Of a stretch of DNA of 43,469 nucleotides, positions 1 to 43,469 are shown piece by piece. This DNA is from a virus. The notes under the pieces were generated by a model. It had not been told where the DNA came from and made no database searches. It saw only the letters and a program-made list of their open reading frames with translations. The stretch's first letter is position 1. The number at the start of each line of letters is the position of its first letter. The position numbers were made by a program, and so were the translations under genes. The stretch lies in IMG/VR virus record IMGVR_UViG_3300043411_000968, positions 1 through 43,469 of that record. One strand, given 5' to 3'.

Positions 1-11
1 ACAGACAGTGG

Positions 12-458
12 ATGCAATCAGTTCTTTCTGGTCCTTCTACAACAACAAAATATAAAGCTAGTTATAGAACTAACTTACTGGCTGAGATAGTATCTGCTAT
101 CAACTGGAAGGTTGGAAACATCAATCATAAGTTTAGTTTTGACTACAAGTTTGGTGTGTTTCATAAAACATTCAGAGTTAAACCACCAACAGGCAAACAA
201 AAAATAGATCAAGTTGAACAGATCAGTAGAAAACTCATGTTCAACGATCCAAATATATTAGCTAAGACACTGTTTGGTATTCAATACACCTGGGAAGACA
301 TAGATTCTTATGAGAAGATAACCCAGTTTATTAACACAAGAACAGGCCAGTATTGGAACTGTTATAACTTGGCACAACAGGAGTTTGTATCAAGACTAGT
401 AAAAGAAAATTTACCCGTTCCTGATGATCTTAGATGGTTAATTCCTAGAGTTGTTTAA
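12..458 (+). CDS. Unknown phage protein, possibly 5'-truncated
   Basis: The frame encodes 148 residues from an ATG nine bases into this frame. It stays open to the window edge, so the true start may lie outside. No family is recognised. The protein is mixed basic and aromatic, with no signal peptide or membrane segment. The C-terminal part is rich in Trp, Tyr and Asn. It lies about 1.4 kb upstream of the tape measure on the same strand, so a tail or neck role is possible, but that rests on position only. Its 3' end overlaps the convergent Nudix gene by 14 nt. Confidence 0.6.
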   Translation: MQSVLSGPSTTTKYKASYRTNLLAEIVSAINWKVGNINHKFSFDYKFGVFHKTFRVKPPTGKQKIDQVEQISRKLMFNDPNILAKTLFGIQYTWEDIDSYEKITQFINTRTGQYWNCYNLAQQEFVSRLVKENLPVPDDLRWLIPRVV

Positions 459-972
459 GTAAATCCAATCCCACATATCCCGCCTCAAAATCCCTAATTC
501 TTGCTTTGGATAGTTCTTGCCTAAAGGCTATCAAATTCATTTTATAAACCTTTAAAAACTCATTTGGATCTAGGTCTAGGTTGTTGGTAATCTTTTCACA
601 TCCTGTTGCTAAGAAGAAAAAACGTTTACCAAGAGAGAAGGGTGAATAGTGTTTTGAATACATAAATCTTAGCTCTCCTTGATATCCAGTTTCTTCTCTT
701 AGTTCTCTCTTAGCTGCTGAGAATATACTTTCATTATCCTCCATTCCACCACCTGGAAGTTCAAATTCCTCTTTTTCAGTGTTTGGTCTAAACTGTTTTA
801 CCAGTATTACTTCTTGAGTATTGGTAATTGTAACAATACACACACTGTTTTTATCTTTAGTGATATAATATTCATCATACATTCCGTTAGGAAGTAAGAA
901 CGTTTTCTTTAAAGTCTCTACTGGTTTGGGATTAAAAGGATAGGTTTCGGAACTAACAGCTTCTGTTTTCAC
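445..972 (-). CDS. Nudix hydrolase, ADP-ribose pyrophosphatase-like
   Basis: A complete Nudix box (G-x5-E-x7-R-E-x2-E-E-x-G) spans about residues 75-97, with G75, E81, R89, E90, E93, E94 and G96 all present. The domain order and the LPGG segment before the box resemble ADP-ribose pyrophosphatases of the NudF type. Such enzymes cleave nucleoside diphosphates linked to another moiety, using Mg2+ held by the box glutamates. Substrate is not readable from sequence; ADP-ribose or NAD-related compounds are an inference. Start is GTG at 972, 9 nt after the TAA stop of the preceding minus-strand gene. A TAATTA hexamer ends 6 nt before the GTG. It is the last gene of a three-gene minus island inside the structural region. 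Confidence 0.88.
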   Translation of the reverse strand: MKTEAVSSETYPFNPKPVETLKKTFLLPNGMYDEYYITKDKNSVCIVTITNTQEVILVKQFRPNTEKEEFELPGGGMEDNESIFSAAKRELREETGYQGELRFMYSKHYSPFSLGKRFFFLATGCEKITNNLDLDPNEFLKVYKMNLIAFRQELSKARIRDFEAGYVGLDLLKQL

Positions 973-981
973 AGAGGTTAA

Positions 982-1572
982 TTATGAATTTGGTTCGGAA
1001 TCTACTACGGGAGGAGTTACTACTTCTGGTTGTTCTTCAACTAGATCTCTTGACACAACTAACCATTCATTTTGTACAGCTACTAATCTGACTGTATCTC
1101 CAGGTCTGTCAAGTACATATTTAAGTCCTCCTTCAACTTGTTCTCCGTTTTCTGGAAGGACAGTAACTTTTTTGAGTGATTTTGGGTGTCTCTTAACCAT
1201 CAACCACATACCTTCTTCATGTTTTGGTAGTTTTAGGTTTACAGTTTTAGGATTGTTACAAACTACCAAAACACCAATAACGGGTTGAATGTCACAACTG
1301 GCTGAAACTAGTTGTAGTTTTTGTAGTTTTCTTTCAACCCCGGTTGGAATTGTTGGGATAGATTCAGGAATTTCTTTTAGTTTTTCTTTAAGTTGTTTTA
1401 GTTCTTGGTTTACCAAAACTCTTTCTTCTCCAGAACCAATATAAAGTTCTTGATCTACAGTAAGAAATCCTTCAACTCTTGTCCCTGTTTCATCGCTTTT
1501 TGTTTGAGTGATTCCTTTTTTTGATATATATGTTTGCATGTTTTGTTGTTCTTTCATTGTTATAGCGGCCAT
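982..1572 (-). CDS. Unknown protein, probable virion-associated
   Basis: This 196-residue protein is not recognised. Residues around 50-75 are Leu/Lys/Glu-rich and could form a short coiled coil. The following 100 residues look beta-rich, and the C-terminus is Pro/Val/Glu-rich. Such a layout (stalk plus beta domain) is seen in phage surface or fibre-like proteins, but this is only inference. The ATG at 1572 has AGGA five bases upstream; an alternative ATG at 1557 sits just after the stop of the upstream minus-strand gene. It overlaps that gene by 13 nt and is followed by the Nudix gene, suggesting one transcription unit. Confidence 0.65.
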   Translation of the reverse strand: MAAITMKEQQNMQTYISKKGITQTKSDETGTRVEGFLTVDQELYIGSGEERVLVNQELKQLKEKLKEIPESIPTIPTGVERKLQKLQLVSASCDIQPVIGVLVVCNNPKTVNLKLPKHEEGMWLMVKRHPKSLKKVTVLPENGEQVEGGLKYVLDRPGDTVRLVAVQNEWLVVSRDLVEEQPEVVTPPVVDSEPNS

Positions 1573-1814
1573 TCTTTTCCTGTTACTTGTTTAAATTCTG
1601 CTTTTGCAGCGGATCTTTGGTTCAAGATTTCCATGACAGAATCTATGGTAGCACCTGGATTAACAAGTTCTTCTTGAAATTGTTTTGATGTTTTTAGTAC
1701 CTTGACAAATACCTCTATTTCTTTAGGTGTTCCTCTTAGCTTCCAATATAAAGGTGCTCCTTTAGTCATCCAAGCAAGGATATTCCCAAAAAACATTTTA
1801 CTAACAGGGTTCAT
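1560..1814 (-). CDS. Small unknown protein
   Basis: This is an 84-residue soluble protein of no recognised family, rich in Lys, Phe and Trp, with helical stretches around residues 30-70. The open frame extends upstream through GTG and TTG codons into the divergent tape-measure start. The ATG at 1814 is preferred because it avoids overlap with the tape measure and its promoter-like TAATTA. It is the first gene of the minus-strand island containing the Nudix hydrolase and overlaps the next gene by 13 nt. Confidence 0.6.
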   Translation of the reverse strand: MNPVSKMFFGNILAWMTKGAPLYWKLRGTPKEIEVFVKVLKTSKQFQEELVNPGATIDSVMEILNQRSAAKAEFKQVTGKEWPL

Positions 1815-1852
1815 TTCTAGTTGTTTATCCACAGTATTTTTTCTCTTGTGGT

Positions 1853-1858
1853 TAATTA
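1853..1858 (+). promoter_or_regulatory. -10-like hexamer TAATTA before the tape measure
   Basis: TAATTA ends 6 nt before the tape measure ATG, matching the spacing seen at many other starts in the window. No convincing -35 box was found. The site lies between divergent genes, where a promoter is expected. Because the DNA is A+T-rich, this single site is weak on its own. Confidence 0.35.
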
Positions 1859-1864
1859 TCAACA

Positions 1865-4800
1865 ATGCCACCAACTCTGAACAACAACAACACTCAAACA
1901 GGAGGTACAGAAGATCTTAGCAAACAACTGAAAGAAAACATCCAGTTGTTAACTCAACAAAACAAATTGTTGAGTGATCAAGCTGACATTCTTAGTAGTT
2001 TGGTTAGTTCAATGAAACAGATGTCCATGAAAGGGCAAGTTAAAGAACTATCAGATGCTACTGGTTTGATGGGTTTGCTGACAGGTAAGATGAGAACAGT
2101 CCAGAAAACTGCTAAAGGACTGGATGTTATAGGTACTCTACTCCATGACAACTCAACCAAAGCTAAACTCTTAGGAGCAGCTTATGGAATATTAAATGAT
2201 TATCATGTAAAACTAGGAGGAACAGGAGCGGCAGCATTAACAGGATTTGCTCAAGGAGCTAAACTTAGTATCAATCTCACTAAGGTGTTAATAACAAACG
2301 CCAAGAATGTTGCTGCTTCAATGGGACATTTTGCTGCCAGTGTTATCACGTTTCCGTTTAAGATGTTACGTGGTTTAATTGAAATGGCTGATACTGGTGG
2401 AAGTAATGAACTTGCAACAGAGCTAGAAGAAATACGTAAACAGTTTGGTTATCTAAAAAGAGAAGCTGGTGGAGCTATTATTGACCTTGCAAAAGGTATG
2501 AAAGGTCAACTTGCCAACACAGGACTAAGTGTTTATAGAATCTTTGGTAATTTGGTTGGTAGGTTACAATACTTCCGAGAATACGCAACCAAACTTGGAC
2601 CTCTGTTTGATGGATTGTTAACTGGGACTTTAAAAGTAGGTGAAGGAGGGGCAGAAGCTCTAGGAGCTTACAATAAAGCTCTAGGATTTACTGATGAAGG
2701 TTTAAAAGCCGTAGCTTCAAGAGCTTTTAGTTCTGGAAAAGATATCAATGAACTAAACAGAGAGATAGCAAACTATTCACTGCAACTATCCAGTAGTTTT
2801 GGTGTTACCATGAAAACCATTTCAAGAGAAATTGGTGACATGATGGCAGACTTTCAACACTTTGGTCATCTTGGGGTTAGAGAGTTAAGCCAAGTAGCTG
2901 TTTATGCTAGAAGATTAGGAGTTGAAGTTAAAGCTCTTGGTGGTGTCATGGATAAATTCATGAACTTTGAAGATGCTGCACAAGGGGCAGCACAACTGTC
3001 ACAAGCTTTTGGACTTAACGTTGATGCTCTCAGGTTAATGAAAGCTCAAGATCCAGCAGATAAAATAGAACAGTTAAGGAAAGCATTTTTCCAAGCTGGT
3101 AGATCTGTTGAGAACATGACTTATCAAGAAAGAAGGTTGTTGGCACAACAAACAGGTCTTGATGATGCTTCTGTTGGCTTGGTGTTCTCCTTGAAAAATC
3201 AAGGACTTTCTTATGATCAAGTTAAAAAGAAAGGTGACACAGCTAGGAAGAGTCAGTTAACACAAGCAGAAGCTCTACAAAAACTATCAGGAGCTATTGA
3301 AAGACTTGTTAAATCAGGCAGCCCTTCAAACCTTGGATTCATTGATAGATTTATTAAAGGATTCTTAGTTGGTATAAGAAGGTCAAGAGAGTTCCGACAA
3401 GTCTTACATGCTTTACGAAATACCCTGCATCAAACATTTAGGGCTGGTATTCAAGTAGGGAGAATGTTTGTTCAGATATTCCCAGGCGTTAAACAATTCT
3501 TTGAAGGATTAAAAGGATTCTTTAATCCAAGAGGGTTTAGAACAATGCTTGGAGGAGTTAAAACAGCCTTCCATACATTCTTTGAACAGATTGCAGGAAA
3601 GAATCCAAGAGCTTTTCCAAGTTTGTTAAAAACTCTAAAAGAAACCTTTTTCAACTATTTTGATAGCAGATCAGAAGCAGGACAGAAGTTTCTTGGCGGA
3701 GCAAAAGCTATGTTTTCTGCTTTCTCCCAAATAGCTAACGGAATACTGTTAGAAGCAATATCTGGGGTTACTAAAGGTGTTAATATTCTTGTTGACATAA
3801 TAACAGGAAGGAAAAGTTTAAATTCCATAATCTCTACGATGAGAGCAGGAGGAGGATTTTTTGGATCTATTCTCAATACACTGTTAGAAGGGGTTGATAC
3901 TGCTGGTGCTAAACTGTTTGAAGCACTTAAAGGATTGTTTTTTGCCGCTTGGACAAAAGCCAAACTATATATCATAGGTTTACTTGAGGTTGAAATAGGA
4001 GGAACTGTTGCTGTTAGTGCAGGTTCTGCATTTGTCAGAGGTTTACTAACAACTATAGGTGGAGGGTTACTAGAAGGTCTTACAGGGGTATTAAAAAACT
4101 CAGTAGAGGCTAGCATGGAAAAATTAAAGGAAGCCACTGCAAAGGCTGCTGGTGCCTCTAGTGGAGTAGGTAATTTAGCTGGTGCTGCTGATGCTGCTAA
4201 GGGATCTACTGGAGTTGTTGATTCAGCTTCTGGACTTGGGGCGGCGGCAAACAACTCAAAGATCAACCCAAACTCACTTGCTCAAATAGCTCTTGTAGCA
4301 GGCTTCATAGCAATAGGGTTTGTTGGGTTGTTGTTTGCTATGAAGGCTACCATCAACTATATTAGACAGAACAGAATAACTCCAGGTGAGATTGCTAAAG
4401 CAGCATCAATTATGGTTTCTGCTGGTGTTGCTTTAGTTGCTGCTGCTGGTGCTGCTGCTTTGGTAGGATTAGCTTCAAAATCAATGGCAGGAGTTAACCC
4501 TGCTGCTATGGCAGGAGCTTTCCTAGGGCTTGGAGTTGTTATAGGTGGTATGATATTAACTGCTTATGGTATGACAAGAGTGGTTAAAGAAAACAGATTC
4601 ACCAAAGAAGATGTTGCTAAATCAGTTGTGTTGATGGCTGCAACAAGTGCTCTTGTTTTAGCTGCTTCTGGTGTTTTAGTGGTTGCTACAGGTCTAGGAA
4701 CATTATTTGCTCTAGCTCCTCAACTAGCAATAGCTTCTGCAATAGGACTTTTGGCTATTGGTTTAGTTGTTGATGTTATGGTTAAAGGTACTATGGGTAT

Positions 4801-6472
4801 CATGAGAACCATTGATAGATTCAGACCTTCTCCTGGATTTGAGGCTAAAGCAGAAACATTCTTAAAGGTTATATCTGGAGTTTCGGGATTTGTTCAATCT
4901 TTTGCGGGAGTTGCTGGCGCTCTAGCTCCTAGTGCCTTTGGTAGTTTAATCAGTGCATTATTTGGTAATGATCCACAAAAAGAACTTAGAGCAACCCTAC
5001 AAAAGGTTCTAGAAATCATTACTGTATCAACGACTCAGATAACTCTTATAACTGACACCTTATTAAAACAAGCTTCTAATGCTACTATTGAACAATTACA
5101 AAAACTGGATACACTTGTTACTGCACTTGGATCTATTGGTAGTTTTGTTAAAAACCTACAACCAAGTGCAGAGTTGTTAAAAAATACTAGTGCTTGGTTT
5201 GAAGTTGCTGATGTTGTTCCTAAAATTCAAGAAACTAGTATCTTCATCAGAAGAATGTCAATAGCAATAAGTTCTGTTGTTGATACGGTTTTATTAGCTA
5301 TTAGAACATTAAATCTTCAAACATTCAATGAAAGTTCTCTCAAGGGAGCAGAAATGTTTACAACAGTTCTTAAAGGGGTTGGTGATCTAGCACAGTCATT
5401 GATGCCTAGAACTGGAACCTTAGAGCAATTAAACAAGTCTGCTGATTTTGCAGGAGCTTTAGGACACGTATCAACATTCATGAATGGAATGATTAATAAT
5501 CTCTTAAACACAGGTCTTTTAACTTCTATTAAAACTGTTGTAACAAACATAGTAGACAAAATTAAAGATTTGAATCCCCAACAAATAGCCACTTTGACAG
5601 CCGTTGCTCCTGCTTTGAATGGAGCTATGAGGGGTATTGTAGGAATAGCTAACCTGTTTACTAGTTTAACTGGAAGTTTTTTTGCTAACAGAACAGTAGA
5701 TACTGGTGTTATTTTTCAGGTAACACAGTTTGTAAACAGTTTGATGGAAAGAGTACAGGCAATTCTGCCTGAAATTATCCAGAGAATATCAACTATAAGA
5801 CTAAATGGTAATCAAGGAAATGAAATCAAAGGTAAGATGTCTGTTGTTAAATCTACCTTTGAAAGTATCCAGACAATTCCTAGTGTGTTTGAAGCTTTGA
5901 AAGGTTCTGGTACAGGAAATGTGTTTATGGCGGCAGTTACCAAACTAAGAACAATATCAGCATTTATTAAAACTATGTTTGATACCACCCAAGGAACTCC
6001 AGGTGGAGAACTAAAAGCTGGACTTGACAGAGTAGCAGGTTGGCAAATTCCTCCTGGTATATCAGAGAAGATAGGAATGCTATCCAGAGTTAAAAACTTG
6101 TTGACTGCTACTGGAGAAATTGGTTCTGTTCTTTCAACTGTTAGCACACAAACCCAAGCGATGGCAGCTAGGATTGAAACAAACACAAGATCAAGAATAG
6201 GTGATTCAATCAGAGCCATGGTTACTGAAATAAACAGTATATCAACAGAACTACAAAACATCAAAGATCTACCAAACGTTAACGTAAGTCTAAGAAGACT
6301 AGCTAATGATATAGGATTAGGAGAAAATGGTGAGTTTTCTATTCACAAAGGAAACATCAACCTGAACATGAAATTCCAAATTGTATTGGATTCAAGAGAT
6401 TTGCAAACTTCACTTGTTCAAACTTCAAGAAATACTACACAAGGTCCAAGAGTAGTAGTAACAACTACATAA
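1865..6472 (+). CDS. Tail tape measure protein
   Basis: At 1,535 residues this is by far the longest gene here. The N-terminal half is Gly/Ala/Gln-rich helix with many Lys and Leu. A hydrophobic block with several membrane-like stretches lies at about residues 805-975, followed by a long helical C-terminus rich in Thr, Ser and Ile. This build, length and placement before baseplate genes fit a tape measure protein, which sets tail length and is ejected during infection. No lytic domain is obvious. Long antisense frames inside it are shadows of its Ala/Gly-rich codons. The start is ATG, with a TAATTA hexamer 6 nt before it and no Shine-Dalgarno site. Confidence 0.85.
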   Translation: MPPTLNNNNTQTGGTEDLSKQLKENIQLLTQQNKLLSDQADILSSLVSSMKQMSMKGQVKELSDATGLMGLLTGKMRTVQKTAKGLDVIGTLLHDNSTKAKLLGAAYGILNDYHVKLGGTGAAALTGFAQGAKLSINLTKVLITNAKNVAASMGHFAASVITFPFKMLRGLIEMADTGGSNELATELEEIRKQFGYLKREAGGAIIDLAKGMKGQLANTGLSVYRIFGNLVGRLQYFREYATKLGPLFDGLLTGTLKVGEGGAEALGAYNKALGFTDEGLKAVASRAFSSGKDINELNREIANYSLQLSSSFGVTMKTISREIGDMMADFQHFGHLGVRELSQVAVYARRLGVEVKALGGVMDKFMNFEDAAQGAAQLSQAFGLNVDALRLMKAQDPADKIEQLRKAFFQAGRSVENMTYQERRLLAQQTGLDDASVGLVFSLKNQGLSYDQVKKKGDTARKSQLTQAEALQKLSGAIERLVKSGSPSNLGFIDRFIKGFLVGIRRSREFRQVLHALRNTLHQTFRAGIQVGRMFVQIFPGVKQFFEGLKGFFNPRGFRTMLGGVKTAFHTFFEQIAGKNPRAFPSLLKTLKETFFNYFDSRSEAGQKFLGGAKAMFSAFSQIANGILLEAISGVTKGVNILVDIITGRKSLNSIISTMRAGGGFFGSILNTLLEGVDTAGAKLFEALKGLFFAAWTKAKLYIIGLLEVEIGGTVAVSAGSAFVRGLLTTIGGGLLEGLTGVLKNSVEASMEKLKEATAKAAGASSGVGNLAGAADAAKGSTGVVDSASGLGAAANNSKINPNSLAQIALVAGFIAIGFVGLLFAMKATINYIRQNRITPGEIAKAASIMVSAGVALVAAAGAAALVGLASKSMAGVNPAAMAGAFLGLGVVIGGMILTAYGMTRVVKENRFTKEDVAKSVVLMAATSALVLAASGVLVVATGLGTLFALAPQLAIASAIGLLAIGLVVDVMVKGTMGIMRTIDRFRPSPGFEAKAETFLKVISGVSGFVQSFAGVAGALAPSAFGSLISALFGNDPQKELRATLQKVLEIITVSTTQITLITDTLLKQASNATIEQLQKLDTLVTALGSIGSFVKNLQPSAELLKNTSAWFEVADVVPKIQETSIFIRRMSIAISSVVDTVLLAIRTLNLQTFNESSLKGAEMFTTVLKGVGDLAQSLMPRTGTLEQLNKSADFAGALGHVSTFMNGMINNLLNTGLLTSIKTVVTNIVDKIKDLNPQQIATLTAVAPALNGAMRGIVGIANLFTSLTGSFFANRTVDTGVIFQVTQFVNSLMERVQAILPEIIQRISTIRLNGNQGNEIKGKMSVVKSTFESIQTIPSVFEALKGSGTGNVFMAAVTKLRTISAFIKTMFDTTQGTPGGELKAGLDRVAGWQIPPGISEKIGMLSRVKNLLTATGEIGSVLSTVSTQTQAMAARIETNTRSRIGDSIRAMVTEINSISTELQNIKDLPNVNVSLRRLANDIGLGENGEFSIHKGNINLNMKFQIVLDSRDLQTSLVQTSRNTTQGPRVVVTTT

Positions 6473-6473
6473 A

Positions 6474-6571
6474 CATACCCCCGAATCTCTGATGCCCCTT
6501 GTTTCATAGGTTAGTGTAATCTTATTCAAGTAGGAGGGAGGAGAGGTATGTTCTCTTGTGTTCTGGAATGA
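6474..6571 (+). other. Intergenic inverted repeat and micro-ORF with strong RBS
   Basis: The 123-bp gap after the tape measure contains CATACC at 6474-6479 and its complement GGTATG at 6545-6550, a weak long-range inverted repeat. A purine tract at about 6530-6546 includes a perfect AGGAGG. It precedes an ATG at 6548 that opens a 7-codon frame (MFSCVLE, stop at 6569-6571). This may be a leader peptide, a relic or chance. The next gene starts 25 bp further on without a Shine-Dalgarno site. Confidence 0.3.
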
Positions 6572-6595
6572 AGTAGTATTTAACAAATATAGTTC

Positions 6596-9500
6596 ATGCC
6601 CCCTTCAATAATAAACCCATCAGGTAGAAGATTAGTAGTAGTTCTTGAGAATACAGGACCAGAAAACATGACAAATGTTGAACGTCCTGATGACATAGTT
6701 CCAGAACTTAAACAGTTTTATGGAGGTTTTACTTCAGACATGAGTAGGGTTAATGATCTGTTTCTTGATTCTGGACAAACTACTGAGTCAACAGCTAACA
6801 GAATTGTTGATGCTAGTTCTATTAACAGTCAAACAACTATTAGAAGAATAGTTGGAACAGGTTTGGTAGGAGGTTTCTTACTAAAAGCTGCTGGGTATAA
6901 TGACAGTTCTAACTCTGGAATGTTGGACACTAGAAAACAAGGAAGATTCTTGGTTAAGAAATCAAGATCTGATGTTAATCAACAAAACTATGATGATGTT
7001 AACCAAATCTACAATGATGTTAACCAAAATCTTGGTGAATCTAAGTTTTCAAGAAGAGTTAATGAGGTTTTAACAGACAACAATCCTCTTACAAATCCTG
7101 ATAGCCCTTTAATAGATGTTAATAAAACTTTTAATGAACTGGAATCAAAATTAACAGTAGGGTATACACAGAAGAATAATTTTGGGGTACATGCACCTAA
7201 AAATTTTCCAGTGGTACTAACAAACACAGGAACAAAGATCCTTGTTGAAGATCTAAAAAAACTGGGAGATGTTCTTATGTTAAGAAGTTCTGGTGAACTA
7301 GCTTCTGCTATCAATGTTCAAGAACCTAGTTTGATTCTCAACACTGTTGTTCCAGGTTTGGCACGACTTGGCAAGAAGATTCCTATATCCAGTATTAAAA
7401 TAACAGAAGCATATAAAACTATCAATCCCAACTATGAGGAGTCAACTAGTTTGATTGATGATTCTGATGTTACAACCTACGGAAACACTAACAATCCTTC
7501 AGCAACATTTACAGGTTTTAACAGTATGCCTTCGTTAACCCTTGCAACTGCTCTGATGTTGTCAATAGGTGGTATATTAAAATCAATTGTGGCTATATAT
7601 AAAGCTCACAATTCAAGTCTTTCTGCTATCCCTACAAATCCAGTAACAGAAACATCAGATTTTTATCAGAACCATTCAAGGAAACTAGGACATTCAAGAG
7701 TTACGGTTCAAACAAAAGACAGTCTAATTTCTAGATTTGGTGTGGAACTGAACATAGTTGAAACAAAAAATGATCTGATAGATTGTATTGACAAAGGTAT
7801 TTCTATTTATTTCAATTCAGAAGACAACAGGTTTTTCGCTGCTAATCCTTTAAGTGCGGCACAAACAATATCCCAAAATCATGGTTATTATAACACTGTT
7901 CTAAGACAAGTTATAAGATCAGCTTTAGATTTTTCTGTTCCAGTTGTGGTATCAACCATCAACCTTGCACAAGGATCAGGAGCTAAAAAACAAGATGTTC
8001 AAGACTTGGTTAACTCACTTAATCCTATTGAGGTAGTAAACAAACTCAACAGTTCTCCTATTATTGGATTTTTAAATGTTATATCTACAATAGGAGACAT
8101 AGCTCTTGATTCTGAGTTTTTACAAACAGATGTTTTAGACAGATATAATAGTATTAACAGTTCTGATGCTTTAATTGACGAAAAAGACCCAGAAGGTGTG
8201 GGTTTAAATCCAGCTATTGTTATAGCAAAAGGAAGACTGTCAGATGGCAAACATGCCTGGAGAACAGAATCCGCCAAGTCTTTGTTAATACTTCCAGAAT
8301 CTGTTGTTAAATCTGCTGAAAGGTTTAATGGATCCAAAAAAAGAGACGTTGAATCTTTTGCAACAAATTTTCATCTAGGAACCAACCCTGCCGATTCAAG
8401 AAAAACTCTTTTGGTTACTACTGATCAAAGTTTAACAAATGGCAATAGAATCAAAACTGAGTTTCTTAACAAGATGGAACAACATCTTGAAAAAGACTAT
8501 GTTCCGTTCTATTTTCATGATCTAAGAACAAATGAAATCATATCTTTTCACGCATTTTTAAACTCAGTCTCCGATGGTTTTGATGCAAGTTATGAAGAGA
8601 CTGAAGGTTTTGGAAGAATAGATCAGACAATGGTGTATAAAAACACTAGAAGAAGTATTAATGTTAGTTTTAAACTTGTTGCCCTTGATGAAGAAGATTT
8701 TGACATGATGTGGTACAAGTTGAACAAGTTTATTACTTTAGTTTATCCACAGTGGTCAGAAGGAAGACAGTTATCATGGGGTGTAAACAACAAGATAACT
8801 CAACCTTTCTCACAACACATAGCAGCTTCACCTATGGTCAGATTAAGACTAGGTGATTTGTTTAAAACAAACTATTCTAAGTTTTCATTAGCTAGATTGT
8901 TTGGTATTTCAACAGATCAATCAAAGTTTAACCTTGATAGGTTGTCACAACTAAACAATTCAAACAGAGATAATGACAGTACGTTCTTAACACAACAACA
9001 AGTAGCTCAAAGAATCAACAGCATGATCAGGAACAGAGAACAAGGTGATTATTCAAGAGGTGATATTCTAAGAGTAAGACCTAATGGTACTGGTGCTGCT
9101 TATGTTCAAGGATACTCAAGAGTTGTTCCCCTTGAACAACAGTCTGCTATATCTGTTGTAAACAGAACAAGAAGAAACAACAGAACAAGAGACAGAGGAG
9201 TTTTTATAACTGGAACTCAAAACAGAGCAGTGGTACAAAGATCTACACCAACAGATTTTGTTGTAACCTTGCTAAGTCCAGTAGGTGAAGATCCAGGTGA
9301 GTTTATTGTACCAAGAAATCAAGTATTAGTAGATTTTGAAGATGTTAGATCAAGAGTTACAAGACAGGTATCAACTCAGAACAGTAATAACAATCCAAAC
9401 ACTGCTGCTGAAACAGATGAAAGAGCAGTTAGTAGTTTCTTGAGTGATGAAGGAAACCCAATTTTTAAAGCTTTTAGTTCTGTTCAGGGAAAAGGTCTAG

Positions 9501-9775
9501 CTGGGTTTATTAAATCTATTAGACTTGAACCACAAACAAGCCATTGGACTGTTGATTTGTACAACAGTAGAGCTCCACAAATGTTAGAGGTAAGTTTTGA
9601 TTTTGCCCCTATTCATGATATCATGCCTGGAATTGATTCAAATGGTTTTATGACTTCACCTATCTATAATATAGGAAAAATTAACGGCAAACTAGCTAGT
9701 GATAATTCTACAGATTACAATGTTCAAGAAACCAAATTCGCAGAAGCAAGAAAGAGACTGATTTATAAAACATGA
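6596..9775 (+). CDS. Large tail/baseplate structural protein
   Basis: This 1,059-residue protein has no named family that I can assign. The N-terminal third is Asn/Asp/Ser-rich and low complexity. Residues around 640-760 form a well-conserved-looking segment with FYFHDLRTNEIISF-type beta structure and Trp/Tyr-rich strands, of the kind seen in phage baseplate and tail-hub proteins. Near residues 860-950 is a basic, Asn/Arg-rich linker. Position between the tape measure and a LysM-like tail protein, and size, support a baseplate or tail role. The ATG at 6596 has only weak upstream signals, TATAGT ending 2 nt before it. The stop overlaps the next start (ATGA). Confidence 0.65.
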   Translation: MPPSIINPSGRRLVVVLENTGPENMTNVERPDDIVPELKQFYGGFTSDMSRVNDLFLDSGQTTESTANRIVDASSINSQTTIRRIVGTGLVGGFLLKAAGYNDSSNSGMLDTRKQGRFLVKKSRSDVNQQNYDDVNQIYNDVNQNLGESKFSRRVNEVLTDNNPLTNPDSPLIDVNKTFNELESKLTVGYTQKNNFGVHAPKNFPVVLTNTGTKILVEDLKKLGDVLMLRSSGELASAINVQEPSLILNTVVPGLARLGKKIPISSIKITEAYKTINPNYEESTSLIDDSDVTTYGNTNNPSATFTGFNSMPSLTLATALMLSIGGILKSIVAIYKAHNSSLSAIPTNPVTETSDFYQNHSRKLGHSRVTVQTKDSLISRFGVELNIVETKNDLIDCIDKGISIYFNSEDNRFFAANPLSAAQTISQNHGYYNTVLRQVIRSALDFSVPVVVSTINLAQGSGAKKQDVQDLVNSLNPIEVVNKLNSSPIIGFLNVISTIGDIALDSEFLQTDVLDRYNSINSSDALIDEKDPEGVGLNPAIVIAKGRLSDGKHAWRTESAKSLLILPESVVKSAERFNGSKKRDVESFATNFHLGTNPADSRKTLLVTTDQSLTNGNRIKTEFLNKMEQHLEKDYVPFYFHDLRTNEIISFHAFLNSVSDGFDASYEETEGFGRIDQTMVYKNTRRSINVSFKLVALDEEDFDMMWYKLNKFITLVYPQWSEGRQLSWGVNNKITQPFSQHIAASPMVRLRLGDLFKTNYSKFSLARLFGISTDQSKFNLDRLSQLNNSNRDNDSTFLTQQQVAQRINSMIRNREQGDYSRGDILRVRPNGTGAAYVQGYSRVVPLEQQSAISVVNRTRRNNRTRDRGVFITGTQNRAVVQRSTPTDFVVTLLSPVGEDPGEFIVPRNQVLVDFEDVRSRVTRQVSTQNSNNNPNTAAETDERAVSSFLSDEGNPIFKAFSSVQGKGLAGFIKSIRLEPQTSHWTVDLYNSRAPQMLEVSFDFAPIHDIMPGIDSNGFMTSPIYNIGKINGKLASDNSTDYNVQETKFAEARKRLIYKT

Positions 9776-10065
9776 CCGTTAGAAGATACTCCAGAACTCC
9801 TATTATCAATGGCAACATGTATGGTAGTTGTTACATTGTTTCTGCTCTTAGAACAGCTATAAAAAACAACCAGATAAATTTTGAAACAATTATTCTACAA
9901 CAAAGAGAGAGACTTGATACTTTGTCAGCACAGATTTATGGTGATGGTAAATTGTGGTGGGTTTTAGCTGCTGGTTCTGATATTGGATTTGGTTTACAAG
10001 TACCTGCTGGAACTATAATCAGAGTACCAAACATAGAACAAGTTTCAAACTTGGCAGGAGAATAA
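9772..10065 (+). CDS. LysM-like tail/baseplate protein
   Basis: This 97-residue protein ends with a pattern typical of LysM-like phage tail proteins (tail protein X or T4 gp53-like). ERLDTLSAQIYGDGKLWWVL at about residues 46-65 is followed by LQVPAGTIIRVP. These modules bind peptidoglycan or act as small baseplate connectors. Translation is probably coupled to the preceding gene, because the ATG overlaps its TGA. The role as a baseplate part is inferred from neighbours: two very large structural proteins flank it. Confidence 0.7.
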   Translation: MTVRRYSRTPIINGNMYGSCYIVSALRTAIKNNQINFETIILQQRERLDTLSAQIYGDGKLWWVLAAGSDIGFGLQVPAGTIIRVPNIEQVSNLAGE

Positions 10066-10070
10066 CAAAC

Positions 10071-13067
10071 GTGTCAAGGGATTTTAACATTAGTTTAGAC
10101 AGAATTCTTGTTGCTAGTGCGGTTGACAAACTATCTCCTTGGTTTGGCTTACATACTAGTTCTGAGATAGCAGAAACTCTGGCCCTAAGAACCATTCAAG
10201 GTTTTTCTAACTCAGTTCCAGACAGAGGGAACAGACCTCCTCCACAACTAACAGAACTAGTAAATTTAGTAACAAACACACAAGATGGAGCTCTAACAAC
10301 TAAAGATTTAATAACAAAACTATCAGAACTGTTTAGAACTATCCCTAATGTTGCCACAACAGTTATTGGAAGAGATACCACTGCAAATTATTCAGAGAGA
10401 ATACGGAGATTTTGTAAGTTGTTTTACGAAACAACTAGTTCTGGAGAAGATCTACCATTTATTTCCCCAACTATTAATCAGATGTTAGGGCGTAGCAATC
10501 AAGGATCTATCAACGCTAACCCTAACAGTCCTAGTAAGATTAATCCAGGTTTATCAGTGATGTTTATTAACACTCATCAAATAGGACCTGCTGTTAAAAA
10601 CACAAACTTACTAACAGTATTTTTTAATGGGATATCCCCTGTTGAGTTTTCAAGGGCAGTTCCTTTTATCAAAACAGAGTTCATGTTTGGGAGAGAACCT
10701 ACTGATGTTAATAATAACCTACAAACTTTGAGTCTGTTAAAGTTTTTAGAAGGAGCAGTTAACGTAGGAACAACAGGTACAGCAAAACTACTAACAGATT
10801 TGAACACCATACCAGGAACCATAGAAGGTGGAAGATCAACAAACTCAGGAATTCTTTCAACGGCTGGAATGGAATTATTTTGTTCTCCGCAAACACTTGT
10901 TAATCCTTTAAGTTCACAGAGTTCTGCAACAAGAACTGTTCCTGTGATAGACACCTTCAGACCTTTTCTAACGTTCAAAGCACTTTCTGTTGACGTTGCT
11001 CCTTCTCTTGGTTTAATGTCTTATAAAACAGCTAAAATGGAGTTTGTTCTGCATGACAGATCAAGAATGCATGAGATAGCTGATTTTATAAAACCTGATT
11101 TATATGGAACAACAGAGATATTACTTGAATATGGTTGGAGTCATCCTGATAAAACTCTTGTTAACCCTTATGGAGTTTTGATCAACGGGCTCAGGGTTAA
11201 AGAAAAATATGGGATTAGAAATGTAAATTTTAATTTTGATGGGGCTGGACAGGTAAATGTTACTCTTGAATTGTTTATGAAAGGAAGTAATGATTTTTAT
11301 ACTCAAACAATATCGCAGTATGAAAATGGCACTGAGAACATCATCAGAACAATTGAAAGATTAACAAATATAGTAACTTCACTTGAAAGAAGAGGAGTTG
11401 TAGGAAATGCTAGAAACTCTGGTTCTGAAAACAGAACCAGAGAAATTAGAGGAGTTCAGTTGTTAGAAACAGCAAGTGATTGGCAGTCAAGACTAAGACT
11501 ATCCTCTGACATGGTAAACAACCTGAGAGATCTTGAAACAAGTCTTAGTAGACACGCTTCAAATGAGAACATAACTAGATTAAGAGACAGTTTAAGACAA
11601 CTGTATCAAACAAGAACTAGTCAGACAGCACCAGATAACAATGGAGGTAGTTTGGCACAACTAACAACCACTACTCAAAGAAGTATTGAATCAAGATTTA
11701 GTTTATTGTCTAACACTCCTGATTTATTCATTGCTGGAAATATTATACCAGAAAACATAACAAGAGAAGCAAGAAATCTTGGCAGACCTGTTTATGAGGG
11801 TGGAGGAACGGGAACAAGACCTGTTCTTAGAGAAGCAACAATAAACAATACCTATGGAAACAACGTGATAAGTCTAGCAAAACTCATGTTGGTTTTTGTT
11901 GGGGAACCTCTTGCCAATACACACAAATATGATGATGTACAGTTTGTTTATTACCCATTCAATCAGTATGCTGGATTTGCCAATACCATCAATATAGGAC
12001 AATTTCCAGTTGATGTAAGATATTTTATTCAACAGTATACTCGTTATAGAACTGAGAACCTTTCAAGAGCAGCAAATATGTCTCTGAAAGAATTTGTTGA
12101 GTTTGTTGCCAATGTTTTGATTGATGATCCAGGTGCAACTATTTACGGAATTTCTGACTTATATCAAGAAGTTAGAAATAGACAAACTGGAGAAGTAACA
12201 GTAAGACCCAGAGGAAACTCAATTGAATATCAAACAAGACTTGAAAACAGAATGAGGGAAAGAACACCTGACGGAACTTTTAAAATGCCACAAGTAGACT
12301 TTTATGTTGAATGCCTTCCTAATAAACAAACTGGTGAAGGACAACCTCAACAAGTTAAATCTATTTTAAAAGTTCATATATTTGACAAACAAGCATCAAT
12401 GTATGAATCACAAGCAGCTATTCTTGCTTCAGCTAGAGAGAATGTTCTTACTTCAATAGGATCAATTCCAACCAATGTTTCTGATGGTGAACCGGAGATA
12501 AGACAATCAGTTTCAACAACTTCTAATACTATCATAAACATGGCAGTTAATGAAGGTTTAGTTGAAAGGATTAACTCTTCCTCAAACACAGAAGAAGCTC
12601 CACAGTACAGAATACTTGGAGGACCAAAAAAGATAAAAGAATTCTTGATGTCAACCATGCCATATATCATCTATGGTATTCAAGGTTCAACAATCAAAGG
12701 TGGAGCAAACTTAGCTTCACAACAAGATCCAGCTTTGTCTACAGTAAACATGTTGAGAAGTTTCAGAGCAGGGCCTTTGCAAGCTAACGGGGAACAACCA
12801 GGAGGATTGCCTCTTAGTATTATTCCATGTGAGCTATCTCTTCAAGCTCATGGTTGTCCTCTCCTTGATTTTGCTCAACAGTTCTTTGTTGATTTTCAAA
12901 CTGGTACCTCTGCTGATAACATCTATGGAGTAACAGGTCTTTCACATAAAATCAGTCAAGGAGTTTTTGAAACAGAAATCAAGTTTACTCCTTTTGATGC
13001 TTATGGAAAATATTCTTCCATGATTCAAAAAATCAACCAAGCAGCTACACGTATGGATCAAAGGTGA
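10071..13067 (+). CDS. Large baseplate/hub-like structural protein
   Basis: This 998-residue protein follows the LysM-like gene by five bases. Start is GTG, with AGGAG exactly 10 nt upstream. A central segment (about residues 300-420) has alternating strands and a Tyr/Trp motif, ILLEYGWSHPD, resembling phage hub or baseplate proteins that present ring beta domains. Residues around 430-560 are helical and Arg/Ser/Thr-rich. The C-terminal 250 residues again look beta-rich and end with a DNA-circularisation or hub-like fold by eye only. It completes the structural block. Family assignment is uncertain, but a virion role is well supported by position and size. Confidence 0.65.
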   Translation: MSRDFNISLDRILVASAVDKLSPWFGLHTSSEIAETLALRTIQGFSNSVPDRGNRPPPQLTELVNLVTNTQDGALTTKDLITKLSELFRTIPNVATTVIGRDTTANYSERIRRFCKLFYETTSSGEDLPFISPTINQMLGRSNQGSINANPNSPSKINPGLSVMFINTHQIGPAVKNTNLLTVFFNGISPVEFSRAVPFIKTEFMFGREPTDVNNNLQTLSLLKFLEGAVNVGTTGTAKLLTDLNTIPGTIEGGRSTNSGILSTAGMELFCSPQTLVNPLSSQSSATRTVPVIDTFRPFLTFKALSVDVAPSLGLMSYKTAKMEFVLHDRSRMHEIADFIKPDLYGTTEILLEYGWSHPDKTLVNPYGVLINGLRVKEKYGIRNVNFNFDGAGQVNVTLELFMKGSNDFYTQTISQYENGTENIIRTIERLTNIVTSLERRGVVGNARNSGSENRTREIRGVQLLETASDWQSRLRLSSDMVNNLRDLETSLSRHASNENITRLRDSLRQLYQTRTSQTAPDNNGGSLAQLTTTTQRSIESRFSLLSNTPDLFIAGNIIPENITREARNLGRPVYEGGGTGTRPVLREATINNTYGNNVISLAKLMLVFVGEPLANTHKYDDVQFVYYPFNQYAGFANTINIGQFPVDVRYFIQQYTRYRTENLSRAANMSLKEFVEFVANVLIDDPGATIYGISDLYQEVRNRQTGEVTVRPRGNSIEYQTRLENRMRERTPDGTFKMPQVDFYVECLPNKQTGEGQPQQVKSILKVHIFDKQASMYESQAAILASARENVLTSIGSIPTNVSDGEPEIRQSVSTTSNTIINMAVNEGLVERINSSSNTEEAPQYRILGGPKKIKEFLMSTMPYIIYGIQGSTIKGGANLASQQDPALSTVNMLRSFRAGPLQANGEQPGGLPLSIIPCELSLQAHGCPLLDFAQQFFVDFQTGTSADNIYGVTGLSHKISQGVFETEIKFTPFDAYGKYSSMIQKINQAATRMDQR

Positions 13068-13092
13068 TTACATCATATCCTTCAATCATTCA

Positions 13093-13098
13093 TAGTAT
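13093..13098 (+). promoter_or_regulatory. -10-like TAGTAT before polymerase-like gene
   Basis: TAGTAT ends 6 nt before the ATG at 13105, the same hexamer and spacing as before the dUTPase gene. ATTACA at 13067-13072 could be a -35 box, but the 20-nt spacer is long. It marks the switch from the structural block to the replication block. Confidence 0.4.
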
Positions 13099-13104
13099 TT
13101 GAGT

Positions 13105-14229
13105 ATGAAGTTTTTTCTTGGTTCAACTATAACAGGTTCACAAAATAGTTTTTATGACTGGATAAATCAAAAGTTTGTAACTGTTATTAGTGAAACAGAT
13201 ATAATTTTAGAATTTAAAGACCTTGTAGCCCTCTCGGAATTATTATCTGACCAAGACATGTTAAACATATTTCCTGGCAAGGAATACACCTCTGTGTTTG
13301 AAGAACAACTAGGTATAAAAAATACTAACAAAGATAAAATACCTTGGGGCAGTTGTTTGTCTTCAAAAATATTCCATAAAAGACTTAATCAACTTGGGAA
13401 CTATCTTATAAACCATGAACAAGATTTAAGATATTATTTTGGATATTATCAACAATCAAACAGTTGTTTGACAGATTTAGTTTCTCTAAACAACCCTCAG
13501 TTTATATTAAACCATCCAACAGCTACTAGTTTTTATCCTGATGCTTCTGGTGATCTTGATATACCCGTTTATAACAGAACTACTAGCATAACAGGAAGAC
13601 TAAAAATAGTATCTGGACCTGAAATATTATCTCTTGAAAAAACACTAAGACTTGACTTGTTAAAAAACAGATGTTTTGAACTGGATTTTAATGCTATAGA
13701 ACCAAGACTGTTATATGTTTTAGCTACTGGAAAACCTGTTAGTAGTTCTGATGATTTTTATATGATTGTGAAACGTGATTTAAAATTAAACAATCTAACA
13801 AGAGATCAGGTAAAGCATTTAGTTCTTTGCAGCTTATATGGAAGTGATACCGAACAAGATAACATCCTTGAATATTTTAACATAGAAGAATTTAGAGAGA
13901 AACTGATAGATGAAAGAACCAAGCAACAAGATGGATCTATTACTAACTGGTTTGGTAGGAGAATTAAACCACCTGTTAAAAACTCAAACATTATCAACTA
14001 CTATGTTCAATCAACTGCTATTGATTTTGTACTTCTGTGTTTTTCATGGCTGATAAAGAACCATCAAGAAACAATAAAACCAGTGTTTGTTCTAACAGAT
14101 GCTCTCTATGGATTAAACAATCCTAATCATCTTCCAGATATTGCTATATTAAACAAAACCATTAAACAGTTAACAAACTCCATGTTTCCGGGGTCTGAGT
14201 TTCCAGTAAAACTATCCTGTTTAAACTGA
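13105..14229 (+). CDS. Compact family A DNA polymerase-like protein
   Basis: The 374-residue protein has family A polymerase landmarks in order. TGRL lies near residues 163-166 (Pol I TGRLSS). Motif A is ELDFNAIEPR with D195. Motif B fits R-x3-K-x7-Y-G with R233, K237, Y245 and G246. Q302 lies in a QSTAID segment (Pol I QGTAAD). Motif C is reduced to T-D-A with D332, where Pol I has HDE. Both catalytic aspartates remain. The residue matching E. coli Phe762 is L241. No 3'-5' exonuclease domain is visible, and the whole protein is shorter than a Klenow fragment. It could be a working small polymerase or a derived paralogue. The ATG at 13105 is preferred over an upstream TTG because a TAGTAT hexamer lies 6 nt before it. 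Confidence 0.75.
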   Translation: MKFFLGSTITGSQNSFYDWINQKFVTVISETDIILEFKDLVALSELLSDQDMLNIFPGKEYTSVFEEQLGIKNTNKDKIPWGSCLSSKIFHKRLNQLGNYLINHEQDLRYYFGYYQQSNSCLTDLVSLNNPQFILNHPTATSFYPDASGDLDIPVYNRTTSITGRLKIVSGPEILSLEKTLRLDLLKNRCFELDFNAIEPRLLYVLATGKPVSSSDDFYMIVKRDLKLNNLTRDQVKHLVLCSLYGSDTEQDNILEYFNIEEFREKLIDERTKQQDGSITNWFGRRIKPPVKNSNIINYYVQSTAIDFVLLCFSWLIKNHQETIKPVFVLTDALYGLNNPNHLPDIAILNKTIKQLTNSMFPGSEFPVKLSCLN

Positions 14230-14247
14230 TATTCTTTCTGTTATACT
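14220..14247 (+). promoter_or_regulatory. Promoter-like site abutting the HD-like gene
   Basis: TTTAAA at 14220-14225 and TATACT at 14242-14247 are separated by 16 nt. The ATG at 14255 begins 7 nt after the -10-like hexamer, so transcription would start at or next to the start codon. The site overlaps the end of the polymerase-like gene. Confidence 0.5.
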
Positions 14248-14254
14248 GGTTTGT

Positions 14255-14914
14255 ATGAGTCAATCTACCATTACCAAACAAGAACTAGAAATTATAGGTA
14301 AAAACTGGGAGTTCTTTAAAAAACTAGCAGGTAAAATTACCAGAGATAGTTCTAATATTACAGCTTTTTTAGAGTTTCTTGAAGAAGATAAAACATTCTT
14401 AACTTCTCCTGCATCAACCAGACATGAATATACCGGATGCTATCATGGAGGTTTATTGGAATTATCTCTAAAAACTATAGAAAAAATAATTCTGCTAAAA
14501 AAACATGTTTATGATAAAAAGAACATATCAAATGATAGTTTGTTGTTAGTTGGATTGTTTGGCAACATTGGTAAGATAGGATTAAATCTTCCAAAGAAAA
14601 CAGAAACAAAAACAGAAGAATACTATCTGCCACAAACAAGTAAATGGCATAGAGAACAAGGACAACTCTATACCATCAATCCCGTTCTATCACACTGGAA
14701 TGTTGGACAGTTAAGTTTATTTAATCTTTCTAATCATGGAATCTCACTAACAGATGAAGAATGGTTTACAATCAATGCTTTACACTCCTATAAAGAAGAA
14801 GCCGTAACCACTTTTCTGAAAGAATCACAACCAGAACTCTTGTTAATTTCCAAACAAGGAACCGAGTTAGCTGCTTTAGAACTCAAAAATAAACTCTCAA
14901 CAACCTCAGTTTAG
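14255..14914 (+). CDS. HD-domain-like protein with degenerate HD motif
   Basis: This 219-residue protein matches a common phage HD-superfamily layout: a PAST-R-H start near residue 55, CYHGGLLELSL, then SKWHREQGQLY and SLTDEEWFTINALHS. Catalytic positions are altered. The usual GGLL-x-HS histidine is Leu, and the signature HD before GK reads FGNIGKIG, so His-Asp is replaced by Gly-Asn. Metal-dependent phosphohydrolase activity is therefore unlikely. A binding or structural role is inferred. It sits between the polymerase-like gene and SSB, with its own promoter-like site. Confidence 0.6.
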   Translation: MSQSTITKQELEIIGKNWEFFKKLAGKITRDSSNITAFLEFLEEDKTFLTSPASTRHEYTGCYHGGLLELSLKTIEKIILLKKHVYDKKNISNDSLLLVGLFGNIGKIGLNLPKKTETKTEEYYLPQTSKWHREQGQLYTINPVLSHWNVGQLSLFNLSNHGISLTDEEWFTINALHSYKEEAVTTFLKESQPELLLISKQGTELAALELKNKLSTTSV

Positions 14915-14938
14915 TAGATACAAAACGTCACTGACAAG

Positions 14939-14944
14939 TATACT
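14939..14944 (+). promoter_or_regulatory. -10-like TATACT for SSB transcript
   Basis: TATACT with a transcription start expected about 7 nt downstream (about 14951) would place the mRNA 5' end at the base of the leader hairpin starting at 14952. The -35 match is weak (GATACA at 14917-14922, 16-nt spacer). Unlike most other sites in the window, this one would give a leader of about 65 nt. Confidence 0.4.
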
Positions 14945-14951
14945 TATATGG

Positions 14952-14996
14952 TAAGAGCCCATCCAAGTGTAATTTTACACCAACTAATTGCTCTTA
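14952..14996 (+). promoter_or_regulatory. Structured 5' leader of the SSB gene
   Basis: TAAGAGC at 14952-14958 pairs perfectly with GCTCTTA at 14990-14996. Inside this closing stem, GTGTAA at 14967-14972 pairs with TTACAC at 14975-14980. The purine-rich AAAAGGA directly follows the outer stem, and the SSB ATG is at 15018. In T4, gp32 represses its own mRNA through a structured leader, so a similar autogenous control is a reasonable inference. Confidence 0.5.
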
Positions 14997-15017
14997 AAAG
15001 GAATAAACAGAAATAAA

Positions 15018-15851
15018 ATGTCATCATATCTAGACGCAATCAAAAACAAAATAGAAGAACAACAAGCAAAAGCAAACAAAAAAGCATCAGCATCAGGGGA
15101 TAAAAAACAAGGACCATCCTACTTTAAACCAGAAGTAGGAAAACAAGAGATCAGACTTCTTCCTTATAAAAATCCTGATACTGGAGAACCTTTCTTTGTA
15201 GTTTACTACTACGAGTTTCTTTCATCAAAGGGAGAGAGGAGAGTAATTGCTCCTTCAACATTTGGTCTAAGAGATTTGGTTAAAGAAAGATTTGAAAAAG
15301 AAAGAAAGAACAACTGGGATTTAGCTAAGAAACTTAAAGCTAAAGAAAGAGTTTATGGTTTGGTTCTTTCAAGAAAAGAAGAAGATAAAGGAGCACAGCT
15401 TTGGGAGTTTGCTCCTGAACTAAGAGAGAAGTTTTATTCTGAGTTGATGTACGAAGACAACGCTGAAAAAGAAGTGTTTAGTACAACAAACGGAAATGAC
15501 TGGACACTTGAAGTTAAGATCAAAATGAAAGATGGAAAACCTGATACATTCAATGGTTATCCAAAGAAAGATCTCAACCCAAAACTAAGAAGCAAAGCCA
15601 CTAAACTTCTACAAGATCTTGACAAAGCTAACGAGATGGTTGAAAACTTGTTAGTCCTACATGATTTCTTTAAAGCTCAACTACTAGACGATGAAGAACT
15701 AGAAGAAAAACTAAACGCATTCATTGATGCACACAACAGTGGTTCAACAACCTCAGAATCATCTTCATCCACCTCTGATTCTACTAAAGACAGTGACAAG
15801 GATGAAAAAGCATCCAAAGCTGTTGATGACTTGTTCAAAGGTCTGAAATAA
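15018..15851 (+). CDS. Single-stranded DNA-binding protein, gp32-like
   Basis: This 277-residue protein has a basic N-terminal helix (about residues 1-30) and a YFKPEVGKQEIRLLPY-type start of the OB-fold core. A Lys/Tyr/Trp-rich core follows, then a Ser/Thr/Asp/Glu-rich acidic tail ending DDLFKGLK. That tail is typical of gp32-type SSBs and recruits replication and recombination partners. The zinc-binding cysteines of T4 gp32 are absent, as in many marine T4-like relatives. The ATG at 15018 is chosen over a TTG at 14988 because the basic arm starts there. It lies between the polymerase/HD genes and UvsX, and is followed by an intrinsic terminator. Confidence 0.78.
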   Translation: MSSYLDAIKNKIEEQQAKANKKASASGDKKQGPSYFKPEVGKQEIRLLPYKNPDTGEPFFVVYYYEFLSSKGERRVIAPSTFGLRDLVKERFEKERKNNWDLAKKLKAKERVYGLVLSRKEEDKGAQLWEFAPELREKFYSELMYEDNAEKEVFSTTNGNDWTLEVKIKMKDGKPDTFNGYPKKDLNPKLRSKATKLLQDLDKANEMVENLLVLHDFFKAQLLDDEELEEKLNAFIDAHNSGSTTSESSSSTSDSTKDSDKDEKASKAVDDLFKGLK

Positions 15852-15880
15852 TACCAACAAAAGAATAAAAGGAAGGAATG

Positions 15881-15906
15881 AAAGGCGTTAGTTTATAACG
15901 CCTTTT
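15881..15906 (+). terminator. Intrinsic terminator after SSB gene
   Basis: A perfect 10-bp stem, AAAGGCGTTA at 15881-15890 and TAACGCCTTT at 15896-15905, has a 5-nt GTTTA loop and runs into TTTTG. It lies 29 bp after the SSB stop. It is the only convincing intrinsic terminator I see in the window, and it should separate the SSB transcript from the UvsX unit. Confidence 0.85.
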
Positions 15907-15916
15907 GTGCATAGTA

Positions 15917-16327
15917 ATGACTAAAAAAAGAAAAGTAACAAATAATAAAAGTTGGGTGGTTTCAAAGCTAGAAGGAAAAGAAAATGCGTTTCTTTACTCC
16001 TCATGTTTTCTAGGTTTTGATGCTGGGGAAACTGTTAAAGTTGATAGCGGTCATACGTTTGAAGCTGAGTTAAAAGTATCTGAGATGCTGTTATATCAAG
16101 AAACAGAAGAAGAATGTGACAAACCTGTTCCACTAGGAGAAAAGAAACTTCTATTAACAGACAGCCAAGGGAATGAACATCATGTGTTCTTAACTGACAT
16201 TCCAGAGTTTTTAACAGCAGTTCCAGAAATAAAACATGGAGTTGTTAGAGGTACTTGGGGATTCAAGTATGATCCAAAGAATGAAACATATGGACTAAGA
16301 TATGTTGGAAAGATGAAAGGTGATTGA
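15917..16327 (+). CDS. Unknown protein upstream of UvsX
   Basis: This 136-residue protein with a basic N-terminus and a likely beta-rich body is not assigned to a family. The ATG at 15917 is preferred over a TTG that lies in the terminator stem. The stop at 16325-16327 lies just before the UvsX ATG, and the UvsX ribosome-binding site is inside its last codons, so the two are likely translated together. Between SSB and UvsX, a replication or recombination accessory role is plausible but unproven. Confidence 0.6.
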   Translation: MTKKRKVTNNKSWVVSKLEGKENAFLYSSCFLGFDAGETVKVDSGHTFEAELKVSEMLLYQETEEECDKPVPLGEKKLLLTDSQGNEHHVFLTDIPEFLTAVPEIKHGVVRGTWGFKYDPKNETYGLRYVGKMKGD

Positions 16328-16329
16328 TT

Positions 16330-18126
16330 ATGGCAAGACCAAAGAAACAACTACAACCAACTCAAGAAGTAAACATTACATTAAAAAGTGATGGTATTTC
16401 TATGCCTTCAGATATGAAAGATTTTTCAAAAGACTTAATAAAAGATCTGAACAAAGAACTAGGTTCAGCAGTGATGTTTAATCTTGGTGATGGCAATGCT
16501 CCTACTGTTGTTCATAGGTGGGTAAGTACAGGTTCAAAACAACTGGACTATATCATAGGAAACATCCCAACAATCGGTGGTGGTTTACCAGAAGGAAGAA
16601 TCATTGAACTACAAGGTCCTACGGGGTGTCACGGAAAAGGTGACAAAGTTTTGATGTATGATGGTTCTGTAAAAAACATAGAAGATGTTCTGGTAGGAGA
16701 CAAATTAATTGGACCTGACTCTGAACCTAGAACTGTTCTCTCTTTACACAGAGGCAAAGATTCAATGTTTGAATACAAACCAACAAGATATGGAAAAACA
16801 TATCATGTAACTGGAAACCATACACTTGTTTTTAACAAAGGTGGAAAACAAATTCAAGAGATAGTAAATGAGTGGATAAAACATAGCAAAGGATATCAAG
16901 ATTCTTGCACTGTTGTTAAATCAAAAGAAATTACGTTTAATAACAACAAAAAAGAAAAAATTATTCCACCTTATATTCTTGGATTGTTATTAGGTGACGG
17001 TTATCTAAATGACCGAAGAATAGAACTAACAACCGCAGATCAAGAAATAGAACAAGAATATACAAGTTTTATTAATAGTCTTGGTTATAAGATTTCTGTT
17101 CATCCAAAAAAGGATAACAAAGCCAAAGGATTGTATCATATAACAGGTACAAAAAACAATCTTCCAATTAGTTCAACTAATCAAGATAAAGATGTTTTAA
17201 GATCAGAACTAACCAGATTAGGATTGTTGAACACTAAATCAGGGAACAAATTTATTCCTGTTGATTATAAAATTTCTTCTTCAAAAGATAGATTAGAACT
17301 TTTAGCAGGATTGATTGATACAGATGGTTATTCAACTAAAACAAACTATGAGTACACTAGCAAATCATTAACTCTAGTTGAAGATGTTTTATTTGTTCTT
17401 AGAAGCGTAGGATTACGTGCTTCTATTCCGTCAATAAAAATTATTAATGGTGAAAACTACTATAGAATAATAATAGGTGGAGATGAACTAGATCAAATTC
17501 CATGTAGACTTCCACGTAAACAAATTAAAGAACATAAAATTGATAAAAAATCAAACAGTTCTAGATTTAGTTTAAAACACATAGGTGATGGTGTGGATTA
17601 TTATGGAATTACGGTTGATAAAGATAATTTATATCTTGGTGAAGATTTTACTGTTATAAAAAACTGCGGTAAAAGCCATATTGCAGCATTAGCAGCAAAA
17701 AACTGTCAGTCAATGGGAGGTTTAGTTGTTTATGTTGACACAGAGAACGCTACTTCACCAGAAAACCTTGCAAGACTAGGAGTTGATGTAAAGAAAAACT
17801 TTGCTTTTGCTCAGTGTTCCTGTACAGAAGATGTATTCAAGATCATTGAATCAACTATCCTTAAAGCAAGACAAATAACCGCAGATATTCCTATCTTGGT
17901 TGTTTGGGATTCAGTAGCTAATACTTCACCAAAAGCAGAACTTGAAGGAGATTATGATCAAAACACTATTGGTCTTCAAGCTAGAGTTCTTGGTAAAGGT
18001 TTCAGAAAGATCACAAACCTGATAGGAAACCAACATGTTATTTTGCTTGCCCTGCAACAACAGCGCGAGAAAATCGGGTGTGTGAGTCCAGAAACAATAG
18101 TTGAATATCAACAAGGAGGTAACTAA
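16330..18126 (+). CDS. uvsX: UvsX/RecA-family recombinase, N-terminal precursor with one full intein and a 15-residue split-intein N-fragment
   Basis: UvsX forms filaments on ssDNA and drives strand exchange and recombination-dependent replication. Of the 598 residues, 1-99 and 446-583 are host protein (exteins). Residues 100-445 are an intein inserted within Walker A: GPTG is followed by the intein Cys, and CGKS resumes after it. Downstream the recombinase shows VVYVDTEN, ILVVWDS (Walker B) and ALQQQREKIG. After REKIG comes CVSPETIVEYQQGGN and a TAA stop. These 15 residues are the start of a second intein completed by the next gene. An in-frame SD, AAGGTGAT, precedes the ATG at 16330. After both splicing events UvsX would be about 420 residues, close to T4 UvsX (391). 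Confidence 0.9.
   Translation: MARPKKQLQPTQEVNITLKSDGISMPSDMKDFSKDLIKDLNKELGSAVMFNLGDGNAPTVVHRWVSTGSKQLDYIIGNIPTIGGGLPEGRIIELQGPTGCHGKGDKVLMYDGSVKNIEDVLVGDKLIGPDSEPRTVLSLHRGKDSMFEYKPTRYGKTYHVTGNHTLVFNKGGKQIQEIVNEWIKHSKGYQDSCTVVKSKEITFNNNKKEKIIPPYILGLLLGDGYLNDRRIELTTADQEIEQEYTSFINSLGYKISVHPKKDNKAKGLYHITGTKNNLPISSTNQDKDVLRSELTRLGLLNTKSGNKFIPVDYKISSSKDRLELLAGLIDTDGYSTKTNYEYTSKSLTLVEDVLFVLRSVGLRASIPSIKIINGENYYRIIIGGDELDQIPCRLPRKQIKEHKIDKKSNSSRFSLKHIGDGVDYYGITVDKDNLYLGEDFTVIKNCGKSHIAALAAKNCQSMGGLVVYVDTENATSPENLARLGVDVKKNFAFAQCSCTEDVFKIIESTILKARQITADIPILVVWDSVANTSPKAELEGDYDQNTIGLQARVLGKGFRKITNLIGNQHVILLALQQQREKIGCVSPETIVEYQQGGN
16627..17664 (+). mobile_element. Contiguous LAGLIDADG intein in UvsX Walker A
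   Basis: The intein covers residues 100-445 of the UvsX N-half (346 aa). It starts with Cys and ends KN followed by extein Cys. Block A is CHGKGDKVLMYDG, block B is YHVTGNHTLVF, and two DOD endonuclease motifs read ILGLLLGDGYL and LLAGLIDTDGY. The C-terminal block contains YYGITVDKDNLYL. Lys replaces the usual penultimate His, which is tolerated in some inteins. Insertion splits the ATP-binding loop, so the recombinase should be inactive until splicing. Confidence 0.93.
18079..18123 (+). other. Split-intein N-fragment in UvsX, 15 residues
   Basis: The segment CVSPETIVEYQQGGN begins exactly where REKIG should continue to TIYGDP in the recombinase. It carries the nucleophilic Cys and a block-A-like pattern and ends at a TAA. 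The rest of the intein is encoded from the ATG two codons later in the same frame. Known split inteins usually have far longer N-fragments, although ultrashort ones have been described. Confidence 0.85.
18114..18119 (+). promoter_or_regulatory. AGGAGG ribosome-binding site for UvsX C-half
   Basis: AGGAGG lies within the codons for the Gly-Gly of the 15-residue N-fragment and ends exactly 10 nt before the ATG at 18130. It is the strongest Shine-Dalgarno sequence in the replication region. It supports genuine reinitiation rather than a nonsense mutation or sequencing error. Confidence 0.8.
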
Positions 18127-18129
18127 ACT

Positions 18130-18564
18130 ATGCAAACAGCTACAGTAAAACAGATGTTCAAGGACATGGGTTATGAATTTGAAATCATGCCCATAGGAGT
18201 ATTCCAGGATGTTTCAGACAAACAGTTTAAGATTAAAACACTGGATAGTTCTGGAACAGAAGTTTGGAAACTAATAACCAAGATTGTTAGAAAACCATCT
18301 GCGTTAAAAATGGAAGTCAGAACTACCAACAATAAACTGTTCTGTTCTCCAGATCATAAAGTCTTGGTAAAAAACAATCAAACAAATGCTTCTTTCTATG
18401 AAGAGATAGCAGTGTTACTAGGGAATGAATCTTCATTTAAAATAAGATCAAAACAAGGATGGGAAGAATTTTCTATTATTCAACATAAAGACAATCTTCC
18501 AATTGCAGATTTTGAAGTTGAAGAAGAACATTCTTACCTAAGTGATGGTTTAATGTCACATAAC
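18130..18564 (+). other. Split-intein C-fragment in UvsX, 145 residues
   Basis: The C-fragment contains splicing block B (SPDHKVLV) and blocks F and G ending HN before extein Thr. No endonuclease domain is present. With the 15-residue N-fragment it makes a mini-intein of about 160 residues. The split lies before block B, much nearer the N-terminus than in classical DnaE-type split inteins. Confidence 0.9.
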
Positions 18565-19116
18565 ACAATTTATGGTGATCCCACAACTGTACCAGGAGGA
18601 AAAGCACTTCCTTACAATGCAAGCATAAGAATCAAACTTGGTGGAGGAGCACAGATCAAGAAAACTGTTGATGGTGAAGAAAGAGTTATAGGAGTTTCAG
18701 TAACAGCTAACATCATCAAAAACAGAATGTCTGCACCTTTTAGGAAAATTGATTTTGAAATACATTTTGGTAAAGGGATAAGAGAACATGAACAAGTGTT
18801 TGATTATCTCAGAACTTGGTGTGACAAACATCAAGATACTCCAGCTAAGTTAGGTGATGTTAAAATAACAATTTCTGGAACAGGAGCTTGGAAAGAACTG
18901 AACTTATCAAACATAGTAACAGGAGAGGTATTAGATACAGTTAAGTTTTATAAAGCTGACTTTGCTAACATCTTATACAATCCTAAGTATAAAAAAGAGA
19001 TGACAGCTTTGATGGACGCTGCTTACCTATGGACTTCTGATGAAGAAGAACACCTAACTCTTGGTGAAGTATTACCAGAAGAAGCTATTGAAGATCCCCT
19101 AACGATTTCAACTTAG
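18130..19116 (+). CDS. uvsX: UvsX C-terminal precursor with split-intein C-fragment
   Basis: Of 328 residues, 1-145 are the intein C-fragment and 146-328 the C-terminal extein. Block B reads FCSPDHKVLV. Block F/G reads ADFEVEEEHSYLSDG and ends MSHN followed by Thr. The extein continues TIYGDPTTVPGGKALPYNAS, the expected RecA/UvsX loop after REKIG, and ends with an acidic tail. Trans-splicing with the upstream 15-residue fragment would leave a REKIG-TIYGDP junction. The frame is the same as the upstream gene, with TAA-ACT-ATG between them. Read-through of the TAA would give a contiguous 162-residue intein instead. Confidence 0.92.
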   Translation: MQTATVKQMFKDMGYEFEIMPIGVFQDVSDKQFKIKTLDSSGTEVWKLITKIVRKPSALKMEVRTTNNKLFCSPDHKVLVKNNQTNASFYEEIAVLLGNESSFKIRSKQGWEEFSIIQHKDNLPIADFEVEEEHSYLSDGLMSHNTIYGDPTTVPGGKALPYNASIRIKLGGGAQIKKTVDGEERVIGVSVTANIIKNRMSAPFRKIDFEIHFGKGIREHEQVFDYLRTWCDKHQDTPAKLGDVKITISGTGAWKELNLSNIVTGEVLDTVKFYKADFANILYNPKYKKEMTALMDAAYLWTSDEEEHLTLGEVLPEEAIEDPLTIST

Positions 19117-19134
19117 TACCAACACTGTTAGTAT
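19106..19134 (+). promoter_or_regulatory. Promoter-like site abutting dUTPase gene
   Basis: TTTCAA at 19106-19111 and TAGTAT at 19129-19134 are 17 nt apart, and the ATG at 19141 starts 6 nt after TAGTAT. An alternative -10, TATGAT, ends 3 nt before the ATG. Start-adjacent placement matches other units here. Confidence 0.4.
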
Positions 19135-19140
19135 GATGTC

Positions 19141-19650
19141 ATGTCTACCAGAGTAAATCTCAGTTTCAAACAACTAAACCCCAACGCAAAACTCCCAACC
19201 AAAGCTTATAACAATGATGTAGGTCTTGATATCTACTGTGACTCTGATGTATCATTACTTCCTATGCAAGTAACAGAAGTTAAAACAGGTCTTGCTTTAG
19301 CAGAACTCTGTGCAGAAGAAAATCATACAGTGTCATATGATTCTTATGGTTATCCCGCCTCAGAAATTACTTTAGAAAAAACTTTCTTCTTGAAGGTTGA
19401 AGGCAGAAGTGGATTAGCTAAACGTGGAATATTTCCAGTAGGAGGGATCATTGATCCAGGTTATAGAGGTGAAGTAGGAGTGTTGTTAGTAAACATGAAT
19501 CCTGAACCTATTAAATTTAGCCAAGGTACTAAAATAGCACAACTAGTTCCTTACTTGATTCAAGATATTAGTATCAGTGATATTAAACTAGTAGAACAAG
19601 TAACAGAGACTCAAAGAGGATCAAAAGGGTTTGGTAGTTCTGGAATATGA
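19141..19650 (+). CDS. dut: dUTPase (deoxyuridine triphosphate nucleotidohydrolase)
   Basis: All five trimeric dUTPase motifs are visible in 169 residues: DVGLDIY (1), EGRSGLAKRG (2), GGIIDPGYRGEV (3), GTKIAQLVP (4) and the Gly-rich GSKGFGSSG at the C-terminus (5). The enzyme hydrolyses dUTP to dUMP and PPi, keeping uracil out of DNA and feeding dTMP synthesis. An insert of about 20 residues lies between motifs 1 and 2. The TGA overlaps the ATG of the downstream nuclease, so the two are translationally coupled. It works with the RNR and ThyA genes of this window. Confidence 0.96.
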   Translation: MSTRVNLSFKQLNPNAKLPTKAYNNDVGLDIYCDSDVSLLPMQVTEVKTGLALAELCAEENHTVSYDSYGYPASEITLEKTFFLKVEGRSGLAKRGIFPVGGIIDPGYRGEVGVLLVNMNPEPIKFSQGTKIAQLVPYLIQDISISDIKLVEQVTETQRGSKGFGSSGI

Positions 19651-20654
19651 ATCTTAGTGAAGATAAAAGAACTATTATTCTCTATGATGGGTTTAACAAC
19701 TTCATCAGAAATTTTGTTGTTAACGAAGCAATGAATGCTAATGGAGATTTATATGGAGGGGCACTAGGAGTTGTCAGATCTATTAAGAATCTTACTAAAC
19801 TACTCTCACCAAAACTCTTTGTTGTTGTCTGGGAACAAGGTGGTGGATCGCCAAGAAGGAAAAAAATATTCCCAGAATACAAAGCTAACAGGATCAAAGC
19901 TAACAAAGAAGTATTAACAGAAGGATTCAAAACAGACAGAAGTTGTCTTCTTCAAGATGAAGAAACTAAAACAAGACAACTTTTATTCTTGATTAAGGTT
20001 CTTGCAAATCTTCCTGTATTACAGATTTATATTCCAGACACAGAAGGTGATGATGTAGTGGCTTTCTTAGCTAAGAGAGAGTTTGCTCAAGATAGTTCTG
20101 ATAAAATCATAGTATCCAATGATAAAGATTTTTATCAGCTCCTAGATGATCCAAAAGTAAAAATCTATGATACCAGTAAGAAATTAATCATAACTAAACA
20201 AGATGTTGAAAAAAACACTGAGATTACTCCTAGAAACTTTGCTCTTGCTAAATCCATTATAGGAGATACTAGTGATAACATACCAGGAGTTCCGGGTTTG
20301 GGATTTAAGACTCTATCAAAAAGATTCCCTCAGTTTCTTGATTCAACTAGAGACATTGAGATTAAAGAAGTTATAGAATATGCTAAAGCTAGTATAGTTG
20401 GAGTAAAAAAACCTCTGAAGTGCTATGAAGAAATAATCAATTCAGAAGAAACTATCAAAAGAAACTGGCAATTGATCTACCTTGATACAAACGTGTTTTC
20501 AGCTTCTCAGATTGAAAGAATCAAATACAAAGTAGAAGAGTTTGTACCAAAAATGGATTATCTAGAGTTTTTAAAATGTTACTCAGCAGCTAGTTTGCCT
20601 ATCAACCAAGAAACCAATCAAATTACCGCTGATTTAAAAACTTTACTCAAATAA
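19647..20654 (+). CDS. FEN-type 5'-3' exonuclease / RNase H
   Basis: The 335-residue protein has the acidic metal-ligand signature of the 5' nuclease family. It includes LYDGFN near the start, DTEGDDVVA at about residue 132, SNDKDF at about 152 and the helix-hairpin-helix-like GDTSDNIPGVPG at about 210. A flexible Arg/Lys-rich segment (RRKKIFPEYKANR) matches the helical arch. T4 Rnh is the likely role model, removing RNA primers and flaps during lagging-strand synthesis. It overlaps the dUTPase stop by four bases (ATGA). Confidence 0.9.
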   Translation: MNLSEDKRTIILYDGFNNFIRNFVVNEAMNANGDLYGGALGVVRSIKNLTKLLSPKLFVVVWEQGGGSPRRKKIFPEYKANRIKANKEVLTEGFKTDRSCLLQDEETKTRQLLFLIKVLANLPVLQIYIPDTEGDDVVAFLAKREFAQDSSDKIIVSNDKDFYQLLDDPKVKIYDTSKKLIITKQDVEKNTEITPRNFALAKSIIGDTSDNIPGVPGLGFKTLSKRFPQFLDSTRDIEIKEVIEYAKASIVGVKKPLKCYEEIINSEETIKRNWQLIYLDTNVFSASQIERIKYKVEEFVPKMDYLEFLKCYSAASLPINQETNQITADLKTLLK

Positions 20655-20660
20655 AATAAC

Positions 20661-20701
20661 AAGATATAGGATTTTTTTCATCAGTCAGATTCTTATATCT
20701 T
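20661..20701 (+). repeat. Inverted repeat before helicase gene
   Basis: AAGATATA at 20661-20668 and its perfect complement TATATCTT at 20694-20701 flank a 25-nt spacer containing a T7 run. The right arm overlaps the -35-like CTTACC of the helicase promoter, so it may be an operator. A terminator is unlikely because the stem is all A/T except one pair. Confidence 0.35.
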
Positions 20702-20727
20702 ACCCACTCTTGACTGTTGACTAATAA
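20699..20727 (+). promoter_or_regulatory. Promoter-like site abutting helicase gene
   Basis: CTTACC at 20699-20704 and TAATAA at 20722-20727 are 17 nt apart. The ATG at 20734 begins 6 nt after the -10-like hexamer. There is no Shine-Dalgarno site. Confidence 0.4.
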
Positions 20728-20733
20728 AAAACC

Positions 20734-22182
20734 ATGATAACAACAGAAGAAAAACAAAACAACAATAATGATATGTTTAAACACCTTGGAAGACCCTTTC
20801 AAGAAAAAGTAGTACAAGCTCTGGTATCAGATAGAGTTTGGGCAGCAGGTTTCGTAGATTTGTTTGAAGTTGAAAAAACCTTAGAGTATGTTGATTTAAA
20901 ACTTATAGCAGAATCACACATCAACCACTTTAAAGAATACAAAGAGTTTCCGTCTGTAGAATTACTTGCTTCAATTCTAAGAGATAAACTTAAAGCAGAT
21001 CAAGATGATTCAATTAGAGAGAAAGTAATCACTCAGATAAAAAGAATTGTTACCAACAAAGATGTTGGTGATTTAGACTGGGTTAAAGAAAAAGCTTTTT
21101 CTTTTTGTAAAAAACAACAGATTAAACAAGCTTTGTTAGAATCAGCATCCTTGATTGAAGATGAGGGAAGTTATGACACCATTGTCTTGAAAATGAAGAA
21201 AGCTATTTCTGCTGGAATTCCAGTAAGTGATGGATTGGACTATAACAATGATATTGATGCGCGTTATTCTGAAACTTATAGAAGATGTGTGGCAACAAGA
21301 GTTGAACAGTTAGATCAAAAAAACATTCTTAATGGAGGATTAGGTGGTGGAGAACTAGGAATAGTTGTTGCAGTATCAGGAGCAGGTAAAAGCCACGTAC
21401 TTATTCATTTTGGAGCTCAAGCTTTACTTCAAGGAAAGAACGTTCTTCATTATACCCTTGAGTTGAATGAAAGAATTACTGGTATCAGATATGACTCACA
21501 TATAACTCAGATTAGTTCTACAGACTGTCTTGAGAAGAAACAAGAAATCAAACAATATTTTGAAGAATTTGGTTCAAATCTTGGTAAACTTAGAATAAAA
21601 CATCTTCCTCCCAAGTCAACCAATGTTAATACACTTAAAACTCACATGGAGAAGTTGAAATTAAAAGACTTTGTTCCAGATCTTATCTTGGTTGACTATG
21701 TTGGTATCATGAGAAGTTTGAACAAGTATGAACTACTAAGACTTGAACTAAAAGAAGCTGTACAAGACTTAAGAGATTTAGCAGAAGAACTAGATATTCC
21801 CATCTGGACTGCACTGCAATCAAACAAAGATGGAGCCAACAGTGACATAGTTGACATGACAAACCTAGCAGAAGGTTTTTCGCAAGCTCAACCTGCTGAT
21901 GTTATCTTGGGGTTATCAAGAAAACAAGAAAATAAAAAAACTGGTTTCGGGCACCTGTTCATTGCCAAAAACAGGGCAGGTATTGATGGAATACTTTACA
22001 AGATGCACTTGGATACTGCAAAAAGCACTCTGACACTTTATGATTCAGATCATAAACCAGAGCAAGATGCAGTAGAACAAGTAGGAAAAACGATGAAGAC
22101 AAGTTCTGCTAACTATCAAGCAAAAAACAACTTCACAAAGACAGTAAAAAACAATGAAGACTACTTCAGAAAAGTATCATAA
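20734..22182 (+). CDS. Replicative DNA helicase, DnaB/gp41 family
   Basis: The 482-residue length is typical of gp41/DnaB helicases. After an N-terminal helical domain, the RecA-like motor has a Walker A near residue 215 (AVSGAGKSHVL) and a Walker B (DLILVDYVGIM) near 325. It continues with the DnaB-like ALQSNKDG and the LFIAKNRAG segment that contains the arginine finger region. It unwinds duplex DNA ahead of the fork as a hexamer. Loader and primase genes are not in the window. The next 99 bp before the HNH gene hold only A+T-rich sequence with no clear terminator. Confidence 0.92.
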   Translation: MITTEEKQNNNNDMFKHLGRPFQEKVVQALVSDRVWAAGFVDLFEVEKTLEYVDLKLIAESHINHFKEYKEFPSVELLASILRDKLKADQDDSIREKVITQIKRIVTNKDVGDLDWVKEKAFSFCKKQQIKQALLESASLIEDEGSYDTIVLKMKKAISAGIPVSDGLDYNNDIDARYSETYRRCVATRVEQLDQKNILNGGLGGGELGIVVAVSGAGKSHVLIHFGAQALLQGKNVLHYTLELNERITGIRYDSHITQISSTDCLEKKQEIKQYFEEFGSNLGKLRIKHLPPKSTNVNTLKTHMEKLKLKDFVPDLILVDYVGIMRSLNKYELLRLELKEAVQDLRDLAEELDIPIWTALQSNKDGANSDIVDMTNLAEGFSQAQPADVILGLSRKQENKKTGFGHLFIAKNRAGIDGILYKMHLDTAKSTLTLYDSDHKPEQDAVEQVGKTMKTSSANYQAKNNFTKTVKNNEDYFRKVS

Positions 22183-22281
22183 TAATCACCTCTATGTCAC
22201 TAATCACCGGGAGATCCACCTATAAACCTTTTTTATATTTTTTATGTTATTTTTTTGAATTGGCAAACATAGTTAGATAAA

Positions 22282-22929
22282 ATGCAAGAACGTATAGATC
22301 ATCAAGGTAAAAAATATGGCAAATTAACCGTTTTATCTTTCTCTCATTCTGACAAACATCGTCAATCCTTTTGGTTTTGTTTATGTGATTGTGGAAATAA
22401 ATGTGCAGTAAATCTTTCAAGATCATTAGATAGAAAAACAAAATCTTGTGGTTGTTTGAGAGGAGATAAAGAAATAAGAAAAAAAATTAATGAAAAAAGA
22501 GCGAGCAACATAACAGAAGAAAGTTTAAAATTAGTTTTTTATAAAATGAAATATGGATCTTATAAGTTAAGACATAAGAGAAAATTTGGTAATGAAATTT
22601 TTCTGAGTTTAGAAGAATTTATCAAAATAACAAAAGATCCATGTAAATATTGTGGGCAACTGTATTCAATAAAATTTCATTCTTGTTACAAACAAGACGG
22701 AACAGTAAAAATATATACAAAAAAACAATTATCATATATAAAACTTAAAAATGTTCATATAGAACTTAATGGTTTGGATAGGGTAGATAACTTAAAAGGA
22801 TATTCTTTGAATAATGTTGTTTCTTGTTGTGGACGTTGTAATGGAATGAAAATGCAGCATTCTGTTGAAGAATTTTTCAAACATATTAAAAATATATTTG
22901 AATTTAGCAAATTAGGAGAAAATAAATAG
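22282..22929 (+). CDS. Free-standing HNH homing endonuclease
   Basis: This 215-residue protein begins with a zinc-ribbon-like module (GKLTVLSF, CLCDCGN, SCGCLRG) seen in HNH/AP2-type homing endonucleases. It ends with an HNH domain: CKYCG, NGLDRVDN, NNVVSCCGRCN and MK. The base composition is more A-rich than flanking genes. It sits between the helicase and nrdB, and its stop codon overlaps the nrdB GTG. Such enzymes cut intron- or HEG-free alleles and copy themselves in; no intron is visible here. A TAGTTA hexamer ends 6 nt before the ATG. Confidence 0.88.
   Translation: MQERIDHQGKKYGKLTVLSFSHSDKHRQSFWFCLCDCGNKCAVNLSRSLDRKTKSCGCLRGDKEIRKKINEKRASNITEESLKLVFYKMKYGSYKLRHKRKFGNEIFLSLEEFIKITKDPCKYCGQLYSIKFHSCYKQDGTVKIYTKKQLSYIKLKNVHIELNGLDRVDNLKGYSLNNVVSCCGRCNGMKMQHSVEEFFKHIKNIFEFSKLGENK
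22914..22918 (+). promoter_or_regulatory. AGGAG ribosome-binding site for nrdB inside HNH gene
   Basis: AGGAG ends exactly 10 nt before the nrdB GTG at 22929 and lies in the last codons of the HNH endonuclease. Its spacing equals that of other AGGAG-GTG pairs in this window. The endonuclease gene therefore supplies the translation signal for nrdB. Confidence 0.65.
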
Positions 22930-23927
22930 TGGGTCTTGTTAACATCCGCAACAATTACAAGCCGTTCATATACGGGAAATGTCACGATTTCTGGCTTAAG
23001 CAACAACAAGCTCACTGGCTTCCAACAGAAGTACAGATGGGACCTGATATTCAAGACTGGAAACTAAACCTGTCAGAAACAGAAAAACAAGTCATAGCTG
23101 GTATTCTTAAAGGATTCATCCAGACAGAACTCATAGTAAATGACTACTGGCAACAAGTATCAAGATGGTTTCCTCATCCTGAGATATCAATGATGGCTTC
23201 AACATTTAGTTCTGTTGAATCAATTCATACTGTTGCCTATGCTCACTTAAACGACACTCTTGGCATAGAAGACTATGATGCTTTCTTAACAGAACCAACA
23301 GCAAAAGCAAAGATTGACCGTTTAGTATTTGAAGGAACACCTCAGTTAACCAACCTTACATCTCCAGAACAACTTGGAAACATTGCTAGAAGTTTAGCGG
23401 TGTTTTCAGGTTTTACAGAAGGAGTCAGTTTGTTTTCTAGTTTTGCTGTATTGTTTAATTTCAGCAGGTTTAATAAACTTAAAGGAGTTGGACAGATAAT
23501 CAGTTGGAGTATTCTTGATGAATCTTTACATTCAGAAGCAGGTTGTTGGTTGTTTAGAGAACTCATCAAAGAACATCCTGAACTATGGACAGATGAACTA
23601 AAAAAACAAATCTATGATGCCGCCAGAATAACGATTGAAATAGAAGACGCTTTTATTGATAAAGTATTTGATTCTGGTGAAGTTGAAGGAATAACTCCCA
23701 AAGAAGTAAAAACATTCATCAGACACAGGGCTAATGTCAAACTAGGAGAACTGATGTGTAAAACAAACTGGAAGAACCTAGATCAAGAAGCACTAAAGAA
23801 CATGAGTTGGTTTGATACCTTGTCACTTGGAGTATCACAACAAGATTTCTTTGCTGGACGTGAAACAGGTTATAGTAAAGGCAGTATAGATTTTTCAATG
23901 GAAAAAGTGTTTGGAGAACAACAATGA
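22929..23927 (+). CDS. nrdB: Ribonucleotide reductase small subunit (class I, NrdB-like)
   Basis: The 332-residue subunit houses the diiron-tyrosyl radical that starts nucleotide reduction in NrdA. Visible ligands include ESIH, the following Tyr four residues later (HTVAY, the E. coli Tyr122 position), and DESLH. The first metal ligand, Asp84 in E. coli, aligns with Glu in IQTELIV by eye. The GTG start at 22929 overlaps the HNH stop. A later ATG would delete conserved N-terminal sequence. The TGA overlaps the nrdA ATG (ATGATC), so both subunits are co-translated. It is not interrupted by an intein. Confidence 0.94.
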   Translation: MGLVNIRNNYKPFIYGKCHDFWLKQQQAHWLPTEVQMGPDIQDWKLNLSETEKQVIAGILKGFIQTELIVNDYWQQVSRWFPHPEISMMASTFSSVESIHTVAYAHLNDTLGIEDYDAFLTEPTAKAKIDRLVFEGTPQLTNLTSPEQLGNIARSLAVFSGFTEGVSLFSSFAVLFNFSRFNKLKGVGQIISWSILDESLHSEAGCWLFRELIKEHPELWTDELKKQIYDAARITIEIEDAFIDKVFDSGEVEGITPKEVKTFIRHRANVKLGELMCKTNWKNLDQEALKNMSWFDTLSLGVSQQDFFAGRETGYSKGSIDFSMEKVFGEQQ

Positions 23928-26239
23928 TCGTTACGTTAGAATGGTTAAAATCAGTAGGAGAAGCTCCTGAATGGTGTACGGATGAAAGTTATAAAATACT
24001 CTGTGGAGGATATTTGTTGGAAGATGAAACTCCTAAACAGATGTATCAGAGAATATCTTATGCTTCTGCTAAAAGATTAAACAAACCAGAGTTGGGAGAA
24101 CAGTTTTTTAACCTGTTCTGGAAAAACTGGTTAGGTCCAGCATCACCTGTTTGTTCAAACATGGGAACTGATAGAGGATTACCAATCAGTTGTTTAACGG
24201 GTGACACTTGGGTAAATACTGAAACAGGGGGCAAACAAATTAAAGATATTGAAATTGGTGATTTGGTTCTTACCCATGAAGGAAGATATAGAAGAGTTAC
24301 AAATAAATCTTTTAGGATGTCTGAAAATGATATTTATGAACTTCAGGTTAAAACTAGAACTACAAAAATAAAAATAACAGGAAACCATCCAGTTTTAACT
24401 AATTTAGGCTGGATAAGAGTTGATGAACTTGACAGATCTAAACATTGGATTGCAGTTAACAAACAAATTGAAACAATAGAGGAAGGTTATATAATAGATT
24501 TATCAACTCATTGCCAATATAAAACAAAAGAAATTAATGGGAAGTTATATAAATCACAAGAAACAAAAGAAACGAAACCCTCAAAACAATTAAAGAATGG
24601 AATTGTTTCTTATTATGCCTCCCCTAACCGTTTTATAGAATTCAATGAGGAAGTTGCTTGGGCTATAGGATTATGGTTTGCTGAAGGAAGTAGATCTATA
24701 AATAACAAAAAAATGGCAAATGGAATTAGAATAACTGTTAGCCACAAAGAAGAAGAATTTGCTAAACGTTGGATTGAAATATTTCAAAAGTATTTTAATT
24801 TAAATGGGAACTATTACCTTTCTGAAGTTGTTAGAAACAATAAAAAAAATAGATGGATTTCTGCTAATATTAATGGTAATATAATTGGCGAGTGGTTTTC
24901 AAGAGAATTTGGAGTGGGTTGTAAAAACAAAACATTGCCAAAATGGTTGTTAAATTCTCCTAAATCTGTTTTAAAGGCATTTTTACGCGGTGTTTTAGAT
25001 GGGGATGGCTCAAAATATAAAACGACAAGTACAGAAAAAATCACTCTTGCTAACCCAGAATTATTGCTAGGAATCTATAATATTTGTTTGAAACTGGGAT
25101 TAGCAGTTTCAATGCAAATGGAATCAAAGAGTGGAAAGTTATCAAAACAAAGATTTGTCTACTCTCTTAATATTTTTGAAAGTAATCTTTTGGGTAAACA
25201 AATTCACAAATCAAACATTGGAATCCAATTTGGAAAAAATCTTTATTGCCCAATAATGAATTTGAAACATATTCCAGATCATAATGAAAATGTTTATGAT
25301 ATTACAGTAGAAGATGATCATTCTTTCTCTGTTTGTGGGGTAGTAGTACATAATTGTTTTGGAGTCTGTGTCCCTGATAGTGTTAATGGTATCATGAGTT
25401 CAATGCATGAACTTGGGATGATGTCAAAATATGGTGGAGGGGTTGCCCTGCACTATAATAAAGTTAGAGGAAGAGGAGCAAAGATAAAAGGAAACGGATA
25501 CTCAGATGGAGTTGTTCCGTTTATAAAAATTCAAGATTCAACTACAGTTGGAATATCTCAAGGAGGTACTAGGAGAGGAGCCTCGGCAGGTTATCTTGAT
25601 TTAGATCAAACAGATACTCCAGAATTCTTAAAAATAAGAAAACCTCAAGGTGATCCTAACAGACAATGTTTGAACATTCACCAAGCTGTTTGTATCACTG
25701 ATGAATTCATGAACAAAGTTAAAGAAGGTGATCTTGAGTCTAGAAAACTCTGGTTAGAAATTCTTAAAACAAGATTTGAAACAGGTGAACCATATATTTT
25801 CTTTTCTGATAATGTAAACAACCAAAATCCTGAATCCTATAAAAACCTTGGGTTTAAAGTCATAGGAAGCAATATTTGCACAGAAATTGCACTTAAAAGC
25901 GACGAGGAGCATAGTTTTGTTTGTTGTTTATCTTCTATGAATCTATCAACTTGGGAACAGTGGAAAGATACAAATGCTGTTCAACTAGCTACTTGGTTTC
26001 TTGATGGTGTAATGGAAGAGTTTATTGCTAAAGCAGATACCATTCCAGGTTTTGAAAGATCTGTTAAATTTGCTAAGAAGTCTAGAGCTCTTGGTTTAGG
26101 TTGTGTAGCTAAAGGAAGTAAAATTGAAGTTATTGATACAGTAGAAATTAACGGTAAAAACTATCTTTTAGAGGATGATATTGTTGTTGAAAACAAAACT
26201 TTCAAAGTTAGAGAAATTATAAATCAAATTAAATTCTGA
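23924..26239 (+). CDS. nrdA: Ribonucleotide reductase large subunit, N-terminal precursor with full intein and split-intein N-fragment
   Basis: NrdA reduces ribonucleotides to deoxyribonucleotides using the NrdB radical. Of 771 residues, 1-89 and 478-726 are extein, 90-477 a contiguous intein and 727-771 the start of a split intein. The extein resumes CFGVCVPDSVNGIM after the first intein, placing it before a conserved Cys, equivalent to E. coli Cys225. Further on, ICTEIAL and CCLSSMNLS match the active-site NxCxE and Cys462 regions. The second insertion follows RALGLG, where TMGFHTLLQ should continue. The N-terminal extein shows no recognisable ATP-cone. The ATG has GGAG seven bases upstream. 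Confidence 0.93.
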   Translation: MIVTLEWLKSVGEAPEWCTDESYKILCGGYLLEDETPKQMYQRISYASAKRLNKPELGEQFFNLFWKNWLGPASPVCSNMGTDRGLPISCLTGDTWVNTETGGKQIKDIEIGDLVLTHEGRYRRVTNKSFRMSENDIYELQVKTRTTKIKITGNHPVLTNLGWIRVDELDRSKHWIAVNKQIETIEEGYIIDLSTHCQYKTKEINGKLYKSQETKETKPSKQLKNGIVSYYASPNRFIEFNEEVAWAIGLWFAEGSRSINNKKMANGIRITVSHKEEEFAKRWIEIFQKYFNLNGNYYLSEVVRNNKKNRWISANINGNIIGEWFSREFGVGCKNKTLPKWLLNSPKSVLKAFLRGVLDGDGSKYKTTSTEKITLANPELLLGIYNICLKLGLAVSMQMESKSGKLSKQRFVYSLNIFESNLLGKQIHKSNIGIQFGKNLYCPIMNLKHIPDHNENVYDITVEDDHSFSVCGVVVHNCFGVCVPDSVNGIMSSMHELGMMSKYGGGVALHYNKVRGRGAKIKGNGYSDGVVPFIKIQDSTTVGISQGGTRRGASAGYLDLDQTDTPEFLKIRKPQGDPNRQCLNIHQAVCITDEFMNKVKEGDLESRKLWLEILKTRFETGEPYIFFSDNVNNQNPESYKNLGFKVIGSNICTEIALKSDEEHSFVCCLSSMNLSTWEQWKDTNAVQLATWFLDGVMEEFIAKADTIPGFERSVKFAKKSRALGLGCVAKGSKIEVIDTVEINGKNYLLEDDIVVENKTFKVREIINQIKF
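24191..25354 (+). mobile_element. Contiguous LAGLIDADG intein in NrdA
   Basis: Residues 90-477 of the precursor (388 aa) form a full intein. It starts CLTGDTWVNTETG, and block B is TGNHPVLTN. Endonuclease motifs are AIGLWFAEGSR and FLRGVLDGDGS. Blocks F/G read VYDITVEDDHSFSV and VVVHN, followed by extein Cys. It interrupts GLPIS-CFGVCVPDS immediately before the conserved Cys. Confidence 0.95.
26102..26236 (+). other. Split-intein N-fragment in NrdA, 45 residues
   Basis: The fragment begins CVAKGSKIEVIDTVEING after RALGLG and stops 45 residues later at TGA. It has a block-A-like start, but no block B, which is on the C-fragment. The partner is encoded 1,074 bp downstream, beyond the GIY-YIG gene. 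Confidence 0.88.
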
Positions 26240-26279
26240 CTTGGATTGGTAATCTTTGGGTTTCATGATAATTATTTGG

Positions 26280-27317
26280 ATGAAAAAATATTTTATATAT
26301 GAGATTAAAGATTTAAAAACAGATATGTTTTACATAGGGAGTCATCATGGCACAGTTAATGATGGTTACATATGTTCAAGCACATATTTGAAACCAATTT
26401 ATAACTCAAGACCAGAAACTTTTGTAAAAAAAATATTGCTAGAATACGAAGAAAATACAATCACAAGAGAACAAATATTAATATTAGAAAGTGAAAAAAT
26501 CAAAGAATATATTGAAAATTTTGGAAATGATAAAATTTATAATAGGTCTTACAACATATACGGAAATAAAATTTTTAATTCAAAAGGATTAATAAAAATT
26601 AACAAAGATGGCAAAGTAAAGATTATTAAACCAGAGAATTTAGATGACTATAAATTATTGGGTTGGAGTTTAGGTTCAAACTACTCTACCACTGCTGGAA
26701 AAATAGCAATTAACAATGGTAAAAACAATAAATTTATAAAACAAGAGGAACTGGAAAAATATCTCAATGAAAGTTGGAAACAGGGAACTGTTTCTTTTAA
26801 ACCTAGATATTGGAAAAGCACTTTAGAAAAAATAGCAATTAACAATGGTAAAAACAATAAATTTATAAAACAAGAAGAATTAGAGAAATACCTGGAACAA
26901 GATTGGGTTAAAGGGAGTTTTCAAACCAACAAAAGAACTGAATGGATAAAGTCCAATCTTGATTGTTCAACAAAAATTAATAAAGATGGTAAAAGTTTGA
27001 GAATAAAACAAGAGGAACTGGAAAAATATCTCAATGAAAGTTGGAAACAGGGAAATGGATATTCTACCACTGCTGGAAAAATAGCAATTAACAATGGTAA
27101 AAACAATAAATTTATAAAACAAGAGGAACTGGAAAAATACTCGGAACAGGGTTGGATTAAAGGATTCAAAATGTCCGATAAATTACACGGAAAGGGTTGT
27201 AAAAGTTCCGTTTTTGGTAAAATAAAAATCAATGACGGAAAAATAGAAAAATATGCTAATAAAAATGATCTAAATCATTTTTTGATTAATGGTTGGAAAG
27301 TTGGAAGAATAAAATGA
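26280..27317 (+). CDS. GIY-YIG homing endonuclease between split-intein halves
   Basis: The first 60 residues match GIY-YIG nucleases: YFIYEIKD, FYIGSHHG and DGYICSS. The following 240 residues hold about six copies of a repeat, consensus KI-x-IN-x-G with ELEKYL and W-x-G, likely DNA-binding modules like those found with NUMOD-type homing endonucleases. It lies between the halves of nrdA, overlapping the ATG of the second half by four bases. The ATG at 26280 is favoured over upstream TTG and ATG codons because GATAAT ends 7 nt before it and the domain begins right there. It probably mobilises the split-intein locus. Confidence 0.9.
   Translation: MKKYFIYEIKDLKTDMFYIGSHHGTVNDGYICSSTYLKPIYNSRPETFVKKILLEYEENTITREQILILESEKIKEYIENFGNDKIYNRSYNIYGNKIFNSKGLIKINKDGKVKIIKPENLDDYKLLGWSLGSNYSTTAGKIAINNGKNNKFIKQEELEKYLNESWKQGTVSFKPRYWKSTLEKIAINNGKNNKFIKQEELEKYLEQDWVKGSFQTNKRTEWIKSNLDCSTKINKDGKSLRIKQEELEKYLNESWKQGNGYSTTAGKIAINNGKNNKFIKQEELEKYSEQGWIKGFKMSDKLHGKGCKSSVFGKIKINDGKIEKYANKNDLNHFLINGWKVGRIK
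26587..27317 (+). repeat. About six tandem repeats in GIY-YIG endonuclease
   Basis: Repeats of about 35-48 codons share KIAINNGKNNKFIKQEELEK or close variants. Blocks starting at 26685, about 26827 and 27063 are nearly identical in DNA, and an identical run of about 46 bp occurs at 26741 and at 27008. High DNA identity implies recent duplication or gene conversion. Confidence 0.85.
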
Positions 27318-27754
27318 TAAAAAAATTTGATGTTCAAAATTTGAAAATTGTGTTAAAAACAAAAGAAATCAAAATTGAAGAAGCAATACCTGGGCAAATG
27401 GTTTTAGCTTATGATATAAACAATAAAAAAAAATGTTTTAGACAAATAACAGAAACACATAAACCAATAGTAAAAAAAGAAAATCAAATTAAAATTCAAA
27501 CTAAAAGTGGCACTGAAATTATTACTTCTAAATGGCATCCAACCTTGGTTTCCAAGGTTAAAAACATGAAATATATCAGGGCGGATCAAATAAAAATAAA
27601 AGATAGTTTGGTTGGTGACTCAAATACAAATGACCATGTTGTCAGCATAGATTTAAATCCAAATATTAATGAAGAATTTATAGATTTAACCGTTGAAGAA
27701 CACCATAATTATTTCACAAAGACAACAGGTACTAAAAAAGTTGTTATTCATAAC
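27314..27754 (+). other. Split-intein C-fragment in NrdA, 147 residues
   Basis: Carries an early segment with IPGQMVLAYD, block B (SKWHPTLV) and C-terminal blocks ending VVIHN-Thr. Together with the 45-residue N-fragment it makes an intein of about 192 residues without an internal endonuclease domain. The free-standing GIY-YIG gene takes the place the endonuclease would have inside a full intein. Confidence 0.88.
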
Positions 27755-28450
27755 ACAATGGGTTTTCATACTCTTCTTCAAGAAAAACAGATACCTTTTG
27801 ACAGTTTTGATAGTTTCAGACTAAACAATCAAATTTTTAGACACATAGACATAGAAACTCAAAAAGCTACTCAAGATCTTGCAAAAGAATATGGTGAACC
27901 TGAATGGTGCAAAGGATTAGGAATAAGAAATACTCACAGAATAGCACTAGCACCAACAGTTACAAACGCTATCATATCTGGAAACGTAAGTCCTTCTGTT
28001 GAACCTTGGACCGCTAATGCTTTTGCACGTAAAACAGCAAAAGGTACATTCATCCACAGAAACAAGACACTAGAAAAACTACTTGAGTCAAAAGGACAGA
28101 ACACAGAACAAGTCTGGAACTCAATAGTTGCTAAAGAAGGTAGTGTCCAGCATTTAACCTGTCTAACAAAAGAAGAGAAAGAAGTATTCCTAACTGCTAG
28201 AGAAATTAACCAATTTGTTATAGTAAAACTAGCCGGACAAAGACAACAATACATTGATCAAGCACAAAGTATTAACCTGTTCTTCCCTAGTAATGTTGAT
28301 CCAAAATACTTCCATGAAGTTCACATGTTAGCTTGGGAACAACAACTTAAAACACTTTACTACTGTAGAACAGGCAGTGTTCTAAAAGGTGAAGCTGGAA
28401 CAAAAGAATATAAGAGAGAAGCAGAGGAGTGTAAAGCTTGTGAAGGCTGA
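27314..28450 (+). CDS. nrdA: Ribonucleotide reductase large subunit, C-terminal precursor with split-intein C-fragment
   Basis: Of 378 residues, 1-147 are intein C-fragment and 148-378 extein. Block B is SKWHPTLV, and block F/G is DLTVEEHHNYF and VVIHN before extein Thr. The extein restarts TMGFHTLLQ, then NTHRIALAPT and GNVSPSVEPW, and ends with CKACEG, the mobile CxxC pair that re-reduces the active site. Trans-splicing would give NrdA of about 569 residues. The ATG overlaps the TGA of the GIY-YIG gene, with GGAAG upstream. Confidence 0.94.
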   Translation: MIKKFDVQNLKIVLKTKEIKIEEAIPGQMVLAYDINNKKKCFRQITETHKPIVKKENQIKIQTKSGTEIITSKWHPTLVSKVKNMKYIRADQIKIKDSLVGDSNTNDHVVSIDLNPNINEEFIDLTVEEHHNYFTKTTGTKKVVIHNTMGFHTLLQEKQIPFDSFDSFRLNNQIFRHIDIETQKATQDLAKEYGEPEWCKGLGIRNTHRIALAPTVTNAIISGNVSPSVEPWTANAFARKTAKGTFIHRNKTLEKLLESKGQNTEQVWNSIVAKEGSVQHLTCLTKEEKEVFLTAREINQFVIVKLAGQRQQYIDQAQSINLFFPSNVDPKYFHEVHMLAWEQQLKTLYYCRTGSVLKGEAGTKEYKREAEECKACEG

Positions 28451-28961
28451 ACCAGTACAAAAAGATAAGAGCATTAAATCTATTAGAAAATCAATGTTTA
28501 GTTTTTGTGAATTCAAAGATAACTTTGCACAAGCAAAAGATGAGGTTGTATCAGAAGGAACAGATAGACCAATTGTACTAGAAGAAGATGCTGATAAACT
28601 AACAGTAGAAAAAATTAATATTTTATATGATTGGTACAAAAAGAAAACCTATGGAGTTACCGAACCACTTAAACTACCAATTAAAATGATTCTAATAGGT
28701 GGAGAACCAAAAGAAGATAGGGGAAGAGTAGCAAAATATGCTTACATGACAAAGGAAGAATCACCATTCTGGAGATTTATCTATCCAGGCAGTACACGCA
28801 AAGAAGAAGATCTGCCAGAAGTTGCTAAACAAAATTTTCATCTGTTACTTGACAAAGAAATACAAGAAATAAAACACTATGTTGATTTCAATATTAAAAG
28901 CATTCAAAAAGAATTAACACTACATGAAGATTTTAAGTTAAAACTTAGTAAATTTGAATAG
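28440..28961 (+). CDS. Unknown protein after nrdA
   Basis: This 173-residue protein is not recognised. The middle (about residues 75-115) is predicted beta and Trp/Tyr-rich, and the C-terminal 45 residues are helical and Lys/Glu-rich. The GTG at 28440 has AGGAG exactly 10 nt upstream, the same spacing as other GTG-started genes here. A GTG at 28389 would extend it further into nrdA and looks less likely. It overlaps the nrdA C-terminus by 11 nt and is probably co-translated. Confidence 0.6.
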   Translation: MKAEPVQKDKSIKSIRKSMFSFCEFKDNFAQAKDEVVSEGTDRPIVLEEDADKLTVEKINILYDWYKKKTYGVTEPLKLPIKMILIGGEPKEDRGRVAKYAYMTKEESPFWRFIYPGSTRKEEDLPEVAKQNFHLLLDKEIQEIKHYVDFNIKSIQKELTLHEDFKLKLSKFE

Positions 28962-28970
28962 TTAAACAAT

Positions 28971-29402
28971 ATGAATCTAAGTGAACTTATTTTTATTGAT
29001 GAAGCACTAAACTTACAAAACTTAGTGAAAAGTGATCCTGAAATAACAAAACTTGCAGCTACAGTCGCAACTGCTAAGTTTAATCAATGGGTGCCAGGGA
29101 AAAATGGTCAACCTCAACCAATTGTTAATGATGATAATAGAGTGATGGCATTTATTGATGGTTTGAGAGCTTATATTAAAAGGGAAGTTATTAATCAGAA
29201 AGCTACTGCTGTTGGTTTGTTAAAGAAAACAGCAATGCTTCAACCTCCTCAACAACCTGCAAAAACTGTTACACAAAACCAAGGCACACCTCCTCCTTTA
29301 CCAAAACAACAAAACCCTCCACCTTTACCACAATCTAAAATGAGTGCTGCAAAAATAGGTGTAAACCCGTTCGGTCAAACCCAAATGGCTCCTGCTCAAT
29401 AA
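28971..29402 (+). CDS. Unknown Pro/Gln-rich small protein
   Basis: The 143-residue protein has a helical N-terminal half and a low-complexity C-terminal third with repeated PPPLP and QQP tracts. Proline repeats like these often form extended linkers or interaction sites. No family is recognised. It starts MNLSELIFIDEA, similar to the short N-terminal leader of several genes at 32-36 kb (for example LNEFIFEAS). A TAGTTA hexamer, including the upstream TAG stop, ends 6 nt before the ATG. Confidence 0.6.
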   Translation: MNLSELIFIDEALNLQNLVKSDPEITKLAATVATAKFNQWVPGKNGQPQPIVNDDNRVMAFIDGLRAYIKREVINQKATAVGLLKKTAMLQPPQQPAKTVTQNQGTPPPLPKQQNPPPLPQSKMSAAKIGVNPFGQTQMAPAQ

Positions 29403-29411
29403 TTAACTTCT

Positions 29412-32029
<2,618 letters not shown>

Positions 32030-32046
<17 letters not shown>

Positions 32047-33319
32047 ACATAACTGCGGTTAGGATTCCATTCTCAAATTCAAGTGAGTTTATCTCTTTTC
32101 TCTTAATAAAAAACATACCATCTTTAATAGATTTAAAAACCCTTGTTCTAGCTCTTAGGTTTCCTTCTACCGCTGCTTCAACTAATTTAACTTCCACATC
32201 AAGAGCATTAGGTCTTTGTTTAAAAGACAAAGTAACCATCCAATTATTATCTTTGCTAGACTGTGTTTTAACATCAACCAGCTCAAAACTTGAATCTTTC
32301 ATATCTGCTCCTGGAAACACAGTAGGATTTATGTCAGCTCTTATTAGTTTTTGTTTTAGTTTCTCGGGGTTTGAAAGAATATTATTATTAACAGCAGTAG
32401 CTCTATCATTACGATGTTTTTCATTCACAGCACTTGGGTTTTTTATCTGTTTTAGAATCTGAATAAACTTAGATGAGAATATAACTGCTTGTGAATACTC
32501 CCTACCAATAAATCTGTTTCCAAGATCACACAGCCCAACATATCCAAGTTTAGTTAACAGAGCAGACAACTCAATAACATGTGAGTTTAAGTTAGTAAAA
32601 TTCTGGTTCTTGTTTGCTCGTCTTTGATTGATTTTTTCTTGGTATTTCTCTGAGTGTTTTCCTTTTAAAAAATTGTTCAGACCAAACAATAGTTTTTGTG
32701 CTGGGTTTGATATGGTTTGTCCTCCTCCAACATCATCATAAGACTGTGATTCATTGTTTTCAGCGTCTGTTTCAATAAAAGCAAATGCATTATGTAAATC
32801 AACATTGTTCCTATACATTGACAGGAGTTTTCCTTTGTCTTGTTGGTACTGTTCCTCTGTATATGAGTCCATCACTAGGAGTTTCTCATATTCCTTTAAT
32901 TTGAAGAATATAACATATTTGAATGCATTTCCATAAGGCAATCCTCCATCGTTTGCTTGGTTAATATTTAAAGCTTGGTCATATACCTCTTTACCATTGA
33001 TAGGGTAACCATAGATCCCATACGGAGTATTCCAACGTGATCCTGTAAACGGAACTAGTTCCCCTTCATGGTTTGTAAAGTGGATAAAGAAGTTTGGATT
33101 AAGATTATCATATCCATATTCAACCAGTTTAAAGTATTCTGACTCTTCAATAGATTTTCTCTGATCCTTTTTATCTACAACAAAAGGATTGTTATCTATA
33201 GCACTAAAACCTACAACTGGATTATCTTTTCCATATGGGTTTTTATTAAACTGATCTCTATAATATTTTACTTGTTTTGTGGCTTCATCAAGAAATATTA
33301 TCTCATGTAACAAACTCAT
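32030..33319 (-). CDS. Possible ADP-ribosyltransferase-like family member
   Basis: The 429-residue protein shares its first 120 residues with the two plus-strand paralogues near 34-36 kb: NPNFFIHFTNH, NTPYGIYGYPI and VIFFKLK. The H, Y and aromatic positions recall the H-Y-[QE] triad of ADP-ribosyltransferase-like folds, but this is inference. The rest differs and includes a charged helical part, a LGYVGLCDLGNRFIG segment and an unrelated C-terminus. Start is ATG at 33319, facing the divergent gene at 33340. It overlaps the ParB-like gene downstream. Confidence 0.55.
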
Positions 33320-33339
33320 ATCAATATTTAGTTAATGCA

Positions 33340-33954
33340 ATGAGATTAAAACGTTGGCTGTTTGAACAAAAGTATTTCCAAGGTAACACACCTGTTGTTC
33401 TTAACTCTGGAATATCAGAAGAACAGGTTGTTGCTGTTTATGAACTTATCCAACAAGCTTATGGTCATGTAGGAATGCATGGAAACATTCCTGACATGCA
33501 TAGTTTATCAAAATATGACTATGTTGTTTTAACAGACACAGATGATGATGATAAACCAAACGTAGCAGTGTTGGGAGAAACCATGAGAAATGGATCTACT
33601 AAACTCAGTGTGTTTGCTACAGACGGTAGTTCAGGTGCTAAAGCTTCACTGTTTGACATCTTAAAACTTACTCTCCAGAGAGAAGATACTTGGGCTGAGA
33701 TACCAAGACAGTTTGCTAGTTTCTTACACTCAAGAGGAGTACCAATGATTGAAGATCAAACAACAGTTATGTTACTTCTTGGTAAGAGGATATTCAAAGG
33801 TGGATTTGACTGGCATGGTAATCATAAAAAAGATAATGGTATTGGATACTATACAAGAAACTACTTTGGTACAGATGATACAAGAGCAGTCATGGGAACC
33901 ATATCACCTGAACTAGTTGAAAAGATAAAAAGGTTTGTTGAGAACCATGGTTAA
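33340..33954 (+). CDS. Conserved unknown phage protein
   Basis: At 204 residues, the sequence has a central DYVVLTDTDDDDKPN acidic motif, an ATDGSSGAKASLFDILK motif and a C-terminal GYYTRNYFGTDDTRAVMG segment. I recognise this combination as a recurring uncharacterised phage protein that loosely recalls acetyltransferase-like folds, but function is not assigned. The ATG at 33340 is preferred because TAGTTA lies 5 nt upstream and the intergenic space to the divergent gene is only 20 bp. Its stop overlaps the start of the next gene by 8 nt. Confidence 0.6.
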   Translation: MRLKRWLFEQKYFQGNTPVVLNSGISEEQVVAVYELIQQAYGHVGMHGNIPDMHSLSKYDYVVLTDTDDDDKPNVAVLGETMRNGSTKLSVFATDGSSGAKASLFDILKLTLQREDTWAEIPRQFASFLHSRGVPMIEDQTTVMLLLGKRIFKGGFDWHGNHKKDNGIGYYTRNYFGTDDTRAVMGTISPELVEKIKRFVENHG

Positions 33955-35101
33955 CCTGAAACAGTTTATATTTGAAGTATCCAAAGAACAACTGGAACAA
34001 GAGTTTAATCAAACAGTTGAACGTCTTTGGAAAACTGGTGATCCAAACGTGCTCATACACTTCTCAGATCTACCAACAACGTTTGGTATCAATCCTAAAT
34101 CAACCTGGATGACACCTCTTGGAATCTATGGTTATCCAATAGCATATTTCTCATTAAATGACATCAAAACTCTCAATGTCCCTTATGCAGCAGAAAGAAA
34201 ATATGTCTGGTTCTTCAAGTTTAAAAACCCTGACAAAATTTGGATATTAAACAAGAAACCAGAATTATCAAACCATATAAAACAACAGTTACTTAAATAT
34301 TATGGAAAAGAATTAACAGAAGATTATCTTGTATTTTCTGGTGTTTTAGATGAAAAAGAATTTGATGCTTGGTTTTTAAACTTTAGTATTACAGATAAAG
34401 ATTTATTTTATTTAACCAATAGAATAACTGGAAACAAACCTGCTAGGTGGACAAAGTTTTTCATTGAAGCTGGAATAGATGGAGTTATAGATGAAGGAGA
34501 AGGTATCATCCACAAGAATGAACCAACTCAGGGTTTTGCAGTAAACAGTAAAGCTATTGAAGTTTTAGGGGTGTTTGAGAATCCTGGTAGTAAAAATGAT
34601 CACTTATCAGCTATTTTACGTTGGTTAGACACAGGAATATCTTCTGGTATTTCCAATAAAACAATTCAATTTTTAATTAAATCCACTCAGATAACTCAAG
34701 AACTAAAGCAGAAGATATTAGAAAAAATATCAAAAGATTATCTGAGTGGATTTAGCAGATTCCAAGAAATGATTGAAATTGATTATCTTGAGAATCGTAA
34801 AGGTGGTTATAAGAAACTTGGATGGTTGAGACAACCTTTTTTTGATGCTGCTAAACATTGGTTAATAAATGTAAAAAACATAGAAAAACTAATTTATAAT
34901 GTACCAGAAGAGTTTGTTGGTGATGAATCACTACTTTTATCTAAAAATTTTCAATACACCGTTAAAAGAATAATAAAAGAAATTGAACTAATGGATCTTG
35001 ATAAAGGAGTTCCCGGTGATTTTGACCCTGAGTATCTTCCTCCTCATGATAAAAAAGTATATCAACTCCTAAGACCTCTCTTAGATAAGTTTCCCAAATA
35101 A
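33947..35101 (+). CDS. Possible ADP-ribosyltransferase-like protein, copy 1
   Basis: The 384-residue protein has an N-terminal domain with PNVLIHFSDL, TPLGIYGYPI and YVWFFKFK, and a following segment ARWTKFFIEAGIDGVIDEG then GIIHKNEPTQGFAVN. The H, Y and Q positions are consistent with the catalytic triad of ADP-ribosyltransferase-like toxin folds. This is pattern matching by eye and needs structure prediction. The last 120 residues are helical. The ATG at 33947 overlaps the upstream stop by 8 nt. It is paralogous to the gene at 35260 and, at its N-terminus, to the minus-strand gene at 32030. Confidence 0.6.
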   Translation: MVNLKQFIFEVSKEQLEQEFNQTVERLWKTGDPNVLIHFSDLPTTFGINPKSTWMTPLGIYGYPIAYFSLNDIKTLNVPYAAERKYVWFFKFKNPDKIWILNKKPELSNHIKQQLLKYYGKELTEDYLVFSGVLDEKEFDAWFLNFSITDKDLFYLTNRITGNKPARWTKFFIEAGIDGVIDEGEGIIHKNEPTQGFAVNSKAIEVLGVFENPGSKNDHLSAILRWLDTGISSGISNKTIQFLIKSTQITQELKQKILEKISKDYLSGFSRFQEMIEIDYLENRKGGYKKLGWLRQPFFDAAKHWLINVKNIEKLIYNVPEEFVGDESLLLSKNFQYTVKRIIKEIELMDLDKGVPGDFDPEYLPPHDKKVYQLLRPLLDKFPK

Positions 35102-35111
35102 CTAATCTTAT

Positions 35112-35273
35112 ATGAAACCACTATTGTCCAGATTGATATTCACTGAGGAAGAAGAAACTCTTGAGGAGTTTAATGCTGTTGGTGCTGGAGGAATGTCAGG
35201 ATTTAATACTCCTTTGTTAGTTAAGGGTAAGAAACAGAAGAAATTTATGGTTAAAAATCATGGAACTAAATGA
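35112..35273 (+). CDS. Small satellite protein, copy 1 (53 aa)
   Basis: The frame reads MKPLLSRLIFTEEEETLEEF, then NAVGAGGMSGFNTPLL and a Lys-rich end. A near-identical protein is encoded at 36440. Conservation of frame and sequence between the copies shows it is a real gene. The VGAGGMSGF motif appears as a short tail in some phage proteins, but no function is known. It overlaps the next gene by 14 nt. Confidence 0.75.
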   Translation: MKPLLSRLIFTEEEETLEEFNAVGAGGMSGFNTPLLVKGKKQKKFMVKNHGTK

Positions 35274-36429
35274 GTTTATATTTGAGGCTTCTAAAGAACA
35301 AACACAACAAGAGTTTGATCAATTTGTTGAAAAACTATGGGTTACTGGTGATCCAAACATACTAATGCATTTTTCAAGTTATTCTGATGTATTTGGTATA
35401 AATCCTAAATCAACTTATCTAACACCTCTTGGAATCTATGGTTATCCAATATCACATTTCTCACTTGAAGATATTAAAAAATTTAATCTCCCATTTGCAA
35501 CAGATAGACCTTATGTCTGGTTCTTCAAGTTTAAAAACCCTGACAAAATTTGGATATTAAACAAGAAACCAGAGATATCAGAAAAAATAAAAGAATTCTT
35601 AAAGAAAGTATACCTAAAACAACTAACAGAAATCATAGTTGAAAAATGGGGTGATCCAGATCCAAACTATTTTGATCAATATTTTAAACGCCTTATTCCA
35701 GATGATAAAGAACTGTTTTATTTGACTAACACACTAACAGAAAACAAACCCGCTAGATGGACTAAATTATTTATTGATACTGGAATAGATGGAGTTATAG
35801 ATGAAGGAGAAGGGATTATACACCAACATGAACCAATCCAAGGATTTGCTGTTAACAACAGAGTTATTCAGGTATTAAAAATATTTAACAATCCCAAAAC
35901 CAAAAAATCAAAAATAGCTGATATAAAAGATTGGGTTGAAAGTGGAGCTGATAGTTTATACAGGAGAGCAATTCCGTTTTTGATTCATTCAAGAGAAATA
36001 ACTCCTGAAATGAAACAGAAAATAACAGAAAACTTGTTTCGTAACCAACGTATATATGCTATTTTATATGAAGCAATCTATGAAGATTATCTGTTAGGAT
36101 CAAATGCTTACAAAAAACTTGGTTGGTTGAAAGATCCATTTTTTAACGCAACGAGAAACTGGTTAAAGAAAACAAATTCAAATGATAGTTTTTTAAGAAT
36201 AAATAAAATTTTTCACTCTGTTATAAACAATGTTCCTGATGAGTTTGTTAATGACGAAACATTATTACAGAATCATAATTTTCAAATTATTGTTAAAAGA
36301 ATAATAAAAGAAATTGAATATGTAAACACAGATTTTGGAGCTTTTTTTGAACCAGATGAAATTATAAATGAATACGACAAACACACGTATAAACTTCTAA
36401 GACCTCTCTTAGATAAGTTTCCCAAATAA
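35260..36429 (+). CDS. Possible ADP-ribosyltransferase-like protein, copy 2
   Basis: This 389-residue paralogue of the gene at 33947 has the same N-terminal features (NILMHFSSY, TPLGIYGYPI, YVWFFKFKNPDK, DGVIDEGEGIIHQHEPIQGF) and the same C-terminal end, LLRPLLDKFPK. The middle (about residues 120-150 and 260-330) has diverged or gained residues. Start is ATG at 35260 inside the previous satellite gene. The conserved H, Y and Q positions suggest both copies keep the same activity, if any. Confidence 0.6.
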   Translation: MELNEFIFEASKEQTQQEFDQFVEKLWVTGDPNILMHFSSYSDVFGINPKSTYLTPLGIYGYPISHFSLEDIKKFNLPFATDRPYVWFFKFKNPDKIWILNKKPEISEKIKEFLKKVYLKQLTEIIVEKWGDPDPNYFDQYFKRLIPDDKELFYLTNTLTENKPARWTKLFIDTGIDGVIDEGEGIIHQHEPIQGFAVNNRVIQVLKIFNNPKTKKSKIADIKDWVESGADSLYRRAIPFLIHSREITPEMKQKITENLFRNQRIYAILYEAIYEDYLLGSNAYKKLGWLKDPFFNATRNWLKKTNSNDSFLRINKIFHSVINNVPDEFVNDETLLQNHNFQIIVKRIIKEIEYVNTDFGAFFEPDEIINEYDKHTYKLLRPLLDKFPK

Positions 36430-36439
36430 CTAATCTTAT

Positions 36440-36592
36440 ATGAAACCACTATTGTCCAGATTGATATTCACTGAAGAAGAAACTCTAGAAGAGTTTAATG
36501 CTGTTGGTGCTGGAGGAATGTCAGGATTTAACATTCCTTTGTTAGTTAAGGGTAAGAAACAGAAGAAGTTTACAGTTAAGAAACAACCATGA
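36440..36592 (+). CDS. Small satellite protein, copy 2 (50 aa)
   Basis: This is a near-identical copy of the 53-residue protein at 35112, starting MKPLLSRLIFTEEETLEEF, with one Glu missing, Ile for Thr in the middle and a different tail. It starts 10 bp after the paralogous large gene, with the same upstream sequence as copy 1. The ATG of the kinase-fold gene overlaps its TGA. Confidence 0.75.
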   Translation: MKPLLSRLIFTEEETLEEFNAVGAGGMSGFNIPLLVKGKKQKKFTVKKQP

Positions 36593-37227
36593 CACCTGAA
36601 GAGTTTAGACAAGTACCAGAGATACAATCAGGTGAATACAAACAGATCTATAACTGGATTGATAAAAACCTTCACTATATTTCCGCTGGGGTTACAAGGG
36701 CTGTTTATGATCTTGATATAGATGATCAACAATATGTTGTCAAAGTTTTAATTGTTGGAGAATATAGTGGCAGAACTTCAGCTAACAGACGTGAAGTTGA
36801 CAACTATGAATGTCTTGGTAAAGAATATGCTGCTGAGATAATAGACTATGACAAACAACATTTCTACTGGATGATCATGGAAAAGGTTGAAGTGTTGGAA
36901 CCTGAATACTTTATGAGAGCTATCCAGCAAACACTGTTTGGAGATAGTTCAATCTTAGCTGTACCACAAGAGTTTGATCAGTTCATCATGATGAACTTGT
37001 TAACCAACAGACCTCATACAAGATATATTCATGACAACCTCTATAAAGTTAATGATTGGTATCGTGGTTTGTATGATAGGGTTAAGAGATGTCGGATTCA
37101 AGCTTCAGACTTAGGTTCTGATAACTGGGGTTTTAGACAAGGCTCTGACATTCCAGTTTTAATTGATTATTCATACAACATCAAGTCAGAACAGCAGTTG
37201 GTTAGATTTACATCATTCTGTTTCTGA
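36589..37227 (+). CDS. Kinase-fold phage protein
   Basis: This 212-residue protein has a small-kinase layout: glycine-loop-like ISAGVTRAVYDLD, then VVKVL with K52 as candidate ATP-binding lysine. An N-x2-E helix (NRREVDNYE), a hinge-like WMIMEKVE and a C-lobe with DLGSDNWGF and VLIDYSYN follow. The last may replace the DFG aspartate. These resemble aminoglycoside-phosphotransferase or protein-kinase-like folds. Activity is unproven; a second such protein lies at 38113. The thyA promoter overlaps its 3' end. Confidence 0.6.
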   Translation: MTPEEFRQVPEIQSGEYKQIYNWIDKNLHYISAGVTRAVYDLDIDDQQYVVKVLIVGEYSGRTSANRREVDNYECLGKEYAAEIIDYDKQHFYWMIMEKVEVLEPEYFMRAIQQTLFGDSSILAVPQEFDQFIMMNLLTNRPHTRYIHDNLYKVNDWYRGLYDRVKRCRIQASDLGSDNWGFRQGSDIPVLIDYSYNIKSEQQLVRFTSFCF

Positions 37228-37236
37228 CAGTATAAT
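37207..37236 (+). promoter_or_regulatory. Promoter abutting the thyA-like gene
   Basis: TTTACA at 37207-37212, an 18-nt spacer and a perfect TATAAT at 37231-37236 are followed by an ATG 8 nt later, with no Shine-Dalgarno site. This is the best promoter-plus-start-codon match in the window. Confidence 0.7.
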
Positions 37237-37244
37237 ACCTGTCA

Positions 37245-38111
37245 ATGAACAGAGAAGAATATCAGTACCTTGATACTATAAGAAACATAGTTGATTGTGG
37301 AATACGATCCAATGATAGAACAGGAGTAGGAACCAAGTATCTGATAGGTCAGACATTTAAATATGACTTATCAGAGAACAAGACTCCTATCTGGACAACC
37401 AGGAAAATACCTTGGAAGAATCAAGTATGGGAACTAATTTGGTTTTTAAGAGGACAAATAGATGTTAAATGGTTACAAGACAGAGGAGTAAATATCTGGA
37501 ACAGTTGGGTTAAGGAAGATGGTACTATTGGTCCTGGTTATGGAAAACAATGGAGAAGATGGGAAACATTTGACTCTAGTCATTCAGTGTATTCCAGTAT
37601 ATCAAACCAACAATTCCATCCAAAAAAACCCATTGATCAGTTTAGTTTGTTGATTGAAGGAATAAAACAAAACCCTGATTCAAGAAGACACCTAGTAACT
37701 CTTTGGAATCCAGCAGATGTTAATCAATGTGTTCTTCCACCTTGCCATGGTGATATAATACAGTTCATAGTTGAAGACAAAAAATATCTTCACTGTATTC
37801 AATACCAAAGGTCAGCAGATTTTATTCTTGGTTATTGTCCTTGGCAGTATGCTTTATTAACAAACATAGTTGGAAGATTAACAAACCTAGAACCGAAATC
37901 ACTAACAGTTACAGTGGGAAACTGCCATGTTTATAACAACCATGTTGAGGGAATATCTACTCTCCTAACAAGATCACCTAAGCCATTTCCAGCTCTTACA
38001 ATGTCATCGGATATTAAAACCGTGGAAGATATAGAGAATAGTATTTTAGACGACTACAAGCTCGTAGGATATGAACCTGATAGTTTTATCAAGTTTCCTA
38101 TAGCAGTTTGA
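37245..38111 (+). CDS. thyA: Thymidylate synthase-family protein with altered substrate loop
   Basis: The 288-residue protein has ThyA features: WTTRKIPWKNQVWEL, the catalytic-Cys motif LPPCHGD, QRSADFILG, and NCHVYNNH with the conserved His and Tyr. Normal ThyA methylates dUMP with methylenetetrahydrofolate. After QRSADFILG it reads YCPWQYALL, whereas E. coli has LPFNIASYALL, so the substrate-selecting Asn177 region is two residues shorter and the Asn is not aligned. A methyl- or hydroxymethyltransferase acting on another pyrimidine nucleotide is possible. The start at 37245 is set by the strong promoter 8 nt before it. Confidence 0.88.
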   Translation: MNREEYQYLDTIRNIVDCGIRSNDRTGVGTKYLIGQTFKYDLSENKTPIWTTRKIPWKNQVWELIWFLRGQIDVKWLQDRGVNIWNSWVKEDGTIGPGYGKQWRRWETFDSSHSVYSSISNQQFHPKKPIDQFSLLIEGIKQNPDSRRHLVTLWNPADVNQCVLPPCHGDIIQFIVEDKKYLHCIQYQRSADFILGYCPWQYALLTNIVGRLTNLEPKSLTVTVGNCHVYNNHVEGISTLLTRSPKPFPALTMSSDIKTVEDIENSILDDYKLVGYEPDSFIKFPIAV

Positions 38112-38112
38112 G

Positions 38113-38952
38113 TTAGTAATATTGTTTGGCAATATTCTCATCAAAACCATAGTCAAGTAAGACTATTTTCCCATCAGCAGTTTTTCCCCAATGATCTAAC
38201 TCCAACAAATCACCATAAGATAAAATTTTTGATATTTCAACAATTTGTTTACCTTGAATTGTTTTCATTAGTTGTTTAGTCCCTCTTGATTCACCAGTTC
38301 TTTCAAAATGAATTAATTCATTTAGTTCATATTGTATTTTATTTACTATTTCTGAATTAACAGTCATTTTTCTATTTCTTAACCAATCTTCAAGATAGTG
38401 AGTTAAAAATGATTTATTATCAATGAAAGTCATTATTTCTAATTCAAGGCTACTAAAAGTAAAATAATTGATTTTCTTTTCTACTAAACCATCTGATATT
38501 ATTTGTTTTATATTAGCTTTAATTTTATCAGGTAAAGATTCCCCTACTAATATATTTTTAATATCAATACCAAAATAGTTTGTAATTTCATCCCAATTTT
38601 TGACGGGTCTTACAAGTTCAGATACAAGATAATATCCTTTTGGGTGTATTCTAAAAACTTTACTAAGAACATTGGGAAACTGAGATGATATTTTTGCTTC
38701 AAGTTGGTTTTGTTCTATTCCAGCACCAATATCTTTTTTTTGATCATGAGCTAATTTTAATACTTTTTTTGAGTCAAGTCTATAAACCAATCTTGAACTA
38801 CCTTGACCCATAAAGGTATCAGGTTTAAAATACTGTGATACATAGTTTTCTGCGTCTACACTTCTATAGTTTTTAGCATACATCTGATCTAGAGTTTGAA
38901 AACTAAATCCCTTTGGTTGTGCTTCAAAAATTAGATCAACAAAAAATGACAT
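38113..38952 (-). CDS. Kinase-fold phage protein
   Basis: At 279 residues, this protein has a Gly-loop GQGSSRLVYRLD near 49-60, VLKLA with K66 as candidate lysine, an E-rich helix, and hinge-like YYLVSELVRP. The end reads LELDHWGKTADGK then VLLDYGFDENI, where LDYG sits at the DFG position. This layout is typical of small uncharacterised phage kinase-fold proteins. The ATG at 38952 is chosen because it lies one base after the stop of the upstream minus-strand gene and 7 nt after TATAAC. It is convergent with thyA. Confidence 0.6.
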   Translation of the reverse strand: MSFFVDLIFEAQPKGFSFQTLDQMYAKNYRSVDAENYVSQYFKPDTFMGQGSSRLVYRLDSKKVLKLAHDQKKDIGAGIEQNQLEAKISSQFPNVLSKVFRIHPKGYYLVSELVRPVKNWDEITNYFGIDIKNILVGESLPDKIKANIKQIISDGLVEKKINYFTFSSLELEIMTFIDNKSFLTHYLEDWLRNRKMTVNSEIVNKIQYELNELIHFERTGESRGTKQLMKTIQGKQIVEISKILSYGDLLELDHWGKTADGKIVLLDYGFDENIAKQYY

Positions 38953-38953
38953 G

Positions 38954-39514
38954 TTAGTGGTTATAGATATTCCTGAAATCTGATTCTGTAAATACTTGAG
39001 AATGATAGTCAAATAAAACCGGATTCATGATTCCACTACCATATATTGTTGTTGAACAGTGGTTTTCAGTTATAAAACTATCAGTTGATCCAGAAGGACA
39101 GATATGTCCTAATCCTAGCCAATGTCCTATCTCATGAAGAACAATAGCCTGTCTTGTATTAGAAGGTCTCGGAAACACTCTTGAGTGATCAATAAAAACA
39201 ACATTGGATCTTCGGTGACACAGACCAATAACATGACTTGAAGGATTAATATTAACCCAGTTTTTAATCAGAAGATTACAACTGTCAAAAGTATTAACTT
39301 CTGTTTTAATAACTGGAAGTATTCCTAGTCGGGGTAGTTCCCTTTTAATACCTTCAACATAATCTGATAGTTCATATAAAGGAAAACTGTTATCAAAACA
39401 AAACACTCTTATATTCATCAGAGTTGCAACCTTGCCAGGACGTGGTATAATCAGAGTTGTTGCACTACAACAGAGAACCATAACAGATAAAAACAGTAGT
39501 GTTAGAGTCCTCAT
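38954..39514 (-). CDS. Secreted metzincin metalloprotease
   Basis: The 186-residue protein has a hydrophobic signal sequence (LTLLFLSVMVLCC, residues 4-16, with Ser-Ala following). The zinc-binding HEIGHWLGLGH lies at 127-137, and the Met-turn GIMNP has M163. HExxHxxGxxH plus the Met-turn defines the metzincin clan, with a matrixin-like spacing. Cys residues at both ends may form disulfides in the periplasm or outside. The ATG at 39514 is chosen over 39532 because a strong TTGACA-18-TATAGT promoter abuts it and it begins the signal sequence. Confidence 0.85.
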   Translation of the reverse strand: MRTLTLLFLSVMVLCCSATTLIIPRPGKVATLMNIRVFCFDNSFPLYELSDYVEGIKRELPRLGILPVIKTEVNTFDSCNLLIKNWVNINPSSHVIGLCHRRSNVVFIDHSRVFPRPSNTRQAIVLHEIGHWLGLGHICPSGSTDSFITENHCSTTIYGSGIMNPVLFDYHSQVFTESDFRNIYNH

Positions 39515-39521
39515 AAAAATA

Positions 39522-39551
39522 ACTATAAACATATGCGCGAAGACATGTCAA
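39522..39551 (-). promoter_or_regulatory. Promoter abutting metzincin gene (minus strand)
   Basis: On the minus strand TTGACA (39551-39546), an 18-nt spacer and TATAGT (39527-39522) are followed by ATG at 39514 after 7 nt. The -35 is a perfect sigma70 box. It overlaps the start of the divergent gene at 39533, so the two units may compete. Confidence 0.65.
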
Positions 39552-40378
39552 AAGTTTTAACTGAACGTCCAAGATCTAAAGGTTGGGATCGTGGGTTTGA
39601 ACGAAACAAAGAACGTTCTGAAGATGACTTTCTTGAAAAAGAAAGTATGAAACTAAGACACAAAGACAGAAAATCTTTCTCTGATTTACTTGGTCCTTTG
39701 TACCGTTTTGTTGATTCTAAAGTTGGAAAACCTTGGAATGATGTATTTTCTGAAATATGTCAACACATCAAACCAAAATCAACACTTCAACTACATGTTC
39801 TTGGACATCTAAAACATATTGTTTTAACAAATGTAATAGTTGAAGGTGAGTTTATCAGAAGACCAACAGATAAACAATATTTGAACGTAACGTCTTATAA
39901 AAAATACAAACTTTATTACGTTGATCCAACAACTGGAATACTCCGTAAAGCTAAGATCTTTCCATACGAACAACCAAAGAAAGAAACTACTGTTGTTTCT
40001 AATGGTATGATTCAATACAGACTTGTAAACAAAGTCTGGTATGTTCTTGAAATAGCTTATCTTCCACTTGTTGAAACAGTAGTTATAAAACTTTCTAACG
40101 GAACTGAATCAACCAGAGAACATCAACCTGGATATGATGAGTTTCTATGCTCATCACTTGAAACTCTAACTAAACTAGGTTACATCAAAGATGCATTTGG
40201 GAAACAAAACAACGGCTATCCATTCCAATATGGAACCAAGTTTAAAACAATAGCACAATGGTTATATGGTAATTCAAATTATTATTGCAAAGCCAAATAT
40301 CCAGCCGGTAAAAAACATCTCAAGATAATAAAACAAACAATAGGAACAGACAAATATGATCAATCAATCAAACTATAA
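39533..40378 (+). CDS. Conserved unknown protein, basic N-terminus
   Basis: The 281-residue protein begins with a very basic segment (about residues 1-50, Lys/Arg-rich), then LLGPLYRFVDSKVGKPWNDVFSEICQ, which I recognise as a recurring uncharacterised phage and bacterial motif. The rest is beta-rich with Tyr-Lys pairs. No function can be assigned. The start may be ATG at 39533 or 39545. It is divergent from the metzincin and lies alone before the PTH2-HD gene. Confidence 0.6.
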   Translation: MREDMSKVLTERPRSKGWDRGFERNKERSEDDFLEKESMKLRHKDRKSFSDLLGPLYRFVDSKVGKPWNDVFSEICQHIKPKSTLQLHVLGHLKHIVLTNVIVEGEFIRRPTDKQYLNVTSYKKYKLYYVDPTTGILRKAKIFPYEQPKKETTVVSNGMIQYRLVNKVWYVLEIAYLPLVETVVIKLSNGTESTREHQPGYDEFLCSSLETLTKLGYIKDAFGKQNNGYPFQYGTKFKTIAQWLYGNSNYYCKAKYPAGKKHLKIIKQTIGTDKYDQSIKL

Positions 40379-40415
40379 CGCAGAACTCTGAATACAACCT
40401 GAACAAAAACTCTAT

Positions 40416-41309
40416 GTGGTAACTCACTCAGAACTACCACCACAGTATCAAATTCCTCAAACAATGCATGTTGTTGCTGAATTTGCTGCTCAATATCATG
40501 AAGAATATAAACAATGGTATAAAAGTTCTAATTCTGTTATCAGTCTAGCAACTAAGACAGAACAAGAACTATATCAACTAAAAGATAAACTAGAATCTAA
40601 AAGAATTAAACTTGTAGTGTTCAGAGAACCAGACATTGGTGGTTTTATCACTGCAATAGGGTTAATACCTGGACCGTTAAACAAGAAGTTATTAAGTAAC
40701 CTACCACTAGCAGGTAAAGTATTACCTGATGTTGAACTAGTAACAGAACGTTTAAAACAACGTAAGAATATTGTCTATGAGATGTCTCAGTGTTATCAAG
40801 ACAGAGAGAATACTCAGACTATTCTCCAACATGGTCATGCTGTTTACCAACAGTTGTTAAAATTAATAAACAATCCAGAAAACCTTCATGGATTAAAAAC
40901 CTTAACAACAGAACAAGTTTGCATCCTCAGAGACAAGGTGCTAGAGTTGGATGCATGGACGATTGAATCATATACAGTTATGCATGACATGGGAAAACCT
41001 TTCTGCAAACTAGGTGATAGTTTTCCAGACCACGCAAACAAGAGTTTTGAATACTGGAACAAGATTAGTACAAATAAAACTGTTGGAGAACTAATCAAGA
41101 ATGACATGTTGTTCCACACGGCCAGAACCAAAGAAGATATATTTGATTCAGGTTTAACTGATAACATTCTAGCAACCTTGGCACTAACAGCAGTAGCAGA
41201 GTTACAGTCAAATGCTATAACACTGTTTGGTGGTTTTGATTCTGATTCCTATAAGATTAAAAGAAAGAGACTAGAGAAGAATATTAAACTTCTCTTAGAA
41301 AGACTATAA
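40416..41309 (+). CDS. PTH2-like domain fused to HD domain
   Basis: The 297-residue protein shows two parts. Residues about 25-100 (WYKSSNSVISLATKTEQEL, FREPDIGGFITAIGLIP, LPLAG) follow the PTH2 peptidyl-tRNA hydrolase pattern loosely. Residues about 138-210 carry an intact HD pattern: H139/H141, VMHDMGK with H190-D191, and FPDHANKS with D205-H206. The HD motif suggests a metal-dependent phosphohydrolase on nucleotides or RNA. Start is GTG at 40416; ATG at 40464 would remove the first 16 residues only. It is separated from the next gene by one base. Confidence 0.65.
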   Translation: MVTHSELPPQYQIPQTMHVVAEFAAQYHEEYKQWYKSSNSVISLATKTEQELYQLKDKLESKRIKLVVFREPDIGGFITAIGLIPGPLNKKLLSNLPLAGKVLPDVELVTERLKQRKNIVYEMSQCYQDRENTQTILQHGHAVYQQLLKLINNPENLHGLKTLTTEQVCILRDKVLELDAWTIESYTVMHDMGKPFCKLGDSFPDHANKSFEYWNKISTNKTVGELIKNDMLFHTARTKEDIFDSGLTDNILATLALTAVAELQSNAITLFGGFDSDSYKIKRKRLEKNIKLLLERL

Positions 41310-41310
41310 C

Positions 41311-42087
41311 ATGAGAAGAATATTTTTTGACATTGATACACAGCATTATTTCTTTGACTCTGAATTCTTGGTCCAAGAGAGAAGAAACGTTGGTTATTTA
41401 ACTGACTATGCAGTTAAAGAAAGATATCAGATAGTTGGAAGCGTTGAAACACATGATTTTACTAGCTGGTGCTTCTATACCAATCCTCATAAGTCTTCAA
41501 CAGGTCAGAAACAATACAAGAAACCTTTTTGTATCAAAGGAACATATGATTGGCTGAAAGTAACAGATTTTCCAGAGAAAACACTAATAGTTCCAGATGT
41601 AAATTTTGGACTGTTTAGTTTTTCAGAACTATTAAAGAAACCAGAGTATGCGTTTACGCAAGCTTTTTATTTTGAGAAACAAATCAATTTAGCTGAGTGT
41701 TATTGTTTTAACACTTGGATGTATCAACAAGTACAACAGCCAATAGTTGATGATCAAAGTTCTGATCAACTAGAGTTTATTCTTTATGGCGCACATGAAG
41801 GATTGTTTAACTGGTTGCCAGGACTGATAACTTGGATTGACAATCTTAAAACAAGAAAAACTGATGTAAAAATCAACATAGTTCTTGTAAAAGATGCTCT
41901 TGATATCATGGAGTCAAAAGTTGAACAACAGTTACAAACTACTTTGAGTTTAAAAGAACCAGAAGAATTAACTACTTGGTTAACTACAAACAACATTGAA
42001 CTAAAAACAACTGTTGAGGTAACAGGTAAAAAACCTAAACTCACTAAGTTCAAACGAGGAACAGGAAACGTGGTACCAATAACATGA
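41311..42087 (+). CDS. Isochorismatase-like fold protein
   Basis: The 258-residue protein starts FFDIDTQHYFF, matching the beta-strand with the first catalytic Asp of isochorismatase and nicotinamidase-type hydrolases. It later has a strand INIVLVKDALDIM similar to the DA segment of the family. The expected catalytic Cys cannot be placed with confidence, so activity may be lost. Nicotinamidase-like proteins act in NAD salvage. It lies one base after the PTH2-HD gene, and its TGA overlaps the next ATG. Confidence 0.5.
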   Translation: MRRIFFDIDTQHYFFDSEFLVQERRNVGYLTDYAVKERYQIVGSVETHDFTSWCFYTNPHKSSTGQKQYKKPFCIKGTYDWLKVTDFPEKTLIVPDVNFGLFSFSELLKKPEYAFTQAFYFEKQINLAECYCFNTWMYQQVQQPIVDDQSSDQLEFILYGAHEGLFNWLPGLITWIDNLKTRKTDVKINIVLVKDALDIMESKVEQQLQTTLSLKEPEELTTWLTTNNIELKTTVEVTGKKPKLTKFKRGTGNVVPIT

Positions 42088-42569
42088 ATGATCAAACAAG
42101 TCAGTTGCAAGAGTCACTAGAGTCTGATAGTCTGAGTACAGAGAAGAAAGATAACAAAACAATGGAAACACAAAAAGTTACTAACAAACACGAAATCAAT
42201 GGTTGCCCTGTAAGATTCACATACCTTGAAGACTGGAAAGAACCACGGAGAGTTCTTACAGTTGCAAGACTAAAACAAGGTGAAGATATTCACGTTTCTG
42301 TTTCTGTCTGCGCCCCGACAGATCAGTTTGAGAAAGCTAAAGCAAGAGCTATTTGTGAAGGTAGACTTGTTAAACATCTAGAAACTGGTAAAGGTGACTA
42401 TGCATTCTCAATCAAGATGCAAGACACTGGTGAACAAGAGTCAGAAACAGAAGCACTTCTTGAGTTGATTGCTGAAAAACTTCCAAAAACAGCTACTTCT
42501 GTTATCAGAACAGCCAAAGAAGGTACATTCAGAAACAGTCCAGATCCAGGTTTTAGTTTTACTTACTGA
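42084..42569 (+). CDS. Unknown acidic-start protein
   Basis: This 161-residue protein is of no recognised family. It starts with a Gln/Ser/Asp-rich segment, then a beta-rich body around RRVLTVARLKQGEDIHVSVS and a helical part near residues 90-105. The ATG overlaps the TGA of the preceding gene. It is followed by a promoter-like site, so it ends a short operon. Confidence 0.55.
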   Translation: MNDQTSQLQESLESDSLSTEKKDNKTMETQKVTNKHEINGCPVRFTYLEDWKEPRRVLTVARLKQGEDIHVSVSVCAPTDQFEKAKARAICEGRLVKHLETGKGDYAFSIKMQDTGEQESETEALLELIAEKLPKTATSVIRTAKEGTFRNSPDPGFSFTY

Positions 42570-42572
42570 ACA

Positions 42573-42601
42573 CATACAGTTTAGTGTAAAACTCATATAC
42601 T
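42573..42601 (+). promoter_or_regulatory. Promoter-like site abutting lysozyme-like gene
   Basis: CATACA at 42573-42578 and TATACT at 42596-42601 are 17 nt apart; the ATG at 42608 begins 6 nt later. The -35 match is weak, the -10 match good. Confidence 0.45.
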
Positions 42602-42607
42602 AGTCAG

Positions 42608-43048
42608 ATGTTACTACTCCTAAAAATATACGTTCTTAGTTTGTTAGTTGATCTGGCTCCTTCAAAACCTATCTCACAACTACAACCTTGGGCCGATAAC
42701 ATAGCTCAAGAAACATTTAACCATAATCAACAACTGCAAGTTTGTTCTATGCACAACATAGTTCCTCTTGCAGTTGTTGGTTTCTGTGAAACAGGTTTTA
42801 GAGGACCAGAAGTAAGACACGTAATAACCTATGGTCTTTCCTGTTGTACTTCCAGTTTTAAAACTCTAAACCAAGCAACTATCCTAGCTTCAAAAATCTT
42901 AACAACAGCAAGAAGACGTTGTGGTCCTAATCTTCAAAAAATATTAGGTTATTACCATTCTGGTGCTTGTAGAAGAGATGGTTACTCAGACATGGAAGCT
43001 AGAATAGCCTATAATCTTACCAGGAGACACCACAATGTATTACATTGA
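42608..43048 (+). CDS. Lytic transglycosylase-like protein with N-terminal signal
   Basis: The 146-residue protein starts with a hydrophobic stretch (MLLLLKIYVLSLLV) that could be a signal or anchor. It then has VVGFCETGFRG with candidate catalytic E61, and LGYYHSGACRRDGYSDMEAR at about 113-132, fitting the E and Y-N/S-G blocks of SLT-type lysozyme folds. Six Cys may give disulfides in the periplasm. The usual family motif between is not clear, so this is a moderate call. It may degrade peptidoglycan during lysis or DNA entry. No holin is obvious nearby. Confidence 0.5.
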   Translation: MLLLLKIYVLSLLVDLAPSKPISQLQPWADNIAQETFNHNQQLQVCSMHNIVPLAVVGFCETGFRGPEVRHVITYGLSCCTSSFKTLNQATILASKILTTARRRCGPNLQKILGYYHSGACRRDGYSDMEARIAYNLTRRHHNVLH

Positions 43049-43451
43049 AACTCAACGACTATTTAACAAACTTGAACAACTAAAGAAAAAAACCTATCTA
43101 ATTCATAGATTAAAACTGGAATACAACACCAGACAAGACTTGGTCATACTTGCACGAGTTGTTTTAACCTTTAGTCAAAAACAACTAGAAGCTTTAGAAA
43201 AGAAACTAGTTGAATATAAAAACTACAATCCTCTAGTAAGACTTGTACTAACTAACCATCTCAAAGAGACATCTTCTTTAATAAAAGAACAGTTGATGAA
43301 TTCTATCAACCCAGAAAAAAATAGAAAACGCATTAAAGAAGAATATTATAATTTTGGTTCTGAAAGATTTGATCTTAAAATAGATGAGCATGGAATGGTG
43401 AATTTTGAACCCCTTCTAGATAAAGATATTCCAGATAGACTTAAAACCTAA
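43035..43451 (+). CDS. Unknown helical protein
   Basis: This 138-residue, strongly Lys/Leu/Glu-rich protein has long predicted helices (about residues 5-100) consistent with a coiled coil. No family is recognised. Its ATG lies inside the end of the lytic-transglycosylase-like gene, 14 nt before that gene's stop ends, so translation is probably coupled. It is the last gene before the window edge, and the stop lies 18 bp from the end. Confidence 0.55.
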   Translation: MYYIETQRLFNKLEQLKKKTYLIHRLKLEYNTRQDLVILARVVLTFSQKQLEALEKKLVEYKNYNPLVRLVLTNHLKETSSLIKEQLMNSINPEKNRKRIKEEYYNFGSERFDLKIDEHGMVNFEPLLDKDIPDRLKT

Positions 43452-43469
43452 CCATCAGTGTTCAATTGA

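What the first reader, a model, noticed from the sequence alone, without database searches (positions are those of the whole stretch)
18079..18564. Naturally split intein in UvsX with an N-fragment of only 15 residues
Seen: recombinase sequence stops at REKIG, continues with CVSPETIVEYQQGGN and TAA, and two codons later the same frame restarts at an ATG with a block-B and C-terminal intein sequence, then TIYGDP. AGGAGG lies inside the N-fragment, 10 nt before that ATG. Known: classical split inteins such as DnaE have N-fragments of about 100 residues; a few atypical phage ones are much shorter, including ultrashort types I recall from environmental UvsX genes. Inference: this is a functional trans-splicing intein near the lower size limit. 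Its separation from a contiguous mini-intein by one stop codon looks like a very young or minimal split.
Basis: partly seen in the sequence, partly recalled or inferred. Interest (0 to 1): 0.93.

Follow-up and report, generated by a model that had tools for sequence, protein, structure and literature searches.

The report
Ultrashort split intein in phage UvsX
A phage recombinase gene is broken into two neighbouring genes whose protein halves are probably rejoined by a self-splicing element (an intein) whose first half is only 15 residues long, and its relatives in other phages show the same element whole, split around a DNA-cutting gene, or split around that gene's remains.

Summary
All class-1 splicing residues are present. 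Read through the stop, it is predicted to fold as an intein (pLDDT 96; best PDB match VidaL), with the break in the loop after an early strand. At the same UvsX site I found 20 distinct phage alleles in four states: 7 contiguous mini-inteins, 9 split with a Vsr-like endonuclease gene between the halves, 2 split around a truncated endonuclease relic, and 2 split with nothing between (the window, and L048, where the halves are out of frame). Their IntN halves are 13-18 residues. Trees reject a single origin for the contiguous alleles and for the two bare splits. IntC starts carry Shine-Dalgarno sites (12 of 13; 2.4 expected). So this is a real and probably trans-splicing intein; error or readthrough is unlikely as the whole story. 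It is not a size record (PolB16 OarG has 15; L008 and L013 have 13), and it is more likely a split that lost its endonuclease than a brand-new split. Splicing itself was not tested.

The parts
16324..18126 (+). UvsX N-precursor ORF: N-extein, contiguous intein 1, rest of N-extein, IntN, TAA (TTG start listed; ATG at 16330 is the likelier start)
16627..17664 (+). Contiguous 346-aa LAGLIDADG intein in the Walker A motif (GPTG^CGKS)
   Evidence: Pfam Hom_end_hint, LAGLIDADG_3; junctions
18079..18123 (+). IntN, 15 aa, CVSPETIVEYQQGGN
   Evidence: homologous IntN in 12 split relatives
18113..18120 (+). Shine-Dalgarno AAGGAGGT inside IntN, 9 nt before the IntC ATG
18124..18126 (+). TAA stop of the N-precursor
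18130..18564 (+). IntC, 145 aa, with block B SPDH, block F Asp and terminal His-Asn
18565..19116 (+). UvsX C-extein beginning with the +1 Thr (TIYGDP...), then the stop codon
   Evidence: Pfam RecA

Best explanation
A naturally split, cysteine-dependent class-1 intein inserted in UvsX at REKIG^T. Two adjacent cistrons make (1) UvsX-N carrying the 15-residue IntN and (2) IntC fused to UvsX-C. The second cistron starts from its own Shine-Dalgarno inside IntN, probably helped by ribosomes that terminate at the TAA 3 nt before the ATG. IntN docks onto the nearly complete IntC; Cys1, Thr+1 and the terminal Asn carry out splicing and full-length UvsX is released, while the Walker A intein excises in cis. 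Historically the allele most likely descends from a split intein with a Vsr-like homing endonuclease gene between its halves that was later deleted. Shown: sequence, catalytic residues, predicted fold, break position, a family with four gene arrangements, independence of the two bare splits. Inferred: mode of translation, trans-splicing, direction of evolution.
For: Exact anatomy. Catalytic positions conserved over 20 alleles. Fused model pLDDT 96.3 with the break between strands 7-12 and 18-22; 57 PDB matches at E<=0.001, the listed ones almost all inteins or related HINT domains, best VidaL. Same site split with 13-18-aa IntN in 12 other alleles. In L048 the halves are in different frames with a 29-nt gap, so simple stop readthrough cannot join them. 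IntC starts have Shine-Dalgarno matches of 4 or more bases in 12 of 13 split alleles against 2.4 expected. Endonuclease relics in L014 (63 aa matched, E 9e-28) and L050 lie in exactly this gap. All nine intact endonuclease ORFs overlap the IntC start, suggesting one shared arrangement. The two bare splits are not one clade (AU p 9e-6).
Against: No splicing assay. The halves are in frame, so readthrough would also give a plausible intein. Forks around the window are weak and its nearest intein relatives include both a split allele with a relic (L014) and a contiguous one (L022). The window genome shows no general Shine-Dalgarno use, so the strength of this site in its host is unsure. No endonuclease remnant is left in the window.
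Confidence: 0.78

Rival explanations
1. The intein is effectively contiguous: the TAA is a sequencing or assembly error, or is read through, and splicing is in cis.
For: Both ORFs are in the same frame and the read-through form folds confidently; contiguous relatives exist.
Against: A perfect Shine-Dalgarno and ATG directly follow, unneeded in a contiguous gene. 12 relatives are truly split at the same place, one bare and out of frame. TAA ends 14 of 34 ORFs in the window, so reassignment is unlikely.
Confidence: 0.1
2. Young split: a contiguous mini-intein gained a stop and a restart directly, with no endonuclease stage; it still works by trans-splicing.
For: Contiguous alleles L022 and L010 are 41-46% identical to the window's IntC and fall in the same weak group; only 3 nt separate the halves.
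Against: Needs a stop, a Shine-Dalgarno and a start together at the very place where relatives carry an endonuclease gene or its relic. The split alleles L014 (relic) and L032 (endonuclease) are 50-52% identical to the window.
Confidence: 0.25
3. A decayed, non-splicing gene: UvsX is inactive or the halves act without ligation.
For: Splicing cannot be tested here; splitting can impair activity.
Against: All catalytic residues and both extein halves are intact; the only break is the stop/restart; RecA domains are recognised on both sides.
Confidence: 0.07

Closest known systems
VidaL split intein (PDB 6vgv)
   Same: Best fold match (E 2e-7, TM 0.70/0.78); naturally split after the second strand with a short IntN (PMC13014065); cysteine-dependent.
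   Different: Weak in sequence (profile E 0.004). VidaL's host gene and gene map could not be checked.
PolB16 OarG split intein (PDB 8cpo, 8cpn)
   Same: IntN of 15 aa, the shortest characterised as of 2023 (PMC10189870); same class of break.
   Different: Serine nucleophiles, DNA polymerase host, IntC of 168 aa; here Cys1/Thr+1, UvsX, 145 aa.
AceL-TerL and GOS-TerL atypical split inteins
   Same: Natural N-terminal atypical splits with short IntN (25 and 37 aa, PMC11766414).
   Different: Split after the first helix (PMC13014065), terminase host.
'Fractured genes' of Dassa et al. 2009 (cited in PMC3229294; paper not held)
   Same: As I recall it, a host gene and a split intein around a free-standing Vsr-like endonuclease; relatives such as L032 and L041 look like this.
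   Different: The window has no endonuclease in the gap, and the break is after an early strand rather than at the usual endonuclease insertion point.

Membership tests
Class-1 intein | Cys/Ser at position 1 | tested here: met
   Cys1 at 18079; Cys1 in all 20 alleles
Class-1 intein | Block B His | tested here: met
   SPDH; Ser and His invariant in 20 alleles
Class-1 intein | Terminal His-Asn and +1 Cys/Ser/Thr | tested here: met
   SHN^T
Class-1 intein | HINT fold | tested here: met
   AlphaFold2 pLDDT 96.3 and Foldseek to inteins, for the form with TAA read as Gln
Class-1 intein | Splicing activity | not testable with these tools
   needs expression
Atypical (short IntN) natural split intein | Halves encoded by separate ORFs, IntN about 15-37 aa | tested here: met
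   15 aa, TAA, then ATG with a Shine-Dalgarno; readthrough not formally excluded
Atypical (short IntN) natural split intein | Break after strand 2 or after helix 1 | tested here: met
   Break between strands 7-12 and 18-22 of the model
Atypical (short IntN) natural split intein | Trans-splicing | not testable with these tools
   needs co-expression
Fractured gene (split intein around a free-standing endonuclease) | Endonuclease gene between the halves | tested here: not met
   Gap is 3 nt; no endonuclease match in the window (best E 0.65). Met in nine relatives

The most novel reading that the evidence does not exclude
Splitting at this site is a reversible, endonuclease-driven cycle: a Vsr-like homing endonuclease gene breaks the intein in an early loop, the split pair spreads by homing, the endonuclease decays (L014, L050) and is deleted (window, L048), and in-frame deletions can re-fuse the halves into contiguous mini-inteins (for example L034, which sits among split alleles in the tree). 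Some contiguous mini-inteins would then descend from split ones.
Probability: 0.4. Interest if true: 0.78.

Novelty: new variant of a known kind. Interest (0 to 1): 0.62.

Why it matters
How split inteins arise and why they persist is an open question. One insertion site now shows contiguous, split-with-endonuclease, split-with-relic and bare-split alleles, so the steps can be tested by expression and by tree. The 13-18-residue N-halves are short enough for peptide synthesis and could serve as protein-ligation tools. The bare bicistron, with 3 nt between stop and restart, is the tightest split gene in this set.

Tried and rejected
Single-sequence scans with the window's IntC or C-extein found no relatives; degenerate DNA patterns across the junctions worked. 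GTDB genomes gave no relative of the intein, and the host could not be inferred from thymidylate synthase. A relaxed pattern gave only unrelated proteins. Hits L017, L018, L021, L024, L028, L035, L036, L038, L040, L055-L057 and L060 are an unrelated non-UvsX protein family and were dropped; L006 and L007 are chance matches; L058 (IntN-like end, no IntC found) and L059 were not followed. Reassigned TAA was considered and rejected. 15 aa as a record was rejected from the literature. Dassa et al. 2009 and the GOS-TerL paper were not held, so their gene maps could not be compared.

Full report
Observation. The window is a whole 43,469-base virus record. UvsX is in two ORFs in the same frame, 16324-18126 and 18130-19116. 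The first ends ..LQQQREKIG CVSPETIVEYQQGGN TAA; the second begins, after one codon (ACT), at ATG and reads 145 residues of intein to ..LSDGLMSHN, then TIYGDP... Both flanks match RecA/UvsX and the middle matches Pfam's intein splicing domain below its curated cut-off.

What it is. I searched IMG/VR for the N-junction written as degenerate DNA. The first pattern gave L008, a split UvsX with a 13-residue IntN, an endonuclease-like gene, and an IntC 36% identical to the window's. Further searches brought the set to 20 distinct alleles at the same site, the window included. Parsing them gave four gene arrangements: contiguous mini-intein of 155-169 residues (L010, L016, L019, L022, L034, L051, L054); split with an endonuclease gene of roughly 280-350 residues between the halves (L008, L013, L023, L026, L027, L032, L041, L046, L049; L029, L039 and L043 are cut off); split with a truncated endonuclease (L014, L050); and split with nothing between (the window with a 3-nt gap, L048 with 29 nt). 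The endonucleases share an E..GDYWH-type motif, with weak Pfam matches to Vsr, DUF559 and MTES_1575, and NUMOD3 in L008; the endonuclease label therefore rests on weak matches and the shared motif. The L014 relic aligns only with residues 236-298 of the 302-residue L032 protein (E 9e-28), so most of the enzyme is gone.

Fold and chemistry. In the 20-row alignment the block B Ser and His, the block F Asp and the terminal Ser-His-Asn are invariant, and every allele has Cys1. The window intein with the stop read as Gln is predicted at pLDDT 96.3; strands at 7-12 and 18-22 flank the break. The best solved match is VidaL, an ultrashort split intein; by sequence profile the closest are gp41-1, BIL2 domains and Spl DnaX, with VidaL weak. 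The break is in the position that PMC13014065 gives for VidaL and PolB16, directly after the second strand.

Translation. Within 4-13 nt of the IntC start, 12 of 13 split alleles have at least four bases of a Shine-Dalgarno; 2.4 are expected from other ATGs of the same loci. The window has the longest, AAGGAGGT, the only such site before a plus-strand ATG in the window. Unlike its relatives, the window phage shows no Shine-Dalgarno use at its other gene starts. Inference: the site either arrived with the intein from a phage that uses such sites, or is needed for starting inside a coding region; stop-restart coupling over 3 nt would help either way. L048, with halves out of frame, shows that a bare split exists without a simple readthrough route, although its C-extein looks damaged in this contig.

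Evolution. Intein and extein trees have many weak forks, but AU tests reject one clade for the contiguous alleles (p 5e-7) and for the two bare splits (p 9e-6). A well-supported set of five inteins (100/99) holds contiguous, bare and endonuclease-bearing alleles together. L049 (split with endonuclease) and L016 (contiguous) have 97% identical UvsX exteins but 46% identical inteins, which points to replacement of inteins by transfer. The endonucleases are homologous, in the same place and orientation, and all nine overlap the IntC start, so one origin of that state followed by decay and deletion is the simplest account. That makes the window more probably a late stage than a new split, but its nearest relatives include both kinds and the tree does not settle it.

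Comparison with the known. An IntN of 15 residues is already characterised in PolB16 OarG (PMC10189870), and natural atypical split inteins are quoted at 15-37 residues (PMC13014065). No paper in the library joins the words split intein and UvsX, and the seven that hold intein and UvsX do not, as far as read, describe this element. The arrangement in relatives resembles the 'fractured genes' of Dassa et al. 2009, known to me from citation and memory only. The window differs by lacking the endonuclease. It works like an atypical split intein and meets the sequence and predicted-fold criteria; activity is untested.

Noticed in passing
window 23924-28450: NrdA (ribonucleotide reductase large subunit) is also broken: a contiguous LAGLIDADG intein (24191-25354), then GLG^CVAKGSKIEV..IINQIKF* (IntN of 45 aa from 26102), an ORF that looks GIY-YIG by eye (26256-27317), and an IntC of 147 aa from ATG 27314 to ^TMGFHTLLQ at 27755. 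This phage thus has two split and two contiguous inteins.
   Followed up: partly
window 26682-27163: The ORF between the NrdA halves carries several near-identical internal repeats (KIAINNGKNNKFIKQEELEKYLE; 81-98% DNA identity).
   Followed up: no
window 33935-36583: Tandem duplicated gene pair, 33935-35101 and 35260-36429 (55% aa identity), each followed by a copy of a 199-bp repeat (93%).
   Followed up: no
window, whole: No excess of Shine-Dalgarno sites at gene starts, whereas the contigs of all its UvsX-intein relatives have them. Host unknown.
   Followed up: partly
window 30499-31674: PurA-like adenylosuccinate synthetase, just below NCBIfam's PurA cut-offs and far from the PurZ model.
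   Followed up: no
L016 and L023/L033/L042/L047/L052, just after the +1 Thr: A further intein starts a few residues downstream in UvsX (TMYGDPS^CVSPDTKIKVRRRNV* in L016, TMYGDPT^CVDLDTEIEVEF.. in L023), so some phages carry two inteins within ten residues, at least one again with a very short N-half.
   Followed up: no
L048, reverse strand, about 1420-1455: The C-extein reading frame ends soon after TTTPGG in this contig, so L048's UvsX may be damaged, misassembled or interrupted again.
   Followed up: no
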